Shown here in pieces: positions 1 to 64,000 of a stretch of DNA of 64,000 nucleotides. The stretch covers positions 124,001 through 188,000 of the forward strand of contig NZ_RPEN01000156.1 of the NCBI RefSeq assembly GCF_003991405.1, written 5' to 3'. The notes under the pieces were generated by a model. The model did not search any database. It saw only the letters and a list, made by a program, of their open reading frames with translations, and was not told the DNA's origin. The first letter of the stretch is position 1, and the number at the start of each line of letters is the position of its first letter. The DNA comes from Pseudorhodobacter sp. E13 (GTDB lineage Bacteria; Pseudomonadota; Alphaproteobacteria; Rhodobacterales; Rhodobacteraceae). The position numbers and the translations under genes were made by a program.

Positions 1-1774
1 ATTCCTGCAAGAAGCGATAGGCCACATCGAACGTCGCCCCGCCCCAACATTCGACCGAGAACAGCCCGCCAAGGTTGGCCGAATAGGCCGGCGCCACACG
101 GATCATATCAATCGAGCGCATGCGGGTCGCCAGCAAGGACTGGTGGCCATCGCGCATGGTGGTGTCGGTGATCAGCAGCCTGGATTGCGCGCGCATCCAG
201 TCGGCCACGGCCTGCGGGCCTTTTTGTTCCAGCAGGTTGCGGGTGCCCATCGGGGGTTCCGCGCGCAGGGCCGGGGGCTTGGGCTCGCGGATTTCGGTCA
301 TCGGCACGGGGCGGCCTGCGGTTTCGGGATGCCCGTTCACGGTGATATCCGCGATATAGGTCAGGATTTTCGTCGCCCGGTCGCGGCGTTTCTTGAAATC
401 CATCAGCTCTGGCGTCGTGTCGATGAACTTGGTGGTATAGGTGTTGTTCAGGAAGGTCGGATGCTTCAGCAGGTTTTCGACAAAGGCGATATTGGTGGAA
501 ACCCCGCGAATACGGAATTCGCGCAGCGCACGGTCCATCCGTTTGATCGCGGCTTCGGGCGTTTGCGCCCAAGCCGTTACCTTGACCAGCAGACTGTCAT
601 AATAGCGCGTGATCACCCCGCCGGAATAGGCGGTGCCACCGTCCAGACGAATCCCCATACCGGTGGCCGAACGATAGGCGGTGATGCGGCCGTAATCGGG
701 GATGAAGTTGTTTTGCGGGTCTTCGGTTGTCACCCGGCATTGCAGCGCGTGGCCTGACAGGGTCACATCGGCTTGGGTGGGGGCGCCTGTGGCCTCGGCC
801 AGTGTCTTGCCTTCCGCGATGCGGATTTGTGCCTGCACGATGTCGATACCGGTGACTTCTTCGGTCACGGTATGTTCGACCTGCACGCGCGGGTTCACTT
901 CGATGAAGTAGAATTTCTCGTCGTCCATATCCATCAGGAATTCGACGGTGCCCGCACATTCATAGCCGACATGGGCGCAGATCTTGCGGCCAAGCTCGCA
1001 GACCTCGGCGCGCTGGGCGTCGGTCAGGTAGGGGGCCGGGGCGCGTTCCACCACTTTCTGGTTGCGGCGCTGCACGGAACAATCCCGCTCATACAGGTGG
1101 TAGATTTCCCCATGTTTGTCGCCAAGGATTTGCACTTCGACGTGGCGCGCGCGCAGGATCATCTTTTCCAGATAGCCCTCGCCATTGCCAAAGGCAGCTT
1201 CGGCCTCGCGGCGGCCCTCGCGCACCTTGTCGGCCAGTTCCTTTTCCGACAGGATCGGGCGCATCCCACGCCCGCCGCCACCCCAAGACGCTTTCAGCAT
1301 CAACGGATAGCCCACTTCGGCGGCTTGCTTTTTCACCACATCCATATCATCGCCCAGCACATCGGTGGCGGGGATGACGGGAACGCCCGCCTCGATCGCC
1401 ACGCGCCGCGCGCTGGCCTTGTCGCCAAGCGCGCGCATCGTGGCCGCCTTGGGGCCGATAAAGGTAATCCCTGCCGCATCGCAGGCATCCACGAAATCCG
1501 GGTTTTCCGACAGCAGGCCATAGCCGGAGTGGATGGCATCCGCGCCCGACATCTTGGCCACGCGGATAATCTCGGGGATGCTGAGATATGCCCCCACCGG
1601 CGACAGGCCTTCACCGATCCGATACGCCTCATCCGCTTTGAAGCGGTGCAGGCCCAGCTTGTCTTCCTCGGCATAGACGGCGACGGTTTTCTTGCCCATC
1701 TCATTGGCGGCGCGCATCACGCGGATCGCAATCTCGCCCCGGTTGGCAATCAGAATTTTGCGGAATTCGGCCAT
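1..1774 (-). CDS. pyc: Pyruvate carboxylase, N-terminal 591 residues (runs off the window edge)
   Basis: The enzyme carboxylates pyruvate to oxaloacetate with ATP, bicarbonate and biotin, an anaplerotic cytosolic reaction. The product begins MAEFRKILIANRGEIAIRV, the classic biotin-carboxylase start. The ATP-grasp loop GGGGRGMR and the biotin-carboxylase end FIEVNPRVQVEHTVTEE follow. Near residue 550 the frame enters the carboxyltransferase domain with TDTTMRDGHQSL; this fusion separates pyruvate carboxylase from stand-alone acetyl-CoA/propionyl-CoA biotin carboxylases. The rest of the carboxyltransferase domain and the biotin carrier domain lie beyond base 1. The gene is transcribed toward the window edge, 132 bp downstream of the efflux-pump gene, which is probably far enough for its own promoter. 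Confidence 0.95.
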   Translation of the reverse strand, partial: MAEFRKILIANRGEIAIRVMRAANEMGKKTVAVYAEEDKLGLHRFKADEAYRIGEGLSPVGAYLSIPEIIRVAKMSGADAIHSGYGLLSENPDFVDACDAAGITFIGPKAATMRALGDKASARRVAIEAGVPVIPATDVLGDDMDVVKKQAAEVGYPLMLKASWGGGGRGMRPILSEKELADKVREGRREAEAAFGNGEGYLEKMILRARHVEVQILGDKHGEIYHLYERDCSVQRRNQKVVERAPAPYLTDAQRAEVCELGRKICAHVGYECAGTVEFLMDMDDEKFYFIEVNPRVQVEHTVTEEVTGIDIVQAQIRIAEGKTLAEATGAPTQADVTLSGHALQCRVTTEDPQNNFIPDYGRITAYRSATGMGIRLDGGTAYSGGVITRYYDSLLVKVTAWAQTPEAAIKRMDRALREFRIRGVSTNIAFVENLLKHPTFLNNTYTTKFIDTTPELMDFKKRRDRATKILTYIADITVNGHPETAGRPVPMTEIREPKPPALRAEPPMGTRNLLEQKGPQAVADWMRAQSRLLITDTTMRDGHQSLLATRMRSIDMIRVAPAYSANLGGLFSVECWGGATFDVAYRFLQE

Positions 1775-1906
1775 GACGGTCCCCCCAAAGGAATAAGTTT
1801 GGCCGCACTTTAGGCACGCCGCAGTGCAGCGCAATACCCCAGAGGGCTATTCTTGAAACATTTGTGAAAGAATCACCGTTGCAGGCGTGGTTTTGCTGCG
1901 CGCGGC

Positions 1907-3409
1907 CTATTCGCCGCGCGGCACCATCCGGTTTGCCAGCGGAATCTCATGCAAGGCATAGGCCAGCGCAAGGCCGATGGCGGCCATGCCCGCGCTGATC
2001 CAAAAGATCGGATGCACCGCCGAAACGATTGCCGCGCCCACCGCCTCTTGCAGCTCTGGCGTCAGGGTGGCGATGATCTGCGGGCCAATCTCGCCCCCCA
2101 ACTCGGCCGCCGTGTCGCCCAGAATTCCTGCCATCCGCCCGGCAAACAAGGCGCCAAACACCGCCACCGCAAGCGACCCCCCGATCTGGCGGAACATCAC
2201 CCCGGCGGCCGTTGCCGTGCCCAGTTGCGCGCGCGGCACAGCGTTTTGCACCGCCGTCGTCACCACCGGGAAAATACAGCCCAACCCGGCCCCCAACACT
2301 CCGACATAAAGGCCAAAGGTGGCGGTGCCCGTGCCCCGGTCAATCTGCGTCAGCAGCAAAGTGCCCAGCATCGCAAGCCCCATCCCGATCATCGGCAGCA
2401 TCCGATAGCGCCCGGTGCGGCCCATGAATTGCCCCGCAAGGGTCGAGGATACCACGATCCCCGCTGTCATCGGCACCAGCATCAAGCCTGATGCGGTGGG
2501 CGTGATGCCTTTGGCGATTTGCAGGTAAAGCGGCAGAAACGTCACCGCCCCAAACAGCACCGCCCCGGTGACAAAGCCGATCAGACTGGTGAACACAAAG
2601 ACGTTTTGCGAAAACAGCGTGGGCGGCAAAATCGGTTCCGCCGCGCGTCGCTCAATCGCCATGAAAGACAGGGTCGCTGTGACAAACAGCGCGATTAGCC
2701 CCAGCGCCTCGGCCGAGCCCCAGCCGAAAGAGCGCCCGCCAAGGCTTGTCACCAGTGCCAGGCTGCCCAAGGACAGCGACAGTGCCGCCGCCCCGGCCCA
2801 GTCGATGCTGCGCTTTTCGCGCTTGCCCGTGGGGGCAAAGCCTGCCGCAAACCCCATCACGGCCAAGGCCCCCAAGGGCAGGTTGATATAGAAAATCCAG
2901 TGCCAGCTGAACGCATCCACGAACCAGCCGCCCAGCAGCGGCCCCAGCACCGATGACAGCGAAAACACCGCCGCGAAGACGCCTTGTATCTTGCCCCGCT
3001 CTTTCGGGGGGATCACATCGCCAATCACCGACAGCGCCAGCACAAACAGCCCGCCGCCGCCAATCCCTTGCAAGCCCCGTGCTGCGATCAGCGCCTCCAT
3101 GCTGCCCGCCATCCCGCACAGGGTAGAGCCGAGCAGGAACAACCCGACCGAGACGAACACCATGTTCCGCCGCCCGAACAGATCGCCCAGCTTGCCATAC
3201 AGTGGCGCCGAAATGGTGGAGGCCAGAATATAAGCCGTCACCACCCATGACAGATGGTCCAGCCCGCCCAGATCGGACACGATGGTCGGCAGGGCAGTGG
3301 ACACGATGGTCTGATCCAAGGAGGCCAGCAGCAGCAGCACCGCGACCGAGCCGATGACAAGGCGAATCGACTGCGGGGGTTGCGCGGGGCTATGGGCTTC
3401 GGGGGGCAT
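1907..3409 (-). CDS. MFS drug efflux transporter, DHA2 (EmrB/QacA) family, 14 TMS
   Basis: Probable inner-membrane drug/proton antiporter of 500 residues. Hydrophobic segments fill the whole length, as in the 14-helix DHA2 group. Visible signatures are LDQTIVSTALPTIV in helix 1, YGKLGDLFGRRNM in the loop after helix 2 (motif A), and VLGPLLGGWF (antiporter motif C) followed by WHWIFYINLPLG. The ATG at 3409 has a GGAG five bases upstream; a GTG at 3415 is in frame but overlaps that site, so the ATG is preferred. It is divergent from a MarR-like gene, the usual arrangement of a locally repressed efflux pump. Substrate cannot be read from sequence. Confidence 0.9.
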   Translation of the reverse strand: MPPEAHSPAQPPQSIRLVIGSVAVLLLLASLDQTIVSTALPTIVSDLGGLDHLSWVVTAYILASTISAPLYGKLGDLFGRRNMVFVSVGLFLLGSTLCGMAGSMEALIAARGLQGIGGGGLFVLALSVIGDVIPPKERGKIQGVFAAVFSLSSVLGPLLGGWFVDAFSWHWIFYINLPLGALAVMGFAAGFAPTGKREKRSIDWAGAAALSLSLGSLALVTSLGGRSFGWGSAEALGLIALFVTATLSFMAIERRAAEPILPPTLFSQNVFVFTSLIGFVTGAVLFGAVTFLPLYLQIAKGITPTASGLMLVPMTAGIVVSSTLAGQFMGRTGRYRMLPMIGMGLAMLGTLLLTQIDRGTGTATFGLYVGVLGAGLGCIFPVVTTAVQNAVPRAQLGTATAAGVMFRQIGGSLAVAVFGALFAGRMAGILGDTAAELGGEIGPQIIATLTPELQEAVGAAIVSAVHPIFWISAGMAAIGLALAYALHEIPLANRMVPRGE

Positions 3410-3459
3410 GGTCACTCCGTTGTCGCTGGGATGCGTCGGGCCTATGCCTATGGCAATTA

Positions 3460-3476
3460 TATGTCAACAGCACATA
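3460..3476. promoter_or_regulatory. Candidate MarR-type operator between efflux pump and regulator
   Basis: The inverted repeat TATGT-N7-ACATA lies in the 120-bp divergent region between the pump start and the regulator start. MarR proteins bind AT-rich short palindromes in such positions, so it could be an operator for both genes. The arms are only 5 bp, so this is a weak call based mainly on location. Confidence 0.35.
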
Positions 3477-3529
3477 AATGTGAGCCGCATATTCTTGACA
3501 GACCCGCCCGCAGCCGTCAGATCAACGCC

Positions 3530-4120
3530 ATGACGAAGAACACCGCGCCCCCTGTTGCCCCTGCCGCCTTCGGCCTGAAGGTGCATGACGGTTTGCGCCC
3601 GCATGTTCTGGCCAAGGGCCATTCCGAAGCGGCAGCCGATGCGATGGTGGATTTTGATGCGGCTGCCTTTGTCTTTCACCGGCTTGCCGCGCGCGGGGAT
3701 ATGCCGCGCAAGCTGTTGGCCGAGATGGGCCAAACGCTGGAAATCCTGCAATTTCAAAGCCTCGCCGCAATTCTGCGGATTCAAAGCGGCAAGGGCCAGC
3801 GCCCCGCACAACCCGCCACCATCGGCCTTCTGGCCGAAGAATTGCACCTTGACCCTTCGCGCGCCAGCCGCATCGCCGCTGACCTGATCGCTGCGGGCTA
3901 TCTGCGCCGAGAGGCCGCGCAGGACGATGGCCGCAAATCGGTTCTGGTGCTGACCGACCGGGCCGAAGACCTGTTTTGCAGCTTTCGCGACCTGCGTTTC
4001 GACAAGGTGATGCAGGTGTTCAACGGCTGGAGCGATGCCGAGATCATCCAGTTCGCGGCGCTGTTTTCGCGCTATTGCGCCCGGATGAAAGAGGTTTTTC
4101 ACGATGGCGGTGCGGTGTGA
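3530..4120 (+). CDS. MarR-family transcriptional regulator
   Basis: A 196-residue protein with a winged-helix region around residues 95-145: IGLLAEELHLDPSRASRIAADLIAAGYLRR followed by DDGRKSVLVLT fits the MarR recognition helix and wing. The long N-terminal helical part is slightly larger than in most MarR proteins. The chosen ATG gives a normal-sized protein; the frame stays open upstream to 3254, but that stretch overlaps the divergent promoter and pump start. It probably represses the divergent efflux pump in response to a ligand; the ligand is unknown. Confidence 0.8.
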   Translation: MTKNTAPPVAPAAFGLKVHDGLRPHVLAKGHSEAAADAMVDFDAAAFVFHRLAARGDMPRKLLAEMGQTLEILQFQSLAAILRIQSGKGQRPAQPATIGLLAEELHLDPSRASRIAADLIAAGYLRREAAQDDGRKSVLVLTDRAEDLFCSFRDLRFDKVMQVFNGWSDAEIIQFAALFSRYCARMKEVFHDGGAV

Positions 4121-4194
4121 TCCGCACCTGATATTGTGCGAACAATCGCAGAACACCGCTTTCCCTTGCAGAAATTCCGCGCTAACTTGGGGTT

Positions 4195-6558
4195 ATGAAC
4201 GGATATGACGAAAATGACGCCTTTGAGGCGGCCGCAGCCCCGATCCCGCTGTCTCAACGTGCCATGGCCGCGCGGCCAACGCCCTATCTCGATGATCTGA
4301 ACCCCGCCCAACGCGCCGCGGTAGAGGCGCTGGATGGCCCGGTGCTGATGCTGGCAGGGGCTGGCACGGGCAAGACCAAGGCGCTGACCGCCCGCATCGC
4401 GCATCTGCTCAACACCGGGCGCGCCCGCCCGAATGAGATTCTGGCCGTCACCTTCACCAACAAAGCCGCGCGTGAGATGAAAGACCGCGTGGGCCGTTTG
4501 ATGGGCGGGTCGGATGCTGGGCTGGCATGGATGGGCACCTTCCACTCCATCTCTGTGAAAATCCTGCGCCGTCATGCGGAATTGGTGGGGCTGAAAAGCA
4601 ATTTCACCATTCTGGACACGGATGATCAGTTGCGGCTGCTCAAGCAACTCATCACCGCCAACAGCATTGATGAAAAGCGCTGGCCCGCGCGGATGCTAGC
4701 CGGGCTGATCGACGCGTGGAAAAACCGCGCTTGGACGCCGGAAAAAGTGCCTTCGTCCGAGGCATCTGCCTATAACAACCGCGGGACAGAGCTTTACCAG
4801 CAATATCAGGACCGCTTGAAATCCCTGAACGCCACCGATTTCGGCGATCTGCTTTTGCACACCGTCACCCTGTTTCAGGCGCATCCCGATATTCTGGCGC
4901 AGTATCAGCGCTGGTTCCGCTATATCCTTGTTGACGAATACCAGGATACCAACGTCGCCCAATATCTCTGGCTGCGGCTTCTGGCGCAAAGCCACAAGAA
5001 TATCTGCTGTGTGGGGGATGACGATCAGTCGATCTATGGCTGGCGCGGGGCCGAGGTGGGTAATATCCTGCGGTTTGAAAAGGATTTTCCTGGCGCGCAT
5101 GTGGTGCGGCTGGAACAGAATTACCGCTCCACCCCGCATATCCTCGCCGCCGCCTCTGCGGTGATTGAGGCGAATACGGGGCGGCTTGGCAAAACTCTGT
5201 GGACCGAAGCGACCGAGGGCGAAAAGGTTCGGCTGATCGGCCATTGGGACGGCGAGGAAGAGGCCCGCTGGATCGGGGATGAGCTGGAGGCTTTGCAACG
5301 CGGCACCCGCCAGATGGGTCCGCGCAGCCTTGACGATATGGCGATCTTCGTGCGCGCCAGCCACCAGATGCGCGCCTTTGAGGATCGGTTTCTGACCATC
5401 GGTCTGCCCTACCGTGTCATCGGCGGCCCGCGCTTTTATGAACGCTTGGAAATCCGCGATGCGATGGCCTATTTTCGGCTTGCCGTCTCCCCCGATGATG
5501 ATCTGGCCTTTGAGCGCGTCGTGAACACGCCCAAACGCGGGCTTGGCGACAAGGCGCAGCAAAACATCCAGCGCGTCGCGCGGGCGGGGGGGATGTCTTT
5601 GCTGGACGGCGCGCGCGCGCTGCTTGCCGAAGGCGGTATTGGCGGCAAAGGGGCAGGCCAGTTGCGCGGTTTTGTCGATGGTATGGCCCGCTGGCATGAG
5701 GCGACGCTGGCCCCCAACTACAACCATATCGAACTGGCCGAGGTGATTCTGGAGGAATCCGGCTATACCGAGATGTGGCAAAACGACAAAACGCCAGAGG
5801 CACCGGGGCGGCTGGAAAACCTGAAAGAACTGGTCAAGGCATTGGAGCAATTCGAAAACCTGCAAGGGTTCCTCGAACATGTCAGCCTGATCATGGAAAA
5901 TGAGACCGAAGAGCAAGGCGCCAAGGTCAGCATCATGACCCTGCACGCCGCCAAGGGCCTTGAATTTCCCGCTGTCTTTTTGCCGGGGTGGGAGGATGGT
6001 CTGTTCCCCAGCCAGCGCAGCATGGACGACTCCGGCAAAAAGGGCTTGGAGGAGGAGCGCCGCCTCGCCTATGTCGGCATCACCCGTGCCGAGGAATTGT
6101 GCACAATCTCCTTTGCCGCCAATCGCCGCGTCTATGGCCAATGGCAAAGCCAGCTTCCCAGCCGGTTCATTGATGAATTGCCTGCCAATCATGTTGATAT
6201 CCTTACGCCGCCCGGTCTTTATGGCGGCGGCTATGGTGCCGCAGCGCCAGCACCGCGCATCGAGGAACGTGCCGCCAATGCCGATGTCTATAATTCCCCC
6301 GGATGGCGCAGGATGCAGGAACGCAGTGCCACCCGCCCGATCAGCCAGCCGCGCGAGGCGAAAAACAGCGTGATTGATTTGAAGGCCGTGTCCTCTTTCA
6401 CGCTGCGCGACCGGGTGTTTCACCAGAAATTCGGCTATGGCACGATTGAGGCGATTGAGGGCGACAAGCTGGACGTGAGTTTTGACAAGGCCGGGTCGAA
6501 AAAAGTGGTCGCAGGCTTTGTCGTGGCTGCGGATGAGGCGCATGACCTGCCGTTCTAA
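4195..6558 (+). CDS. uvrD: UvrD/PcrA-type ATP-dependent DNA helicase
   Basis: Superfamily 1A 3'-5' helicase of 787 residues, acting in nucleotide-excision and mismatch repair and in removal of proteins from DNA. The Walker A AGAGTGKT is at about residues 54-61, the Walker B region VDEYQDTN near 246-253, then GDDDQSIYGWRGA (motif III) and MTLHAAKGLEFPAVFLPG, and YVGITRAEE in motif VI. The C-terminal about 50 residues (VFHQKFGYGTIEAIEGDKL) are the small Tudor-like domain of PcrA/UvrD that contacts RNA polymerase. Full length for the family. It stands alone, 75 bp after the MarR gene, and converges with benE. Confidence 0.95.
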   Translation: MNGYDENDAFEAAAAPIPLSQRAMAARPTPYLDDLNPAQRAAVEALDGPVLMLAGAGTGKTKALTARIAHLLNTGRARPNEILAVTFTNKAAREMKDRVGRLMGGSDAGLAWMGTFHSISVKILRRHAELVGLKSNFTILDTDDQLRLLKQLITANSIDEKRWPARMLAGLIDAWKNRAWTPEKVPSSEASAYNNRGTELYQQYQDRLKSLNATDFGDLLLHTVTLFQAHPDILAQYQRWFRYILVDEYQDTNVAQYLWLRLLAQSHKNICCVGDDDQSIYGWRGAEVGNILRFEKDFPGAHVVRLEQNYRSTPHILAAASAVIEANTGRLGKTLWTEATEGEKVRLIGHWDGEEEARWIGDELEALQRGTRQMGPRSLDDMAIFVRASHQMRAFEDRFLTIGLPYRVIGGPRFYERLEIRDAMAYFRLAVSPDDDLAFERVVNTPKRGLGDKAQQNIQRVARAGGMSLLDGARALLAEGGIGGKGAGQLRGFVDGMARWHEATLAPNYNHIELAEVILEESGYTEMWQNDKTPEAPGRLENLKELVKALEQFENLQGFLEHVSLIMENETEEQGAKVSIMTLHAAKGLEFPAVFLPGWEDGLFPSQRSMDDSGKKGLEEERRLAYVGITRAEELCTISFAANRRVYGQWQSQLPSRFIDELPANHVDILTPPGLYGGGYGAAAPAPRIEERAANADVYNSPGWRRMQERSATRPISQPREAKNSVIDLKAVSSFTLRDRVFHQKFGYGTIEAIEGDKLDVSFDKAGSKKVVAGFVVAADEAHDLPF

Positions 6559-6575
6559 GGCGTGGCCAAGGGTGG

Positions 6576-6600
6576 ATCAGGTATTTTTGCCAAGATGAAA
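6576..6600 (+). repeat. Degenerate copy of the GGATATTT...AGATGAA intergenic motif
   Basis: The sequence around 6580-6600 reads GGTATTTTTGCCAAGATGAA and resembles the motif before three genes of the methylamine operon (54251, 56758, 59263), without the preceding hairpin. It sits between the convergent ends of uvrD and benE. Confidence 0.45.
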
Positions 6601-6607
6601 TCAGGCG

Positions 6608-7756
6608 TCAGGCTGTTTTCTTCAACCGTTCCATTCCATAGACCAAAAGCCCGGCCAGCAAACCCCAGAAGGCAGCGCCGATGCCAAAGACCGAAACCGA
6701 AGACGCGGTGACCACCAGTGTCACCAGCCCCGCAAAGCGTTGATCGGCATGGGCAAAAGCCCCGGTCGCCGCCCCCATCAATGGCCCCAGCAGCGCCAGC
6801 GCCACAAGGGCTGCGACCAAAGCCGGGGGCAGGGCGGCGATAAACGGGATGATCAGCGGGCCGAACGCCCCCAGCAGCAGCCAGACCCCGGCATAGGCAA
6901 TCCCCACTTTCCAGCGCTGGGCGCGGTCGGGGTGAACCTCATCGGCAAGGCAGATCGCAGCGGTGATGGCCGCCATGCTGATCGTATGCGCCCCGGCAAA
7001 GGCCGAAAGCCCCGAGGCGGCACCCGTTGCCAGAAGGGCAGGGCGCACGGGCGGCGTGTATCCGGCAGCGCGCAACACCGCAAACCCCGGCAGGTTCTGC
7101 GACGCCATCGTCACCAGATAGAGCGGCACGCCAAGGCCAATCAGCACCGAGGCGCGGAACTCTGGCCAGATCCAGACCAAGCTGGGCAGGCGCAGTGACA
7201 GGGCGGGGGCGGCGGCTTCTCCGATCCCGAAGGCAAGGGCAAGCCCGGTGGCAAGGGCGGCGAGCACCGCCAGTGCGGGATTATACAGCCGCACCAGCGC
7301 GAACACCGCCACCATCGGCAGCACCAAAGCCGGCGCGGCCTGCGCAGAGGCCATCAAGGGCAGGCAAAAGGGCAGCAGCACGCCAGCCAGCATCCCCGCT
7401 GCAATCCCGTCCGGGATGCGCTGCACCAATCGCCCCAATGGCCCCCATGCCCCTGTCAGCATGATCATCCCCGCGGCCAGCAAAAACGCCCCGACCGCCT
7501 CGGCCATGTTGATCCCTTCGCTTGCCGCGATCAGCGCCAGCCCCGGCGTCGACCATGCCAGCACCACCGGCACACGGGTATAGGCGCTGAGAAAGCCGCT
7601 GGTCAGCCCTTTGGCAAGGCAGATCGCAAAGACCCAGGACGCCGCCTGCGCCGGGGTCGCACCCACCGCCGCCGCCGCCGAAAGCAGCAGCGCAATCGTG
7701 CTGCCATATCCGACAAGCGAGGCGACAAGTGCCGATGAAATCAGGGAAATCCGCAT
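6608..7756 (-). CDS. benE: BenE-family transporter (benzoate/H+ symporter type)
   Basis: Polytopic inner-membrane protein of 382 residues with about 12 hydrophobic segments. Early sequence LAKGLTSGFLSAYTRVPVV and AWSTPGLALIAAS, and the central AGAHTISMAAITAAICLADEVHPD, are typical of the BenE family of the nucleobase-ascorbate transporter superfamily. BenE proteins import benzoate, but no benzoate catabolic genes are present here, so the substrate is open. The gene starts 70 nt downstream of the last CcsR hairpin on the same strand. A hairpin (7760-7782) covers its likely ribosome-binding site, so read-through from the sRNA array or translational control are possible. Confidence 0.85.
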   Translation of the reverse strand: MRISLISSALVASLVGYGSTIALLLSAAAAVGATPAQAASWVFAICLAKGLTSGFLSAYTRVPVVLAWSTPGLALIAASEGINMAEAVGAFLLAAGMIMLTGAWGPLGRLVQRIPDGIAAGMLAGVLLPFCLPLMASAQAAPALVLPMVAVFALVRLYNPALAVLAALATGLALAFGIGEAAAPALSLRLPSLVWIWPEFRASVLIGLGVPLYLVTMASQNLPGFAVLRAAGYTPPVRPALLATGAASGLSAFAGAHTISMAAITAAICLADEVHPDRAQRWKVGIAYAGVWLLLGAFGPLIIPFIAALPPALVAALVALALLGPLMGAATGAFAHADQRFAGLVTLVVTASSVSVFGIGAAFWGLLAGLLVYGMERLKKTA

Positions 7757-7825
7757 GGGTCAGCCTTTTGCTTTGTGGCTGACTATCCTGTGTGTGGTGC
7801 TGCGGGGCAAGCCCGAAATGGAAAG

Positions 7826-7899
7826 CGGCGACACTCAGGGAGGAGGAGAGAGTGCCGCCGTTCCATGTCACTTGATCCAGGGAGGAGGAGAGGACCAAG
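7826..7899 (-). ncRNA. ccsR4: CcsR-like sRNA unit 4 (two hairpins, anti-SD loops)
   Basis: Two hairpins 10 nt apart. The outer one pairs 7826-7830/7856-7860 and 7832-7836/7850-7854; the inner pairs 7871-7878 with 7892-7899 with one mismatch. Both loops read CUCCUCCCU on the minus strand, complementary to the purine-rich Shine-Dalgarno sequence. The two-hairpin design with this loop defines the CcsR/cuckoo RNA family of Rhodobacteraceae. It is the last unit of the array, 37 nt after unit 3, and I see no T-rich terminator directly after it. Confidence 0.85.
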
Positions 7900-7936
7900 C
7901 AATCTGTGCTGAAGGCTTGCGGCCTTCGAATTTTGT

Positions 7937-8011
7937 GCAGCGACCCCCGGGAGGAGGATAGGGGCCGCTGCGCTGTCACGTCCGACCCTCGGGAGGAGGT
8001 GAGGGCGGGCG
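7937..8011 (-). ncRNA. ccsR3: CcsR-like sRNA unit 3 (two hairpins, anti-SD loops)
   Basis: Hairpins pair 7979-7990 with 8001-8011 (one bulged A) and 7937-7942 with 7966-7971 plus 7944-7947 with 7961-7964. They are 7 nt apart, and each loop carries the minus-strand CCUCCUCCC motif. The second hairpin is identical over 35 bp to the second hairpin of unit 2, which points to duplication of units within the array. Confidence 0.87.
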
Positions 8012-8054
8012 TCTGGTTGGGCACGATTACGCAAACCGCATCCCGAAACTTTAT

Positions 8055-8129
8055 GCAGCGACCCCCGGGAGGAGGATAGGGGCCGCTGCGGGTTCCCGTC
8101 CGGCTCAGGGAGGAGGAGGAGCCGTGCGG
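8055..8129 (-). ncRNA. ccsR2: CcsR-like sRNA unit 2 (two hairpins, anti-SD loops)
   Basis: The first hairpin pairs 8101-8106 with 8119-8124, extended by 8096-8098 with 8127-8129. The second pairs 8055-8060 with 8084-8089 and 8062-8065 with 8079-8082. The hairpins are 6 nt apart, and both loops carry CCUCCUCCC-type sequence on the minus strand. The unit is separated by 43 nt from unit 3 and 32 nt from unit 1, so the two-hairpin grouping is clear from spacing. Confidence 0.87.
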
Positions 8130-8161
8130 TAAGTCTGGAAACCAAGGTTTCCGAAGAAAGG

Positions 8162-8230
8162 ACGGCGACACGAGGGAGGGAGGAGTTGTGTCGCCGTTTT
8201 CGCATCAGGCCCCGGGAGGAGGATAGGGCC
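8162..8230 (-). ncRNA. ccsR1: CcsR-like sRNA unit 1 (two hairpins, anti-SD loops)
   Basis: First unit after the DUF1127 gene; its upstream edge is 15 nt from that stop codon. A short hairpin pairs 8208-8212 with 8226-8230. A perfect 10-bp stem pairs 8162-8171 with 8188-8197, with a loop reading CUCCUCCCUCCC on the minus strand. In R. sphaeroides the homologous RNAs are processed from one transcript with the DUF1127 mRNA, and the same layout is seen here. Confidence 0.85.
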
Positions 8231-8245
8231 GTTGCTATTCAGATG

Positions 8246-8461
8246 TTACTTGCCGTAGGCCGCTTCAAGGGCGATACGGGTGATCATGGAGCGGGAAATG
8301 CCCAGATCGTTCAATTCGCGGGTCGACAGGGCGCGCAGTTCCGAAACAGTCTGGTTGTAAACCCGACGACGGTGCAGGGCCTCTTTTGCCGATTTCACCA
8401 GTGCAGCAGCGCGGTCCATCAGACCCAGCGACGCAGCGGAGGACGTGTTCATATAAGCCAT
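8246..8461 (-). CDS. ccaF1: DUF1127 protein, CcaF1-like partner of the CcsR array
   Basis: Small basic protein of 71 residues. The C-terminal half, RALSTRELNDLGISRSMITRIA, is the DUF1127 core, an arginine-rich RNA-binding motif in characterised members. The start at 8461 is preceded by GAGG at a suitable distance; the frame continues upstream but lacks a better site and would swallow the promoter. In R. sphaeroides the gene in this position (CcaF1) is co-transcribed with CcsR1-4 and affects processing and stability of these and other sRNAs. Inferred role here: RNA-binding stress protein acting on the four downstream RNAs. Confidence 0.88.
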   Translation of the reverse strand: MAYMNTSSAASLGLMDRAAALVKSAKEALHRRRVYNQTVSELRALSTRELNDLGISRSMITRIALEAAYGK

Positions 8462-8514
8462 TGTCAGCCTCATCTTTCTATTCTTGCAAGCGCCTCTTGT
8501 TGCGCTGTTAGGGG

Positions 8515-8544
8515 TAACATGGGGCAATTGCTGCGCTTGCACAA
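8515..8544 (-). promoter_or_regulatory. RpoH-type (sigma-32-like) promoter of ccaF1-ccsR
   Basis: On the minus strand TTGTGC (8544-8539) is followed after 14 nt by CCCCATGTTA (8524-8515). The latter matches the sigma-32 -10 consensus CCCCATNT exactly; the -35 keeps only the TTG core. Transcription would start about 45 nt before the DUF1127 start codon. Heat-shock-type sigma control (RpoHI/RpoHII) is known for this locus in R. sphaeroides. Confidence 0.65.
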
Positions 8545-8710
8545 TGGATGATGCTGCAATGCAGCTATGCAGTTGCAGCATGGCAAAACTGGTAAATTAA
8601 CCCAAGGGAAACAGGCACTTCGCTGAATTTTTTAGCGTTTGGTCAACGCGGGCTTGCCCTTTGCCTGCAAAGCGACAACCTATGGTTAAGGAATAAGCGG
8701 AGAGATGATC

Positions 8711-9787
8711 ATGGCCCTGACCAAAGAGACTGTATTGGCAACCCTTGCAGGGATTGCGGTGCCGCAGGGCGGCACCCTGGTCTCGCAAGACTTGATTCGG
8801 GCCTTGGTGGTGGAGGGCGATAAGATCCGTTTTGTGATCGAAGCGGCGAGCCCGGATGCCGCCCGCGCCCTCGCCCCGGCGCAAGCGGCGGCAGAGGCCG
8901 CCTTGCGTGCGCTGCCCGGCGTTGGTGCCGTGCAAGTGGTGATGACAGCGCATGGCCCCGCCGCCAAAACCCAAGCGCCGCCCAGCCTGAAGATCGGGCA
9001 ACACCCGACCCCGCAGCAAGGCGGCCCCGCCCCGATCAGCGGCATCGACCGGATTATCGCTGTTGGTTCGGGCAAGGGCGGGGTGGGCAAATCCACCGTG
9101 TCGTCAAACCTAGCGGTGGCGCTGGCGAAACAGGGGCGGCGCGTTGGCCTGCTGGATGCTGATATATACGGTCCCAGCCAGCCGCGTATGATGGGGGTGT
9201 CCAAACGCCCCGCCTCGCCCGATGGCAAAACCATCATCCCGCTTCAGGCGCATGGCGTCACTGTCATGTCTATTGGCCTGATGCTGAACGAAGGTGATGC
9301 GGTCGTCTGGCGCGGCCCGATGATCATGGGCGCGCTGCAACAGCTTTTGACGCAGGTGGAATGGGGCAAGCTCGACATCCTTATCATCGACCTGCCGCCG
9401 GGGACGGGCGATATTCAACTGACTCTGTGCCAGCGCACGCAGTTGACCGGGGCGATTGTGGTGTCCACCCCGCAGGATGTGGCGATGCTGGATGCCCGCC
9501 GCGCGCTGGATATGTTTGCCAAGCTGAAAACCCCGGTGCTGGGGTTGATTGAAAACATGTCTACATATCACTGCCCCAATTGCGGGCATGAGGCGCATCT
9601 GTTCGGTCATGGCGGCGTGGCCACCGAGGCGGCCAAGATTGGCGTGCCCTTCCTCGGCGAATTGCCGTTGGAGCTGGAAACCCGCATTGCAGGCGATGCA
9701 GGCACGCCGATTGCGCTGGGTGATGGGCCCGCAGCGCAGGCCTATACCGCCTTGGCGCGGCGCCTGATCGCGGGCGGCATGGCCTGA
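8711..9787 (+). CDS. mrp: Mrp/ApbC-family Fe-S cluster carrier ATPase
   Basis: Cytosolic P-loop ATPase that binds and delivers Fe-S clusters. The order is an N-terminal MIP18-like domain (residues 1-85), a proline-rich linker, then the deviant Walker A GSGKGGVGKST near 119-129, DADIYGPSQP, and the C-terminal cluster-binding pair YHCPNCG around residue 286. Length of about 358 residues is usual. The ATG at 8711 has GGAGAG seven bases upstream; an in-frame ATG at 8705 directly abuts that site and is less likely. It is divergent from the DUF1127 gene and ends in a strong terminator. Confidence 0.93.
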   Translation: MALTKETVLATLAGIAVPQGGTLVSQDLIRALVVEGDKIRFVIEAASPDAARALAPAQAAAEAALRALPGVGAVQVVMTAHGPAAKTQAPPSLKIGQHPTPQQGGPAPISGIDRIIAVGSGKGGVGKSTVSSNLAVALAKQGRRVGLLDADIYGPSQPRMMGVSKRPASPDGKTIIPLQAHGVTVMSIGLMLNEGDAVVWRGPMIMGALQQLLTQVEWGKLDILIIDLPPGTGDIQLTLCQRTQLTGAIVVSTPQDVAMLDARRALDMFAKLKTPVLGLIENMSTYHCPNCGHEAHLFGHGGVATEAAKIGVPFLGELPLELETRIAGDAGTPIALGDGPAAQAYTALARRLIAGGMA

Positions 9788-9816
9788 ATCGCGCCTTTTC
9801 CCAGGCTATCCCACGC

Positions 9817-9851
9817 AAAACCGCGCCCAAAACGCCATTGGGCGCGGTTTT
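9817..9851 (+). terminator. Rho-independent terminator after mrp
   Basis: A perfect 14-bp inverted repeat (9817-9830 with 9838-9851), GC-rich in the centre, encloses a 7-nt loop and ends in TTTT. It lies 30 bp after the mrp stop codon and isolates mrp from the dcw cluster. Confidence 0.88.
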
Positions 9852-9854
9852 CTT

Positions 9855-9909
9855 TGGGATGGCATGGGACAGCGGCAGCGCCACGCGCGCTCATTTGGGA
9901 TTTTTTGGG
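9855..9909 (+). promoter_or_regulatory. Candidate MraZ boxes (TGGG-N6-TGGG), two pairs
   Basis: TGGG occurs at 9855, 9865, 9896 and 9906, so each pair has the 10-bp period known for MraZ operators. The second pair is part of a 19-bp sequence repeated exactly at 10041-10059. In E. coli MraZ binds such TGGG repeats and represses its own operon. The unusual point is the distance, over 600 bp upstream of mraZ. Confidence 0.5.
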
Positions 9910-9930
9910 AAATGCCCCCTGATTTGCCGC

Positions 9931-9977
9931 GATTCCGAATCACGTGGCCGTGACTTTCCTTGAAAATCGCAGGATTC
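9931..9977. promoter_or_regulatory. Cluster of three GANTC (CcrM) methylation sites
   Basis: GATTC at 9931, GAATC at 9937 and GATTC at 9973 occur within 47 bp of the mraZ upstream region. GANTC is the target of the cell-cycle methyltransferase CcrM in alphaproteobacteria, and promoters carrying it can be GcrA-controlled. The motif is seen; the regulatory meaning is inferred. Confidence 0.4.
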
Positions 9978-10041
9978 CTTGAAATATCGGGGCTGCATAG
10001 ACAGTCGATTGAGCCGTTTTGAAGGCGCGGGCAAAAATAAT

Positions 10042-10065
10042 TGGGATTTTTTGGGAAATAATGGA
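10042..10065 (+). promoter_or_regulatory. Candidate MraZ box, third group
   Basis: TGGG at 10042 and 10052 plus an imperfect TGGA at 10062 give three repeats at exact 10-bp spacing, the arrangement of E. coli MraZ boxes. The first 18 bp, with the preceding T, repeat the sequence at 9895-9913 exactly. Position is about 450 bp before the mraZ start codon, which implies a long leader if the promoter is here. Confidence 0.5.
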
Positions 10066-10406
10066 AAGCCCAAGCGCCCACAATATGTAGTGGTTTAATT
10101 TTCGATTTACAGCACAGCTAGCGCCATTTCGCGCCATTTCGCTACTAAATCCTGTTTTTCAGGCCCGCTCGGAACAAGATATGGCCTGTGTGGGGGCAAA
10201 AAAATTGTTGCGTCCCACGATTTCCCATGGCACTTCTAATTCACGGAAGCGAGAGACGGGCACGAAAAACAGGGGCAACCAAAGACCCCGAAAAGGCGAA
10301 AATAGCAGGCTTCATACAGGCAACCGCTTTTCGCTTCCGACGAACACAAGAATCCGGCGCGCGAGCGAGCAGACATCCCCCCAGGTGGCGCGCGCAGTCG
10401 GTGAAC

Positions 10407-10460
10407 CCCGGAAACGGGACAGGGCGGCGGATTGGGCAGTGGCAGCAGCTCAATCCGCCG
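10407..10460 (+). other. Structured RNA leader of mraZ (two hairpins)
   Basis: A GAAA-tetraloop hairpin (10407-10410 with 10415-10418) is followed by a perfect 10-bp stem (10425-10434 with 10451-10460) with a 16-nt loop. It ends 54 nt before the mraZ start. The remaining gene-free stretch from 9788 to 10514 also holds a tandem 10-mer, GCGCCATTTC twice at 10121-10140. I see no convincing coding sequence, tRNA or RNase P RNA in it. Confidence 0.45.
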
Positions 10461-10514
10461 TTGTCCGTTCTAGGGGTCGGAAACGAAAAAAGGACGCAGA
10501 GGGACGAACAGACC

Positions 10515-11024
10515 GTGTCGGAAGACTTCAGAGGCGAATACTACCAAAAGGTAGATAGCAAGGCGCGGGTGTCTATCCCTGCGGCTTTTCGCCGCGTCCT
10601 CGATGCCGGTGATCCCTCCAGCTCCGACACGTCTCGCACACGCATCATGATGGTTTACGGCGGCAAGTCGCGGCAATATGCCGAATGTTACACCATTCGC
10701 GATGCCGATGCGCTGGCCGCACAGGTCCGTGCGCTTCCCATCGGCAGCAAGCAGCGCCAGATCGCGGAACGTGATCTGATCACCCGCTCGCTCACCGTGG
10801 AAATTGATGAAAACGGGCGCATCGTCTTGCCGCAAAAGGTGCGTGACAAGATCGGCTTTGAAGACGGTGATGAAACCGCTTTTGCAGGCACGCTCGACCG
10901 GTTCCAGATCTGGAAGCGCGACACCTATGACGCCGTGAATGGCAGCCTCGATGATGAAGAGGATGAACTGCCCGATGGCGTGGATGTCTTGTCGTTGTTG
11001 AGCCGTGTAAGTCCGGGGGTATAA
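10515..11024 (+). CDS. mraZ: MraZ, division/cell-wall cluster transcriptional regulator
   Basis: A 169-residue DNA-binding protein that controls the dcw operon it heads. Two AbrB-like half-domains are visible: GEYYQKVDSKARVSIPAAFR near residues 6-25 and TVEIDENGRIVLPQKVR around 93-109. The start is a GTG read as MSEDFRGEYYQKVD, with GAGGGA about 10 bases upstream; the frame is open further upstream for over 100 codons, but that part resembles no MraZ. It ends 3 bp before the TTG start of rsmH. Confidence 0.92.
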   Translation: MSEDFRGEYYQKVDSKARVSIPAAFRRVLDAGDPSSSDTSRTRIMMVYGGKSRQYAECYTIRDADALAAQVRALPIGSKQRQIAERDLITRSLTVEIDENGRIVLPQKVRDKIGFEDGDETAFAGTLDRFQIWKRDTYDAVNGSLDDEEDELPDGVDVLSLLSRVSPGV

Positions 11025-11027
11025 GCC

Positions 11028-12077
11028 TTGGAACACCGCGATCCCGGTCCCGATCGCCCGCATATCCCCGTTCTGATCGGCCCAATTCTGGCCGCTGTTG
11101 GCCCGGTGACGGGCCATTGGCTTGATGGCACCTTCGGGGCAGGGGGCTATACGCGGGCATTGCTGGACGCAGGGGCCGCAACCGTTACCGGCGTTGATCG
11201 TGACCCTTTGGCGCTGGATATGGCCGCGGCATGGCGTGCCGACTATGGCGACCGTCTGCGCCTTGTGGCGGGCAATTTTTCCGAGCTTGACCAACACGCG
11301 GGCCAACCTCTGGATGGTGTCGTGCTGGATCTGGGCGTCTCCTCCATGCAACTCGATCAGGCCGCGCGCGGCTTTTCCTTTGCCAAGGATGGCCCTTTGG
11401 ATATGCGCATGGCCCAGGCCGGAACCAGCGCTGCCGATCTGGTCAACACCGCGGCGGAGCAGGCGCTGGCTGATATCCTGTATCACTACGGCGAAGAACG
11501 CGCCTCGCGCCGGATTGCCCGCGCGATTGTGGCGGCGCGCGAGACCGCGCCCATCACCACCACCTTGCAGCTTGCCAGCATCGTCGCAGGTTGCCTGCCA
11601 CGCCCGAAACCGGGGCAAAGCCACCCCGCGACCCGCAGCTTTCAGGCCATCCGCATCGCCGTGAACACCGAATTCAATGAGTTGATCGAAGGGCTGATGG
11701 CCGCTGAACGCGCGCTCAAACCCGGTGGGATGCTGGCGGTTGTCACCTTCCACAGCCTTGAGGACCGCATTGTGAAGCGGTTTTTCCAGAACCGCGCGGG
11801 CCGCGATGCGCAAACCAACCGTTATGCGCCCGAACGCGCCGAGGATGCCGCGCGCTTTACCCTTGTGACCAAGGGCGCGCTGGCCCCCGATGCCGACGAA
11901 ATCGCGGCGAACCCGCGCGCGCGCTCGTCCAAGCTGCGGGTGGGGCAGCGCACCACGGCCCCCGCAGGCCCGGTGGACCCGGAAGCCTTGGGCGTGCCGA
12001 TGCTGCCCGACACCCATGCCACCCGCGCCAAATTCAAATCTGCCAAACCTAAACCTGTCCACAAAGGAAGCCGCTGA
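11028..12077 (+). CDS. rsmH: 16S rRNA m4C1402 methyltransferase
   Basis: RsmH (MraW) methylates N4 of C1402 in the ribosomal P site using S-adenosylmethionine. The 349-residue product shows the expected [10 protein letters not shown] start and the SAM-binding [18 protein letters not shown] at residues 32-49. Further on are [29 protein letters not shown] and [16 protein letters not shown], all conserved. The likely start is TTG, unusual but it places the protein in register with the family. Its stop shares one base with the ftsL start, indicating translational coupling. Confidence 0.95.
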
Positions 12078-12439
12078 TGCGCCCCTTCATGTTCATCCTC
12101 TCTGCTATGGTTCTGATGTCGCTGGCCTTTTGGGCCTACCGCGAGAATTATGCCACGCAGCAGGCGCTGAAAGATGTGTCGCGGCTTAACAGTGAAATCG
12201 CCAGCCTGCGCGAGGCACTGTCGCAGCAGCGCGCCGAATGGGCCTATCTGAACCGCCCCTCGCGCCTGCGCGATCTGGTGGCGCTGAACTTTGACAACCT
12301 GAACCTGTTGCCGCTGGAACCCGAACAATTCGGCCATGTGGAACAGGTCGTCTATCCGCTGCCACCAATCTCGATCCCCGAATTTGGCGCGGTGGTCGAT
12401 ACCATCGGCACCGTTGACGGAGAGGAGGACCCGCTATGA
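12077..12439 (+). CDS. ftsL: Cell division protein FtsL
   Basis: Bitopic divisome protein of 120 residues that joins FtsB and FtsQ and activates septal synthesis. It has a single transmembrane helix at about residues 4-20 with a very short cytoplasmic tail, then a periplasmic coiled coil (about 25-55) and the conserved YLNRPSRLRDLV segment. Sequence conservation of FtsL is low, so position between rsmH and ftsI is strong support. It overlaps both neighbours by 1 and 4 bases. Confidence 0.88.
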   Translation: MRPFMFILSAMVLMSLAFWAYRENYATQQALKDVSRLNSEIASLREALSQQRAEWAYLNRPSRLRDLVALNFDNLNLLPLEPEQFGHVEQVVYPLPPISIPEFGAVVDTIGTVDGEEDPL

Positions 12440-14223
12440 TCCGCAAACCGCTTCGCCCGCTGGCGCGTATTCTTCTGGCCCGCGAAAAGGGTGAAAACCC
12501 CGACCATATCGAACGCGAGAATATCCGCCTGCGCGCCGAGGACACCCGCGCCCGCGCCCAGAACCGGGCCGAAGGGCGGCTTTTGCTGCTGGGCCTTGCG
12601 TTTTTTGCGGCCTTCATGGTGGTGGGCGCGCGCATGGGCCTGCTGGCCGCCTCGGAACCGATGGAACCACGCTCTGCCGCGTCAGGTGCCAATATCAGCG
12701 CCCTGCGCGCCGATATCACCGACCGCAACGGCCGTATTCTGGCGACGAACTTTTCCACCCACGCGCTTTACGCCCATCCCAAACAGATGGTGGACCCGGC
12801 CCGCGTGGCCCGCGAACTGGCCGAACTGTTCCCCGATATGAAGGCCGATGATCTGGAACGCCGCTTCACCGATGGCCGCTCTTTCCTGTGGCTGCGCAAG
12901 AAACTCAGCCCCGAGCAGATGCAGGCCGTGCATGATATCGGCGATCCCGGCCTGCTGTTCGGCCCGCGCGACATGCGGCTTTACCCCAATGGCAAGCTGG
13001 CCGCGCATATTCTGGGCGGGTCGTCCTTCGGGGCCGAAGGCGTGAACTCCGCCGAGGTGATTGGCACCGCCGGGCTGGAACGCGCGATGGATGCGCGTCT
13101 GCGCGACCCGGCACAGGCCTCCACTCCGTTGGCCCTGTCGATTGACCTGACGGTGCAATCGGCCATGCATGAAATCCTTGAAGGTGGCATGGCGATGATG
13201 AACGCCAAAGGGGCCGCCGGGGTGTTGCTCGATGTGCATAGCGGCGAAATCATTGCCATGGTTTCCTTGCCGGATTTTGACCCGAACGATCGCCCCAACC
13301 CGCTGGTCAAAGGCGAACCCGCCGACAGCCCGCTGTTCAACCGCGCCCTGCAAGGCGTGTATGAGCTGGGGTCCACCGCGAAAATCCTGACCGCCGCGCA
13401 AGCGATGGAGCTGGGCCTCGTGAACCCCGAAACCATGGTCGATGCCAATGCGCCGATGCGCTGGGGCAAACACAAGATCGGTGAGTTCGAGGGCAAGAAC
13501 TACGGCCCCTTGCTGTCTGTCACCGATGTCATCGTGAAATCCTCCAATGTCGGCACCGCCCATCTCGCGCTTAAGATCGGGGGTGAACGCCAGCAGGCAT
13601 TCTTCAAATCCATGGGCCTGTTTGATCCGGTCCCGATTGAACTGACCGAGGCTCCCGGTTCCGCCCCGCTGATCCCTAAACGCTGGGCCGATATTGTCAC
13701 GATTACAACCTCTTACGGGCATGGCATGTCGGTCAGCCCGATGCATCTGGCCGTCGCCTATGCCGCGATTGCCAATGATGGCATCATGCTGCCCCCGACC
13801 TTGCTCAAACGCGATAAGCTGCCGCAAGGCAAACGCGTGCTGTCGCAGCAATCCGCAGATGCCGCCGTTTCCATGCTGCGCCAGGTCGTGACCCGCGGCA
13901 CCGCCTCCTTTGGTGAGGTGGAAGGCTATGAAGTCGCGGGCAAAACCGGCACCGCCGATAAGGTCAAAAAGGGTGGCGGCTATGATAAAGGTAAGAACAT
14001 CAACACCTTCGCTTCGATGTTCCCGGCCTCTGATCCGCAATATGTGCTGGTGGTGACGCTGGATGAAGCCTCCGAAAACTCCGGCCCCAAACCGCGCCGC
14101 ACCGCAGGCTGGACTTCGGTGCCAGTCGCGGCCGAGGTGATCCGCCGCACCGCACCGCTGCTTGGCCTCAGACCACAGATTGAAACTCTGCCCGCAACTG
14201 GGGTATCAGCACCCAAACCGTAA
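12436..14223 (+). CDS. ftsI: Penicillin-binding protein 3, septal transpeptidase FtsI
   Basis: Inner-membrane class B PBP that cross-links septal peptidoglycan with FtsW. After a basic cytoplasmic region there is one membrane helix (about residues 49-70), then the pedestal domain beginning ISALRADITDRNGRILATN. The transpeptidase motifs are all present: S313-T-A-K with the nucleophile, S369-S-N371 and K503-T-G. The 595-residue length is normal for alphaproteobacteria. It is coupled to ftsL by a 4-base overlap and followed by murE after 21 bp. Confidence 0.95.
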   Translation: MIRKPLRPLARILLAREKGENPDHIERENIRLRAEDTRARAQNRAEGRLLLLGLAFFAAFMVVGARMGLLAASEPMEPRSAASGANISALRADITDRNGRILATNFSTHALYAHPKQMVDPARVARELAELFPDMKADDLERRFTDGRSFLWLRKKLSPEQMQAVHDIGDPGLLFGPRDMRLYPNGKLAAHILGGSSFGAEGVNSAEVIGTAGLERAMDARLRDPAQASTPLALSIDLTVQSAMHEILEGGMAMMNAKGAAGVLLDVHSGEIIAMVSLPDFDPNDRPNPLVKGEPADSPLFNRALQGVYELGSTAKILTAAQAMELGLVNPETMVDANAPMRWGKHKIGEFEGKNYGPLLSVTDVIVKSSNVGTAHLALKIGGERQQAFFKSMGLFDPVPIELTEAPGSAPLIPKRWADIVTITTSYGHGMSVSPMHLAVAYAAIANDGIMLPPTLLKRDKLPQGKRVLSQQSADAAVSMLRQVVTRGTASFGEVEGYEVAGKTGTADKVKKGGGYDKGKNINTFASMFPASDPQYVLVVTLDEASENSGPKPRRTAGWTSVPVAAEVIRRTAPLLGLRPQIETLPATGVSAPKP

Positions 14224-14244
14224 TCCAGCGCCAAGGGGGCAGAT

Positions 14245-15717
14245 GTGACACAGGCCAGAAAACTATCCGATCTTGGCCTGACGGCGCGTGGCGGTGATAC
14301 TCCTGTGATTACTGGGCTTTGCGTCGACAGCCGGGCGGTGGCACCCGGCAATCTCTTTGCCGCTTTGCCCGGCGCGGTGATTCACGGCGCGCATTACATC
14401 CGGGCGGCAGTGGCACGCGGCGCGGTCGCCATCCTGACCGATGCCGAAGGCGCCGCCATTGCTAAGGATGATCTGGCGACTGCCTGCCTCATCGTCACCC
14501 AGGACCCGCGACAGGCGCTGGCCTATGCCGCCGCACTCTGGTTTGCAGATCAACCCGACACAATCGTCGCCGTCACCGGCACCAATGGCAAGACCTCTGT
14601 CGCCACCTTCACCCGTCAGATCTGGATGGCGCTGGATCATGCCGCCATCAATATCGGCACCACCGGGGTCGAGGGCGCATGGCACGCCCCATCGCCCCAT
14701 ACCACGCCCGAACCCATCACCCTGCACCGCCTGCTGTCGCAAGCCGCCGCCGCAGGCGTCACCCATGCCGCGATGGAGGCTTCGTCCCACGGGCTCGACC
14801 AGCGCCGCCTTGACGGTGTGCGCTTGGCGGCGGCAGGCTTTACCAATTTCACGCAGGATCACCTCGATTACCACCACACGTTCGAGGCGTATTTCGACGC
14901 CAAAGCCGGCCTGTTCGCGCGCGTGCTGCCCGAGGACGGCGTCGCCGTCATCAATATCGACGACCCAAAGGGCGAGGCGATGGCCGCCATCGCCGAAGAT
15001 CGCGGGCAGGATGTGCTGCGCGTGGGCCGCGCGGCACAGGCCGACCTGCGGCTGCTGGGCCAGCGCTTTGATGCCACGGGACAGGATCTGCGGCTGGAAT
15101 GGCTGGGCGAGGCGCATCAGATCCGGCTCGCGCTGATCGGCGGGTTTCAGGCGGAAAACGTGCTGCTCGCCGCCGGGCTCTGCATCGGCGCGGGCGATGA
15201 TCCGGGCCGCGTCTTTGCCGCCTTGCCGCAACTGACAGGCGTGCGGGGCCGGATGCAACTGGCCGCCACCCGCCAGAACGGTGCCAGCGTGTTTGTCGAT
15301 TACGCCCATACCCCCGATGCCCTTGCCACCGCATTGCAAGCCCTGCGCCCGCATGTCATGGGCCGCATCGTGGTGGTGTTCGGGGCAGGGGGCGACCGCG
15401 ATACCACCAAACGCCCGCTGATGGGGGCCGCCGCCGCCGAACACGCCGATGTGCTCTTTGTCACCGATGACAACCCCCGCTCCGAAGACCCTGCCACCAT
15501 CCGCGCCGCCATCCTCGCCGCCTGCCCCGATGCCACCGAAGTCGGCGACCGGGCCGAGGCGATCCTGCGCGGCGTCGATGCGCTGGGCCCCGGCGATGCG
15601 CTGCTCATCGCAGGCAAAGGCCACGAATCCGGTCAAACCATCAAGGGCCAAACCTACCCCTTCGATGATGCCGAACAGGCCTCCATCGCGGTTGCCGCCC
15701 TCGACGGGCTGATCTGA
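14245..15717 (+). CDS. murE: UDP-MurNAc-tripeptide ligase (meso-diaminopimelate adding)
   Basis: Cytosolic Mur ligase that adds meso-diaminopimelate to UDP-MurNAc-L-Ala-D-Glu. The ATP loop TGTNGKTS is at about residues 111-118. The substrate-selecting DNPR motif (in TDDNPRSEDP, near residue 409) indicates meso-DAP rather than lysine. GKGHESGQ near the end is also typical. The start is GTG with AAGGGGGC upstream; an overlapping ATG two bases earlier runs straight into a stop. The 129-bp gap to murF is the widest in this part of the cluster and holds a hairpin module. Confidence 0.95.
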   Translation: MTQARKLSDLGLTARGGDTPVITGLCVDSRAVAPGNLFAALPGAVIHGAHYIRAAVARGAVAILTDAEGAAIAKDDLATACLIVTQDPRQALAYAAALWFADQPDTIVAVTGTNGKTSVATFTRQIWMALDHAAINIGTTGVEGAWHAPSPHTTPEPITLHRLLSQAAAAGVTHAAMEASSHGLDQRRLDGVRLAAAGFTNFTQDHLDYHHTFEAYFDAKAGLFARVLPEDGVAVINIDDPKGEAMAAIAEDRGQDVLRVGRAAQADLRLLGQRFDATGQDLRLEWLGEAHQIRLALIGGFQAENVLLAAGLCIGAGDDPGRVFAALPQLTGVRGRMQLAATRQNGASVFVDYAHTPDALATALQALRPHVMGRIVVVFGAGGDRDTTKRPLMGAAAAEHADVLFVTDDNPRSEDPATIRAAILAACPDATEVGDRAEAILRGVDALGPGDALLIAGKGHESGQTIKGQTYPFDDAEQASIAVAALDGLI

Positions 15718-15748
15718 TGCCAAAACGCGCTGCAATTTCCCCCTTCCG

Positions 15749-15804
15749 CTTTCTTTTCGGCCCAAATATCCCACAGGGGGTCCGGGGGATGTGAAATCCC
15801 CCGG
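15749..15804 (-). repeat. Intergenic hairpin + GGATATTT module, minus orientation
   Basis: On the minus strand a perfect 9-bp stem (15782-15790 with 15796-15804) is followed by GACCCCCTGTGGGATATTTG and then CCGAAAAGAAAG. The copy after murD (23421-23490) has the same order and the same GCCGAAAAGAAAG tail. Here it points against murE-murF transcription. Confidence 0.6.
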
Positions 15805-15846
15805 CGCCCGCCACACAGACCGCCGCCAGCCCATAAGGACCACCCG

Positions 15847-17289
15847 ATGACCCCGCTCTGGACCGCCCAAGACGCCGCCACCGCCACCGGTGGACGCAGC
15901 ACAACCGAATGGCACGCGACAGGGGTTTCCATCGACACGCGGACCTTGCAACCCGGTGATCTGTTCGTCGCGTTGAAAGACGCGCGCGACGGGCATGATT
16001 TCGTCGCCGCCGCGCTGGAAAAAGGCGCCGCTGCGGCACTTGTCTCGCGTATCCCCGAAGGCGTCGCCCCGGATGCGCCGCTTCTGGTGGTGCCCGATGT
16101 GCTGGGGGCGCTCGAAGCCTTGGGCATCGCCGCCCGCGCCCGCAGCAGCGCCCGTGTCATCGGCGTCACGGGGTCGGTGGGCAAAACCTCCACCAAGGAA
16201 ATGCTGCGCGCAGCGCTGGGCGGGCAAGCCAAACTCCACGCCGCCGAAGCCAGCTACAACAACCACTGGGGCGTGCCGCTCACGCTGGCGCGGATGCCCG
16301 CCGATACCGGCATCGCCGTGATCGAAATCGGCATGAACCACCCCGGCGAAATCGCGCCCCTGTCGCGCATGGCGCGGCCCCATGTCATCCTCATCACCAC
16401 CATCGCCCCCGCGCATCTCGAAGCCTTCGATGATCTCGCGGGCATCGCTGCCGAAAAAGCCGCCATCATCGACGGTCTGGAAGAAGGCGGCACCGCCATC
16501 CTGCCCGCCGATCTGGAGGTGACCCCCATCCTCACCGCCAAAGCCTCGCTTGCCGGGGTGCGCACCGTGCTGTTTGGCAGCCATGCCCAAGCTGATTACC
16601 GGCTGACCGATGTGCAGATCACCGAATTTGCCACCATCGCCCGCGCCCGTCAGGCAGGGCAGGACATGCTGTTCAAACTCGCCACCCCCGGCAAACATTT
16701 CGCCGCCAATGCGCTGGCGGTTCTGGCCGCTTCGGATGCGCTGGGGCTGGACCGCGCCGTTACCACCACCGATCTGGGCCGCTGGGCGCCACCTGCGGGC
16801 CGGGGCACCCGCGAAACCATCACGCTGGATAGCGTCGAAGGCCACAGTTTTGGCCTGATCGATGATGCGTTCAACGCCAACCCTGCCTCCACCGCCGCCG
16901 CCCTCGATCTGTTGGCCGCTTGCCAGCCCACCAACCGCGTGGGCCGCATCAGCCTTGGCCGCCGCATCGCCATTCTTGGCGATATGCTGGAACTTGGCCC
17001 GACCGAAGCCGCGCTGCACGCCGCCCTCGCCGATCATCCCGCGCTTGCACAGATCACGCTGGTCCATTGCGTCGGCCCCCGGATGCAGGCGCTGCACACA
17101 GCCTTGCCCAAATCCAAGCGCGGCCACTGGGTCGAAACTGCGGCCGAGCTTCTGCCCCGCGCCCCGCATCTGGTCGATGCCGGCGATATCGTGCTGGTCA
17201 AAGGCTCCAAGGGCATCAAAGTCAGCCTTGTGGTTGACGCCTTGCGCAAATTGGGGCAACCGAACCCCGCACATCAAGGGACTGAATGA
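15847..17289 (+). CDS. murF: UDP-MurNAc-tripeptide D-Ala-D-Ala ligase
   Basis: Last cytosolic Mur ligase; joins D-Ala-D-Ala to the UDP-MurNAc-tripeptide. The P-loop TGSVGKTS lies near residues 108-115. NNHWGVPLTLARMP, IEIGMNHPGEI and the central DDAFNANPASTAAALDLL are conserved MurF elements. Length 480 is typical. The start codon has AAGGACC upstream. The stop codon directly abuts the mraY start, so the pair is translationally linked. Confidence 0.95.
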   Translation: MTPLWTAQDAATATGGRSTTEWHATGVSIDTRTLQPGDLFVALKDARDGHDFVAAALEKGAAAALVSRIPEGVAPDAPLLVVPDVLGALEALGIAARARSSARVIGVTGSVGKTSTKEMLRAALGGQAKLHAAEASYNNHWGVPLTLARMPADTGIAVIEIGMNHPGEIAPLSRMARPHVILITTIAPAHLEAFDDLAGIAAEKAAIIDGLEEGGTAILPADLEVTPILTAKASLAGVRTVLFGSHAQADYRLTDVQITEFATIARARQAGQDMLFKLATPGKHFAANALAVLAASDALGLDRAVTTTDLGRWAPPAGRGTRETITLDSVEGHSFGLIDDAFNANPASTAAALDLLAACQPTNRVGRISLGRRIAILGDMLELGPTEAALHAALADHPALAQITLVHCVGPRMQALHTALPKSKRGHWVETAAELLPRAPHLVDAGDIVLVKGSKGIKVSLVVDALRKLGQPNPAHQGTE

Positions 17290-18372
17290 ATGCTTTACTG
17301 GCTTACGGAATTTTCAGACGGCGGCGACATCTTCAACCTGTTCCGCTATATCACCTTCCGGGCGGGCATGGCGTTCTTTACGGCGCTGGTGTTTGGCTTC
17401 ATCTTCGGTCTTCCTCTGATCAACCTCTTGCGCCGCCGCCAAGGCAAGGGCCAGCCAATCCGCGATGACGGCCCGCAAACCCATTTCGCCAAGGCAGGCA
17501 CGCCCACGATGGGCGGCTTGCTGATCCTCTCGGCGCTGCTGTTTTCCACGCTGCTCTGGGCGCGGCTGGATAATATCTATGTCTGGATCGTGCTGGGCGT
17601 CACCTTTGCCTTCGGCCTGATCGGCTTTGCGGATGACTACGCCAAAGTGTCCAAACAAAACACCAAAGGCGTCAGCTCCAAGGTCCGCTTCCTGCTGGGC
17701 CTGCTGATCGCGGCGGCGGCCTGTGCGGCGGCGGCCTGGGCGCATCCGGCGGCCCTGTCCTACAACCTCGCCCTGCCGGTGTTCAAGGATACGCTGCTTC
17801 ATCTGGGCTGGTTCTTCATCCCCTTCGGCATGATCGTGATCGTGGGCAGCGCCAATGCCGTCAACCTGACCGACGGGCTGGACGGGCTGGCCATTATGCC
17901 GGTGATGATCGCCGCCGGAACCCTTGGCGTCATCGCCTATGTCGTTGGGAACTATAACTATACCGAATATCTGGGCGTCCATTTCGTCCCCGGCACCGGC
18001 GAGCTGCTGATCTTCACCGCGGCCCTGTTCGGCGGCGGCCTTGGGTTCCTGTGGTATAACGCCCCCCCGGCCGCGGTGTTCATGGGCGACACCGGCAGCC
18101 TCGCCCTTGGCGGCGCGTTGGGCGCCATTGCCGTCTGCACCAAGCACGAGATCGTGCTGGCCATCGTCGGCGGGTTGTTCGTGGTCGAGGCGCTGTCGGT
18201 CATCATTCAGGTCCTCTACTTCAAACGCACCGGTCGCCGCGTGTTCCTGATGGCCCCGATCCACCATCATTTTGAGAAGAAAGGCTGGGCCGAGCCGCAA
18301 ATCGTCATCCGCTTCTGGATCATCTCGCTGATCCTCGCGCTGATCGGCCTCGCCACCCTTAAACTGCGGTAA
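17290..18372 (+). CDS. mraY: Phospho-MurNAc-pentapeptide transferase
   Basis: Integral membrane enzyme that moves phospho-MurNAc-pentapeptide to undecaprenyl phosphate, forming lipid I. The 360-residue product has about 10 membrane helices and the hallmark [15 protein letters not shown] (catalytic Asp pair), [22 protein letters not shown] and the HHHFEKKGW loop. It is the last gene of the first dcw block; two hairpins follow, and the next dcw gene, murD, comes only 3.6 kb later. Confidence 0.96.
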
Positions 18373-18377
18373 GGGAA

Positions 18378-18396
18378 GGTGGGCAGATTGCCCACC
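18378..18396 (+). repeat. GGTGGGC...GCCCACC hairpin after mraY
   Basis: A perfect 7-bp inverted repeat with a 5-nt loop begins 6 bp after the mraY stop. There is no T-run, so it is more likely a short palindromic repeat or an RNA 3'-end stabiliser than a terminator. Confidence 0.5.
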
Positions 18397-18431
18397 CTAC
18401 GCCAGCCGTATAACAGAAGCGCAATACATAG

Positions 18432-18460
18432 GCCGGGGTTCACCCCCGGCTTATGTTTTT
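18432..18460 (+). terminator. Probable terminator of the first dcw block
   Basis: A 7-bp G/C stem (18432-18438 with 18444-18450) is followed by TTATGTTTTT. Placed between mraY and the NTPase gene, it would separate cell-wall transcription from the inserted gene. Confidence 0.6.
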
Positions 18461-18529
18461 GGGGCGCACTGGCATTGCCTTTGCCGCCATTCGCCCGCAA
18501 GTTGTGGTGCGAACCACTCGGGGGCCAAC

Positions 18530-20353
18530 ATGACCGTAAATCCGCACCTCAAGGCCTATCTCGACAACTACCTCGCCCTGCTGAATCCCGGATTTGCTAT
18601 CATGATCAATGCGCCTTGGGGGGCGGGCAAAAGCCATGCAATAAAGCCATATTATCAAGGAAAGGATGCACTCTACGTTAGCCTGTTTGGCGCAAAATCC
18701 GCCGAAGACATAAACCGCGCTATCCTGATGGAACGGCTACCCTTGCTGGATAATGCTTTGACCAAAGGCTTGGGCAGTTTGGGTGGCACCGCGCTCAGGA
18801 TGTTTCGGGTGGATTTCAAACCCGAGGCGCTTGCCCAGATTGCCTTGCCAACGACCCTGATCTTTGATGATCTGGAACGGGCAGGCATGACCGTGCCAGA
18901 GCTTTTCGGCCACTTGAACGGCTTTGTCGAACACCAAGGTAAACGCGTTATCGTCCTCGCCAATGAGGAGGAGTTGCAAAGCAAACACGCTGACTATGCC
19001 AAATATAAAGAAAAAACCGTTGGTCGCACCCTGCGCCTTCATGCCGATGTCGCCGCTGCTTTCCCGGCTTTTCTGGCGGAAATCACCGACCCGGCCACCA
19101 AATCCACATTGGAACAGAACCAAGCCCGCATTCTTGAGGTGTTTTCTGCGTCAACCTTCGAAAACCTTCGCCTGCTGCGCCACGCCATGCTGGAATTTGT
19201 CCAACTCTACGCCGCGCTGGACGAAGATATGCGGGCCAGATCAACCGCCGTATCAGATTTGATCGCCACCTATTTCGCGCTGCACATGGAATACGGAAAA
19301 GGCGCGCTGTCGCGGGCCGATCTGGAAGAAAGGGGCGGATGGCACAGGGCTGAGCGCAGGGTCTCCAAATCCGAAAAAGAGCCCCAAAAATCCACCATGG
19401 AGATGGCTTCTGAAAAATACGAGGCCGCAAATGTTGATATTTACGAAGACGAGGTTCTGGGTTGCGATCTCGCCATCGACCTAATCGTCGATGGTCATGC
19501 CGAGGCCGCTGCCATCCGCAGCGCTCTCAAATCCAGCAACGGCTTTGCTGATCTTCAAAACGAAACGCCTTGGCACACATTATGGTGGTGGCGGCAGCGC
19601 AGTGAGGATCAATGTAACATGGCGCTGCGCCGTGTCGAAACTGATCTTGCAAACCATTGCGTTACCGATCCCCATGTTTTGATGCAGATTTTCGGCATCT
19701 TCCTTGAGCTTGCCAAAGAGGACGGTTTGCGCGCCCAAGATGCGGCATCTGTTGTGTCAGAGGCAAAGGCCTACATCGACGCGTTGCAGAATAAAGGAAT
19801 CTTACCGCCATGGGATGAAGGCACTGGCCGGGGGGAGTTGATTGATCGCGATGCCTATGACGGGCTGGGTTATCCCAATCGCAATGATGCCGAATTTGCA
19901 GAGATATTAAATCATTTGAAGGCTGCAATGTCCGCTCAATTCCTTTGCCAAGCAAAGGCGGTCGCTGCGCAACTGCTGGAAAAAATTCCCGCAGAACTGG
20001 ACCTCGTGATCCAAATTTTGACTCGCCGGGGGGATGATCCCGTCGGTTCGGGCTATCTGACCGCGCCGATCCTCACCTATCTGGACCCTGCTATTGCTGC
20101 TGCGCGCTTTTCCCAACAAGCGCCAGCAATCACCGAAGCCCTTTTCAAGGCTCTTGTTCTTAGGGATAAGGAGCAAATACGGCGTCGGATTAGCCGGGAT
20201 ATTTGTGACGCAGAAGCAAAATGGCTACGGACATTTAGGCTTGAAGTCGAACGGCTGGCAGAAGGGCTATCGCCATTTCGCAAGGCACAACTCAAGACCT
20301 ATATCCGATGGCACCTTGTTGAAATCACAGAGCCACCCTCAAGCCCCTCATAA
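18530..20353 (+). CDS. KAP-like P-loop NTPase of unknown function
   Basis: A 607-residue soluble NTPase. Walker A is APWGAGKSH at residues 28-36, with the Trp-Gly typical of KAP ATPases, and Walker B is LIFDDLER at 110-117. VIVLANEEEL (140-149) supplies a sensor-1-like Asn. The remaining 450 residues are helical and unrecognised; the transmembrane insertions of many KAP proteins are not obvious. KAP and related NTPases occur in membrane complexes and in several anti-phage systems. The gene sits between mraY and murD, where the core cluster has no such gene, and has no partner of its own strand. A role in defence is a guess; NTPase activity is a firm inference. Confidence 0.75.
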   Translation: MTVNPHLKAYLDNYLALLNPGFAIMINAPWGAGKSHAIKPYYQGKDALYVSLFGAKSAEDINRAILMERLPLLDNALTKGLGSLGGTALRMFRVDFKPEALAQIALPTTLIFDDLERAGMTVPELFGHLNGFVEHQGKRVIVLANEEELQSKHADYAKYKEKTVGRTLRLHADVAAAFPAFLAEITDPATKSTLEQNQARILEVFSASTFENLRLLRHAMLEFVQLYAALDEDMRARSTAVSDLIATYFALHMEYGKGALSRADLEERGGWHRAERRVSKSEKEPQKSTMEMASEKYEAANVDIYEDEVLGCDLAIDLIVDGHAEAAAIRSALKSSNGFADLQNETPWHTLWWWRQRSEDQCNMALRRVETDLANHCVTDPHVLMQIFGIFLELAKEDGLRAQDAASVVSEAKAYIDALQNKGILPPWDEGTGRGELIDRDAYDGLGYPNRNDAEFAEILNHLKAAMSAQFLCQAKAVAAQLLEKIPAELDLVIQILTRRGDDPVGSGYLTAPILTYLDPAIAAARFSQQAPAITEALFKALVLRDKEQIRRRISRDICDAEAKWLRTFRLEVERLAEGLSPFRKAQLKTYIRWHLVEITEPPSSPS

Positions 20354-20528
20354 CCCCCTAACCCAACTTCATCTATTCACAAATATCCAAATTCCGCCGC
20401 AGGCCGCAAACCCAGCGCCTGCCGCTGTGCCCCCTGCGGCATCGGGTTAAAATCCGGTTAACAAAAACCGGGGGAGTGTTTGATATCAATGCCTTGCCAG
20501 ATGAATCGCGCGCGATTCCGCGGGGGGC

Positions 20529-20837
20529 TCAGAACCGTTCGGCCCGCAAGACCTGCGCGTCCGAGATGCTGACCACCCCGATATGCCGCTCGACCACCGC
20601 GAAAGCGGCGTCCAGCAGGCTGTCCAGCCGCTCGGGCCGGATCAGGCAAACCACGGCCACCATGCCAGAGCGGCCCACTTGCCCCTCACGGCTCCACTCG
20701 CCCGACCGGCCCGCGCCGCCCATCACCGGCAGCACGGTATAGCCCGTGACCCCGGCCCCGCGCAGGGCAGCGGTCAGCCGCGCCTCCATCACCGCCTCGA
20801 TGATGATTTCCACCCGTTTTGCTGCATGCATTTCCAT
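20529..20837 (-). CDS. sbtB: PII-like protein, probable SbtB
   Basis: Small 102-residue protein with the alternating pattern of the PII fold (VEIIIEAVMEARLTAALRGAGVTGYTVLPV, split by a glycine-rich T-loop GGAGRSGEW). In cyanobacteria SbtB binds adenine nucleotides and gates the bicarbonate transporter SbtA. The C-terminal Cys-containing redox loop of cyanobacterial SbtB is not present. It starts 3 bp after the sbtA stop with a GGGGGGA site inside the sbtA end, so the two are one operon. Identity rests on fold pattern plus neighbour. Confidence 0.65.
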   Translation of the reverse strand: MEMHAAKRVEIIIEAVMEARLTAALRGAGVTGYTVLPVMGGAGRSGEWSREGQVGRSGMVAVVCLIRPERLDSLLDAAFAVVERHIGVVSISDAQVLRAERF

Positions 20838-20840
20838 CGC

Positions 20841-21824
20841 TTATCCCCCCAGAATTGCAGACGCCACCGCCAGATACAGCGGGATGCCCAAGGTCAGGTT
20901 GAACGGAAAGGTGACCCCCAGCGCCAGCGTCAGCGAGACCGCCGGGTTGGCGGCAGGCAAGGCCACCCGCATCGCCGCCGGCACCGCGATATAACTGGCC
21001 GAGGCGGCCAGCACCATCAGCAGCACCGCCCCGCCAAGGCTCAGCCCGATCAGCATCGCGCCCATCAGGCCAAGACTTGCCCCCAGCAGCGGCATGACCA
21101 GCCCGAAGGCCAGCACGCCGCCCCGCACCTCGCCCCGCGCTTGCCGCAGGCCCCGGCCCGCGACCAGCCCCATATCGAGCAGGAACAGGCACAGCACGCC
21201 TTTGAACGGTGCGGTGATGAAGGCATCAATCTCGGCCTTGCCATCGGGCCCGGTGATCCAGCCAATCGCAAAGGCCCCGACCAGCAGGACGATAGAGCCG
21301 TTGAGCATGATCTCGCGCCACAGATGGCCGCCCTGATCCGTGTCGGCCGACCCGCCCGTGCGCGAAATCAACCACAGGGCGGACAGGATCGCGGGCGCTT
21401 CCATCGCGGCGGCCACGGCGACCATGTAACCCTCGAAGGTGATGCCCTGCGCCTCCAGCACCGATGACCCCGCGACGAAGGTGACGATAGAGATCGAGCC
21501 GTAATGCGCGGCCACAGCGGCGGCATCGGTCACGCTGAGCCGGGTCATCACCCGCAGCATCGCGAAGGCGAGAAAGGGGATCAGCGCCGACAAGACCACA
21601 CCCACAAGCAGGGACAGGCCCAGTTGCAGGCTCATCCCGCTGGTGGCCACCGCAACCCCGCCTTTGAAGCCGATGGCAAAGAGCAGGTAAAGCGACATGC
21701 CCTTGGCGATGGCTTCGGGAAAGGTCAGATCACTGCGGGCAAGGGCGGCAGACAGGCCAAGCACGAAACATAGTATGATGGGCGACAACAGGTTGTCGGC
21801 CGCCAAAGTCAGCATGTCTTGCAT
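20841..21824 (-). CDS. sbtA: SbtA-family sodium-dependent bicarbonate transporter
   Basis: Inner-membrane protein of 327 residues with about ten helices. The pattern [44 protein letters not shown] and AAMEAPAI matches the SbtA (DUF897) family, which imports bicarbonate with Na+. The ATG at 21824 has GGGGGAT upstream on the minus strand. The pair sbtA-sbtB is inserted, in reverse direction, between mraY and murD, and its promoter region is shared with murD. No carboxysome or Rubisco genes are in the window, so its use may be anaplerotic bicarbonate supply, for example for pyruvate carboxylase. Confidence 0.85.
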
Positions 21825-22013
21825 CACGATCCCCCAAGTTTTCGCCAAAGTGGTGCCTGCGCGGACAAAGGCAAGCCCTTGGCCAGAAAAAAGCGCGGGG
21901 CGTGGGGGCTGGGGCACGGTTCTGGTCGGGCCATTGCCGGGCCGCATTCCCGCTCTTGCGGCCTGCGCGCTCTGGCCGCATTCTGCGCGGCGAATATCTT
22001 GAAAGGCTACGCC

Positions 22014-23417
22014 ATGATTCCTGTTACCTGTTTTTCCGGCCAGAAGGTCGCCGTTCTTGGGCTTGGCCGTTCGGGCCTTGCCACGGCGCGGGCGTTGAAA
22101 GCGGGCGGGGCGGAGCCGGTTTTGTGGGATGACAGCGCCGAGGCGCGTGAGAAAGCCGAGGCCGAGGGGTTTGCCTGCGTTGACCTGACCCGCCATGGCG
22201 CGTTTGAGGGGATCGCCGCGTTGATCACCTCGCCCGGTATTCCGCATCTTTACCCTGCGCCGAACCGGGTGATCGCGGCGGCGCTGGAGGCAGGGGTGCC
22301 GGTGGACAATGATATCGGGCTGTTTTTTCGCAGCTATGCCACCAAGGATTGGGACGGGTTTGACACGCTGCCCCGCGTGATCGCGATCACCGGATCGAAC
22401 GGCAAATCCACCACCACGGCGCTGATCCACCATATTCTGGAAGTGGCAGGGCGACCGACCCAGATGGCGGGCAATATCGGGCGCGGGGTGCTGGATATCG
22501 ACCCCGGCGTGGATGGCGAGGTGGTGGTGCTGGAACTGTCCAGCTATCAGACCGATCTGGCCCGCGCGCTGACCCCGGATATCGCGGTGTTCACCAATCT
22601 GTCGCCGGACCATCTGGACCGGCATAACGGCATGGGCGGCTATTTCGCCGCCAAGCGCAGGCTGTTTGCCGAAGGCGGGCCGGACCGTGCGGTGATTGGC
22701 GTGGATGAGGTGGAGGGGCGCTTCATGGCCAACCAACTGGCCGAAGGCGCGCAGGATGACCGGGTGATCCGTATCTCATCGGGGCAGAAGCTGGAAGGGT
22801 TCGGCTGGTCGGTCTTTGCCCGCAAGGGGTTTCTGAGTGAGTGGCGCAAGGGGCGGCAGGTGGCCTCGATCGACCTGCGGTCGGTGCCGGGCCTGCCGGG
22901 GGCGCATAACCACCAGAATGCCTGCGCCGCCTATGCCGCGACGCGCAGCCTTGGGATCGGGCCAAAGCTGATCGAACAGGCGTTTCATTCCTTTGCGGGC
23001 CTGCCGCATCGCAGCCAGTTGGTTGGCGAACGCGGTGGCGTGCGCTTCATCAATGACAGCAAGGCCACCAATGTCGACAGTGCGGCCAAGGCCTTGCAAG
23101 CCTTTCCGCGTATTCGCTGGATCGCCGGGGGCTTGGGCAAAGATGGCGGGATCAAGGGGCTGGTGCCTTATCTCGGGTCTGTCGCCAAGGCCTATCTGAT
23201 CGGCCATTCCGCCCGGGATTTCGCGCTGGAATTGGGCAACACCCCCTATGAGGTTTGCGAAACCATGGCCCGCGCCGTGGCACTTGCGGCGGCAGAGGCG
23301 GAGGCGGGGGAGGTGGTGCTGCTGGCGCCTGCGGCGGCCTCGTTCGACCAATATCCGAATTTTGAAAAGCGGGGCGAGGATTTCGCCGCCCGGGTGCAGG
23401 CGCTGCTGAACGGATGA
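22014..23417 (+). CDS. murD: UDP-MurNAc-L-Ala-D-Glu ligase
   Basis: Cytosolic Mur ligase adding D-glutamate to UDP-MurNAc-L-alanine. The product is 467 residues. The N-terminal Rossmann-like part reads [18 protein letters not shown], the P-loop TGSNGKSTT is at about 126-134, and [10 protein letters not shown] and [13 protein letters not shown] follow as expected. The ATG at 22014 has AAAGG eight bases upstream; the frame is open further upstream but that part crosses the sbtA promoter region. It opens the second dcw block, so it needs a promoter in the 189-bp gap to sbtA. Confidence 0.95.
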
Positions 23418-23420
23418 CGC

Positions 23421-23490
23421 GGGGGGCGCTCGCGCCCCCCCTTGGCCTTGCGGCCAATTCACCCCCTGAGGATATTTGCGCCGAAAAGAA
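23421..23490 (+). repeat. Intergenic hairpin + GGATATTT module after murD
   Basis: A perfect 8-bp G/C stem (23421-23428 with 23433-23440) starts 4 bp after the murD stop, then ACCCCCTGAGGATATTTGCG and CCGAAAAGAAAG follow. Same order and tail as the reversed copy between murE and murF. The hairpin could act as a terminator or 3'-end stabiliser inside the operon. Confidence 0.6.
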
Positions 23491-23639
23491 AGCGCGGCGG
23501 GCAGAAAAACCCTGATTTGGTTGCCCTGCCTTGTGCTTCCCCCTAGCCATGGCGGGGGATCGTTGCTAAGCTATGCGTCAGATCCGGGGGAACACTCGGA
23601 CAGAATGGCAGTAAACAGGCAAATATCAGGCGGTATCCC

Positions 23640-24806
23640 ATGACTGAGATGGTCTATGGCTCTATGCCCGGCAGGGTGGTGGAGCCGGTTCTTCCCCGTT
23701 GGTGGCGCAGTATTGACCGCTGGTCCCTGACCGCGGTTTTTGCGCTGTTTGGTGTGGGGTTGCTGTTGGGGCTGGCCGCTTCGGTGCCGCTGGCGCAGCG
23801 CAATGGGCTGGATGCGTTTTACTATGTCAAACGGCAGGCGTTTTTTGGTGGTGTCGGCCTTGTGGTGATGCTGGGCATTTCGATGATGCCGCCCAATATG
23901 GTGCGGCGTCTTGGGGTGTTGGGTTTTCTGGGGGCCTTTGCCGCGATGGCGATGTTGCCCGTGATTGGCACCGATTTCGGCAAAGGGGCGGTGCGCTGGA
24001 TCAGCTTTGGCTTTGCCTCGGTGCAGCCGTCAGAGTTTCTGAAGCCCGGTTTCATCGTGCTGACCGCATGGCTGATGGCCGCCGCGCAGGATATCAACGG
24101 GCCGCGCGGCAAGTCCATGTCCTTTCTGATCACCTTCATCGTGGTGCTGCTGTTGGCCTTGCAGCCTGATTTCGGGCAGGCGGCGTTGATTATCTTTGGT
24201 TGGTCGGTGGTGTATTTCATCGCCGGCGCGCCGATGGTTCTGATTGCGACGGTGTTGGGGCTGGTGGGGGCGGGCGCGATGTTTGCCTATAACACGTCAG
24301 AGCATTTTGCCCGCCGGATCAATGGTTTCCTGTCGCCCGAGATCGACCCGCGCACCCAGATCGGTTATGCCACCAATGCCATTCAGGAAGGTGGCTTTTT
24401 CGGTGTCGGCGTGGGCGAGGGGCAGGTGAAATGGTCGCTGCCCGATGCGCATACCGATTTCATCATCGCGGTGGCCGCCGAGGAATATGGGTTGATCCTT
24501 GTGCTGTGCATCATCGCACTTTACGCGACGATCGTCGTGCGGTCGCTGTTCCGCCTGATGCGGGAGCGGGACCCTTTTATCCGGTTGGCGGGCGCGGGGC
24601 TGGCCTGCATTTTCGCCGTGCAAGCCATGGTGAACATGGGGGTTGCGGTGCGGCTGTTGCCTGCCAAGGGCATGACCCTGCCTTTCGTTTCCTACGGTGG
24701 GTCGTCGGTGATTGCGGCGGGGATTACGGTGGGCATGTTGCTGGCGCTGACCCGGTCGCGTCCGCAGGGGCAGATTGCGGAAGTTCTGTTCCGGCGTGGC
24801 CGGTAA
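23640..24806 (+). CDS. ftsW: Peptidoglycan glycosyltransferase FtsW
   Basis: SEDS-family polymerase of septal peptidoglycan, partner of FtsI. Its 388 residues hold about ten membrane helices. Signature segments are [43 protein letters not shown] and the C-terminal [15 protein letters not shown]. The segment between helix 7 and 8 carries the catalytic-site region. The 222-bp gap from murD holds a hairpin module and may carry an extra promoter. Confidence 0.95.
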
Positions 24807-24816
24807 GGGGGCGCAG

Positions 24817-25911
24817 ATGGGGCCTTTGCTTTTGATCGCAGCGGGTGGCACCGGGGGGCATATGTTCCCCGCGCAGGCCTTGGCCGAGGCGATGGTGGCG
24901 CGTGGCTGGCGGGTGAAACTGTCCACCGATGATCGCGGCGCGCGCTATGTGGGTGGGTTTCCGCGCGATGTGGTGATTGAGCAGGTTGCCTCGGCCACCT
25001 TTGCGCGGGGCGGGGTATTGGCCAAGGCGCTGGTGCCGTTTCGAATTGCGGGTGGCGTGTTGGCGGCGGCTTGGGCGCAGGTGCGGGACAAGCCTGCGGT
25101 TGTGGTGGGGTTTGGTGGTTATCCGTCCATCCCCGCGCTGACGGCGGCAACCTTGCTGCGGCGGCCCCGGATGATCCATGAACAAAACGGCGTTCTGGGC
25201 CGGGTGAACCAGATTTTCGCGCCTCGCGTTATGGCGGTGGCTTGTGGCACATGGCCCACCGCCTTGCCCGAAGGGGTAAGCGGCACCCATACCGGCAACC
25301 CGGTGCGCGGTGCTGTGCTGGAGCGGGCGGGGGCGGGCTATATTCCGCCCGGTGACTACCCGATGAGCCTTGTGGTCATTGGCGGCTCGCAAGGGGCGCG
25401 CATTTTGTCGGATGTGGTGCCTGCTGCCGTGACCACCTTGCCCGAAGGCCTGCGCCGCAATCTGCGCGTTGCGCATCAAGCCCGCGCCGAAGATCTTGAC
25501 CGCGTGGTCGAGGCCTATGCCCAAGCAGGCATCAACGCCGATGTGCAGCCGTTTTTTACCGATATTCCGCGCCGCTTGTCCGAGGCGCAGCTGGTGATTT
25601 CGCGGTCTGGGGCGTCTTCGGTGGCTGATATTTCGGTGATCGGGCGGCCAGCGATCCTGATCCCCTTTGCGGCGGCGACGGGCGACCATCAAACCGCCAA
25701 TGCGCGCGGGCTGGTTGAAGGTGATGCCGCCATTCTGATCCCCGAAAAGGCGCTGGATGCCGAAACCTTGGCCGCGCAGATGGCGGCCGTGCTGGAAAAC
25801 CCCGAAGCGGCGCAGACCATGGCGCGCAATGCACTGGCGCTTGGTCGCGCCGATGCCACGGATCGCCTTGTAGAACTCGTCGAAAGCCTGACAGAAAGGG
25901 CCCCCCTATGA
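24817..25911 (+). CDS. murG: Lipid II synthase (GlcNAc transferase MurG)
   Basis: Peripheral inner-membrane glycosyltransferase that adds GlcNAc to lipid [11 protein letters not shown] at residues 10-19 is the first diphosphate-binding loop; [13 protein letters not shown] and [12 protein letters not shown] follow, then GGSQGAR, and [11 protein letters not shown] near the C terminus. With the ATG at 24817 the protein has 364 residues, the usual size; an upstream in-frame ATG lies inside ftsW. It overlaps murC by 4 bases. Confidence 0.95.
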
Positions 25912-27335
25912 ACGCCGCCACCAAACTGCCTGTAGAGCTGGGCCCCATTCATTTTGTCGGCATCGGCGGCATCGGCATGTCGGGCATCGCCGAGGTGCTG
26001 ATGACGCTTGGCTACCGCGTGCAAGGCTCTGACGCCAAAGCCTCCAAGATCACGGATCGACTGGTGACATTGGGGGCCACGGTGTTTGAAGGCCAGCGCG
26101 CCGAGAATATCGGTGAAGCGGCGGTGGTGGTGATTTCCACCGCGATCAAGAAAGGCAACCCCGAACTGGAGGAAGCCCGCCGCAAGGGCCTGCCCGTGGT
26201 GCGCCGGGCCGAGATGCTGGCCGAGTTGATGCGGATGCGGTCCAACATCGCGATTGCAGGCACCCATGGCAAGACCACCACCACCACCATGGTCGCCACC
26301 TTGATGGACAAGGGCGGGTTTGACCCGACGGTCATCAACGGCGGCATCATTCATGCCTATGGGTCCAACGCGCGGGCCGGGGCAGGGGAGTGGATGGTGG
26401 TGGAGGCCGACGAATCCGATGGCTCTTTCAACCGGCTTCCCGCCACCATTGCGATCGTCACCAATATCGACCCCGAGCATATGGAGCATTGGCACAGCTT
26501 TGACGCGCTGCGCAAAGGCTTCCTCGATTTCGTGTCGAACATTCCGTTTTATGGCTTGGCCGTGTGCTGCACCGATCACCCCGAGGTGCAAACCCTGGTC
26601 GGCAAGATCACCGACCGCCGCGTGGTGACTTTTGGCTTCAACGCGCAGGCCGATGTGCGGGCGATCAACCTGACCTATGAAAATGGCGTTGCGCATTTCG
26701 ATGTGGCGCTGCAAGGCGAAAGCCCGGATGAAAACGGCAATCCGGTGGTGATCGAAGGCTGCACCTTGCCGATGCCCGGCGATCACAACGTCTCTAACGC
26801 CTTGTCGGCGGTGGCGGTGTGCCGGTTCCTCGGCATGAAAATGTCGGAAATCCGCGAGGCGCTGGCCGCCTTTGGGGGCGTCAACCGCCGCTTTACCCGT
26901 GTCGGAGAGGTCGATGGTGTGACCATCATCGACGATTACGGCCACCACCCGGTGGAAATTACCGCCGTTCTGAAAGCCGCACGTCAGGCCACCAAGGGCC
27001 GGGTGATTGCGGTGCATCAGCCGCACCGCTATTCGCGCCTGTCCAGCTTGTTCGATGATTTCTGCACCTGTTTCAATGAGGCGGATGTGGTGGCGATTGC
27101 CGATGTTTATGCCGCAGGCGAAGACCCGATCCCCGGTGCCAGCCGCGATGATCTGGTGGCCGGGCTGATCGCCCATGGCCACCGCCACGCCCGCGCGATT
27201 CTGGATGAGAATGATCTGGCACGGCTGGTGCGCGAACAGGCCCGGCCGGGTGATATGGTTGTGTGCCTTGGGGCCGGGACCATCTCGGCCTGGGCCAATA
27301 ACCTGCCCGCGCTGCTGCAAGGAAAAGCCGCGTGA
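25908..27335 (+). CDS. murC: UDP-MurNAc-L-alanine ligase
   Basis: First Mur ligase; attaches L-alanine to UDP-MurNAc. The N terminus [17 protein letters not shown] is diagnostic of MurC, and the ATP loop [12 protein letters not shown] lies near residue 120. [11 protein letters not shown] and the [12 protein letters not shown] segment follow, then HQPHRYSRL. At 475 residues it is full length. Translational coupling is seen at both ends: ATGA overlaps with murG and with the DUF2484 gene. Confidence 0.96.
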
Positions 27336-27589
27336 CGCCCGCCCTGACAGCGGCGCTGGTCTGGCTGGTGGCGGCCAATGTCACCGGCTTTTTCCCCAGC
27401 CGCGACAAACACTGGCGCGCGGCCTATGTGCTGATCGCGCTGGGCATCCCGATCTTGGGCTGGGTGACATGGATGAACGGCCCCATCGTCGGGTTGATCA
27501 TCCTGTGCATGGGTGCATCCGTGCTGCGCTGGCCGGTGATCTATCTGTGGCGCTGGCTGAGGTCGAAAACGGCGCATCCGGCAGAGTAA
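27332..27589 (+). CDS. DUF2484 small membrane protein
   Basis: An 85-residue protein with three hydrophobic segments (about residues 4-20, 29-48, 50-70) and a basic end. It begins with GTG overlapping the murC stop by 4 bases. DUF2484 genes in this exact position between murC and murB are a feature of Rhodobacteraceae dcw clusters. Function is unknown; the membrane location and coupling suggest an envelope role. Confidence 0.85.
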
Positions 27590-27609
27590 GCTAGTTTTCC
27601 GTTTTGCTT

Positions 27610-27695
27610 GGGACGCCCAAAGCGTTCCGGGCCGCGCCCGACCCGCCCCAAGGCGGGCGCGATGGCGCCCACACCGGGTCAGGCGCGTCCCTGTG
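27610..27695 (+). repeat. Left copy of an approximately 86-bp direct repeat
   Basis: Begins GGGACGCCCAAAG and ends TCCCTGTG. It matches the right copy at 28948-29034 with about nine differences and one small gap. It lies 20 bp after the DUF2484 stop and contains internal G/C palindromic parts. Confidence 0.85.
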
Positions 27696-27747
27696 TTGGG
27701 TCAAACTCTCGCTTGCCAATGTGCCTGTTTCCGCCAATCATGCCGGA

Positions 27748-28932
27748 ATGAAAGCAAGCGATATCAAAGACGAAGATAGTTTGCGGCTATGGCTGGACGC
27801 TCGGCCCCTTGCTGAAACTATTACCATTTCTCAGCGGGTTGCTTTGCGGGTTGCACCCGTTTGGTTCGCGGCCATGGAAACAGCTTGGGATAATGAAGGC
27901 AAGTTCTCAAATCTTGCGCATCTGCGCCTGCTTATCACTGCTGTGGCAACGGGCGCAAATCAAACGCAAACCATGATAAGGGTCGGGCAGGTCGTATTCA
28001 ACACTGCCATAAGTCGGCTTGCCTTTTCATCGCGCATCGCCAATCCCGTCAAGGTGCCGATATCAGGGCCCGATCAATCTGATCTTGAGCCAGCATGGGC
28101 CGCCCGTGCGGCTGCTGGTTATGCGCTTAAGCTTGCATTTGATCCGACCTCCGCAATCCTACGTAGCTCAGACCTCGTATTTGCCGCAAGAGCGGCATCG
28201 CGATTGAATTTTAAGGGCGTTTGGGAACGTATCAAGTTAGACTGCGCCAAGATGGAAGAAGGGCAGGCATTGGATGGCGTACCGCTTTGGGGCAGCATCT
28301 CGAACCCGTTCCAAGTTGAAATGAAACGGACGCGCACCCGCTGGGCACAACCCAATTCCCCCTACACCTTCTGGCTCCGCTGGTATGAGGCCGCGCTTGA
28401 GGGGCGGTCGCTCAACCCTGAACTCGAACGCGATATTGCCCTGATCCCCAATGCCGAATGGGAAAAAGGGGCTGCGCATATCGCGGGGCTGATCGCGCTG
28501 ATCGAAGAACGCTTTGACCTCAAAGCCCAAGTCCAAGCCTTGCGCCAACAACTTACCTTCGCCCAAACCGCCCCTGCCGATGCCGCCCATCGCGGCCACA
28601 ACCAGCCACCGGAATTGATCGACAGCGCACCAGAGGTGCAGCGCCAGATTACCATCATTTTTGACACGCTTGATGACGCCGAAAAGGAACTCTCCAAATT
28701 CGCCCCATCGCCGTCACGGCTTAAGGTGATTGGTGAGGCACTTTTGAATTCTGCCGCAATCATAGCGAGGTATTGTGGTGGCATTGCGAACAAGGCCGTC
28801 GGCGCAGCCGCAGTTGCGTTTGGAACTGCGGGTGGTGCGTTGGCGGCGGCCAAGCTGATCCAATTTGTGACACCAGTCAAAACTTTAGGCCAATCCATAA
28901 CCGATTTCGCACTAAAATGGCTCGGTGGTTAG
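27748..28932 (+). CDS. Unknown protein with GHNQPPE motif, flanked by direct repeats
   Basis: Hypothetical 394-residue protein. Residues 205-256 ([14 protein letters not shown], then [12 protein letters not shown]) resemble a segment I know from uncharacterised alphaproteobacterial proteins, and [11 protein letters not shown] follows at 282-292. Residues 343-375 are Gly/Ala-rich and hydrophobic, possibly one membrane segment or helical hairpin. A coiled-coil-like region is at 250-272. The ATG at 27748 is taken as the start because the earlier open frame is made of the flanking repeat. It interrupts DUF2484-murB, carries less GC-biased codons than its neighbours, and has no mobility gene. I cannot assign a function. 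Confidence 0.7.
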
Positions 28933-28947
28933 TCGGGACCTTCGCCC

Positions 28948-29034
28948 GGGACGCCCAAAGGGTTCCGGGCCGCGCCCGTCCCGCCCCATGGGCGGGCGCG
29001 ATGGCGCCCACCCCGGGCCGGGCGCTGCCCTGTG
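28948..29034 (+). repeat. Right copy of the approximately 86-bp direct repeat
   Basis: Begins GGGACGCCCAAAG, 15 bp after the stop of the unknown gene, and ends GCCCTGTG. About 90% identical to the left copy. The centre, CCGCCCCATGGGCGG, is nearly palindromic. The two copies could be remnants of recombination-mediated insertion, or members of a dispersed Rhodobacteraceae repeat. Confidence 0.85.
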
Positions 29035-29216
29035 AACCACGTAATTTCGTCGAAACACCCCTAGCCCCGTTTCTGGCCCCATCCCATAGGCTTTCTGGTA
29101 GGTTTCTGGGGTCTTTAGCTCTCGTTAACACTTGCCTCGCCCAGACCCGGCACGTTTTTGCGCATCTGGTCCAAAGCCTGCTTGCCGAAATCAAGCGCTG
29201 GCGTTACCAAGCCGGC

Positions 29217-30173
29217 ATGACCCAAGATATGCCCCATTCCATGCCCCCCGTGCGCGGCACCTTGACCCCGAACCGGCCTTTGGCCGATCTGACCTGGCTG
29301 CGCGTGGGTGGCCCTGCGGATTGGCTGTTTCAGCCTGCCGATGCGGATGATCTGGCGGCGTTTCTGGCGGCTTTGCCTGCCGATGTGCCTGTGTTTCCGA
29401 TGGGGGTCGGCTCTAACCTCATTGTGCGGGATGGCGGCTTGCGGGCGGTGGTGATCCGACTGGGACGCGGCTTCAACAGCATTGAAATTCAAGGGGATAG
29501 GGTGATCGCCGGGGCGGCGGCGCTGGATGCGCATGTGGCCCGCAAGGCCGCCGATGCGGGGCTGGACCTGACCTTTCTGCGCACCATTCCGGGTGCTATC
29601 GGCGGGGCCGTGTGCATGAATGCGGGCTGCTATGGGCTTTATACCGCCGATGTGGTCGAGACGGTGCAGATCATCACACGCACAGGGCAGGCCAAAACCC
29701 TGACGGCCTCTGAACTGGGCTTTGGCTATCGCCAGTCGGCCCTGCCCGAAGGCGCTGTGGTCATCGCGGCGACCTTTCGTGCGCCAAAGGGCAACCCGCA
29801 GGAGTTGCATGACAAAATGGCCGACCAACTGGCCAAGCGCGATGCCACCCAACCGACCAAGGACCGTAGCGCAGGCTCTACCTTCCGCAATCCGGCGGGG
29901 TTTTCCTCGACCGGGCGGGCCGATGATGTGCATGACCTGAAGGCCTGGAAGGTGATTGACGACGCCGGGATGCGGGGTGCTACCCGTGGTGGCGCGCAGA
30001 TGAGCCAGATGCATTCCAACTTTCTGATCAACTCCGGTGGCGCAACCGCCGCAGATTTGGAAGAATTGGGCGAAGATGTGCGAAAAAGGGTTTTCGAACA
30101 CTGCGGAATAACGTTAGAGTGGGAAATCAAGCGCGTTGGCGAACCAGCGCCGAAAATAACGAATAACGAATAA
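29217..30173 (+). CDS. murB: UDP-N-acetylenolpyruvoylglucosamine reductase
   Basis: FAD enzyme that reduces enolpyruvyl-UDP-GlcNAc to UDP-MurNAc with NADPH. Conserved parts: [44 protein letters not shown], then [10 protein letters not shown] with the catalytic Ser, and the final glutamate region [16 protein letters not shown]. The 318-residue form starts at ATG 29217; the upstream ribosome-binding site is weak, and a second ATG four codons later is possible. The frame is open further upstream but runs into the direct repeat. Confidence 0.94.
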
Positions 30174-30210
30174 CAAGAAACAGGCCAAAAAAGGCCTTGA
30201 GGCAGTAAAT

Positions 30211-31134
30211 ATGGTGGGCATGTCGAGCGGGGCAGCCTCCAAAGTGGTCGTATTGATGGGCGGACCTTCTGCAGAGCGGGAGGTGTCCTTGTCATCCGGG
30301 CACGAATGCGCGCAGGCGCTGTTGGAGGCCGGGTATGAGGTGGTTTCGGTGGATGCCGGGGCAGACCTTTGCGCGCGTTTAGCGGAAATCAAACCTGACG
30401 TTGTGTTCAATGCCCTGCATGGTCGCTGGGGCGAGGATGGCTGCGTGCAGGGTTTGCTGGAATGGATGCGCATTCCGTATACGCATTCCGGGGTTCTGGC
30501 CTCGTCTCTGGCGATGGACAAGGAAAAATCGAAAGCCGCGTTTCGGGCGGCGGGCCTGCCGGTGGTGGCCAGCGTTCTGGCCGCGCGGGATGAGGTGTGC
30601 AAACGCCATGTCTTGCCGCCCCCCTATGTGGTGAAACCGAATAACGAAGGCTCCTCTGTCGGGGTCTATATCGTGCATGAAGCCGCCAATGCGCCGCCGC
30701 AGCTTTCGGCGGAAATGCCTGCCGTGGTGATGGTGGAAACCTATGCGCCGGGGCGGGAACTGACGACTGCCGTGCTGGGCGACCGGGCCTTGGCGGTGAC
30801 GGATATCATCGTGGATGGGTGGTATGACTATCACGCCAAATATTCGGTCGGCGGGTCGCGCCATGAAATCCCCGCCAATATCCCGCAAGAGATTTCAGAG
30901 GCTTGCAAGGATTACGCCTTGCGCGCCCATCGCGCCCTTGGTTGCCGTGGCCTGTCGCGCACCGATTTCCGCTGGGATGAGGCGCGCGGGCTGGAGGGCT
31001 TGATCCTTCTGGAAACCAACACCCAACCCGGCATGACGCCCACATCGCTTGCGCCGGAACAGGCGGGGGCGGTGGGCCTGTCTTTCCCCGATCTGTGCCG
31101 CTGGATTGTAGAGGATGCCTCATGCGACCGCTAA
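30211..31134 (+). CDS. ddl: D-alanine-D-alanine ligase
   Basis: ATP-grasp ligase making the D-Ala-D-Ala dipeptide for MurF. The start region [19 protein letters not shown] (residues 12-30) is typical, as are [33 protein letters not shown] and the metal-binding end [20 protein letters not shown]. At 307 residues it is full length. The start at 30211 has GAGG about 12 bases upstream; an ATG three codons later is also possible. Its last 13 bases overlap ftsQ. Confidence 0.95.
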
Positions 31135-32033
31135 GCGCCCCCGCCCGCCATCCCCGCCCCGACCGCAGCGCCCCGCGCCGCGATCCCGCCCCCAGCCGCA
31201 TTGCCTATCGCATGCAACGGCTGTGGCTGACGCCGGCCATCCGCACCGCGCTACGGGTCGGGCTTCCGGCCTTTGTGCTGGCCTTTGGTGTGGGCATTTA
31301 CCTTGCCGATACCGAACGGCGGGAGTCGCTGGGCTCTGTCTATACCGATCTGCGCGAGAAAATTAAGAACCGTCCGGAATTCATTGTAAAGCTGCTGTCG
31401 GTCGAAGGCGCATCGCCGGATCTGTCGGAGGCTGTGCGCACCACGCTGGCGCTGCCTTTGCCGCAAAGCTCGCTTGATCTTGATCTGGAGGCCGCCCGCG
31501 CCCGCATTGCCACGCTGCGCGCGGTGGCCGATGTGGATGTGCGGGTGCAATCGGGTGGCATCTTGCAGGTCACGATCACCGAGCGCGAACCTGCGTTTGT
31601 CTGGCGCGATGCGGCGGGGCTGTGGCTGGTGGATGAAACCGGCACCCGCGTGGCCGAAATCCATGACCGCAATGACCGCGCCGATCTGCCGCTGATCGTG
31701 GGGCAGGGCGCCGATGCGGCGATTGCCGAGGCGCAGCAAATCCTGCTGTCTGCCGGGCCTTTGCTGCCGCGCCTGCGCGGCCTTGTCCGCATGGGCGAAC
31801 GGCGCTGGGATATCGTGCTGGACCGCGATCAACGCATCCTGCTGCCCGTCGATCAACCCATTGCCGCGCTGGACCGTCTGATTGCATTGGATCAGGCGCA
31901 AGAGCTTTTGGCCCGCGATATCGTGGCCGTCGACCTTCGTTTGCAAAACCGCCCCTCGTTGCGGCTTGCCCCTTATGCTTTGGCTGAAATGCGCCGCGCA
32001 CGCGGCATTATCCCTGCGGAGAACGACCTATGA
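31122..32033 (+). CDS. ftsQ: Cell division protein FtsQ
   Basis: Bitopic divisome scaffold linking early and late division proteins. The 303-residue product has a basic, proline-rich cytoplasmic part of about 45 residues, one membrane helix (about 45-65), then a POTRA domain ([21 protein letters not shown]) and the beta domain with [10 protein letters not shown] and [12 protein letters not shown]. The ATG lies inside the ddl end with GAGG seven bases before it. It overlaps ftsA by 4 bases. Confidence 0.92.
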
Positions 32034-33364
32034 CCGATCTCTATCAATCCCAGCGTGCCATGCGCAACATCCGCCGCGCCGCCATGCAGCGCGGGGTGAT
32101 TGCGATTTTGGATATCGGCTCCAGCAAGGTGGGCTGTCTGATCCTGCGGTTTGATGACACCGACAACCTGCGCGAGATGGAAGGCATCGGTTCCATGGCC
32201 GGGCAATCCTCTTTCCGGGTGATCGGGGCTGCGACCACACGGTCGCGCGGGGTGCGCTTTGGCGAGATCGCCGTGATGAATGAAACCGAGCGGGCCATCC
32301 GCACCGCTGTGCAATCGGCGCAGAAAATGGCGAATGTGCGGGTCGATCATGTGATCGCCTGTTTCTCGGGGGCAGAGCCGCGCAGCTATGGGCTGGCAGG
32401 CGAGTGGGATTTGCAGGACTCGGTTGTGACCGAGCAAGACGTGGCCCGCGTTCTGGCGGCCTGCGAAGTGCCGGATGTGGGCGAGGGGCGCGAGGTGCTG
32501 CACGCCCAGCCCGTGAACTTTGCGCTGGATCACCGTTCGGGCCTTGGCGATCCGCGCGGGCAGATCGGCAACCGTCTGTCTTGCGATATGCATTTGCTGA
32601 CGGTGGATGCCGCCGTTGTGCAAAACCTGATCTATTGCCTGAAACGCTGCGATCTGGAACTCGCTGGGATGGCGTCTTCGGCCTATGTGTCCGGCATTTC
32701 GTCGCTGGTCGAGGATGAGCAGGAACTGGGTGCTGCCTGCATTGATATGGGCGGCGGGGCGACCGGGATTTCGGTGTTCATGAAAAAGCACATGATCTAT
32801 GCCGATAGCGTGCGCATGGGCGGCGATCATGTCACATCCGATATTTCCAAGGGCTTGCAGGTGCCGCTGACCACGGCGGAACGCATCAAGACCAAATTCG
32901 GCGGCGTGCATGCCACCGGGATGGATGACCGCGAGATGATCGAGATCGGCGGCGACAGTGGCGATTGGGAAAAAGACCGCCGCCAAGTCAGCCGGACCGA
33001 GGTGATCGGCATCATGCGCCCGCGTGTCGAGGAAATTCTGGAAGAGGCCCGCGCCCGTCTGGACGCCGCAGGCTTTGACCATTTGCCCAGCCAGCAGATC
33101 GTGCTGACCGGAGGCGGCAGCCAGATCCCGGGCCTTGATGGTCTGGCCGCGCGTATTCTTGGCCAACGGGTCCGGCTTGGCCGTCCGTTGCGCGTGCAAG
33201 GCTTGCCGCAAGCGGCCACCGGACCTGCGTTTTCCTCGGCTGTGGGGCTGTGCCTGTTTGCGGCGCACCCGCAGGATGAATGGTGGGATTTCGAAATCCC
33301 GGCAGAGCGTTACCCCGCGCGGTCGCTCAAGCGCGCTTTGAAATGGTTCAAGGACAACTGGTAA
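32030..33364 (+). CDS. ftsA: Cell division protein FtsA
   Basis: Actin-like ATPase that anchors FtsZ to the membrane. Phosphate-binding parts are visible: DIGSSKVGCLIL from residue 28, CIDMGGGATGISVF in the middle and LTGGGSQIPGLDGLAARIL near residue 362. The last residues, SLKRALKWFKDNW, form the amphipathic membrane-targeting helix. The product is 444 residues. It is followed by a 181-bp gap with a DnaA box before ftsZ. Confidence 0.96.
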   Translation: MTDLYQSQRAMRNIRRAAMQRGVIAILDIGSSKVGCLILRFDDTDNLREMEGIGSMAGQSSFRVIGAATTRSRGVRFGEIAVMNETERAIRTAVQSAQKMANVRVDHVIACFSGAEPRSYGLAGEWDLQDSVVTEQDVARVLAACEVPDVGEGREVLHAQPVNFALDHRSGLGDPRGQIGNRLSCDMHLLTVDAAVVQNLIYCLKRCDLELAGMASSAYVSGISSLVEDEQELGAACIDMGGGATGISVFMKKHMIYADSVRMGGDHVTSDISKGLQVPLTTAERIKTKFGGVHATGMDDREMIEIGGDSGDWEKDRRQVSRTEVIGIMRPRVEEILEEARARLDAAGFDHLPSQQIVLTGGGSQIPGLDGLAARILGQRVRLGRPLRVQGLPQAATGPAFSSAVGLCLFAAHPQDEWWDFEIPAERYPARSLKRALKWFKDNW

Positions 33365-33465
33365 CCACAATATCCAGCCAATTTGTCGACATCCCGCGAA
33401 AAGCGGCGTGTTTTCGCCCATATTTTGTGGTGAAAGCACGTTTTTTTCGTGACCTTTGGGTTGGT

Positions 33466-33474
33466 TGTGGATAA
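33466..33474 (-). promoter_or_regulatory. Perfect DnaA box upstream of ftsZ
   Basis: The minus strand reads TTATCCACA, the strongest E. coli DnaA box, 72 bp before the ftsZ start in the 181-bp ftsA-ftsZ gap. In Caulobacter DnaA activates ftsZ transcription, so a replication-linked control is a reasonable inference. Confidence 0.6.
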
Positions 33475-33545
33475 GATTTGTGGAATATCGGGACTGAAAG
33501 CGCTGGCTAAAGGCGCAGGGACACTTATAGGCAGGCGGACTGGCA

Positions 33546-35210
33546 ATGACACTTAACTTGATGATGACTTCGCAGCGCGAAGAACTGAAGCCTCGGATCA
33601 CCGTGTTTGGTGTTGGTGGTGCGGGCGGCAATGCTGTCAACAACATGATCGACCAGCAACTGGAAGGCGTTGAGTTTGTGGTTGCAAACACCGATGCCCA
33701 AGCGCTTCAGCAAAGCCGCGCCAGCTCTACCATCCAGATGGGTCTGAAAGTGACCGAAGGTCTGGGCGCAGGGGCCCGCCCCAGCGTGGGGGCCGCCGCC
33801 GCCGAAGAAACCATCGAAGAAATTGTCGACCATCTGGCGGGCGCGCATATGTGCTTTATCACCGCGGGTATGGGTGGTGGCACCGGCACCGGCGCTGCCC
33901 CGATCATCGCGCAAGCGGCGCGGGAATTGGGCGTTCTGACGGTGGGTGTTGTTACCAAGCCGTTCCAGTTCGAAGGCAACAAACGTATGCGGCAAGCCGA
34001 AGAAGGCATTGAAGCGCTTCAGAAAGTTGTCGACACGCTGATCATCATCCCGAACCAGAACCTGTTCCGTCTGGCGAATGAGCGGACCACCTTTACCGAA
34101 GCTTTCGCCATGGCCGATGACGTGCTGTATCAGGGCGTCAAAGGTGTGACCGATCTGATGGTGCGTCCCGGCCTGATCAACCTCGACTTTGCCGATGTGC
34201 GCGCCGTGATGGACGAAATGGGCAAGGCGATGATGGGCACCGGCCAAGCCGAAGGTGACAACCGCGCCGTTGAAGCGGCCGAGAAAGCCATTGCCAACCC
34301 GCTGCTGGATGAAATCAGCCTGCATGGCGCCAAAGGTGTGTTGATCAACATCACCGGCGGCTATGATCTGACCCTGTTCGAACTGGACGAAGCGGCGAAT
34401 ATCATCCGCGAAAAGGTTGATCCGGACGCGAATATCATCGTCGGCTCCACGCTGGATACCTCGATGGAAGGCAGCCTGCGGGTGTCTGTGGTTGCCACCG
34501 GGATTGATGCGAACGTGGCGCAGACAGACTCGCCCGTGGCACGCCGTTCCTTGGCCAAGCCGCTGCCGACTAGCTTTACCGCGCCCGAACCGGAAGCAAA
34601 GCCGGAACCCGCGCGCCCGGCGCTGACCGTTTCGTCGGCGACCATGGTTCAGCCCGCACCGCGCCCGGCCGCCGCGCCACAACCGGCACCGGTGCAGGAA
34701 GCTGCGCCCACGCTGTTCGATCGTGAGCCTGCTGCACCTGCGCGGGCAGAGCGCGAATATGTCGAGGAAACCGACGATCTGCCGCCCCCGGCCTATCGCC
34801 CGCAGCCTGCCGCCCAGCCGCAACCGCGCGCCATGACGGCACCGCTGGATTCTGACGCGTCGGAATTTGTGGCCCCGCGTCCGCGCCCCACTGGCACCCC
34901 GTCGCCCGAGGCGCTGGCCCGGTTGCAAGCCGCTGTGTCGAAATCGCCTGCACAGCAACGCCCGATGGCCCCGCCGCAGCCCGCAGCCCAACCGGCCGCG
35001 CGTCAGGCCGAGGCTCCGCGTCCGCGCTTTGGCATCGGCTCGCTGATCAACCGTATGGCAGGCCATGGCGATGCGCCGGCAGAGCGCGGGTCTGCCCAGC
35101 CGCAAGTCAGCCGCCAGCACCCCGCTGCCAGCTATGACGAGGAGCCGGAGATGAGCGCAGATCAGGAACGGATCGAGATTCCGGCTTTCCTGCGCCGTCA
35201 GGCCAACTGA
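33546..35210 (+). CDS. ftsZ: Cell division GTPase FtsZ
   Basis: Tubulin-like GTPase forming the Z ring. The GTP-binding signature [10 protein letters not shown] lies near residues 110-119, with [15 protein letters not shown] near the start. The globular domain ends around residue 320. A long Pro/Ala/Gln-rich disordered linker of over 200 residues follows, as in alphaproteobacteria. The C-terminal peptide [12 protein letters not shown] binds FtsA and other partners. At 554 residues it is longer than E. coli FtsZ only because of the linker. A strong terminator follows. Confidence 0.97.
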
Positions 35211-35230
35211 ATCCGATCAAATCTATCCTG

Positions 35231-35259
35231 AAAAAGGTCCGTGAGAGCGGGCCTTTTTT
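35231..35259 (+). terminator. Rho-independent terminator after ftsZ
   Basis: AAAAAGGTCC pairs with GGGCCTTTTT around an 8-nt loop and ends in a six-T run, 20 bp after the ftsZ stop. It marks the end of the main dcw transcript, so lpxC needs its own promoter in the remaining 210 bp, in which I see no clear consensus. Confidence 0.88.
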
Positions 35260-35469
35260 GTTGTAAAATCATCGGTTTGCACGCCTGTAGGCGGTCTTTT
35301 GCGCCCTGTCTTGCCTTTTGTAACAGAAGGTCACAAAGAGTGAGTTGTTGCGGGCAACCCCGCCGCTTATTTACAATTCACCGAAAAGCCCGCGACGGGT
35401 TTCCTGTGGATCACCACAAGAATGCAGGTTAATCGGTTAAAAAAATAGAAACGGCCGGAAGGTTATATC

Positions 35470-36390
35470 GTGCAACATACTGTAAAATCCGACGTGGTTT
35501 TCGAAGGGACCGGGCTGCATAGCGGCAAGCCGGTTCGTATGGTTGTCAAACCTGCCTCTGCTGATTACGGCATCTGGTTTCGTCGCACCGATCTGGACAG
35601 CGACGACACCCTGATCCCGGCGCGGTGGGATGCGGTTGTGCCCTCTCGGCTGTGCACGCTGGTTGCCAATGCGGCTGGCCATTCCGTTTCGACGATTGAA
35701 CATATCATGGCCGCTCTCGCTGGGCTTGGCATTCACAATGCCTTGATCGAGATTGATGGCCCCGAGGTTCCGATCCTCGATGGCTCCTCGCGCCCGTTTG
35801 TGGCCGGGTTGCTGGCCAAAGGCACCCGGACCCAAGCCGCCCCCGTGCGCGCCATCCGCGTGCTGAAGTCGATTGAGGTGCGTGAAGGCGATGCGGTTGC
35901 GCGGCTGGACCCGTCTGACATGCTGGAAATCGACTTCCGCATTGATTTTGAGGACGCGGCAATTGGTCGTCAGGAAAAAACGCTGAACATGTCCAATGGC
36001 GCCTTCGTGCGTGAGCTGTGCGACAGCCGCACCTTCTGCCGTCAGGCTGATGTGGATGCAATGCGCGCCAATGGTTTGGCCTTGGGCGGCAATATGGAAA
36101 ACGCCGTGGTGTTTGAAGGCGATCGCGTCTTGTCGCCGGGCGGTCTGCGCCATGCCGATGAACCTGTGCGCCATAAAATGCTGGATGCGTTGGGTGATCT
36201 GGCGCTGGCCGGAGGGCCGATTCTGGGCCGCTACACCGGCTTGCGGGCTGGCCATGCGATGACCAACCGCCTGCTGCGCGCGCTGTTCGCACAAAGCGAC
36301 GCATGGGAAATTGTGGATTGCGGCCAACCGACCGGGCAAAAACTGCCGGGTGTCGGGGTTTTGCGCTCAGATATCCCAGTTCACATCTAA
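35470..36390 (+). CDS. lpxC: UDP-3-O-acyl-GlcNAc deacetylase
   Basis: Zinc amidase of the first committed step of lipid A synthesis. The start QHTVKSDVVFEGTGLHSGKP is typical. Zinc ligands are visible: H78 in STIEHIMAALAGLGIHN, and H235 with D239 in RHKMLDALGD. Length 306 is normal. The start codon is GTG with GGAAGG nine bases upstream. It is transcribed separately after the ftsZ terminator and is followed by bamD, so outer-membrane genes are grouped. Confidence 0.95.
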   Translation: MQHTVKSDVVFEGTGLHSGKPVRMVVKPASADYGIWFRRTDLDSDDTLIPARWDAVVPSRLCTLVANAAGHSVSTIEHIMAALAGLGIHNALIEIDGPEVPILDGSSRPFVAGLLAKGTRTQAAPVRAIRVLKSIEVREGDAVARLDPSDMLEIDFRIDFEDAAIGRQEKTLNMSNGAFVRELCDSRTFCRQADVDAMRANGLALGGNMENAVVFEGDRVLSPGGLRHADEPVRHKMLDALGDLALAGGPILGRYTGLRAGHAMTNRLLRALFAQSDAWEIVDCGQPTGQKLPGVGVLRSDIPVHI

Positions 36391-36500
36391 CCTGCACCGA
36401 AAGGTGAAAGGCGTTTTGCGCACCGGATTTTTCTGTGCTAGGACAGAACAAACCCGGCGCTCAAACGCTGGAATTTGCAGGATTATGGGGTAGGCGGAAG

Positions 36501-37340
36501 ATGGCAGGCGTTAAGGTGCGCGCACAGTTCCTTTGGGCAGCGCTGATCATTGCGGGCCTTTCAGGCTGTGGCGGCGGGCAGGATGAGGTTCCGCTCGACA
36601 GTTTGACCGCAGAAGATATCTATAAACGTGGTGAACTGGCGTTGGAGACATCTCGCAAGCCAGACACTGCGATTCGCTATTTTTCCGAGGTCGAACGGCT
36701 TTATCCCTATTCGGAATGGGCGAAGCGGTCGTTGATCATGCAGGCGTTCAGCCAGCACAAGGCCAAGAATTATGAAGATGCCCGCGCCTCGGCGCAGCGC
36801 TACCTTGATCTTTACCCCGCCGAAGAAGATGCCGCCTACGCGCAATATCTTTTGGCGCTGTCCTATTACGACCAGATTGATGAGGTGGGCCGCGATCAGG
36901 GTCTGACCTTCCAGGCGCTGCAAGGCATGCGCGACGTGATCGAGAAATATCCCGACAGCGAATATGCGCGCTCGGCCATTCTGAAGTTTGATCTGGCCTT
37001 TGACCATCTGGCGGCCAAGGAAATGGAAATCGGGCGGTATTACCTGAAAAAGGGCCAGTATACCGCTGCCATCAACCGTTTCCGCGTGGTGGTGCAGGAT
37101 TTCCAGACCACGACCCATACGGCAGAGGCGTTGCACCGCTTGGTGGAGGCCTATCTTGCGCTTGGCCTGACGGATGAGGCGCAGACGGCTGGGGCCATTC
37201 TGGGCTATAACTACCAGTCCAGCCCGTTCTATGATGACAGCCATCGTTTGCTGACAGGTCGCGGCCTGTCGATGGAAGCGAAAGGCGAAAGCTGGTTGCG
37301 TAAAGTCTATCGGCAGGTCATTCAGGGCAAGTGGTTGTAA
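36501..37340 (+). CDS. bamD: Outer-membrane assembly lipoprotein BamD
   Basis: Lipoprotein of the BAM complex that inserts beta-barrel proteins. A signal peptide ends in the lipobox LSGC, giving Cys23 as the lipidated residue. TPR-like repeats follow, recognisable in AEDIYKRGELALE, AIRYFSEVERLYPYSEWAKRS and NYEDARASAQRYLDLYP. Length 279 is normal for the alphaproteobacterial form. AGGCGGA lies just upstream of the ATG. The gene is 110 bp after lpxC and 36 bp before recN. Confidence 0.93.
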   Translation: MAGVKVRAQFLWAALIIAGLSGCGGGQDEVPLDSLTAEDIYKRGELALETSRKPDTAIRYFSEVERLYPYSEWAKRSLIMQAFSQHKAKNYEDARASAQRYLDLYPAEEDAAYAQYLLALSYYDQIDEVGRDQGLTFQALQGMRDVIEKYPDSEYARSAILKFDLAFDHLAAKEMEIGRYYLKKGQYTAAINRFRVVVQDFQTTTHTAEALHRLVEAYLALGLTDEAQTAGAILGYNYQSSPFYDDSHRLLTGRGLSMEAKGESWLRKVYRQVIQGKWL

Positions 37341-37376
37341 GGGCGGTGCGCTTTGGCGTGCCCTGCGGGATAGTGG

Positions 37377-39017
37377 ATGCTACGCGCGCTTGAAATTCGC
37401 GATTTGCTGATCATTGATCGGTTGGAACTTGCGTTCCAACCGGGTCTGAATGTGCTGACCGGGGAAACCGGGGCGGGCAAATCCATTCTGCTGGATGCTT
37501 TGGGCTTTGTGCTGGGCTGGCGCGGTCGCGCCGAACTGGTGCGCGCCGGGGCAGAGCAGGGCGAGGTGACGGCGGTGTTTCACTTGCCGCCGGGCCATGC
37601 CGCGCTGGCGGTTCTGGCAGAAGCCGGGATCGAGGCCGAGGATGAGCTGATCCTGCGCCGCATCAACACCGCCGATGGCCGCAAGACCGCTTGGGTCAAT
37701 GACCGCCGCGCCAGCGGTGAGGTGTTGCGCGCGCTGTCCGATACTTTGGTGGAACTGCATGGCCAGCATGATGATCGCGGCTTGCTGAACCCGCGTGGCC
37801 ATCGCCAGATCCTCGATGCCTTTGCCGGGGTTGATCTGGCGCCCGTCAAATCGGCTTGGTCGGCGCTGTCGGCTGCCCGCCGTGCCAAGGCGCAGGCCGA
37901 AGCCGCGCTAGAGGCCGCGCGGGTGGAGGAAGATTTCCTGCGTCATGCCGTGGCCGAGTTGGACAAGCTGAACCCCGAACCGGGCGAGGAGGCAAGCCTT
38001 GACGCCCGCCGCCGCGCCATGCAGGGGGCCGAAAAGATCCGCAGCGATATCGCCCGCGCCCATGTCGCCCTGTCTGACCAAGGGGCCGAGGCTGTGCTGG
38101 TCGATGCCCTGCGCTGGTTGGAAGGCGCGGCGGACCGTGCCGAAGGCCGGTTGGAAGGCGCGATAGCCGCCCTTGGCCGTGTGCTGGTGGAACTGGGCGA
38201 GGCGCAATCCGGGGTCGAAGATTGCCTCTCGGCGCTGGATTTCAACCCGATGGAGCTTGAGCAGATCGAAGAACGTCTGTTCGCCATCCGCGCGCTGGCC
38301 CGCAAGCATAATGTGCTGGCCGATGATCTGGGTGGCTTTGCCGATGATCTGCGTGCGCGTCTGGCGGTGATTGATGGCGGGGCTGGCAATCTTGCCGCGC
38401 TGACCACAGCGCTGGTTGAGGCAGAGGCCCGCTATACCCGCGCCGCCGAGGCGCTGACCAAGACCCGCCTTGCCGCCGCCAAACGGCTGGACAAGGCGAT
38501 GGGGGCGGAACTTGCCCCGTTGAAGATGGAGCGGGCAGTGTTTTCCACCCAGATCAACCCGATAGAGGCCGGGCCGGAAGGCGTGGATGAAGTGGCCTTT
38601 ACCGTGGCCACCAACCCCGGTGCGCCGTCGGGGCCGTTGAACAAGATTGCCTCGGGTGGTGAATTGTCGCGGTTTTTGCTGGCGTTGAAAGTGTGCCTTG
38701 CCGGAAACACGCCCGGTCTGACCATGATCTTCGATGAGATTGATCGCGGTGTGGGCGGGGCGACCGCCGATGCCGTGGGCCGCCGTCTGGCGGCACTGGC
38801 CAGCACCGCGCAGGTTCTGGTTGTGACCCATTCGCCGCAGGTGGCCGCCCTTGGTGCGCATCATTGGCGGGTGGAAAAGCGGGTGGAAAAGGGGATGACC
38901 CTCTCCACCGTCACGCCGCTGTCGCCCGACCAGCGCACCGAAGAAATCGCGCGGATGCTGGCAGGCGATACCATTACCCCCGCCGCCCGCGACGCTGCCC
39001 GCGCCTTGCTAGGATAG
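37377..39017 (+). CDS. recN: DNA repair protein RecN
   Basis: SMC-like ATPase for double-strand-break repair. Walker A GETGAGKS at residues 29-36, LVELHGQHDDRGLLNP after it, a coiled-coil middle rich in Ala/Glu/Arg, then the ABC signature ASGGELSRFLLALK and Walker B TMIFDEIDRGVGG near the end, followed by VVTHSPQVAA. The 546 residues match the family. bamD-recN neighbourhood is common in Rhodobacteraceae, often followed by ligA, which is absent here. Confidence 0.96.
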   Translation: MLRALEIRDLLIIDRLELAFQPGLNVLTGETGAGKSILLDALGFVLGWRGRAELVRAGAEQGEVTAVFHLPPGHAALAVLAEAGIEAEDELILRRINTADGRKTAWVNDRRASGEVLRALSDTLVELHGQHDDRGLLNPRGHRQILDAFAGVDLAPVKSAWSALSAARRAKAQAEAALEAARVEEDFLRHAVAELDKLNPEPGEEASLDARRRAMQGAEKIRSDIARAHVALSDQGAEAVLVDALRWLEGAADRAEGRLEGAIAALGRVLVELGEAQSGVEDCLSALDFNPMELEQIEERLFAIRALARKHNVLADDLGGFADDLRARLAVIDGGAGNLAALTTALVEAEARYTRAAEALTKTRLAAAKRLDKAMGAELAPLKMERAVFSTQINPIEAGPEGVDEVAFTVATNPGAPSGPLNKIASGGELSRFLLALKVCLAGNTPGLTMIFDEIDRGVGGATADAVGRRLAALASTAQVLVVTHSPQVAALGAHHWRVEKRVEKGMTLSTVTPLSPDQRTEEIARMLAGDTITPAARDAARALLG

Positions 39018-39058
39018 CGGTCCATGCGGGGCGTTTTTGTCACTTGGAAAGCCCTGCC

Positions 39059-39682
39059 ATGACTGTGAACTTTGCGCTTTACCCCTTTGCCTTGATTGGC
39101 CTTTTTGCCTCTGCCGCCCATGCACAGCAGGATTTCGGGGCGCAATTGGATGCCCTGCATCAAACCACCGATTACGCCAGCCCCGGCGCGTGGCATTACA
39201 CCCTGACAGGGGCCGATTTGTTAGAGGATGTCGCAGGCCAAATCGAAGGGATGGATTGGCAAAACCACCATCACCTATGCGATTTCGATACCGATGCGCA
39301 GGCGGTGGAGCGGGATATTGACCTGTCGGTGGTGGAAGATCAGCGCCACGCCTTCCTGTTCTTTCCGCTGCGCGCCGAGGTAAAGCAGGCGCAGGCCGAT
39401 GGGATTGCCCGTGCCGAAGCTGCCTTTACCGAAATCGTCAATGGCGATGAGAACTCGCGCCCCGATGACGACTACCGGGTTCTGGCCACCAGAACGCGGG
39501 CAGGGGAATTTGGCCCCGTGGTGCAGCGCAATTATACCGAAGTCACACAAGACCTGTTTGGCGAGCGTCATTACAGCTTTGAGCCGCTGTTCACCCTGCG
39601 CCTGATTGCGCGGGCTGAAAACGCAGACCGGGTGATCGCCGTGGTCGATGCAGCGCGCAAGGCAGCCTGCGAAACGCGTTAA
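39059..39682 (+). CDS. Secreted protein of unknown function
   Basis: Not recognised. The 207-residue product has a clear signal peptide (hydrophobic residues 6-20, cleavage likely after AHA, near residue 22). The mature part is acidic and contains WQNHHHLCDFDTDAQ, with one Cys and a triple His. It probably acts in the periplasm. It follows recN after 41 bp on the same strand and overlaps the convergent SnoaL-like gene by 4 bases. Confidence 0.7.
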   Translation: MTVNFALYPFALIGLFASAAHAQQDFGAQLDALHQTTDYASPGAWHYTLTGADLLEDVAGQIEGMDWQNHHHLCDFDTDAQAVERDIDLSVVEDQRHAFLFFPLRAEVKQAQADGIARAEAAFTEIVNGDENSRPDDDYRVLATRTRAGEFGPVVQRNYTEVTQDLFGERHYSFEPLFTLRLIARAENADRVIAVVDAARKAACETR

Positions 39683-40071
39683 GCCTCCACCGCCGAGAAT
39701 TGCAGCGACAGCGCCTGCCAGCCACCCTGCTTGGCCACCAGCACCGCAATCAGCATCGCCCCGATCCGCCCGGCATCGCGGCCTTGGGCATCGACAATGC
39801 CCGACAGCACCAAGCGTTGATGCAACACCGATGCGCCCGGCCCCAAAGGCCGCAGCCGGGTTTTACCCGTCACCAGCCGCGATTGGCTGAAGGCCCCGGC
39901 CCATTCGCCCGCAAACAAGGCTTCGGCGGCTTTGCGCCCTTCGGCCCAGCCCCCTGTCAGGCTTAGCACATCGGCATCATCGGCCAGCAATTGCCCCAAC
40001 CCCGGCGCATCACGCGCGCCCCAGGCAAGCGCAAAGGCACGGGCGAATTCTTCGGGTTTTGTCGGGGTCAT
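39679..40071 (-). CDS. SnoaL/NTF2-like small protein
   Basis: A 130-residue protein with the order FARAFALAWGARDAPGLGQLLADDADVLSLTGGW, the usual helix-and-cone pattern of NTF2-like (SgcJ/EcaC type) folds. These can be isomerases, hydrolases or ligand-binding partners; no catalytic function can be given. Its start overlaps the stop of the upstream FAD oxidase gene by 4 bases, so they form an operon and may share a substrate. Confidence 0.7.
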   Translation of the reverse strand: MTPTKPEEFARAFALAWGARDAPGLGQLLADDADVLSLTGGWAEGRKAAEALFAGEWAGAFSQSRLVTGKTRLRPLGPGASVLHQRLVLSGIVDAQGRDAGRIGAMLIAVLVAKQGGWQALSLQFSAVEA

Positions 40072-41441
40072 TTCTGCCGCACCATCTTGCCGGGATTCAT
40101 CAGGTTCGCCGGGTCCAGCGCGCGTTTGATCTGCCCCATCACATCCCAGGCCGCGCCATGTTCCGCCGCCATATAGCCCAGCTTGCCGCAGCCGATACCA
40201 TGTTCCCCGGTAATCGTGCCGCCCAAATGCAGCGCGCGTTCCACCATGCGGTTCGACAGGCGGCGCGCCACAGCCATTTCGGCCGGATCATCCTTGTCAA
40301 CCAACAGGATCGCGTGGAAATTGCCATCTCCCACATGGCCCAGAATTGGCCCCATGATCGGGCTTTCGGCAATATCGGCGCGGGTTTCCTCCACCGCTTC
40401 GGCAAGGCGCGAAATCGGCACGCAAACATCGGTGACAAGGGCCGTGGCACCGGGCCGCAGCGCCAGAATGGCGGGATAGGCATTGTGCCGCATCCGCCAC
40501 AGCTTGTTGCGATCTTCGGTGGCTTTCGCCCAATCATAGCCAGTGCAGCCCATTTCGGCGGCAATCTCGGCAAAGCGTTCGGTCTGCTCCTGCACCCCCG
40601 CGGGGGAGCCGTGGAATTCCACCATCAATTGCGGTTCTACCGTCAGGCTGGTGCCGGCCCAGGCGTTGCAGGCCTCTACCGAAGCTTGATCCAGAAATTC
40701 GATCCGGGCCATCGGGATACCGCTTTGAATGGTGGCAATCACGCAATCCACCGCATCCGCGATGCTGGGAAAGGCGCAAACCGCCGCCGAAACCGCCTCT
40801 GGCTGGCCATGCAGGCGCAGCGTCAGCTCGGTGGTCAGGCCAAGTGTGCCTTCGGAGCCGACAAACAGCGCCGTCAGGTCATACCCCGCCGAGGATTTCG
40901 GCGCCGAGGTGCCGGTGCGGATGGTGCGGCCATCGGCCAGAACCACCTCCAGCCCCAGCACATTGTCGCGCATGGTGCCGTATTTCACCGCCGTGGTGCC
41001 GCTGGCGCGGGTGGCGGCCATACCGCCCAGCGTGGCATTGGCCCCCGGATCGACCGGAAAAAACAGCCCCGTGGCGCGCAGGGCATCATTCAGCGCTTCC
41101 CGCGTGATGCCGGGTTGCACGACACAGAGCATATCTTCGGGATAAACGGCCAGCATCTGGTTCATCTGGCTGAAATCCACCATCACCCCGCCTTTCAGCG
41201 CCAGCGCATGCCCCTCCAGCGAGGTGCCCGCCCCCCAGCCCACCATCGGCACCCCGTTTGCCGCGCAAAGCCGCGCGATCATCGCGACCTCTGCGGTGCT
41301 TTGGGGAAAGACAACCGCATCGGGCAGGCCACCTGTCACATGGGTTTCCGACTGCCCATATTGCGCCAAAGCGGCGGGCACACGGCTGAACCGGGCGCCC
41401 AGACGATGGGACAATTCGGCAAGGGCGGGTTCAAGATTCAT
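40068..41441 (-). CDS. FAD-linked oxidase, D-lactate/glycolate dehydrogenase type
   Basis: A 457-residue flavoprotein of the PCMH/VAO superfamily that oxidises a 2-hydroxyacid and passes electrons to cytochrome or quinone. The FAD domain shows PMVGWGAGTSLEGHALAL and VDPGANATLGGMAATRASGT. The cap ends with GHVGDGNFHAIL and GTITGEHGIGCGK, conserved in D-lactate dehydrogenase (cytochrome) and GlcD. It is closer in layout to eukaryotic-type LDHD than to GlcD, which has GlcE/GlcF partners; none is present. Substrate is probably D-lactate. Confidence 0.88.
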   Translation of the reverse strand: MNLEPALAELSHRLGARFSRVPAALAQYGQSETHVTGGLPDAVVFPQSTAEVAMIARLCAANGVPMVGWGAGTSLEGHALALKGGVMVDFSQMNQMLAVYPEDMLCVVQPGITREALNDALRATGLFFPVDPGANATLGGMAATRASGTTAVKYGTMRDNVLGLEVVLADGRTIRTGTSAPKSSAGYDLTALFVGSEGTLGLTTELTLRLHGQPEAVSAAVCAFPSIADAVDCVIATIQSGIPMARIEFLDQASVEACNAWAGTSLTVEPQLMVEFHGSPAGVQEQTERFAEIAAEMGCTGYDWAKATEDRNKLWRMRHNAYPAILALRPGATALVTDVCVPISRLAEAVEETRADIAESPIMGPILGHVGDGNFHAILLVDKDDPAEMAVARRLSNRMVERALHLGGTITGEHGIGCGKLGYMAAEHGAAWDVMGQIKRALDPANLMNPGKMVRQK

Positions 41442-41497
41442 GCGGCCTCCGTCGCTTTGGCTCAGGCTAAACCATGGGGCCTGTCAGGGGAAGGGCG

Positions 41498-42139
41498 CTA
41501 GGGTTTCAGTGCGGCCAGTGCGGGCGCCAAATCGCCGTATCCGGTGAAGCGCCGCTCATAGGCGAGGCCAAGGCGCCTGGCGCAGTCCTCGGCCTTTTTG
41601 TCCAGCGCCGGGTCATTGGTTTGCGCCTGATAGACCAGCTTGGTGTAATTGCCGAAATACATGTCGCGAAGCTGTGGGTGCCGGTCAAGGCCCATCGGCT
41701 TCCAGACAAAGGCATCGAACTGCCGCACCAGAAAATCGGTCAGGTAAAAGGCGGTGAATTCCTGCTCGGCCTTTTCGGCGAAGGCCTCATTCCCTTCAAA
41801 AAACGAATAGCAATGCGGGCCTGCGATCATCTCGACCCCCAATTTCTTGCACATTTCGAACAATTGCCCGCCAGTGCCGCAATCAGCATAGACCACGAAG
41901 ATATCGGCATAATCGCGGCGGTGTTCGGTGACGGATTTCTCTACGGCGGCGGGGATGCGGTCGGGCCAAAGGTGCAGATTGGCGGGCAGGCATTGCAGGT
42001 CAAGATGGTCCCAGTGGTTCAATCGTTTCAGGGCAAGGATTTCATGCGCCAAGGCCCCGCAGGCGATCAGCAACACCCGGCCCGCGCCGCAGGGGGGCAG
42101 GCCTTCTTCGGTCAGGGTTTTGTCATCCAGCGCGGTCAT
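41498..42139 (-). CDS. DUF1638 protein
   Basis: A 213-residue soluble protein. VVYADCGTGGQLFEMCKKLGV and GPHCYSFFEG carry Cys and His residues typical of DUF1638 and are possible metal or corrinoid ligands. Its biochemical role is unknown to me. The ATG overlaps the stop of the upstream 52-residue membrane protein (ATGA). It lies 2 kb from the corrinoid protein gene, and I would test it for a link with methyl transfer, but this is only suggested by location. Confidence 0.75.
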   Translation of the reverse strand: MTALDDKTLTEEGLPPCGAGRVLLIACGALAHEILALKRLNHWDHLDLQCLPANLHLWPDRIPAAVEKSVTEHRRDYADIFVVYADCGTGGQLFEMCKKLGVEMIAGPHCYSFFEGNEAFAEKAEQEFTAFYLTDFLVRQFDAFVWKPMGLDRHPQLRDMYFGNYTKLVYQAQTNDPALDKKAEDCARRLGLAYERRFTGYGDLAPALAALKP

Positions 42140-42294
42140 TTCCGGTCCATCCACAGCCGCAGGCCAAGGGCGGCCCCGGCAAAGACCACGCCCAGAACGG
42201 CCATGGGCAAGCCAAAGATTTGCGCCGCCAGAACAGTTGCGGCGGCGGCAAGGATGACGATCAGCAGTAACCAGATCAGAACGCGGGCGGGCAT
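42136..42294 (-). CDS. Small membrane protein (52 residues), unknown
   Basis: Reads MPARVLIWLLLIVILAAAAT at the N terminus, with a second hydrophobic part FGLPMAVLGVVFAGAALGLRL and a basic end WMDRK. Two membrane helices in a hairpin are likely. It is translationally coupled to the DUF1638 gene by a 4-base overlap, which supports it being real despite its size. Function unknown. Confidence 0.6.
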   Translation of the reverse strand: MPARVLIWLLLIVILAAAATVLAAQIFGLPMAVLGVVFAGAALGLRLWMDRK

Positions 42295-42451
42295 GGCGGG
42301 GCCTTTGGGTTGTTCCCGTCAAACCTAGGCGGGCCGCAGGCGGAAGCCAAGCGGTGAACACGGCGGCTTGATCGCTGAATGCGTCAATGGCTATGGTTTG
42401 CGGGGCGCGATTGCGGTTTAAAGGTGCAAACCCATTTCACAGGAGCAGAAC

Positions 42452-43309
42452 ATGGCCGAATATACCCCCCCAAAAGTCTGGACATGGGACAGCGAAAACG
42501 GTGGCACCTGGGCCAAGCTGAACCGCCCCATCGCGGGGGCCACGCATGACAAGGCGCTGCCCGTGGGCAAGCACCCGTTCCAGCTTTATTCCCTTGCCAC
42601 GCCCAATGGCGTGAAAGTCACAGTGATGTTTGAGGAGTTGCTGGAAGCCGGCCATAAGGGCGCGGAATATGATGCCTGGCTGATCCGCATCGCGGATGGC
42701 GATCAGTTCGGTTCGGGCTTTGTCGAGGTGAACCCGAATTCCAAGATTCCGGCGCTCATGGACCATTCGGGCGCGGAACCGCTGCGGGTGTTTGAAAGCG
42801 GCGCGATCTTGCTGCATCTGGCCGAGAAATTCGGGGCCTTTCTGCCCAGCGGGGCCGGGCGGGTGGAATGCCTGAACTGGCTGTTCTGGCAGATGGGGTC
42901 GGCCCCTTATTTGGGCGGCGGTTTCGGGCATTTCTATGCTTATGCGCCGGAAAAATGGCAGTATCCGATCGACCGCTTCGCGATGGAGGTGAAGCGGCAG
43001 TTGGATGTGCTGGACCGGGAGCTTGCCACCCGCCCCTATATCGCGGGCGAGGATTACAGCATCGCTGATATCGCGATCTGGGCGTGGTATGGGCAGTTGG
43101 TGCTGGGCCGCCAATATGGCGCGGCAGAGTTCCTTGATGTGGCCTCTTACACGCATGTGATGGACTGGGCGCAAAAGATTGACGCCCGCCCGGCGGTGAA
43201 GCGGGGCCGGATGGTCAACCGGGCCTTTGGCGAGCCGGAATTGCAGCTTCATGAGCGTCACGATGCCGGTGATTTTGCGACGAAGACGCAGGATAAAATC
43301 GCGGGGTGA
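42452..43309 (+). CDS. yghU: Glutathione S-transferase family protein, YghU type
   Basis: Cytosolic thiol-redox enzyme of 285 residues. The long N-terminal extension before the thioredoxin fold (WTWDSENGGTWAKLNRPIAG) and LYSLATPNGVKVTVMFEELLEAG followed by NPNSKIPALMDHSG are typical of YghU/YfcG-like proteins, which have disulphide reductase activity with two glutathione molecules. The C-terminal helical domain ends near residue 270. It is followed by a strong terminator and is a single-gene unit. Confidence 0.88.
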   Translation: MAEYTPPKVWTWDSENGGTWAKLNRPIAGATHDKALPVGKHPFQLYSLATPNGVKVTVMFEELLEAGHKGAEYDAWLIRIADGDQFGSGFVEVNPNSKIPALMDHSGAEPLRVFESGAILLHLAEKFGAFLPSGAGRVECLNWLFWQMGSAPYLGGGFGHFYAYAPEKWQYPIDRFAMEVKRQLDVLDRELATRPYIAGEDYSIADIAIWAWYGQLVLGRQYGAAEFLDVASYTHVMDWAQKIDARPAVKRGRMVNRAFGEPELQLHERHDAGDFATKTQDKIAG

Positions 43310-43388
43310 GGCTGCGAGTCCACAGCGCGGAATCGCGCGCGGAGTGCGTGGCAAGATGCTGAAATGAAACGACTTCATTGAAAAAATT

Positions 43389-43421
43389 AACCCGCGATTA
43401 AGATTTTGATCGCGGGTTTTT
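43389..43421 (+). terminator. Rho-independent terminator after yghU
   Basis: AACCCGCGAT pairs perfectly with ATCGCGGGTT around a 10-nt loop and ends in TTTTT, 80 bp after the yghU stop. Confidence 0.88.
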
Positions 43422-43558
43422 CATGCGTGGTTTCTGGCCGGGCGCGCTGTTTCGGCGGGTTTCCTGCCGGGGCCTGTGGGCTGGGCTTGCAGGCGTTGAT
43501 GATAACGTATATGAAAACTTGAATGTAATGGAAGCGCCGCAACAGGAAGGGCAGACGC

Positions 43559-44005
43559 ATGTCGATATGGGGGTATGTTCTGGGGGCGGCGGTGGTCTTG
43601 GGCGCGGTGCTGTTCGGGCTTGCCAATCTGACACAAACGGCAGCCGCGCAAAATGTGATGCTGGAGCCGCTGACGGGGCAGGCGCTCGCCTCGGATGACA
43701 GCCTGTTTCTGGTCGATATTCGCACGCCCGAGGAATGGAAGCAAAGCGGCGTGGTCGAAGGCGCGCTGCTGCTGACCTATAGCACGCCCGAGGCGTTTTT
43801 GCAGGTGGTGGCGCCAAAGCTGAAGCCGGGGCAGCGGATCGGGTTGATCTGCCGCTCGGGCAACCGCACATCGCGGGCAGCGCAGCAAATCGCCCCTTTG
43901 TTCAAAGGTGAGATTGTGGATGTGCAAGGCGGGATGAACCGCGTGTTGGTGCAGGGCTACCAACCGGTGAAACCGACGCGCATGCAGGGTTGTGCAAGCT
44001 GTTGA
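43559..44005 (+). CDS. Membrane-anchored rhodanese-like protein
   Basis: A 148-residue protein with an N-terminal membrane anchor or signal (residues 5-25) and one rhodanese domain: LFLVDIRTPEEWKQSGVVEGA and the active-site loop ICRSGNRTSRAA with the catalytic Cys. The end GCASC adds another Cys pair. The domain probably faces the periplasm and may handle sulphur transfer or redox. It is a single gene between two terminators. Confidence 0.85.
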   Translation: MSIWGYVLGAAVVLGAVLFGLANLTQTAAAQNVMLEPLTGQALASDDSLFLVDIRTPEEWKQSGVVEGALLLTYSTPEAFLQVVAPKLKPGQRIGLICRSGNRTSRAAQQIAPLFKGEIVDVQGGMNRVLVQGYQPVKPTRMQGCASC

Positions 44006-44125
44006 GGGGGGGCAGCGCTTCTTCTTCCATCCTTATTGGCAAAAGGTGGCTGAAATCAAAGATTTCAGGCGTGAACGGATGCGGTGCGTATAACCTTTGA
44101 AAAGAAATGATCTTAGGCATGAACA

Positions 44126-44150
44126 AACCCCGGCGCTGGCCGGGGTTTTG
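44126..44150. terminator. Bidirectional terminator between rhodanese and corrinoid genes
   Basis: AAACCCCGGC pairs with GCCGGGGTTT (4-nt loop), with A-rich and T-rich ends, so it can stop convergent transcripts from both sides. A second hairpin CTGAAATC/GATTTCAG lies at 44050-44068. Confidence 0.8.
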
Positions 44151-44170
44151 GGCTGCGGCGAAAGCGCAGA

Positions 44171-44866
44171 TCAGGCGTTGGCTTGGTTGTGCTTGCGCGC
44201 CACCAGTGCCTTTGCGGTTTCCACGGCCACGGCGGCATCGCGGCAATAGGCGTCTGCGCCAATGGCCTTGCCGAATTCTTCGTTCAAAGGCGCGCCGCCG
44301 ACCAGCACGATATAATCATCGCGCATGCCTTTTTCGTTCAGCGTGTCGATCACGACTTTCATATAGGGCATGGTCGTGGTCAGCAGGGCCGACATGCCAA
44401 GGATATCGGGCTTTTCCGATTCCAATGCCTCCAGATAGGCATCGACCGAGTTGTTGATGCCAAGGTCTTTGACCTCAAACCCGGCGCCTTCCATCATCAT
44501 GCCGACAAGGTTCTTGCCGATGTCGTGGATATCGCCTTTGACGGTGCCGATCACCATTTTGCCCATGCGCGGCGCGCCGGTCGCGATCAGCAGCGGTTTC
44601 AGGATGGCCATGCCACCTTTCATCGCATTGGCCGCCAGCAGCACTTCGGGCACGAACAGGATGCCATCGCGGAAATCGGCGCCGACAATGGTCATGCCTG
44701 CCACAAGCGCCTTGGTCAGCGCATCATAGGGGGCCCAGCCGCGTTCGATCAGGATGTTGACGCCTTCTTCGATTTCCTCTTTCAGGCCATCGTAAAGGTC
44801 GTCGTGCATTTGCAGGACCAGTTCGTCATCAGAAAGTTCGGAAAGGATGATTTCGTCGTCAGACAT
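44171..44866 (-). CDS. Corrinoid (vitamin B12-binding) methyl-carrier protein
   Basis: A 231-residue protein with the two-domain plan of MtaC/MtbC/MetH corrinoid modules: an N-terminal helical cap (residues 15-95) and a Rossmann-like cobalamin domain with D112-I-H114-D-I-G117, His114 being the lower cobalt ligand. The acidic N terminus MSDDEIILSELSDDE is unusual. It carries a methyl group between a donor methyltransferase and an acceptor. The homocysteine methyltransferase 1.4 kb downstream of its start fits a split methionine synthase. The MttB-like enzyme at 59.3 kb also needs such a partner. Confidence 0.9.
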   Translation of the reverse strand: MSDDEIILSELSDDELVLQMHDDLYDGLKEEIEEGVNILIERGWAPYDALTKALVAGMTIVGADFRDGILFVPEVLLAANAMKGGMAILKPLLIATGAPRMGKMVIGTVKGDIHDIGKNLVGMMMEGAGFEVKDLGINNSVDAYLEALESEKPDILGMSALLTTTMPYMKVVIDTLNEKGMRDDYIVLVGGAPLNEEFGKAIGADAYCRDAAVAVETAKALVARKHNQANA

Positions 44867-45019
44867 GGCATGCTCCTGCGCGGTCGTTTATTGCTGAATG
44901 GTCGCAAAGCCCGCGAACCACTTTTCGGTTTACGACATTGGTAGGGTGAAAGCCGACAAGTTGCAATTTGATGTTGCGATTTGCTGGTATTTGTTCCGTT
45001 TTCGTTCTAGTGTGTCGCC

Positions 45020-46114
45020 ATGACGCAGGTTGAGCATGAGATGGGAACGGTTTCGCGCTTGGTTCGGGCGCGGGCGCGGGGGGTGGCCTCGAACGCCTCC
45101 GGGCGGTTTGAAGGGCTGTCGCGCTTGGCGGTCGATGACGGATGGAGCGAGGAGGAAGCAGCTTTGCTGCGCACCGAGGTGCGATTGGAACGCGCGCGCT
45201 CGGCCATCAGTTACAACCGCTCGCCCGATCTGCCGTTTGATCGCTCGGTCAACCCCTATCGGGGTTGTGAGCATGGCTGCGCCTATTGCTATGCGCGCCC
45301 CAGCCATGCCTATCTGAACCTGTCGCCGGGGCTGGATTTTGAAACCAAGCTGATCGCGCGGCCCGGGCTGGAGGCGGTGCTGGCGCAGGAGTTGCGGGTG
45401 AAATCTTACCGGCCTGCGGTGATAGCGATTGGCACCAATACCGACCCCTATCAACCGATCGAGGCGGAGCATGGTGTGATGCGCGCGGTGCTTGGGGTTT
45501 TGGCCGAGTTCCGGCATCCGGTGGCGATAACGACCAAAGGCACGTTGATTGAGCGGGATCTGGATATTCTGGGGCCGATGGCGGCGCAGGGATTGGTGCG
45601 GGTTGGGGTGTCGATGACCACGCTGGATGCGGGTTTGAGCCGCGCTTTGGAACCGCGTGCGCCGGCCCCCGCGCGGCGCTTGGCGATGATCCGGCGTCTG
45701 TCTGCGGCGGGTGTTCCGGTGCGGGTGATGGTGGCCCCGGTGATACCGGGGCTGACCGACCCGGAGATGGAGGCGATACTGGAGGCCGCGCGCGATGCAG
45801 GGGCGGTGGCGGCCAGTTGGATTTTGCTGCGCCTGCCGGGCGAGGTGCAGGGTCTGTTTCGCGATTGGCTGGCCACGCATGCGCCGGGGCGGGCCGAGAA
45901 GGTGCTGGCCCGGCTGGCGGCGTTGCATGGTGGTGCGGTCTATGACGCGGGGTTTGGCACGCGGATGCGCGGCAACGGGATTTGGGCCGCGTTGATTGCC
46001 AAGCGGTTTGATGTGGCTTTGGCGCGGTTGGGCTTGGATCTGCGGCTGGCTCCGCTGCGCTTCGATCTGTTCGCAGCACCCGCCCAAGCAGGGGATCAGC
46101 TAAGCCTGTTCTAA
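45020..46114 (+). CDS. PA0069-type radical SAM protein (Spl-like)
   Basis: A 364-residue radical SAM enzyme. The [4Fe-4S] motif is C83-EHG-C87-AY-C90 in NPYRGCEHGCAYCYARP, the pattern shared with spore photoproduct lyase-like repair enzymes. Also seen is AIGTNTDPYQPIE. The function of PA0069-like proteins is unknown; DNA or RNA repair has been suggested by similarity. It lies between the corrinoid and homocysteine methyltransferase genes but on the opposite strand. Confidence 0.85.
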   Translation: MTQVEHEMGTVSRLVRARARGVASNASGRFEGLSRLAVDDGWSEEEAALLRTEVRLERARSAISYNRSPDLPFDRSVNPYRGCEHGCAYCYARPSHAYLNLSPGLDFETKLIARPGLEAVLAQELRVKSYRPAVIAIGTNTDPYQPIEAEHGVMRAVLGVLAEFRHPVAITTKGTLIERDLDILGPMAAQGLVRVGVSMTTLDAGLSRALEPRAPAPARRLAMIRRLSAAGVPVRVMVAPVIPGLTDPEMEAILEAARDAGAVAASWILLRLPGEVQGLFRDWLATHAPGRAEKVLARLAALHGGAVYDAGFGTRMRGNGIWAALIAKRFDVALARLGLDLRLAPLRFDLFAAPAQAGDQLSLF

Positions 46115-46191
46115 CGCGAAACGCGCTAGGGCCGCAGGCGGGCTGTGCGTTTGCTGCGCACATCGTATTGGGTGTTTATGACCAGATGAAT

Positions 46192-46217
46192 TTGGGGGGC
46201 GTTTGTTTGCCCCCCAA
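46192..46217. terminator. Hairpin between convergent genes
   Basis: TTGGGGGGC pairs perfectly with GCCCCCCAA around an 8-nt loop, between the ends of the radical SAM gene and the methyltransferase gene. There is no T-run, so termination is uncertain. Confidence 0.45.
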
Positions 46218-46223
46218 CAGGGG

Positions 46224-47240
46224 TTAGCCGCGGCGGCCGCCCCGACGTTCACGCTTGGGTGCGCCCGCGTCATCGCCGGTGCCATCGGAAGCAGAGGAGA
46301 ATCCGCCAAGCGCTGCGCTGATTTGTTCCAGCGTCGGGCGCGGGCCTTTGGGGCGGGATTCGAGGGCGGCACGCATGGCTTTCAGATGCTCGGGCATGGT
46401 GCCGCAGCAACCGCCGATGATTTTGACGCCTGCGTCACGGGCCAGAACGGCATATTCCGCCATCAGTTCCGGCGTGCCATCGTAGTGGATATGGCCATCG
46501 TGATATTTCGGGATGCCAGCATTGCCCTTGGCGATCAGCGGGCGTTCCGACCCTTGGGCGACAAAGCCCAGCATCGTGCGCATCAGGTCCGAGGCGCCGA
46601 CGCCGCAATTGGCCCCGAAGGCCAGCGGCGGATAGTCCAGCTTTTCGACCATATCCACCATGGCGGCAGAGGTGGTGCCCATCATGGTGCGGCCTGCGGT
46701 GTCAAAGCTCATGGTGCCGCACCAGGGCATTCCGGCCAGTTTGGCGGCCTCGGCCGCGGCGCGGTATTCTTCGGGCGCGGAAATGGTTTCGACCCAAAGC
46801 ACATCGGCCCCGCCCGCTTTCAGCCCTTCGGCCTGTTCGTGGAACATCTCGACCGCTGCGGCATGGGTCAGCGTGCCCATGGGTTCAAAAATCTCACCCG
46901 TGGGGCCGACTGAGCCTGCAACGACGATCGGACGCCCGGCGGCATCGGCCACCTCACGCGCGATTTCAGCGGCGATGCGGTTAAGTTCCAGCACGCGGTT
47001 TTGGGCCTTGTGCAGTTTCAGGCGGCTGGCATTGCCACCAAAGCTGTTGGTCAGAAAGATGTCAGAGCCCGCATCCACCGCGCCCTTATAGAGTTTGCGG
47101 ATATTGTCGGGCTTTTCGGTGTTCCAGAATTCCGGCGGCTCGCCGGATTCCAGCCCCATGTTGAACAGGTTGGTTCCGGTTGCGCCATCGGCCAGCAGCC
47201 ACTCACGGCTTTCCAGCAGTTTTGTCAGTGCGTTGCTCAT
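46224..47240 (-). CDS. bmt: Homocysteine S-methyltransferase (Bmt / MetH-domain type)
   Basis: Zinc-dependent methyltransferase of 338 residues that methylates homocysteine to methionine. LLADGATGTNLFNMG at the N terminus and the zinc Cys sites GANCGVGAS (near 211) and IIGGCCGTMPEH (near 276) are those of the MetH first domain and betaine-homocysteine methyltransferases. The C-terminal 40 residues are low-complexity and basic (PKRERRGGRRG), an unusual addition. With the nearby stand-alone corrinoid protein, the likely role is the homocysteine part of a split cobalamin-dependent methionine synthase; the annotation as betaine-dependent is not proven. Confidence 0.88.
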   Translation of the reverse strand: MSNALTKLLESREWLLADGATGTNLFNMGLESGEPPEFWNTEKPDNIRKLYKGAVDAGSDIFLTNSFGGNASRLKLHKAQNRVLELNRIAAEIAREVADAAGRPIVVAGSVGPTGEIFEPMGTLTHAAAVEMFHEQAEGLKAGGADVLWVETISAPEEYRAAAEAAKLAGMPWCGTMSFDTAGRTMMGTTSAAMVDMVEKLDYPPLAFGANCGVGASDLMRTMLGFVAQGSERPLIAKGNAGIPKYHDGHIHYDGTPELMAEYAVLARDAGVKIIGGCCGTMPEHLKAMRAALESRPKGPRPTLEQISAALGGFSSASDGTGDDAGAPKRERRGGRRG

Positions 47241-47285
47241 ATCGGTTTTGCCCTATGCCTACGGGGCCGCCCCTGTGGGAGGCCG

Positions 47286-49181
47286 TTATTTTGCCTCTGT
47301 TTGCCATGGCTGACCGGGGGAGGCAAACCCAAACTGTGGCGGGCTGGCCGGGCAATGGCTTTGCAGCGGTGGTGGGCTGTGGATGGCGCGGTAAATCTCT
47401 GCCCCCGCGAGCGAGAGGGCGGCGCGATTGGGGGCGGCGATATAGAGCGGTTGCCAGAATGGCGCGAAGCTGGCCTTGAACTGGCACAGGCCGCGGGCGG
47501 TTGTGGGCACAAGGCGGCGCAGGGGCGGTGCCACCTCGGGCAGGCGGGGGGCGGCGGCCAAGGACAGGCGCGGGATGGCTGCGTCAGTGGCAGCCTCCAG
47601 CGCCTGCACGATCAGGGCATAGGCGGTGCCATCCGGCGTGCCGGGCGCATGGCGCATCAGGTCAAGCACCCATTCCTGCGCATTGTGGTGAAAGCTGACG
47701 AAGGCCAGCAATTCACCCCCCGCAAAGGCCCCGAACAGCCGTTGCTGGGCGGCATAACCGGGATCAAAGCGGCCCATGGAGAACCCCCGCTCCCCCCCGT
47801 TGGCCGCTGCCCAAGCTGCCGCGATTGCGGGCAGGGCGGGCCAGTCGGCAGGTCCAAGGGCGCGGGTTTGAACCCCGGCCTGCGCCGCTTTGCGCAATTT
47901 GCGGCGCAGGGCGGCGCGGGCTGGCGTGGAAAGGGTGAAGTGCTGCGGGAAAAGCCACGCCTCGGCGGCGACAGGGGCGACATGCCAGCCCGCCGCGCGC
48001 GCCGCCACAGCCATGCGGGCCGAGCATTTATACAGGCAAGGCACACGCGCCGCCGCGCGGGCTTTGCGGTGGAAGGCATGCAAGGCGCTGGGCCGGGTTG
48101 CATCGCCGAACGGGTCCAGCAGCATCACCAGCGCATGCGGCGTTCTGGCCGCAATCGCCTGTGTCGCGGGGCCGAGGCTGTGCAGGTCAAGTTGGTTTTG
48201 CGCCAGCAGCCCTGCCTCTGCCGGGGCGCAGGGCAACAGGCGCGCGGGCGGTGCAGTTTGCGCGGCGCGCATTGGTGTGGCCAGTGCCGCAGCCGCCGCA
48301 AGGGTTGCGGGCAAGGCGTAATAGACCATGCGGAAGGCCAGAACGGCGGCGATCAGATCGGGTTGCGGCACAGCGGGCAGGGCAGCGAGTAAGGTCATTT
48401 CAAACGCGCCAACGCCGCCGGGGGTGCCTGAAATCAGCCCCGCCCCCAGCGCCAGCAAATAGGCCGGAAGAAGCGCGGCGAAGGGCAAGGCCAGATCCGG
48501 CGGGCAAAGCAACCAGAGCGCGGCACAAGCGGCAACCGTATCGACAAGCGAAAACAACAGGATACGACAGGTTGTGAAGATATTTGGAAAGGCAAGCACG
48601 CGCCCCGCGTTCCGCAGTCGCGGTGCGATCAGGCAAAGCAGGCAGACCGCCACCCCCGCCAGAACAACCGCAGCGGCCAGTGGGGTTGCTGGCCCTGTCG
48701 GCAGCAGCAAAAACACCAGCGCGGTGATCATCGACCAGCCGAACAGAAAGGACAGCGTGACCGCCGCAGATAGTTTGCTGGCCGCGATCAGCGACAAGTC
48801 CGGCAGCATCCGCCACCGCACCAAGGCCCCGGTCAGCACGCCAAGGCCCAAGGTTTGCCCCAGCGCAATCGCGGCCATGCCTGCCCGCCGGGCCGGTTTT
48901 TCGCTTTCCCCTGTCGAAAGGTGCCGATGCAGCGTGGCGTCATATTGGCCCACGGCCCAAAAGCTGAGCGCGGTTGCGCCAAGCGCCAGCACCCATTGGG
49001 GCAGGGTGACGGTTGTGATTGCCGTGCTGACCGCTGCTGTATCCAGTGTTGCCAGTTGCCGCGACAGCAGCCCCAAAAACAGCGCCGTGACCCCTGCGGC
49101 CAAGCCAAGCCGCAGCGCCAGCCGTGCGCCAGACCATCCCTGCACGCGGCGCGACAGGCGCCCGTTGATGCTGCGTATCAT
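47286..49181 (-). CDS. MprF-like aminoacyl-phospholipid synthase/flippase
   Basis: A 631-residue two-domain protein. About eight N-terminal helices include LLPAYLLALGAGLISGTPGGVGAFEM, the conserved MprF flippase stretch. The C-terminal soluble part (about residues 290-600) is a DUF2156 GNAT-like domain with YKCSARMAVAARAAGW, LRRKLRKAAQAGV, GFSMGRFDPGY and the WVLDLMRH segment. Such proteins attach lysine, alanine or ornithine-type groups to membrane lipids, giving resistance to cationic peptides. The start at 49181 is preferred over one 18 codons upstream. A hairpin-like GCATGCGCTGCATGC is in the 174-bp gap upstream. Confidence 0.85.
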   Translation of the reverse strand: MIRSINGRLSRRVQGWSGARLALRLGLAAGVTALFLGLLSRQLATLDTAAVSTAITTVTLPQWVLALGATALSFWAVGQYDATLHRHLSTGESEKPARRAGMAAIALGQTLGLGVLTGALVRWRMLPDLSLIAASKLSAAVTLSFLFGWSMITALVFLLLPTGPATPLAAAVVLAGVAVCLLCLIAPRLRNAGRVLAFPNIFTTCRILLFSLVDTVAACAALWLLCPPDLALPFAALLPAYLLALGAGLISGTPGGVGAFEMTLLAALPAVPQPDLIAAVLAFRMVYYALPATLAAAAALATPMRAAQTAPPARLLPCAPAEAGLLAQNQLDLHSLGPATQAIAARTPHALVMLLDPFGDATRPSALHAFHRKARAAARVPCLYKCSARMAVAARAAGWHVAPVAAEAWLFPQHFTLSTPARAALRRKLRKAAQAGVQTRALGPADWPALPAIAAAWAAANGGERGFSMGRFDPGYAAQQRLFGAFAGGELLAFVSFHHNAQEWVLDLMRHAPGTPDGTAYALIVQALEAATDAAIPRLSLAAAPRLPEVAPPLRRLVPTTARGLCQFKASFAPFWQPLYIAAPNRAALSLAGAEIYRAIHSPPPLQSHCPASPPQFGFASPGQPWQTEAK

Positions 49182-49355
49182 GTAAAACCCCCGACCACAT
49201 TCCCCGTAGCCAAGACTACGAAGATGAGGGTTCACAGCGGCTTAACAGGTCAAATTGTCAGGGTATTTCGGGCCTGCCCAGGGGGCGGAACGGCCAGACA
49301 AAAGGTGCATGCGCTGCATGCCCCCTGAATTCACGTCAGCTTTGGCAAGACGCGC

Positions 49356-49670
49356 TTAAAGCTCGCTCATCAATTGGGCTTTGGCGACAGCGAGGGTCGC
49401 GGAAAGTTTGGCGCGAATCTCATCTGCGGTGGCTTTGCCTTCCAGATCGGCGGCCAGTTTGCGCACCACATCTTCATTTCCGGCCTCTTCGAAATCGGCG
49501 GCCACCACGGTCATGGCGTAATCTGCCGCGTCCTGCCCGGATTTGCCCAGCATTTCAGCCGCCCACAGGCCCACAAGCTTGTTGCAGCGTGCCTCGGCGC
49601 GGAATTGCATTTCGGCGTCATGGGCGAATTTCGCCTCAAAAGCGCGTTCGCGGTCATCGAATGTGGACAT
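49356..49670 (-). CDS. DUF1476 protein, zeta-type F1-ATPase inhibitor
   Basis: A 104-residue, mostly helical protein starting MSTFDDRERAFEAKFAHDAE. DUF1476 is the zeta subunit first found in Paracoccus denitrificans ATP synthase, which blocks ATP hydrolysis by inserting its N terminus into F1. The conserved N-terminal region and the four-helix tail (AADYAMTVVAADFEEAGNED) are intact. It stands apart from ATP synthase genes, as is usual, and is divergent from purC with 184 bp between. Confidence 0.9.
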   Translation of the reverse strand: MSTFDDRERAFEAKFAHDAEMQFRAEARCNKLVGLWAAEMLGKSGQDAADYAMTVVAADFEEAGNEDVVRKLAADLEGKATADEIRAKLSATLAVAKAQLMSEL

Positions 49671-49854
49671 GGAATGGCCCTTCCCTTTGGTTTGGTTATC
49701 CCTGATATGCCCTTCTCCGCCCTGTGCTGCAAGGGGGCAGCCGTGGCATCGGATGGATCGCTGCCTTGCGAGCGGGGCTGGCATACACTATAGCGCGGGT
49801 AACAGGGGGTGGATGGCGGCGCGTCGTCTGGCCCTCAAGTCATTCGGGGACGTC

Positions 49855-50616
49855 ATGGCACGCCGCAAGAAGGTATATGAGGGGAAGGCCAAGATCCTTT
49901 ACGAAGGGCCGGAGCCGGGCACCCTGATCCAGTATTTCAAGGATGACGGTCTGGATGCCGCGACGCCGCCGCAAGCGGCTGTCGAAGGCAAAGGTGTGCT
50001 GAACAACCGTTTGTCGGAATTCTTCATGGCCGGGCTGAACAGCATCGGCGTGCCCACGCATTTCATCAAGCGTCTGAACATGCGCGAACAGATGGTCCGC
50101 ATGGCCGAGATTTTGCCGCTGGAGATTGTGGTGCGCAATTATGCGGCAGGCGGCATGACCGAACGGCTTGGCATTCCGGTTGGCACGCCGCTGCCGCGCC
50201 CGATTGTGGAATATTACTTCAAGGACGAAAAGCTGGGCAATCCGCTGGTGTCCGAGGAACATATCGTCGCTTTTGGCTGGGCCAATCAGCAAGACCTTGA
50301 TGATATCATCGCATTGTCGCTGCGGGTGAATGATTTTCTGACCGGTGTAATGCTGGGCGCGGGCATCCGCCTTGCCGATTTTCGGCTGGAGATTGGCCGC
50401 GTCTGGGAAGGCGATTTCATGCGGCTGATCGTCGCCGATGAGATCAGCCCCGACAGTTGCCGCCTTTGGGATATCCGCGGCCTCGACCTTGCCGAGCGTG
50501 AGGGCCAGTTGCGCGAACCGATCCCGCTGGCCGATGTTTACACCGAACTCGCGCGGCGCTTGGGGGTTTTGCCCACCAATGTCACGCATACAACCAAGCC
50601 CACCTTGATCAACTGA
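49855..50616 (+). CDS. purC: SAICAR synthetase
   Basis: ATP-dependent enzyme joining aspartate to CAIR in purine synthesis. The start MARRKKVYEGKAKILYEG and the later VVRNYAAGGMTERLGI, ADEISPDSCRLWD are typical. 253 residues. GGGGA lies just upstream of the ATG; the frame is open upstream but covers the divergent promoter region. purS follows after 12 bp. Confidence 0.96.
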   Translation: MARRKKVYEGKAKILYEGPEPGTLIQYFKDDGLDAATPPQAAVEGKGVLNNRLSEFFMAGLNSIGVPTHFIKRLNMREQMVRMAEILPLEIVVRNYAAGGMTERLGIPVGTPLPRPIVEYYFKDEKLGNPLVSEEHIVAFGWANQQDLDDIIALSLRVNDFLTGVMLGAGIRLADFRLEIGRVWEGDFMRLIVADEISPDSCRLWDIRGLDLAEREGQLREPIPLADVYTELARRLGVLPTNVTHTTKPTLIN

Positions 50617-50628
50617 AAGGCCCCAGCC

Positions 50629-50868
50629 ATGAAAGCTCGTGTTCATATCATGCTCAAAGACGGTGTTCTGGACCCGCAGGGCGAAGCGGTGCGCCATGCG
50701 CTGGGCACTTTGGGATTTGACGGTGTGCAGGCCGTGCGTCAGGGCAAGGTGATCGAACTGGACCTGACAGCCACCGACAAAGCCGCGGCAGAGGCCGAGG
50801 TAAAGGCCATGTGCGAAAAGCTGCTGGCCAATACGGTGATCGAGAAATACTCGGTCGAGATTGCCTGA
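50629..50868 (+). CDS. purS: FGAM synthase subunit PurS
   Basis: Small subunit that bridges PurL and PurQ in the split phosphoribosylformylglycinamidine synthase. The 79 residues follow the ferredoxin-like pattern: KARVHIMLKDGVLDPQGEAV, FDGVQAVRQGKVIELDL and MCEKLLANTVIEKYSVEI. It follows purC closely. purQ, commonly next, is absent; a terminator and a convergent Hint gene follow instead. Confidence 0.95.
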   Translation: MKARVHIMLKDGVLDPQGEAVRHALGTLGFDGVQAVRQGKVIELDLTATDKAAAEAEVKAMCEKLLANTVIEKYSVEIA

Positions 50869-50897
50869 CCCAAAACCGCGCCGCGCGTGATGCTGAT

Positions 50898-50926
50898 CCC
50901 CTCAGGCCGCAAGGTCTGAGGGGTTT
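50898..50926. terminator. Terminator shared by purCS and the Hint gene
   Basis: CCCCTCAG pairs with CTGAGGGG, the stem extended by a G-T pair and CC/GG around GCAA, and TTT follows on the plus strand. It overlaps the last codons of the convergent Hint gene. Confidence 0.75.
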
Positions 50927-51990
50927 GTCATGTGGCAAAGCGGTGAGGCATCTGCGGGTTGGTCAGCAGCGCCGGCCCAAGTCAGCAGCGCTGCGGTTTG
51001 CATGGCTTTCAGGCTGGGCAGGCAATCGGGCCGGGCCAGCAAATCCGCAAGGGTCTGGCCGGGGCAGGCGCGGCCAAGTGCGGCCATATCCTCCGCCTCC
51101 AGCGCCAATTCCCCGCGCGCGCCAAGTTGAAAGCTTTCGCAGGCCAAGCCATTTGCCAGCACCAACGCATGTTCATCAAACAGCAGGTGGAAATACTCGA
51201 TACCCCGACCGGGGTTGACGCGGCGCGGTTTTTCACCGGGCAAGGCGCTGGGGCCCAGCAGGTGATTGGCGCGCATCAGCGCAATGTCATAGCCGAACAG
51301 CAACTCGGTTTCCCAACCGCCGATGGCCAGCCGATGAGAGCCTGACAGCTTGAGCCGCCGCGCGGGCAGGCCGGGGCCGAACATATCCTGCGGCAGCACG
51401 ACAGGGCGCAGATCGGGGTAGAACAGCAGCTCTGCGGCGCTGACCTTGCGCCTGCCGATCCAGCGCAGCGGCAAGGCCCGCCCGTCATAGGTCGTGACCA
51501 GATCACCAATGGCCAGCGTTTCAATTGGCTGCTGGCCTTGCGGGGTTTCTATCAGTGTGCCGCGCAGAAAACACACCAGAACCGGCGCCGTGACATTGAC
51601 ATTGCTGACGCTCACCGCGCCATTGGGCATAGCGTTCATGGCGGCAATCGTGCCGCTGCCATCGGTCACAAAGATGAACTGTTTGCCATTTGCCGCTGTG
51701 ATGATGGCAACCTGCTTGCCGCGCAAATCGACCCCACCAAGGTTGGCATATTTGGAGGTCGTGGGCAGATTGGCCGAAAAGGTCAGGGTAAAGGTCATGG
51801 TGACCCCGTTGATGATGACCTTTGTATTCGGGTCCGGCAGCCCGTTATTGGCATCCAGTTTCAGATTGCCCGTGCCTTCGTCGGTGAAGGTGAGTTGCAA
51901 GGTCGGCGCTTGGTTCAGGTTTGACAGAACCGGTTTATTGCCATTCGCAATATTTCCAACTGTGCGCGCATAGAAGGACAGTGTGGCCAT
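50902..51990 (-). CDS. Hint-domain protein with unknown N-terminal domain
   Basis: A 362-residue protein. The first 135 residues are Thr/Asn-rich and beta-like (NQAPTLQLTFTDEGTGNL) and unrecognised. A Hint (hedgehog/intein) domain begins at Cys140: VCFLRGTLIETPQGQQPIE, then DLVTTYDGRALPLRWIGRR, and FHLLFDEHALVLANGL with the His motif. This Hint_2 form is common in Rhodobacteraceae, usually fused to secreted calcium-binding domains. Self-cleavage before Cys140 is possible but not shown. AAGGAG precedes the ATG. Signal peptide is not visible. Confidence 0.85.
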   Translation of the reverse strand: MATLSFYARTVGNIANGNKPVLSNLNQAPTLQLTFTDEGTGNLKLDANNGLPDPNTKVIINGVTMTFTLTFSANLPTTSKYANLGGVDLRGKQVAIITAANGKQFIFVTDGSGTIAAMNAMPNGAVSVSNVNVTAPVLVCFLRGTLIETPQGQQPIETLAIGDLVTTYDGRALPLRWIGRRKVSAAELLFYPDLRPVVLPQDMFGPGLPARRLKLSGSHRLAIGGWETELLFGYDIALMRANHLLGPSALPGEKPRRVNPGRGIEYFHLLFDEHALVLANGLACESFQLGARGELALEAEDMAALGRACPGQTLADLLARPDCLPSLKAMQTAALLTWAGAADQPADASPLCHMTNPSDLAA

Positions 51991-52218
51991 GATATGCCAA
52001 CTCCTTTTTGCGGCGACTGGAAAAGCGGGCCTTTCCAAAATGAGGCTAAATTGTGGCAAATTTAAGTCATATTGTTCAGATTGCAGGGAAGGTCGGTGCC
52101 ACTTGGTTGGATTTGTGCAAATCCGCGCACAATCCACGGCCGCCCTGACCCGGATTGAAGGCTTGACCTTTGCCCCGCTTTGCCACTCATCTGGGGCAAG
52201 GAAATGGGGGATACCACG

Positions 52219-53256
52219 ATGCGCGCAGCGGTTTTACGAAGCTATAATGCCGACCTGAGCCTTGAGACGGTGCCGGACCCGACCTGTGAGGCCGATGGCG
52301 TTGTGCTGAAGGTTCTGGCCTGCGGTGTGTGCCGGTCTGACTGGCATGGCTGGGTGGGCGAGCATCCGCGCGTGAAACCGGGGCAGATTCAGGGCCATGA
52401 ATATTGCGGCGAGGTGGTCGAGGCGGGGCCTTTGGCGAAATGGAAGCAGGGGGATCGCTTGGTCGCGCCCTTTATCCTTGCGTGCGGGGCCTGCCCGGAC
52501 TGCCAGTCGGGGCATCAGAACATTTGCAAAAGCCAACGTTTGCCGGGGTTTGTGGAACCCGGCGCCTTTGCCGAATATGTCTCGGTGCCCTTTGCGCATA
52601 ACCTTGCGCGCTTGCCGGAAGCGCTGTCCCCGGTGGTGGCGGCGGGCTTGGGCTGTCGGGTCACGACCGCGTGGCATGCGCTGACGGGGCGGGCCGCGGT
52701 GCAGGCGGGCGAGTGGGTCGCGGTGCATGGCACCGGGGGGATTGGCCTGTCGGTGTTGTTGCTGGCGAGGGCCTTGGGCGCGCGGGTGATCGTGGTGGAT
52801 GTGGTGCCCGAAAAGCTGACCCATGCGCTGGGACTGGGGGCCGAAGCGGCGATTGACGCGCGGCAGGGGGATGTGGCCGCGCGGATTGTCGAGATCACGG
52901 GCGGTGGCGCGCAGGTCAGCATAGAGGCGCTGGGGATCGAGGCGACGACCAATGCCTCGATCGAGTGTTTGCGCCCGCTGGGGCGGCATGTGCAGGTGGG
53001 GATGCCGGTGGGCCACACGGCCCATATGCAGATCAACATGAATGCGGTTTACATGAAAAATCTGGCTCTGTTTGGCACGCGCGGCATGCCAAGCTGGCGC
53101 TACCCTTCGCTGTTGGAGATGATCACGCGGGGGGCGGTGGATATGTCGCCCCTGATCGCGCGCGAGGTGGCCTTGTCGGATGCCTCGGCCGAATTGCGGG
53201 CCTTCAATGGGCCAACCCCGCCGGGGGTTGCCGTGATTTCGAATTTTCTGGGCTAG
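52219..53256 (+). CDS. Zinc-dependent alcohol dehydrogenase family protein
   Basis: MDR-family oxidoreductase of 345 residues. Catalytic zinc ligands appear in CGVCRSDWHGW and GHEYCGEV, and the structural zinc set in CGACPDCQSGHQNIC. The NAD-binding loop is VHGTGGIGLSVLLLA. The substrate is unknown. The ATG at 52219 has GGGGGAT eight bases upstream; an earlier in-frame ATG lacks this site. It stands between the Hint gene and the LysR gene without an obvious partner. Confidence 0.9.
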   Translation: MRAAVLRSYNADLSLETVPDPTCEADGVVLKVLACGVCRSDWHGWVGEHPRVKPGQIQGHEYCGEVVEAGPLAKWKQGDRLVAPFILACGACPDCQSGHQNICKSQRLPGFVEPGAFAEYVSVPFAHNLARLPEALSPVVAAGLGCRVTTAWHALTGRAAVQAGEWVAVHGTGGIGLSVLLLARALGARVIVVDVVPEKLTHALGLGAEAAIDARQGDVAARIVEITGGGAQVSIEALGIEATTNASIECLRPLGRHVQVGMPVGHTAHMQINMNAVYMKNLALFGTRGMPSWRYPSLLEMITRGAVDMSPLIAREVALSDASAELRAFNGPTPPGVAVISNFLG

Positions 53257-53274
53257 GGGGCCAATTAGGCGCGG

Positions 53275-54126
53275 TCAGGTCGATTTGAAGCTTTGCTGCA
53301 CCACGCGCAGCAAGTGGCGGTGCAGCTTTGAGGTGCGGTTGCGCAGATGGGTCGCGGCATGCACGGGTTGCGAGATGATGGGCGCATCCTTGACGGCGCG
53401 AAAGCGGCCTGTGGCCATCAGATCGTCGGCCACCACATCCAGCAGATAGGCAGCCCCCCCCATTTTGCCCAGCAAGCCCGCAATCGTGGCACTTTGCCCC
53501 GCTGCGACCGGCGCGCCTTGCAGTTCGGGCAAGGCGGCGCGGTGGGTGGCATCAAAGGCGGGGGCGAAATTGGCGCGGATATAGGTCTTTGGGTTCAGCT
53601 CTTTGCGCCTGTCGGTTTCCGAGGAGATCAGCTTGTATTTGCATTCGCCCAGCGTGGTGAAATTCAGATCGGGCGAAGGGTGGGGGGTGAACATCACCGC
53701 GAAATCCGACACGCCAGAGGCCAGATCGCGGCACATCTGGGCCGAGAAATCGGGTTCCACATAGAAGGCGCAATCGGGCAGATGGGTTTGAAACCCGACC
53801 ATCCAATCGGCCAGATGGTTGGGGGCAAGGTCAGATTGGATGCCCAGCCGGATATTGATCACGGCTTCGCCCGCAGGGGTGACGGAATGGCGGGCCTCGG
53901 CCCATGTATGGCGCAAAAGCCGGGCATGGGGGGCGAACTTCAGCCCTTCGGTTGTCAGTTCCGTGCCCGCGCGCGAGCGGGTGAACAGCCGCACACCAAG
54001 CGCTGCCTCCAGCGCCGCGATGCGGCCCGAAACGGTGGATTGGGTTAACCCCTGACGCTCTGCCGTGCGGTTGAAGCTGTGGGTTTCCACAAGGTCGAGG
54101 AAGGTTTCGATCTGCTCGGGGTGCAT
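53275..54126 (-). CDS. LysR-family regulator of the methylamine-type operon
   Basis: A 283-residue LysR protein. The winged helix is at residues 1-60 (TFLDLVETHSFNRTAERQGL, then TQSTVSGRIAALEAALG), followed by a periplasmic-binding-like effector domain with NIRLGIQSDLAPNHLADWM. It is divergent from the first flavoprotein gene across 155 bp, the classic arrangement for a regulator of the opposite operon. The effector is probably the methylated substrate or a product; not visible from sequence. Confidence 0.9.
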   Translation of the reverse strand: MHPEQIETFLDLVETHSFNRTAERQGLTQSTVSGRIAALEAALGVRLFTRSRAGTELTTEGLKFAPHARLLRHTWAEARHSVTPAGEAVINIRLGIQSDLAPNHLADWMVGFQTHLPDCAFYVEPDFSAQMCRDLASGVSDFAVMFTPHPSPDLNFTTLGECKYKLISSETDRRKELNPKTYIRANFAPAFDATHRAALPELQGAPVAAGQSATIAGLLGKMGGAAYLLDVVADDLMATGRFRAVKDAPIISQPVHAATHLRNRTSKLHRHLLRVVQQSFKST

Positions 54127-54250
54127 GGCGCGTTCCTAATCGGATTTTACGATTAATAAGCCCGGATATGACGAATTGAAAGGCTTTGGATTCGGGTGGA
54201 TAGTCACGCAGACACCTGCGCTGGCAGCCGATGGCGGTTGCCTCCGGCGG

Positions 54251-54270
54251 GGATATTTTCGAATAGATGA
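54251..54270 (+). repeat. GGATATTT...AGATGAA motif before the first flavoprotein gene
   Basis: GGATATTTTCGAATAGATGA lies directly before the ribosome-binding site. Nearly the same sequence precedes the next two genes of the operon. No perfect hairpin is found upstream of this copy. Confidence 0.6.
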
Positions 54271-54281
54271 AGGGTGGGGCC

Positions 54282-56720
54282 ATGGCTGATTTTCCAACGA
54301 GCGCGCGGGTGGTGATCATTGGCGGCGGGGCGGTTGGCGCCTCGTGCCTGTATCATCTGGCCAAGGCGGGTTGGACGGATTGCGTGCTGCTGGAAAAGAA
54401 TGAGTTGACGGCAGGCTCTACCTGGCATGCGGCGGGGAATGTGCCCACGTTTTCAAGCTCTTGGTCGATCATGAACATGCAGCGCTATTCGGCGGAACTG
54501 TATCGCGGTTTGGGCGCCGAAGTGGATTACCCGATGAATTACCATGTCACCGGATCGGTGCGCTTGGGCCATACGGCAGAGCGGCTGGACGAGTTCAAGC
54601 GCGTGGCGGGCATGGGGCGCTATCAGGGGATGGATCTTGAGGTTCTGGCCCCTGAGGAGATCAAGGCGCGCTATCCTTTTCTTGAGACGCATGATCTGAG
54701 CGGGGCGCTGTATGATCCGAATGACGGTGATATTGATCCGGCGCAATTGACGCAGGCTTTGGCCAAGGGCGCGCGCAATATGGGCGCGCGGATTGAGCGG
54801 TTCTGCCCGGTGACAGCGGTGCGGCGCGAGGCGGATGAATGGGTTGTTGTGACCGAGAAGGGCGAGATCCGCTGCACCTATGTGGTCAATGCAGCGGGAT
54901 ATTACGCGCGCGAGGTTGGGCGGATGTTTGGCCGCGAGGTGCCGATGATGGTGATGAGCCATCAGTATATGCTGTTCGATACGGTGCCAGAGGTGGCGGA
55001 GTATAGCGCGCAGACAGGGGGCAAGTTGCCGCTGCTGCGCGATGTCGACAGCAGTTATTATCTGCGGCAGGAGAAGAACGGGTTTAACCTTGGCCCCTAT
55101 GAGGGCAATTGCCGCGCGCATTGGATCAGCAAGGATGATCCTTTCCCCGCCGATTTCAGTTTCCAGCTTTTCCCCGATGATCTGGAGCGGCTGGAATGGC
55201 ATATTGAGGATGCGATGGCGCGGGTGCCGCTGTTGGGCACGGCGCCGCTGACCAAGGTGATCAACGGGCCCATCCCCTATACGCCCGATGGCAACCCGCT
55301 GATCGGGCCGATGCCGGGGGTTCCGAATGCGTTTGAGGCCTGTGTGTTCACCTTTGGCATTTGTCAGGCCGGGGGCGCGGGCAAGGTCTTGGCGGAATGG
55401 GTGACAGAGGGCGCGACCGAGTGGGATATGTGGTCTTGTGACCCGCGCCGCTTTACCGGGTTTGAGGGCGAAGACTATTGCATTGCCAAGGGGATGGAGG
55501 TCTATGGCCATGAATATGGCATGCATTTCCCGCATTTCGCCTGGCCTGCGGGGCGCGACCAGAAGCTGAGCGCGGTGCATGATCGCGTGGCGGGGATGGG
55601 CGCGCAATTCGGGGCCTATAACGGTTGGGAGCGCGCGAATTGGTATGCACGCGCGGGCGATGACACATCGGCCGAGGGCTGCCAGACATGGAAGCGCGAA
55701 GGCGCGTGGTTTGGAGCGGTGAAGGCCGAATGCGAGGCGGTGCGCGATGCGGCGGGAATTCTGGACCTGCCGGGCTTTTCGCGTTTTCGGGTTTCGGGCA
55801 AAGGCGTGATTGATTGGCTGAGCGCGCAGATCACCGGGCGGGTGCCGAAGGTGGGGCGTGTGGGGCTGGCGTATTTTGCCGATGAAAAGGGCCGGATTGT
55901 CACCGAGATGTCGGTGGCGCGGGTGGCGGAGGAGGAGGTGATGCTGATCACTGCCGCCACGGCGCAGGCACATGACCGGGAGCTGTTGCTTTCGACTCTG
56001 CCGCATGGGCTTCATCTGCGCGATGAAACCGACGACTGGTCCTGCCAGATTTTGACTGGGCCCAACAGCCGCGCGATTTTGGCGGCGGTCTGTGGTGCGG
56101 ATTTGAGCCAGCCGTGGCTGAGTTGGCAAAAAGCGGTGATTGCCGGGGCTGAAGTGGTGTTGATGCGGGTGTCCTTTGCGGGGGAATTGGGCTGGGAGGT
56201 GCATTCGCGCCGCGCCGAAACGCCTGCCGTGTGGGATGCGCTGATCGCCGCCGGGCAGGGCCATGGCTTGCGGCCCTTTGGCATGTTCGCGCTGAATTCC
56301 TTGCGGATCGAAAAGGGTTATCGCGCGTGGAAGGGCGATTTGTCGACCGATTATACGGTGCTGCAAGGCGGGTTGGAGCGGTTTATCGACTGGTCCCATG
56401 CGTTCCGCGGCAAGGCGGCTTTGGCGGCAGAAAAGCAGCGTGGGGTATCCAAGCAATTCGTAACGCTGAAAATCGAGGCGGGGGACTATGACCCGCCTTA
56501 TATGTCGACGATCTGGCATGGCGATACGGTCGTGGGTGAGGTGACGAGCGGGTATTTTGGCCATCGCGTGGGGGCCTGCATTGGGCTTGGCATGTTGCGC
56601 AGCGATCTGAACGCGCCGGGGACCGTGTTGGAGGTGGAAATCTTTGGCACGCGGCACCGCGCGGTGGTGCAGGAAGATGCACCGCTGTGGGACCCGAAGA
56701 ACGAGCGCATCCGTGCGTGA
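54282..56720 (+). CDS. Dimethylglycine/sarcosine dehydrogenase-like flavoprotein 1
   Basis: Oxidative demethylase that moves the methyl carbon to tetrahydrofolate. 812 residues: DAO-type FAD domain from VVIIGGGAVGASCLYHLAKAGW, STWHAAGN with the His that binds FAD covalently in DMGDH, a middle FAO domain, then an aminomethyltransferase (GcvT) domain from about residue 430 to the end with LTGPNSRAIL and GELGWEVHSRR. It is 40% or less like its neighbour by eye, so the two likely have different N-methyl substrates. ATG at 54282 has AAGGGTGGGG upstream. Confidence 0.9.
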   Translation: MADFPTSARVVIIGGGAVGASCLYHLAKAGWTDCVLLEKNELTAGSTWHAAGNVPTFSSSWSIMNMQRYSAELYRGLGAEVDYPMNYHVTGSVRLGHTAERLDEFKRVAGMGRYQGMDLEVLAPEEIKARYPFLETHDLSGALYDPNDGDIDPAQLTQALAKGARNMGARIERFCPVTAVRREADEWVVVTEKGEIRCTYVVNAAGYYAREVGRMFGREVPMMVMSHQYMLFDTVPEVAEYSAQTGGKLPLLRDVDSSYYLRQEKNGFNLGPYEGNCRAHWISKDDPFPADFSFQLFPDDLERLEWHIEDAMARVPLLGTAPLTKVINGPIPYTPDGNPLIGPMPGVPNAFEACVFTFGICQAGGAGKVLAEWVTEGATEWDMWSCDPRRFTGFEGEDYCIAKGMEVYGHEYGMHFPHFAWPAGRDQKLSAVHDRVAGMGAQFGAYNGWERANWYARAGDDTSAEGCQTWKREGAWFGAVKAECEAVRDAAGILDLPGFSRFRVSGKGVIDWLSAQITGRVPKVGRVGLAYFADEKGRIVTEMSVARVAEEEVMLITAATAQAHDRELLLSTLPHGLHLRDETDDWSCQILTGPNSRAILAAVCGADLSQPWLSWQKAVIAGAEVVLMRVSFAGELGWEVHSRRAETPAVWDALIAAGQGHGLRPFGMFALNSLRIEKGYRAWKGDLSTDYTVLQGGLERFIDWSHAFRGKAALAAEKQRGVSKQFVTLKIEAGDYDPPYMSTIWHGDTVVGEVTSGYFGHRVGACIGLGMLRSDLNAPGTVLEVEIFGTRHRAVVQEDAPLWDPKNERIRA

Positions 56721-56725
56721 CAAGG

Positions 56726-56776
56726 CTGGGGGGCTGTCTGCCCCCCAGACCCCCCGAGGATATTTTTGAATAGATG
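56726..56776 (+). repeat. Intergenic hairpin + GGATATTT module, copy before flavoprotein 2
   Basis: A perfect 9-bp stem (56726-56734 with 56740-56748) is followed by ACCCCCCGAGGATATTTTTG and AATAGATGAA, ending just before the ribosome-binding site of the next gene. Seen in the same order at 59241. Confidence 0.7.
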
Positions 56777-56789
56777 AATGGGTGAGGCG

Positions 56790-59228
56790 ATGGCTGAGGT
56801 TCCAAAGACGGCGCGGGCGGTGATTATTGGCGGTGGGGTGTCTGGTTGCTCGGTCGCCTATCATCTGGCCAAGGCGGGTTGGACGGATATTGTGCTGTTG
56901 GAGCGCAAGCGGCTGACATCGGGCACCACTTGGCACGCGGCGGGGTTGATCGGGCAATTGCGCGGCAGTGCGAATATGACGCGTTTGGCGAAATATTCGG
57001 CGGATCTCTATGTGAAGCTGGAGGCGGAGACGGGCGTTGCGACGGGGATGCGGCAGGTGGGGTCAATCTCGGTCGCGTTGACGCAGGCGCGGCATGAGGA
57101 ATTGCTGCGCCAAGCCACGGTGGCGCGGATTTTTGATGTGGATGTGGCGGAGGTTTCGCCGGCCGAGGTGAAGGCGATGTATCCGCATCTGAATGTGGGC
57201 GATGTGGTGGGGGCGGTGCATTTGCCGCTGGATGGGCAGTGCGACCCCGCCAATATCGCGATGGCGCTGGCCAAAGGCGCGCGGATGCGTGGGGCCAAGG
57301 TGTTGGAAGGCGTCAAGGTGACGGGTGTGACGCGGGCTGCGGGGCGCGTCACGGGTGTGGATTATGTGGTGGAAGGCGAACCGGGGCATATTGCCGCCGA
57401 TGTGGTCATCAACTGTGGTGGCATGTGGGGGCGTGATCTGGCGGAGGCCAGTGGCGTGACCTTGCCGCTGCATGCCTGCGAGCATTTCTATCTGATCACC
57501 GAGCCGATCGAGGGGTTGGGCCATTTGCCGGTGCTGCGGGTGCCGGATGAATGCGCCTATTACAAATCGGATGCGGGGAAGATGATGATCGGGGCCTTTG
57601 AGCCCAAGGCCAAGCCTTGGGGCATGGGCGGCATTCGTGAGGATTTCGAGTTCGACACGCTGCCGGAGGATTGGGACCATTTCCAGCCCATTCTGGAGGC
57701 GGCGATGGAGCGGATGCCTTTGTTCCAATCGGCGGGGATTCATACGTTTTTCAACGGGCCGGAGAGTTTTACGCCGGATGATCGCTATTATCTGGGCGAG
57801 GCGCCGGAACTGGGCGGCTATTGGGTGGCGGCGGGCTATAATTCGGTGGGCATTGCCGGATCGGGCGGCGCGGGCATGGCGCTGGCGCATTGGATCACCG
57901 AAGGCGAGCCGCCTTTTGATCTGTGGGAGGTGGATATTCGGCGCGCGCAGCCGTTCCAGCGCAACCGCAGCTATTTGAAGGAGCGGGTGTCGGAAACCTT
58001 GGGTCTGCTTTATGCCGATCACTTTCCTTACCGGCAGATGGCGACCTCTCGCGGGGTGCGCCGGTCGCCTTTGCATGAACATCTGAAGGCGCGGGGCGCG
58101 GTGTTTGGCGAAGTTGCGGGGTGGGAGCGGGCCAATTGGTTTGCGAACGAGGGTCAAGCGCGGGAATACCAGTATTCCTGGGGGCGGCAGAACTGGTTTG
58201 ACAATGCCGCCGCCGAGCATAAGGCCGTGCGGACGGGTGTCGGGCTGTTCGACATGACCTCTTTCGGGAAGATCAGGGTGGAGGGGCGCGATGCCTGTGC
58301 CTTTTTGCAGCGGGTCTGTGCCAATGATGTCGATGTGCCTGCGGGGCGGATTGTCTATACCCAGATGCTCAATGCGCGGGGCGGGATTGAAAGCGATCTG
58401 ACGGTGACGCGGTTGTCTGAGACCGCCTATTTTCTGGTGGTGCCGGGGGCGACCTTGCAGCGCGATCTGGCGTGGTTGCGGCGGCATCTGGGCGAGGCCT
58501 TTGCCGTGATCACCGATGTGACGGCGGGGGAGGCGGTGCTGTGCGTGATGGGGCCGAAAAGCCGCGAGCTGTTGCAGGCGGTATCCCCTGCCGATTTCAG
58601 CAATGCAGCGCATCCCTTTGGCACGGCACGGGACATCGAAATTGGCATGGGGTTGGCGCGGGCGCATCGCGTGACCTATGTGGGCGAGTTGGGGTGGGAG
58701 CTGTATATTTCCACCGACCAGGCGGCGCATGTGTTCGAGGCCTTGGAGGCGGCGGACAAGGGCATGACGTTATGCGGTTTGCATGTGCTGGATAGCTGCC
58801 GGATTGAAAAGGGTTATCGCCATTTCGGCCATGATATCACCGATGAGGATCATGTGCTGGAGGCGGGGCTTGGCTTTGCGGTGAAGACCGGCAAGGGCGA
58901 TTTCATGGGCCGCGAGGCGGTGTTGCGCAAGCGGGAGGCCGGATTGGCGCGGCGGATGGTGCAGTTCAAGCTGCGCGATCCGGGGCCGCTGTTGTTCCAT
59001 AATGAAGCGATTGTGCGCGATGGGCGGATTGTCGGGCCGATTACATCGGGCAATTACGGGCATCACTTGGGTGGGGCCATCGGGCTTGGCTATGTGCCTT
59101 GTGCGGGGGAGAGCGCCGAGCAAGTGCTGGCGTCCAGCTATGAGATCGAGGTGGCGGGCAAGCGCTTTGCGGCGGAGGCATCCTTGGTGCCGATGTATGA
59201 TCCGAAATCCGAACGTGTGCGGATGTGA
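56790..59228 (+). CDS. Dimethylglycine/sarcosine dehydrogenase-like flavoprotein 2
   Basis: Same family and layout as the preceding gene. Residues from 9 (RAVIIGGGVSGCSVAYHLAK), then SGTTWHAAGLIGQL, which is the standard DMGDH/SDH form with the FAD-binding His, and a GcvT domain with GVGLFDMTSFGKIRVEG, CVMGPKSRELLQ and VGELGWELYISTD. 812 residues. The sequence is closer to known dimethylglycine and sarcosine dehydrogenases than copy 1 is. Located 69 bp after copy 1 with the hairpin module between. Confidence 0.92.
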   Translation: MAEVPKTARAVIIGGGVSGCSVAYHLAKAGWTDIVLLERKRLTSGTTWHAAGLIGQLRGSANMTRLAKYSADLYVKLEAETGVATGMRQVGSISVALTQARHEELLRQATVARIFDVDVAEVSPAEVKAMYPHLNVGDVVGAVHLPLDGQCDPANIAMALAKGARMRGAKVLEGVKVTGVTRAAGRVTGVDYVVEGEPGHIAADVVINCGGMWGRDLAEASGVTLPLHACEHFYLITEPIEGLGHLPVLRVPDECAYYKSDAGKMMIGAFEPKAKPWGMGGIREDFEFDTLPEDWDHFQPILEAAMERMPLFQSAGIHTFFNGPESFTPDDRYYLGEAPELGGYWVAAGYNSVGIAGSGGAGMALAHWITEGEPPFDLWEVDIRRAQPFQRNRSYLKERVSETLGLLYADHFPYRQMATSRGVRRSPLHEHLKARGAVFGEVAGWERANWFANEGQAREYQYSWGRQNWFDNAAAEHKAVRTGVGLFDMTSFGKIRVEGRDACAFLQRVCANDVDVPAGRIVYTQMLNARGGIESDLTVTRLSETAYFLVVPGATLQRDLAWLRRHLGEAFAVITDVTAGEAVLCVMGPKSRELLQAVSPADFSNAAHPFGTARDIEIGMGLARAHRVTYVGELGWELYISTDQAAHVFEALEAADKGMTLCGLHVLDSCRIEKGYRHFGHDITDEDHVLEAGLGFAVKTGKGDFMGREAVLRKREAGLARRMVQFKLRDPGPLLFHNEAIVRDGRIVGPITSGNYGHHLGGAIGLGYVPCAGESAEQVLASSYEIEVAGKRFAAEASLVPMYDPKSERVRM

Positions 59229-59240
59229 CCGAAAGCAGGA

Positions 59241-59283
59241 CCGGGGCTCTGCCCCGGACCCCGGGATATTTTTGAATAGATGA
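59241..59283 (+). repeat. Intergenic hairpin + GGATATTT module before mttB-like gene
   Basis: A 7-bp stem (59241-59247 with 59251-59257) is followed by ACCCCGGGATATTTTTG and AATAGATGAA, immediately upstream of the next gene's ribosome-binding site. Confidence 0.7.
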
Positions 59284-59297
59284 ATGAGGGTGGCGGG

Positions 59298-60857
59298 ATG
59301 GATGAGATTGGCGAGATGTGTGAGCCGGCGCGCGCACGATCTGGGCGGGCTGGGGGGCGGGCGAGCCGGGTGGCTTTGCGGGCGGCCCCTTTGGCGGATG
59401 ATCTGCGGCCTGTGCGGCCGGGTTTGCCCGGCGGGCAATACAAGCCGCTGACCGAAGCCGGGGTGGCGCAGATTCATGAAAGCGCCTTGCAGGCGTTGGA
59501 GCAGATTGGTCTGAGCCAGGCTCCACCCTCGGGGGTTAAGCTGTTGACGGAAGCCGGGGCCATTCAGGGGGATGACGGGCGCATTCGGTTCCCGCGGGCT
59601 TTGGTGGAGGATATGCTGGCGGTGGCTGCGCGCAACATCACCTTGCACGCGCGCGACCCAAAGCATGACCTGCATTTGTCGGGGTCGAAGGTGCATTTCG
59701 GCACGGCGGGGGCGGCGGTGCATATTGTCGATCCGTTCACGCTGGACTATCGCGAGAGCACGGCGCAGGATTTGTATGATGCGGCGCGGCTGGTGGATAA
59801 TCTTGATAACATTCACTTTTATCAGCGCACGATGGTTTGCCGGGATATCCCGGACAACCTCGATATGGATTTGAACACGCTTTATGGGTCTGTGTCGGGG
59901 ACGCGGAAACATGTGGGCACCTCGTTCAGCGATCCGTCCCATGTCGCGCCTTGTTTCGATCTGCTTTACACGATTGCGGGGGGTGAGGAGAAATGGCTGG
60001 AGCGGCCCTTTGTGTCCAATTCCAACTGTTTTGTGGTGCCGCCGATGAAGTTCGCCGAGGAAAGCTGCATCGTGATGGAAGATTGTATCCGTCGCGGGAT
60101 GCCGATGCTGTTGCTGAGCGCGGGGCAGGCGGGGGCGACCTCTCCGGCGCCGATTGCGCTGACGATTGTGCAGGCGGTGGCCGAATGTCTGGCGGGTGTG
60201 GTTTATGCCAATGCGATCAAGCCCGGTGCGCCTTGTGTCTTTGGCACCTGGCCCTTCGTGTCGGATTTGCGGACGGGGGCAATGTCGGGCGGGTCGGCGG
60301 AGCAGGCGCTGTTGACGGCGGGTTGCGCGCAGATGCATCGGTTTTATGACCTGCCCGGCGGGGCGGCGAGCGGGATTTCCGACAGCAAGTTGCCGGATAT
60401 GCAGGCCGGATGGGAGCAGGGGATCACCAATTCGCTTGCTGGGCTTGCCGGGTTGAACATGTGTTATGAGGCAGTGGGGATGCATGCGTCTTTGCTGGGC
60501 TTTTGTCTGGAAAGCCTTGTGCTGGGTGATGATCTGTTGGGCCAGGCGATGCGGTTGGTGCGCGGGATTGATGTGACGTCCGACAGCACCAGTATCGACG
60601 CGATGAAAGAGGTGTGCTTGGGCGGGCCGGGGCATTACCTAGGCTCGGACCAGACGCTGAAGCTGATGCAGACCGAGTATATTTATCCGGTGGTGGGCAA
60701 CCGGATGTCACCGAAGGAATGGAATGAGGCGGGCAAGCCTTTGCTTTTGGACAAGGCTTTGGCGCGCAAGAATGCCATCCTGGCGAAAGCCGGGCGGTTG
60801 ATCGACCCGGAGTTGGATGCCATGATCCGCAGCAAATACAAGATCTATTTCCAGTGA
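59298..60857 (+). CDS. MttB-family methyltransferase without pyrrolysine
   Basis: A 519-residue member of the trimethylamine methyltransferase superfamily. No amber codon lies in frame, so it is a non-pyrrolysine form, as in glycine betaine (MtgB) and proline betaine methyltransferases. Segments LTEAGVAQIHESALQALEQIG and HVGTSFSDPSHVAPCFDLLY and GGAASGISDSKLPDMQAGWEQG are typical. It would take a methyl from a quaternary amine to a corrinoid protein. No corrinoid or RamA-type activase gene is in this operon; the corrinoid protein at 44.2 kb is the only candidate in view. GAGGG precedes the ATG at 59298. Confidence 0.9.
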   Translation: MDEIGEMCEPARARSGRAGGRASRVALRAAPLADDLRPVRPGLPGGQYKPLTEAGVAQIHESALQALEQIGLSQAPPSGVKLLTEAGAIQGDDGRIRFPRALVEDMLAVAARNITLHARDPKHDLHLSGSKVHFGTAGAAVHIVDPFTLDYRESTAQDLYDAARLVDNLDNIHFYQRTMVCRDIPDNLDMDLNTLYGSVSGTRKHVGTSFSDPSHVAPCFDLLYTIAGGEEKWLERPFVSNSNCFVVPPMKFAEESCIVMEDCIRRGMPMLLLSAGQAGATSPAPIALTIVQAVAECLAGVVYANAIKPGAPCVFGTWPFVSDLRTGAMSGGSAEQALLTAGCAQMHRFYDLPGGAASGISDSKLPDMQAGWEQGITNSLAGLAGLNMCYEAVGMHASLLGFCLESLVLGDDLLGQAMRLVRGIDVTSDSTSIDAMKEVCLGGPGHYLGSDQTLKLMQTEYIYPVVGNRMSPKEWNEAGKPLLLDKALARKNAILAKAGRLIDPELDAMIRSKYKIYFQ

Positions 60858-60864
60858 GGATTCA

Positions 60865-62295
60865 ATGATTTCTGACCATGCGTTGAGGTTCTACATTAAC
60901 GGCCAATGGGTCCAGCCCTTGGGCGGCGCGCGCATGGCGGTTGAAAACCCGGCGACCGAGGAGGTGTTGGGCGAGATTGCGCTGGGGTCGGTGGCGGATA
61001 CGGATCGTGCGGTGGCCGCGGCGCGGGCGGCGTTTGACGGATTTGCCCAGACCCCGGTGGCCGAGCGGATCGCGTTGTTGGAGCGGCTGTTGGCCGCCTA
61101 TGACGCAAGGGCCGAGGATTTCGCGCAGGCCATGCGGTTGGAAATGGGGGCGCCGATCACTTGGGCGCGCGAGGCGCAGGTTTGGGCGGGGCAGGTGCAT
61201 TTGCAAAGCACCATCGCCGCCGCCAAGGCCTTTGCCTGGGAGGAGGCGCGCGGCAGCACCCGGATCATCCGCGAGGGAATCGGGGTTTGTGCGCTGATCA
61301 CGCCGTGGAACTGGCCGATGAACCAGATCGTGTGCAAGGTGGCCCCGGCGATTGCGGCGGGTTGTACCATGGTGTTGAAACCCTCTGAAATCGCGCCTTT
61401 GTCGGGCTTGCTCTGGGCCGAGGTTTGCGATGCCGCGGGCGTGCCTGCGGGGGTGTTCAACCTTGTGAATGGCACCGGGCCAGAGGTGGGCGCGCGGCTG
61501 TCCAGCCATCCGGAGGTGGATATGGTCAGCTTTACCGGGTCCACCCGCGCAGGTGTGCAGGTGGCGGCCAATGCCGCGCCTACGGTCAAGCGGGTGGCGC
61601 AGGAATTGGGCGGGAAATCGGCCAATATCATCCTGCCTTCGGCCGATCTGGCAGCGGCGGTGGCACAAGGGGTGGAGGCCTGCATGGGCAACACCGGGCA
61701 AAGCTGCGATGCGCCGACGCGCATGTTCATCCCGCGCGGGGCAGAGCTTGAAGCCTACCGCGCGGCGCAAGCGGCGGTGGCGGCGATGGTGATCGGGGAT
61801 ACGGGTGATGCGGGCGTGACGATGGGCCCGCTGGTCAGCCGTGCGCAATATGAAAAGGTGCAAGGCCTGATCGGGCAGGGGATTGCCGAAGGCGCGACGC
61901 TTGTAACGGGGGGCCTTGGGCGGCCAGAGGGCATGAACCGGGGCCATTATGCGCAGCCCACGGTATTTGGCGATGTGACGCCGGGCATGACCATCGCGCG
62001 AGAGGAAATCTTTGGCCCGGTGCTGGCGATCTTGTCTTATGACAGCGTCGATCAAGCGGTCGCGATGGCGAATGACACGGTTTACGGGCTGGCGGCCTAT
62101 GTGCAAGGCGCGTTGCCCGAGGCCCGTGCGGTGGCGCGGCGCTTGCGGGCGGGGCAGGTGAATGTGAACGGCCCGGATTGGGATACATTCGCGCCGTTTG
62201 GGGGCTACAAGCAATCGGGGAACGGTCGTGAATATGCCGATTGGGGCATCCATGACTTTTGTGAGGTCAAGGCAATCGTGGGATACGGCGAATGA
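60865..62295 (+). CDS. NAD(P)-dependent aldehyde dehydrogenase
   Basis: A 476-residue aldehyde dehydrogenase. ITPWNWPMNQIVCKVAPAI (cofactor loop), QELGGKSANII with Glu near 247, and GNTGQSCDAPTRMF with the catalytic Cys near 280 are intact. It follows the mttB-like gene by 7 bp and overlaps the next gene by 4. It may oxidise an aldehyde left after demethylation, such as betaine aldehyde or a semialdehyde; the substrate is not fixed by sequence. Confidence 0.92.
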   Translation: MISDHALRFYINGQWVQPLGGARMAVENPATEEVLGEIALGSVADTDRAVAAARAAFDGFAQTPVAERIALLERLLAAYDARAEDFAQAMRLEMGAPITWAREAQVWAGQVHLQSTIAAAKAFAWEEARGSTRIIREGIGVCALITPWNWPMNQIVCKVAPAIAAGCTMVLKPSEIAPLSGLLWAEVCDAAGVPAGVFNLVNGTGPEVGARLSSHPEVDMVSFTGSTRAGVQVAANAAPTVKRVAQELGGKSANIILPSADLAAAVAQGVEACMGNTGQSCDAPTRMFIPRGAELEAYRAAQAAVAAMVIGDTGDAGVTMGPLVSRAQYEKVQGLIGQGIAEGATLVTGGLGRPEGMNRGHYAQPTVFGDVTPGMTIAREEIFGPVLAILSYDSVDQAVAMANDTVYGLAAYVQGALPEARAVARRLRAGQVNVNGPDWDTFAPFGGYKQSGNGREYADWGIHDFCEVKAIVGYGE

Positions 62296-63194
62296 CGCAT
62301 TACGGCTATATCGGGCTTGGAAATCTGGGGGCAAATTGCGCGGCCTGTTTGCTGCGCGCGGGCATGCAGGTGACGGTGTTCGACCTGAACCCGAAACTGG
62401 CGGAGCGGTTGGTGGCGATGGGTGCCACGCTGGCCCCAAGCGCCGAGGCGCTGGCGGGCGCGGTGGATCATGTGATCACCTGTTTGCCCTCTCCCGCTGT
62501 GTCGGAACGGGTGTTGCGCAACATTTTGCCACAGATGAAACCGGGGGCGAGTTGGCTGGAAATGTCGACCCTTGGGCGCGAGGAAGTGCTGCGTTTGGGC
62601 GCGGTGGCGGCAGAGGCGGGCGTGCGGATGATGGAGCTGCCAGTCACGGGCGGCGTGCATCTGGCGGCACAAGGCAAGATCACCATGCTGGCCGGGGGCG
62701 ACAAGGATTTGTATGATCTGCATCTGCCCGCGATGCAGGCGATGGGTGACCGGATTTTCCATATGGGGCCGCTGGGGTCATCCTCGATCATCAAGGTCAT
62801 TACCAATATGCTGGCCTTCATTCACCTCAAGGCCACGAGCGAGGCGTTGATGCTGGCCAAGCGTGGGGGTTTGGACCTTGCGCAGGCGCATGCGGCGATC
62901 GCGGCCTCATCCGGCAATAGTTTTGTGCATGAAACCGAAGGTGCGCTGATCCTGAACGGGTCTTATGACATCGCGTTCAACATTGATCTGGCGTTGAAGG
63001 ATCTGGGGTTTGCGCTGGGCTTTGGCAAGGAATTCGGGGTGCCGCTGGATTTGGCGAGCATGACCAACCAGACTTATATCGCGGCAAAAGCGGCCTATGG
63101 CGGCGAGGCGCAATCGCCGATGATCGCCAAGCTGCTGGAGGATTTGCTGGGCACCGACCTGCGCGCCGAAGGCTTTCCGGCGCGGCTGGAGTAA
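62292..63194 (+). CDS. Beta-hydroxyacid dehydrogenase (3-hydroxyisobutyrate type)
   Basis: NAD(P)-dependent oxidoreductase of 300 residues. The Rossmann loop GYIGLGNLGANCAACLLRAG starts at residue 4; LPVTGGVHLAAQGKITMLAGG is the substrate-binding motif and SIIKVITNML holds the catalytic Lys of the family. Coupled to the aldehyde dehydrogenase by a 4-base overlap. The pair alcohol/aldehyde oxidation suggests a hydroxylated carbon skeleton (as from carnitine-like compounds) is degraded by the operon. Confidence 0.9.
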   Translation: MTHYGYIGLGNLGANCAACLLRAGMQVTVFDLNPKLAERLVAMGATLAPSAEALAGAVDHVITCLPSPAVSERVLRNILPQMKPGASWLEMSTLGREEVLRLGAVAAEAGVRMMELPVTGGVHLAAQGKITMLAGGDKDLYDLHLPAMQAMGDRIFHMGPLGSSSIIKVITNMLAFIHLKATSEALMLAKRGGLDLAQAHAAIAASSGNSFVHETEGALILNGSYDIAFNIDLALKDLGFALGFGKEFGVPLDLASMTNQTYIAAKAAYGGEAQSPMIAKLLEDLLGTDLRAEGFPARLE

Positions 63195-63228
63195 CGGCCC
63201 AGAGCGTCGCACCGAACAGACAGGCGCG

Positions 63229-63882
63229 TCAGAGGCCCGACAGAATGCGCAGCGCCTCATCACGCGGGGCGCTGAGGGGCGCGCGATCTTCGCCGGGGAA
63301 AAACCGCGCGCGGGTGGCGGTGGGCATCGGCGCGGGCTGCGCAATCACGACCTTTGGTCCGGTTTTCACGGTTTCTGCGGCCCATGACTGCGCCAGCGCG
63401 ATCTGTCCGGTTTTCGTCGCGCCATAAGCGCCAAAGAATTTCTCGCCCGTGTGGGGGTCGTCCAGAAACAGGGCGGTTCCGCCGGGGCGGGCGCGCAGCA
63501 AGGGTTCCACCATCGGGATCAGCGTGCCAGTGGCGCGCAGGTTGATGGCGACCGATTTGTCCCAATCCTTCACGTCGATATGGCCCGCCGGGGCCAAGGG
63601 GGCGGCGTGGATGGCTGCGTGGACCCAAAGGTCAACCCCGCCCCAGCGATCAAAAACCGAGCGGCACAGGTGGCGCATGGCATCATCATTGGTGATATCC
63701 ATCGGTGCCAATGTCAGCCCGCCGGGGGCATCTGCGGCCTTGGCGCGGTCGTCCACCTCTTCCAGCCCGCCGGTGGTGCGCGCCACGGCGACCACATGCC
63801 AGCCCTGCAATGCCAGTTCTTCGGCCATGGCCGCGCCAAGGCCACGCGACGCACCTGTCACGAGCGCGATTTTCTGGGTCAT
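63229..63882 (-). CDS. SDR-family oxidoreductase lacking the usual active-site Ser
   Basis: A 217-residue short-chain dehydrogenase. The cofactor motif TGASRGLG is at residues 9-16 and the catalytic YGATK is present, but the Ser usually 12-14 residues before Tyr is replaced (ALFLDDPHTGEKFFGAY). The NAG-type motif is HAA. It may have altered or no catalytic activity. GGAG precedes the ATG. It converges with the operon, so membership in that pathway is not implied. Confidence 0.85.
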   Translation of the reverse strand: MTQKIALVTGASRGLGAAMAEELALQGWHVVAVARTTGGLEEVDDRAKAADAPGGLTLAPMDITNDDAMRHLCRSVFDRWGGVDLWVHAAIHAAPLAPAGHIDVKDWDKSVAINLRATGTLIPMVEPLLRARPGGTALFLDDPHTGEKFFGAYGATKTGQIALAQSWAAETVKTGPKVVIAQPAPMPTATRARFFPGEDRAPLSAPRDEALRILSGL

Positions 63883-63952
63883 GCGAAGGCTCCTTCGGGC
63901 TGTATTGCGCCCCTTGGGTATTTTAGCAGCAGCAAAAGGGCAAGGGGCATGC

Positions 63953-64000
63953 TTATTTTGCCGCAGGCTTTGCCAACTCCCTTTGCCGCGCCCGGATGAT
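63953..64000 (-). CDS. Possible C-terminal end of a gene beyond the window
   Basis: The minus strand is open from the window edge for 15 codons (IIRARQRELAKPAAK) and then meets a TAA stop. The basic, alanine-rich end would be normal for a protein C terminus, and its direction would make it the gene before the SDR. Too short to identify; it may be chance. Confidence 0.35.
   Translation of the reverse strand: MIRARQRELAKPAAK

Follow-up and report, generated by a model that had tools for sequence, protein, structure and literature searches.

A small DUF1127 gene of Pseudorhodobacter sp. E13 is followed by a run of hairpins that carry the same motif in their loops, and we asked what this array is, what controls its expression and how its RNA would act. 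The window, that is, the whole stretch of DNA that was analyzed, comprises 64,000 nt (GCF_003991405.1, contig NZ_RPEN01000156.1, positions 124,001-188,000 of the forward strand), and coordinates below refer to it unless another locus is named.

The hairpin array and the CcsR family

The array and the gene ahead of it consist of the following features, in which the hairpins were obtained by constrained folding and the units by a search with the Rfam CcsR1 model (RF02791).

8246-8461, minus strand: ccaF1-like DUF1127 gene, 71 aa (PF06568, E 4.4e-13, 49.2 bits; relatives)
8157-8242, minus strand: CcsR unit 1, hairpins 8235-8202 and 8201-8156 (48.1 bits, E 1.3e-10)
8050-8134, minus strand: CcsR unit 2, hairpins 8129-8096 and 8089-8055 (50.9 bits, E 2.1e-11)
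7932-8013, minus strand: CcsR unit 3, hairpins 8012-7978 and 7971-7937 (44.3 bits, E 1.8e-9)
7820-7904, minus strand: CcsR unit 4, hairpins 7906-7864 and 7865-7819 (34.7 bits, E 1.2e-6)

The initial annotation had assigned the gene to DUF1127, and the Pfam match bears this out; the gene lies on the same strand as the hairpins and directly 5' of them. The motif CTCCTCCC occurs in eight copies on the minus strand (5' ends at 8221, 8185, 8115, 8074, 7998, 7956, 7887 and 7845), and all eight are inside hairpin loops. These eight hairpins, with CUCCUCCC loops, span 8235-7819. When the 431-nt array (8245-7815) was shuffled 500 times with its dinucleotides preserved, chance copies of the motif averaged 0.15 and never exceeded two, and the folding energy of the array was far below that of 200 shuffles (z = -8.0). 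In the 64 kb window CTCCTCCC was found nine times against 1.9 expected, eight of the nine being in the array, and the predicted mean unpaired probability was at least 0.997 in every loop of the array. The copies are spaced by 36, 70, 41, 76, 42, 69 and 42 nt, an alternation of 36-42 and 69-76 nt that agrees with the grouping into four pairs proposed earlier. The array starts 10 nt past the DUF1127 stop codon if the full stem is counted and about 14 nt past it from the inner stem, close to the 15 nt first given.

All four units aligned to the CcsR1 model over its full length (positions 1-83), which supports the earlier proposal that four paired units correspond to four CcsR RNAs. The covariance search that had been suggested as a check thus gave significant E-values at every unit, but none of the units reached the gathering cut-off: at that threshold the Rfam scan of the array returned no match, the CcsR1 scores of 34.7 to 50.9 bits standing against 65.3. 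In this the units differ from CcsR1-4 of Rhodobacter sphaeroides, the gathering cut-off being a curator's threshold and not an anatomical feature. Among 20 loci scanned, CcsR1 exceeded the cut-off in two (L016 and L018), in both cases with the unit directly after the DUF1127 stop. The alpha-r14 model (NfeR1, RF02344) also matched the array three times below its cut-off (E 7e-6 to 4e-5), but its E-values were weaker than those of CcsR1 at each unit, although its bit score was higher at unit 4 (40.3 vs 34.7). At one CcsR-type array locus, L145, alpha-r14 reached its cut-off twice (1717-1840 and 2237-2360), which indicates that the two models overlap. A genome search with a single-hairpin model (R1), in which 150 of 1,141 first-look candidates were scored, gave five places at E <=1, all of them in the array. 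A separate Rfam match in the window, to PYLIS_3 (pyrrolysine insertion sequence, mttB; 60375-60474, 45 bits, E 4.9e-6), is, we guess, an ordinary mttB-type methyltransferase gene.

The arrangement resembles CcsR1-4/CcaF1 of R. sphaeroides: a DUF1127 gene of 71 aa precedes four units, each made of two hairpins with CCUCCUCCC loops, the CcsR1 model matches over its full length, and the promoter is, by resemblance, of heat-shock type. In the available text of PMC10253847, R. sphaeroides CcaF1 is likewise given as 71 aa, and that paper uses the term CIN1 locus for a DUF1127 gene with CcsR-like RNAs. The full-length model matches, the size of the DUF1127 protein and the conserved gene order support the orthology that had been proposed from the sequence, and the identification of the locus as a CcsR/CcaF1 (CIN1, cuckoo) locus in a new species is well supported.

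We compared the locus with relatives. A protein search placed the DUF1127 protein closest to those of Pseudorhodobacter (best 90% identity), then other Rhodobacterales, then Rhizobiales, and 29 loci (L009-L037) were ranked by similarity to it. In 27 of 28 relatives (L009-L036), 4 to 13 such hairpins were counted 3' of the DUF1127 gene (first count, <= -7 kcal/mol); in L021 the contig ends at that gene. Some arrays contain near-identical tandem units, for example with a 117-nt period in L009, suggesting rapid change in copy number. Outside the Rhodobacterales, at least one such hairpin was found within 350 nt in 20 of 51 DUF1127 loci. Among L009-L037, several of which are cut by contig ends, a divergent Mrp match is a neighbour in 25 and a UvrD match in 26.

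One hairpin was aligned in 24 chosen sequences: the second hairpin of the window, with its ends trimmed, the second hairpin of 21 of the 27 relatives (L009-L036), and one further hairpin each from the window and L009. In this alignment both sides vary in 10 of the 11 pairs, pairing holds in 93.4% of the cells, and the covariation score is 0.523, compared with 0.191 for shuffled alignments (none of 500 reached the observed score) and at most 0.144 for slid partners. Six relatives (L013, L026, L028, L029, L032 and L033) had been excluded by hand because their second hairpin was differently shaped or near-identical to that of L027; therefore the result is favoured towards a clean one.

Scans of the locus found no sigma-70 promoter and, on the minus strand, no terminator; the last stem of unit 4, whose tail is weakly T-rich, might act as one. 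Downstream of the array, on the same strand, lies a BenE-type transporter gene (6608-7756). A BenE match stands beside the array in the window and in 7 of the 29 relatives, several of these being cut by contig ends. The terminator scan of the interval between array and BenE-type gene gave no hit, and read-through from the array into this gene is possible.

Two boxes at the array promoter

In an alignment of upstream sequences, a block ahead of the DUF1127 gene was better conserved than its surroundings. Three elements were recognized in it.

8554-8564, minus strand: PhaR-type box 1, CTGCATTGCAG, an exact fit to the R. sphaeroides pattern CTGCNNNGCAG
8529-8544, minus strand: box 2, TTGTGCAAGCGCAGCA, overlapping the presumed -35
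8515-8524, minus strand: -10-like element, CCCCATGTTA, seen in alignments of upstream regions

The CCCCATGTTA element is presumably of the heat-shock sigma type, judged by its resemblance to the consensus. Array promoters share a CCCCATGTTA-like -10 and a TTG -35, their likeness to RpoHI/RpoHII promoters being one of resemblance alone. For R. sphaeroides ccaF1-CcsR, the available text of PMC10253847 reports an RpoHI/RpoHII promoter. The R. sphaeroides PhaR site, CTGCNNNGCAG, is taken from the introduction of PMC12542648, which quotes it from earlier work. The perfect box 1 of the window lies 20 bp from box 2; a copy with one mismatch, CTGCATAGCTG, overlaps it 8 bp upstream, 28 bp from box 2, and occupies the position typical of most other genera.

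We then counted the boxes at 97 DUF1127 loci whose downstream sequence could be read, an array being defined as at least three hairpins in 450 nt. Box 2 (TTGTGCANNNGCAGCA, up to one mismatch) was present at 71 of 74 array loci and at 2 of 23 loci lacking an array, and exact box 1 (CTGCNNNGCAG) at 45 of 74 and 5 of 23, respectively. Box 2 without an array was seen at L174, which has one hairpin pair, and at L164, which has none. L164 (genome G048) carries both boxes and the DUF1127 gene with no hairpins within 700 nt; we read its array as lost or moved. The box starts are 28-29 bp apart in 56 of the 71 array promoters with box 2, 20-21 bp in eight and 42-43 bp in two, and in five of the 71 box 1 was not found even with up to two mismatches. 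Box 2 was present at 26 of 28 places among L009-L037 and the window, and in the other 69 genomes it was seen at 45 of 46 loci with an array and at 2 of the 23 lacking one. These 69 genomes comprise 29 loci and 40 further places, one per genome, spread evenly over the host's family and chosen roughly by the order of protein matches. L023 (short upstream sequence) was dropped from the 97-locus counts and from the 58-region counts given below, and L021 (contig end) from the 97-locus counts; L123, whose upstream sequence is identical to that of L019, was counted twice. Because the loci share ancestry, these counts are not independent trials.

Box 1 was also compared with controls. Exact CTGCNNNGCAG occurred in 25 of the 58 upstream regions, compared with 24 of 2,900 shuffles and 43 of 2,477 random windows; with one mismatch allowed, the figures were 37 of 58, 485 of 2,900 and 358 of 2,477. 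A matrix built from nine Sinorhizobium meliloti sites separated array promoters from controls less well (scores >=8 in 30 of 58 upstream regions, 285 of 2,900 shuffles and 109 of 2,477 random windows). A second matrix was made from 32 sites in the phasin promoters of 16 genomes (20 PhaR loci were taken), with no array promoters; as its training sites had been found with CTGCNNNGCAG, it amounts to a refined version of this pattern. At scores >=8 this phasin matrix picked out 67 of the 74 array promoters, as against 7 of the 23 DUF1127 promoters that lack an array and 69 of 3,471 random windows. Box 1 of the window scored 16.1, a value equalled or exceeded in 43 of the 3,471 random windows, whereas box 2, which has GC-N4-GC spacing, scored only 2.5. 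The top phasin-matrix site of the 64 kb lies at 31721-31741, with a score (16.16) slightly above that of the array box. Very strong phasin-type sites (25.8 to 28.7) were seen upstream of DUF1127 at three loci that have at most two hairpins (L129, L137 and L157), and PhaR control may extend to DUF1127 genes more generally.

The host genome encodes PhaR (PF07879, E 3.5e-27) next to phaC, phaZ and a phasin-like gene; the latter scored 22 bits against a Pfam cut-off of 24.9. Its promoter contains three boxes with scores of 21 to 27 by the matrix, which was trained on other genomes. No strong site was found upstream of a second phasin-family gene (C151), where the best phasin-matrix score was 6.6. 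The exact pattern CTGCATNGCAGCA occurs at only four places in the 3.88 Mb genome, and its reversed form at none: in the promoter of the phasin-like gene, between phaC and phaZ, in the array promoter, and between a Sel1-type gene (assigned by reading) and a PAAR gene (PF05488). The fourth place is probably a chance occurrence, since its phasin-matrix score is 0.9. When one mismatch was allowed, box 2 was found at 20 places in the genome against 2 for the reversed pattern, and many of these are, by reading, inside or beside genes with no obvious link to polyhydroxybutyrate (PHB). One of the 20 stands before a 78-aa DUF2934 gene (PF11154; L092 1205-1522, minus strand; C159 near 472598) with an alanine/lysine-rich tail; this gene has a two-box promoter with box starts about 29 bp apart, and is likely to be a further PhaR target, judged by these boxes.

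We considered whether the operon is an ordinary CcsR operon controlled by a heat-shock sigma factor alone, the boxes being an extended promoter element or the binding site of a different regulator. The RpoHI/RpoHII promoter reported in R. sphaeroides (PMC10253847) fits this reading, as does box 2, whose phasin-matrix score is weak and whose conservation may be due in part to the sigma factor, since it overlaps the -35. Box 1, however, is located 5' of the -35, and its sequence agrees with the published PhaR site and with the phasin and phaC/phaZ sites of the same genome. Moreover, the two-box spacing repeats that of phasin promoters, which have the same box sequence and in 15 of 16 cases carry two boxes at a distance of 26-30 bp, compared with 28-29 bp at the arrays; the array promoter differs in that its box 2 is a diverged form and that the phasin promoter drives a granule protein. 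Control by the sigma factor alone is thus an unlikely, though not a negligible, explanation. From the boxes we infer instead that PhaR represses the operon and thereby ties its anti-Shine-Dalgarno RNAs to stored PHB.

If PhaR acts at these boxes, its occurrence should be compared with theirs. PhaR was present in 25 of 26 array-bearing genomes searched, the exception being G003, and was not found in 5 of 149 genomes of the host's family. In one of the five, again G003 (one contig, 100% complete), the array promoter (L121) is without either box. G033 has neither array nor box, and G090 and G136 have no DUF1127 match. In G098, an assembly that is 84% complete, an array and both boxes are present. 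Co-evolution of PhaR and the boxes therefore has one case for it (G003) and one unclear case against it (G098).

Outside the Rhodobacterales, phasin-matrix scores >=8 were found at 4 of 20 array loci, all of them from Phyllobacterium, and at 7 of 31 array-less loci. The four Phyllobacterium loci (L057, L058, L060 and L066) have upstream scores of 16.7 to 18.8, unlike the other 16 array loci from outside the Rhodobacterales, and three of them show, by reading, a pair of PhaR-like sites separated by about 30 bp. The predicted link between array and PhaR is strong in the host's family and present in one genus of Rhizobiales; it is not general.

Strand and predicted action of the array RNA

We examined on which strand the hairpins are formed. 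Across 226 hairpins from the window and its relatives, with stems seeded by Watson-Crick pairs, 73 G.U and 8 A.C oppositions were counted on the array strand, and the folding energy was lower on that strand in 155 hairpins and higher in 69. The test leans to the array strand because the hairpins had been chosen by folding there.

Three other readings of the repeats were weighed. If the opposite strand were transcribed, its GGGAGGAGG loops could form a CsrB-like sponge for CsrA. CsrA prefers GGA, and GGA is present in the plus-strand loops. No CsrA gene (PF02599) was found in the genome, however, the 73 to 8 ratio of oppositions favours the minus strand even though the hairpins were picked by folding on it, and R. 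sphaeroides CcsR is described as deriving from the ccaF1 strand (PMC10253847, PMC8625941, as far as their available text goes). We rejected the sponge, which we regard as having next to no chance of being correct. It is just as improbable that the repeats code for protein: a 140-aa open frame with LLLPG-like repeats does run from 8205 to 7783, but the copy spacings are even across the three frames (71, 66 and 65), the frame has no Pfam match at E 0.01, and the stems covary. Finally, titration of 16S rRNA 3' ends by the loops, an option raised in the initial annotation, was dismissed as scarcely conceivable, for GGATCACCTCCTTT at the 3' end of the 16S rRNA in this genome has the same sense as the array loops, so that the two cannot pair through the motif, and nothing was found in its favour.

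Since they share the sense of the 16S 3' end, the loops mimic the anti-Shine-Dalgarno sequence and should pair with the Shine-Dalgarno sequences of mRNAs. In the genome, GGGAGGAG lies 3-13 nt ahead of an ATG at 14 places, compared with 1 for the control, and six or seven of these resemble real gene starts by reading rather than by family search. The genes were read as including two transporter substrate-binding proteins (L188 and L191) and a transport permease (L184). We drew no conclusion on targets from these places because a strong Shine-Dalgarno sequence is expected there anyway.

The R. sphaeroides RNAs provide a parallel. In the available text of PMC10253847 and PMC8625941, CcsR RNAs are reported to be co-transcribed with ccaF1 and processed by RNase E and CcaF1; PMC8307010, as far as its available text goes, reports flhR mRNA as one of their targets, an effect on the glutathione pool and on pyruvate dehydrogenase, and an interaction with Hfq.

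A proposed role of stored polyhydroxybutyrate in the release of the operon

Taken together, these data make it quite probable that the window contains the orthologous ccaF1-CcsR1-4 operon, with a heat-shock-type promoter and with PhaR on two boxes holding it off until PHB is present. A single transcript from this promoter would comprise the DUF1127 message and the four units of two hairpins each. If processing is as in R. sphaeroides, the DUF1127 protein and RNase E would cleave it, and the CUCCUCCC loops exposed on the resulting CcsR RNAs would base-pair with the Shine-Dalgarno regions of mRNAs. PhaR, a PHB-binding repressor, is predicted to occupy the two boxes around the -35 and keep the operon off; PHB granules would draw PhaR away and so release it, and full output would require the stress sigma factor and stored PHB together.

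A related arrangement is known in S. meliloti. There, according to the available text of PMC12542648, the sites bound by PhaR include the promoter of the anti-Shine-Dalgarno RNA MmgR, and in the phaP1 and phaP2 promoters a box stands on either side of the -35; MmgR limits PHB accumulation (PMC12542648, PMC7143759, PMC9049629, all in their available text). The array is like MmgR in combining an anti-Shine-Dalgarno RNA with a PhaR-type promoter site, which in MmgR is bound by PhaR and linked to PHB. Unlike the array, MmgR is described as a single 77-nt RNA with three stems that belongs to another family (alpha-r8; PMC12559287) and is also activated by NtrC, and an accompanying DUF1127 gene is not mentioned in the portions of the literature examined. 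In those portions PhaR control is likewise not mentioned for R. sphaeroides CcsR1-4. A link between CcsR/CcaF1 and PhaR was not found in the parts of the literature searched, and the original CcsR, CcaF1 and cuckoo papers might mention one; PMC9230146, in its available text, mentions PhaR and DUF1127 in unrelated contexts. What is new here is the predicted PhaR operator, the CcsR-type locus itself being already known.

For the host's family as a whole, we think it probable, a little less firmly than for the window, that PhaR directly represses ccaF1-CcsR through two phasin-like operators and that release of the array needs both the stress sigma factor and PHB. Because S. meliloti PhaR represses MmgR and arrays in Phyllobacterium carry PhaR-like sites, the theme of a storage-polymer sensor controlling anti-Shine-Dalgarno RNAs may recur in the Alphaproteobacteria. 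If PhaR does control CcsR, the level of a stored carbon polymer would decide whether a large dose of anti-Shine-Dalgarno RNA is delivered under stress. This would give a reason why the CcsR stress RNAs act on carbon flow, and CcsR would join MmgR as a further anti-Shine-Dalgarno RNA under the PHB sensor.
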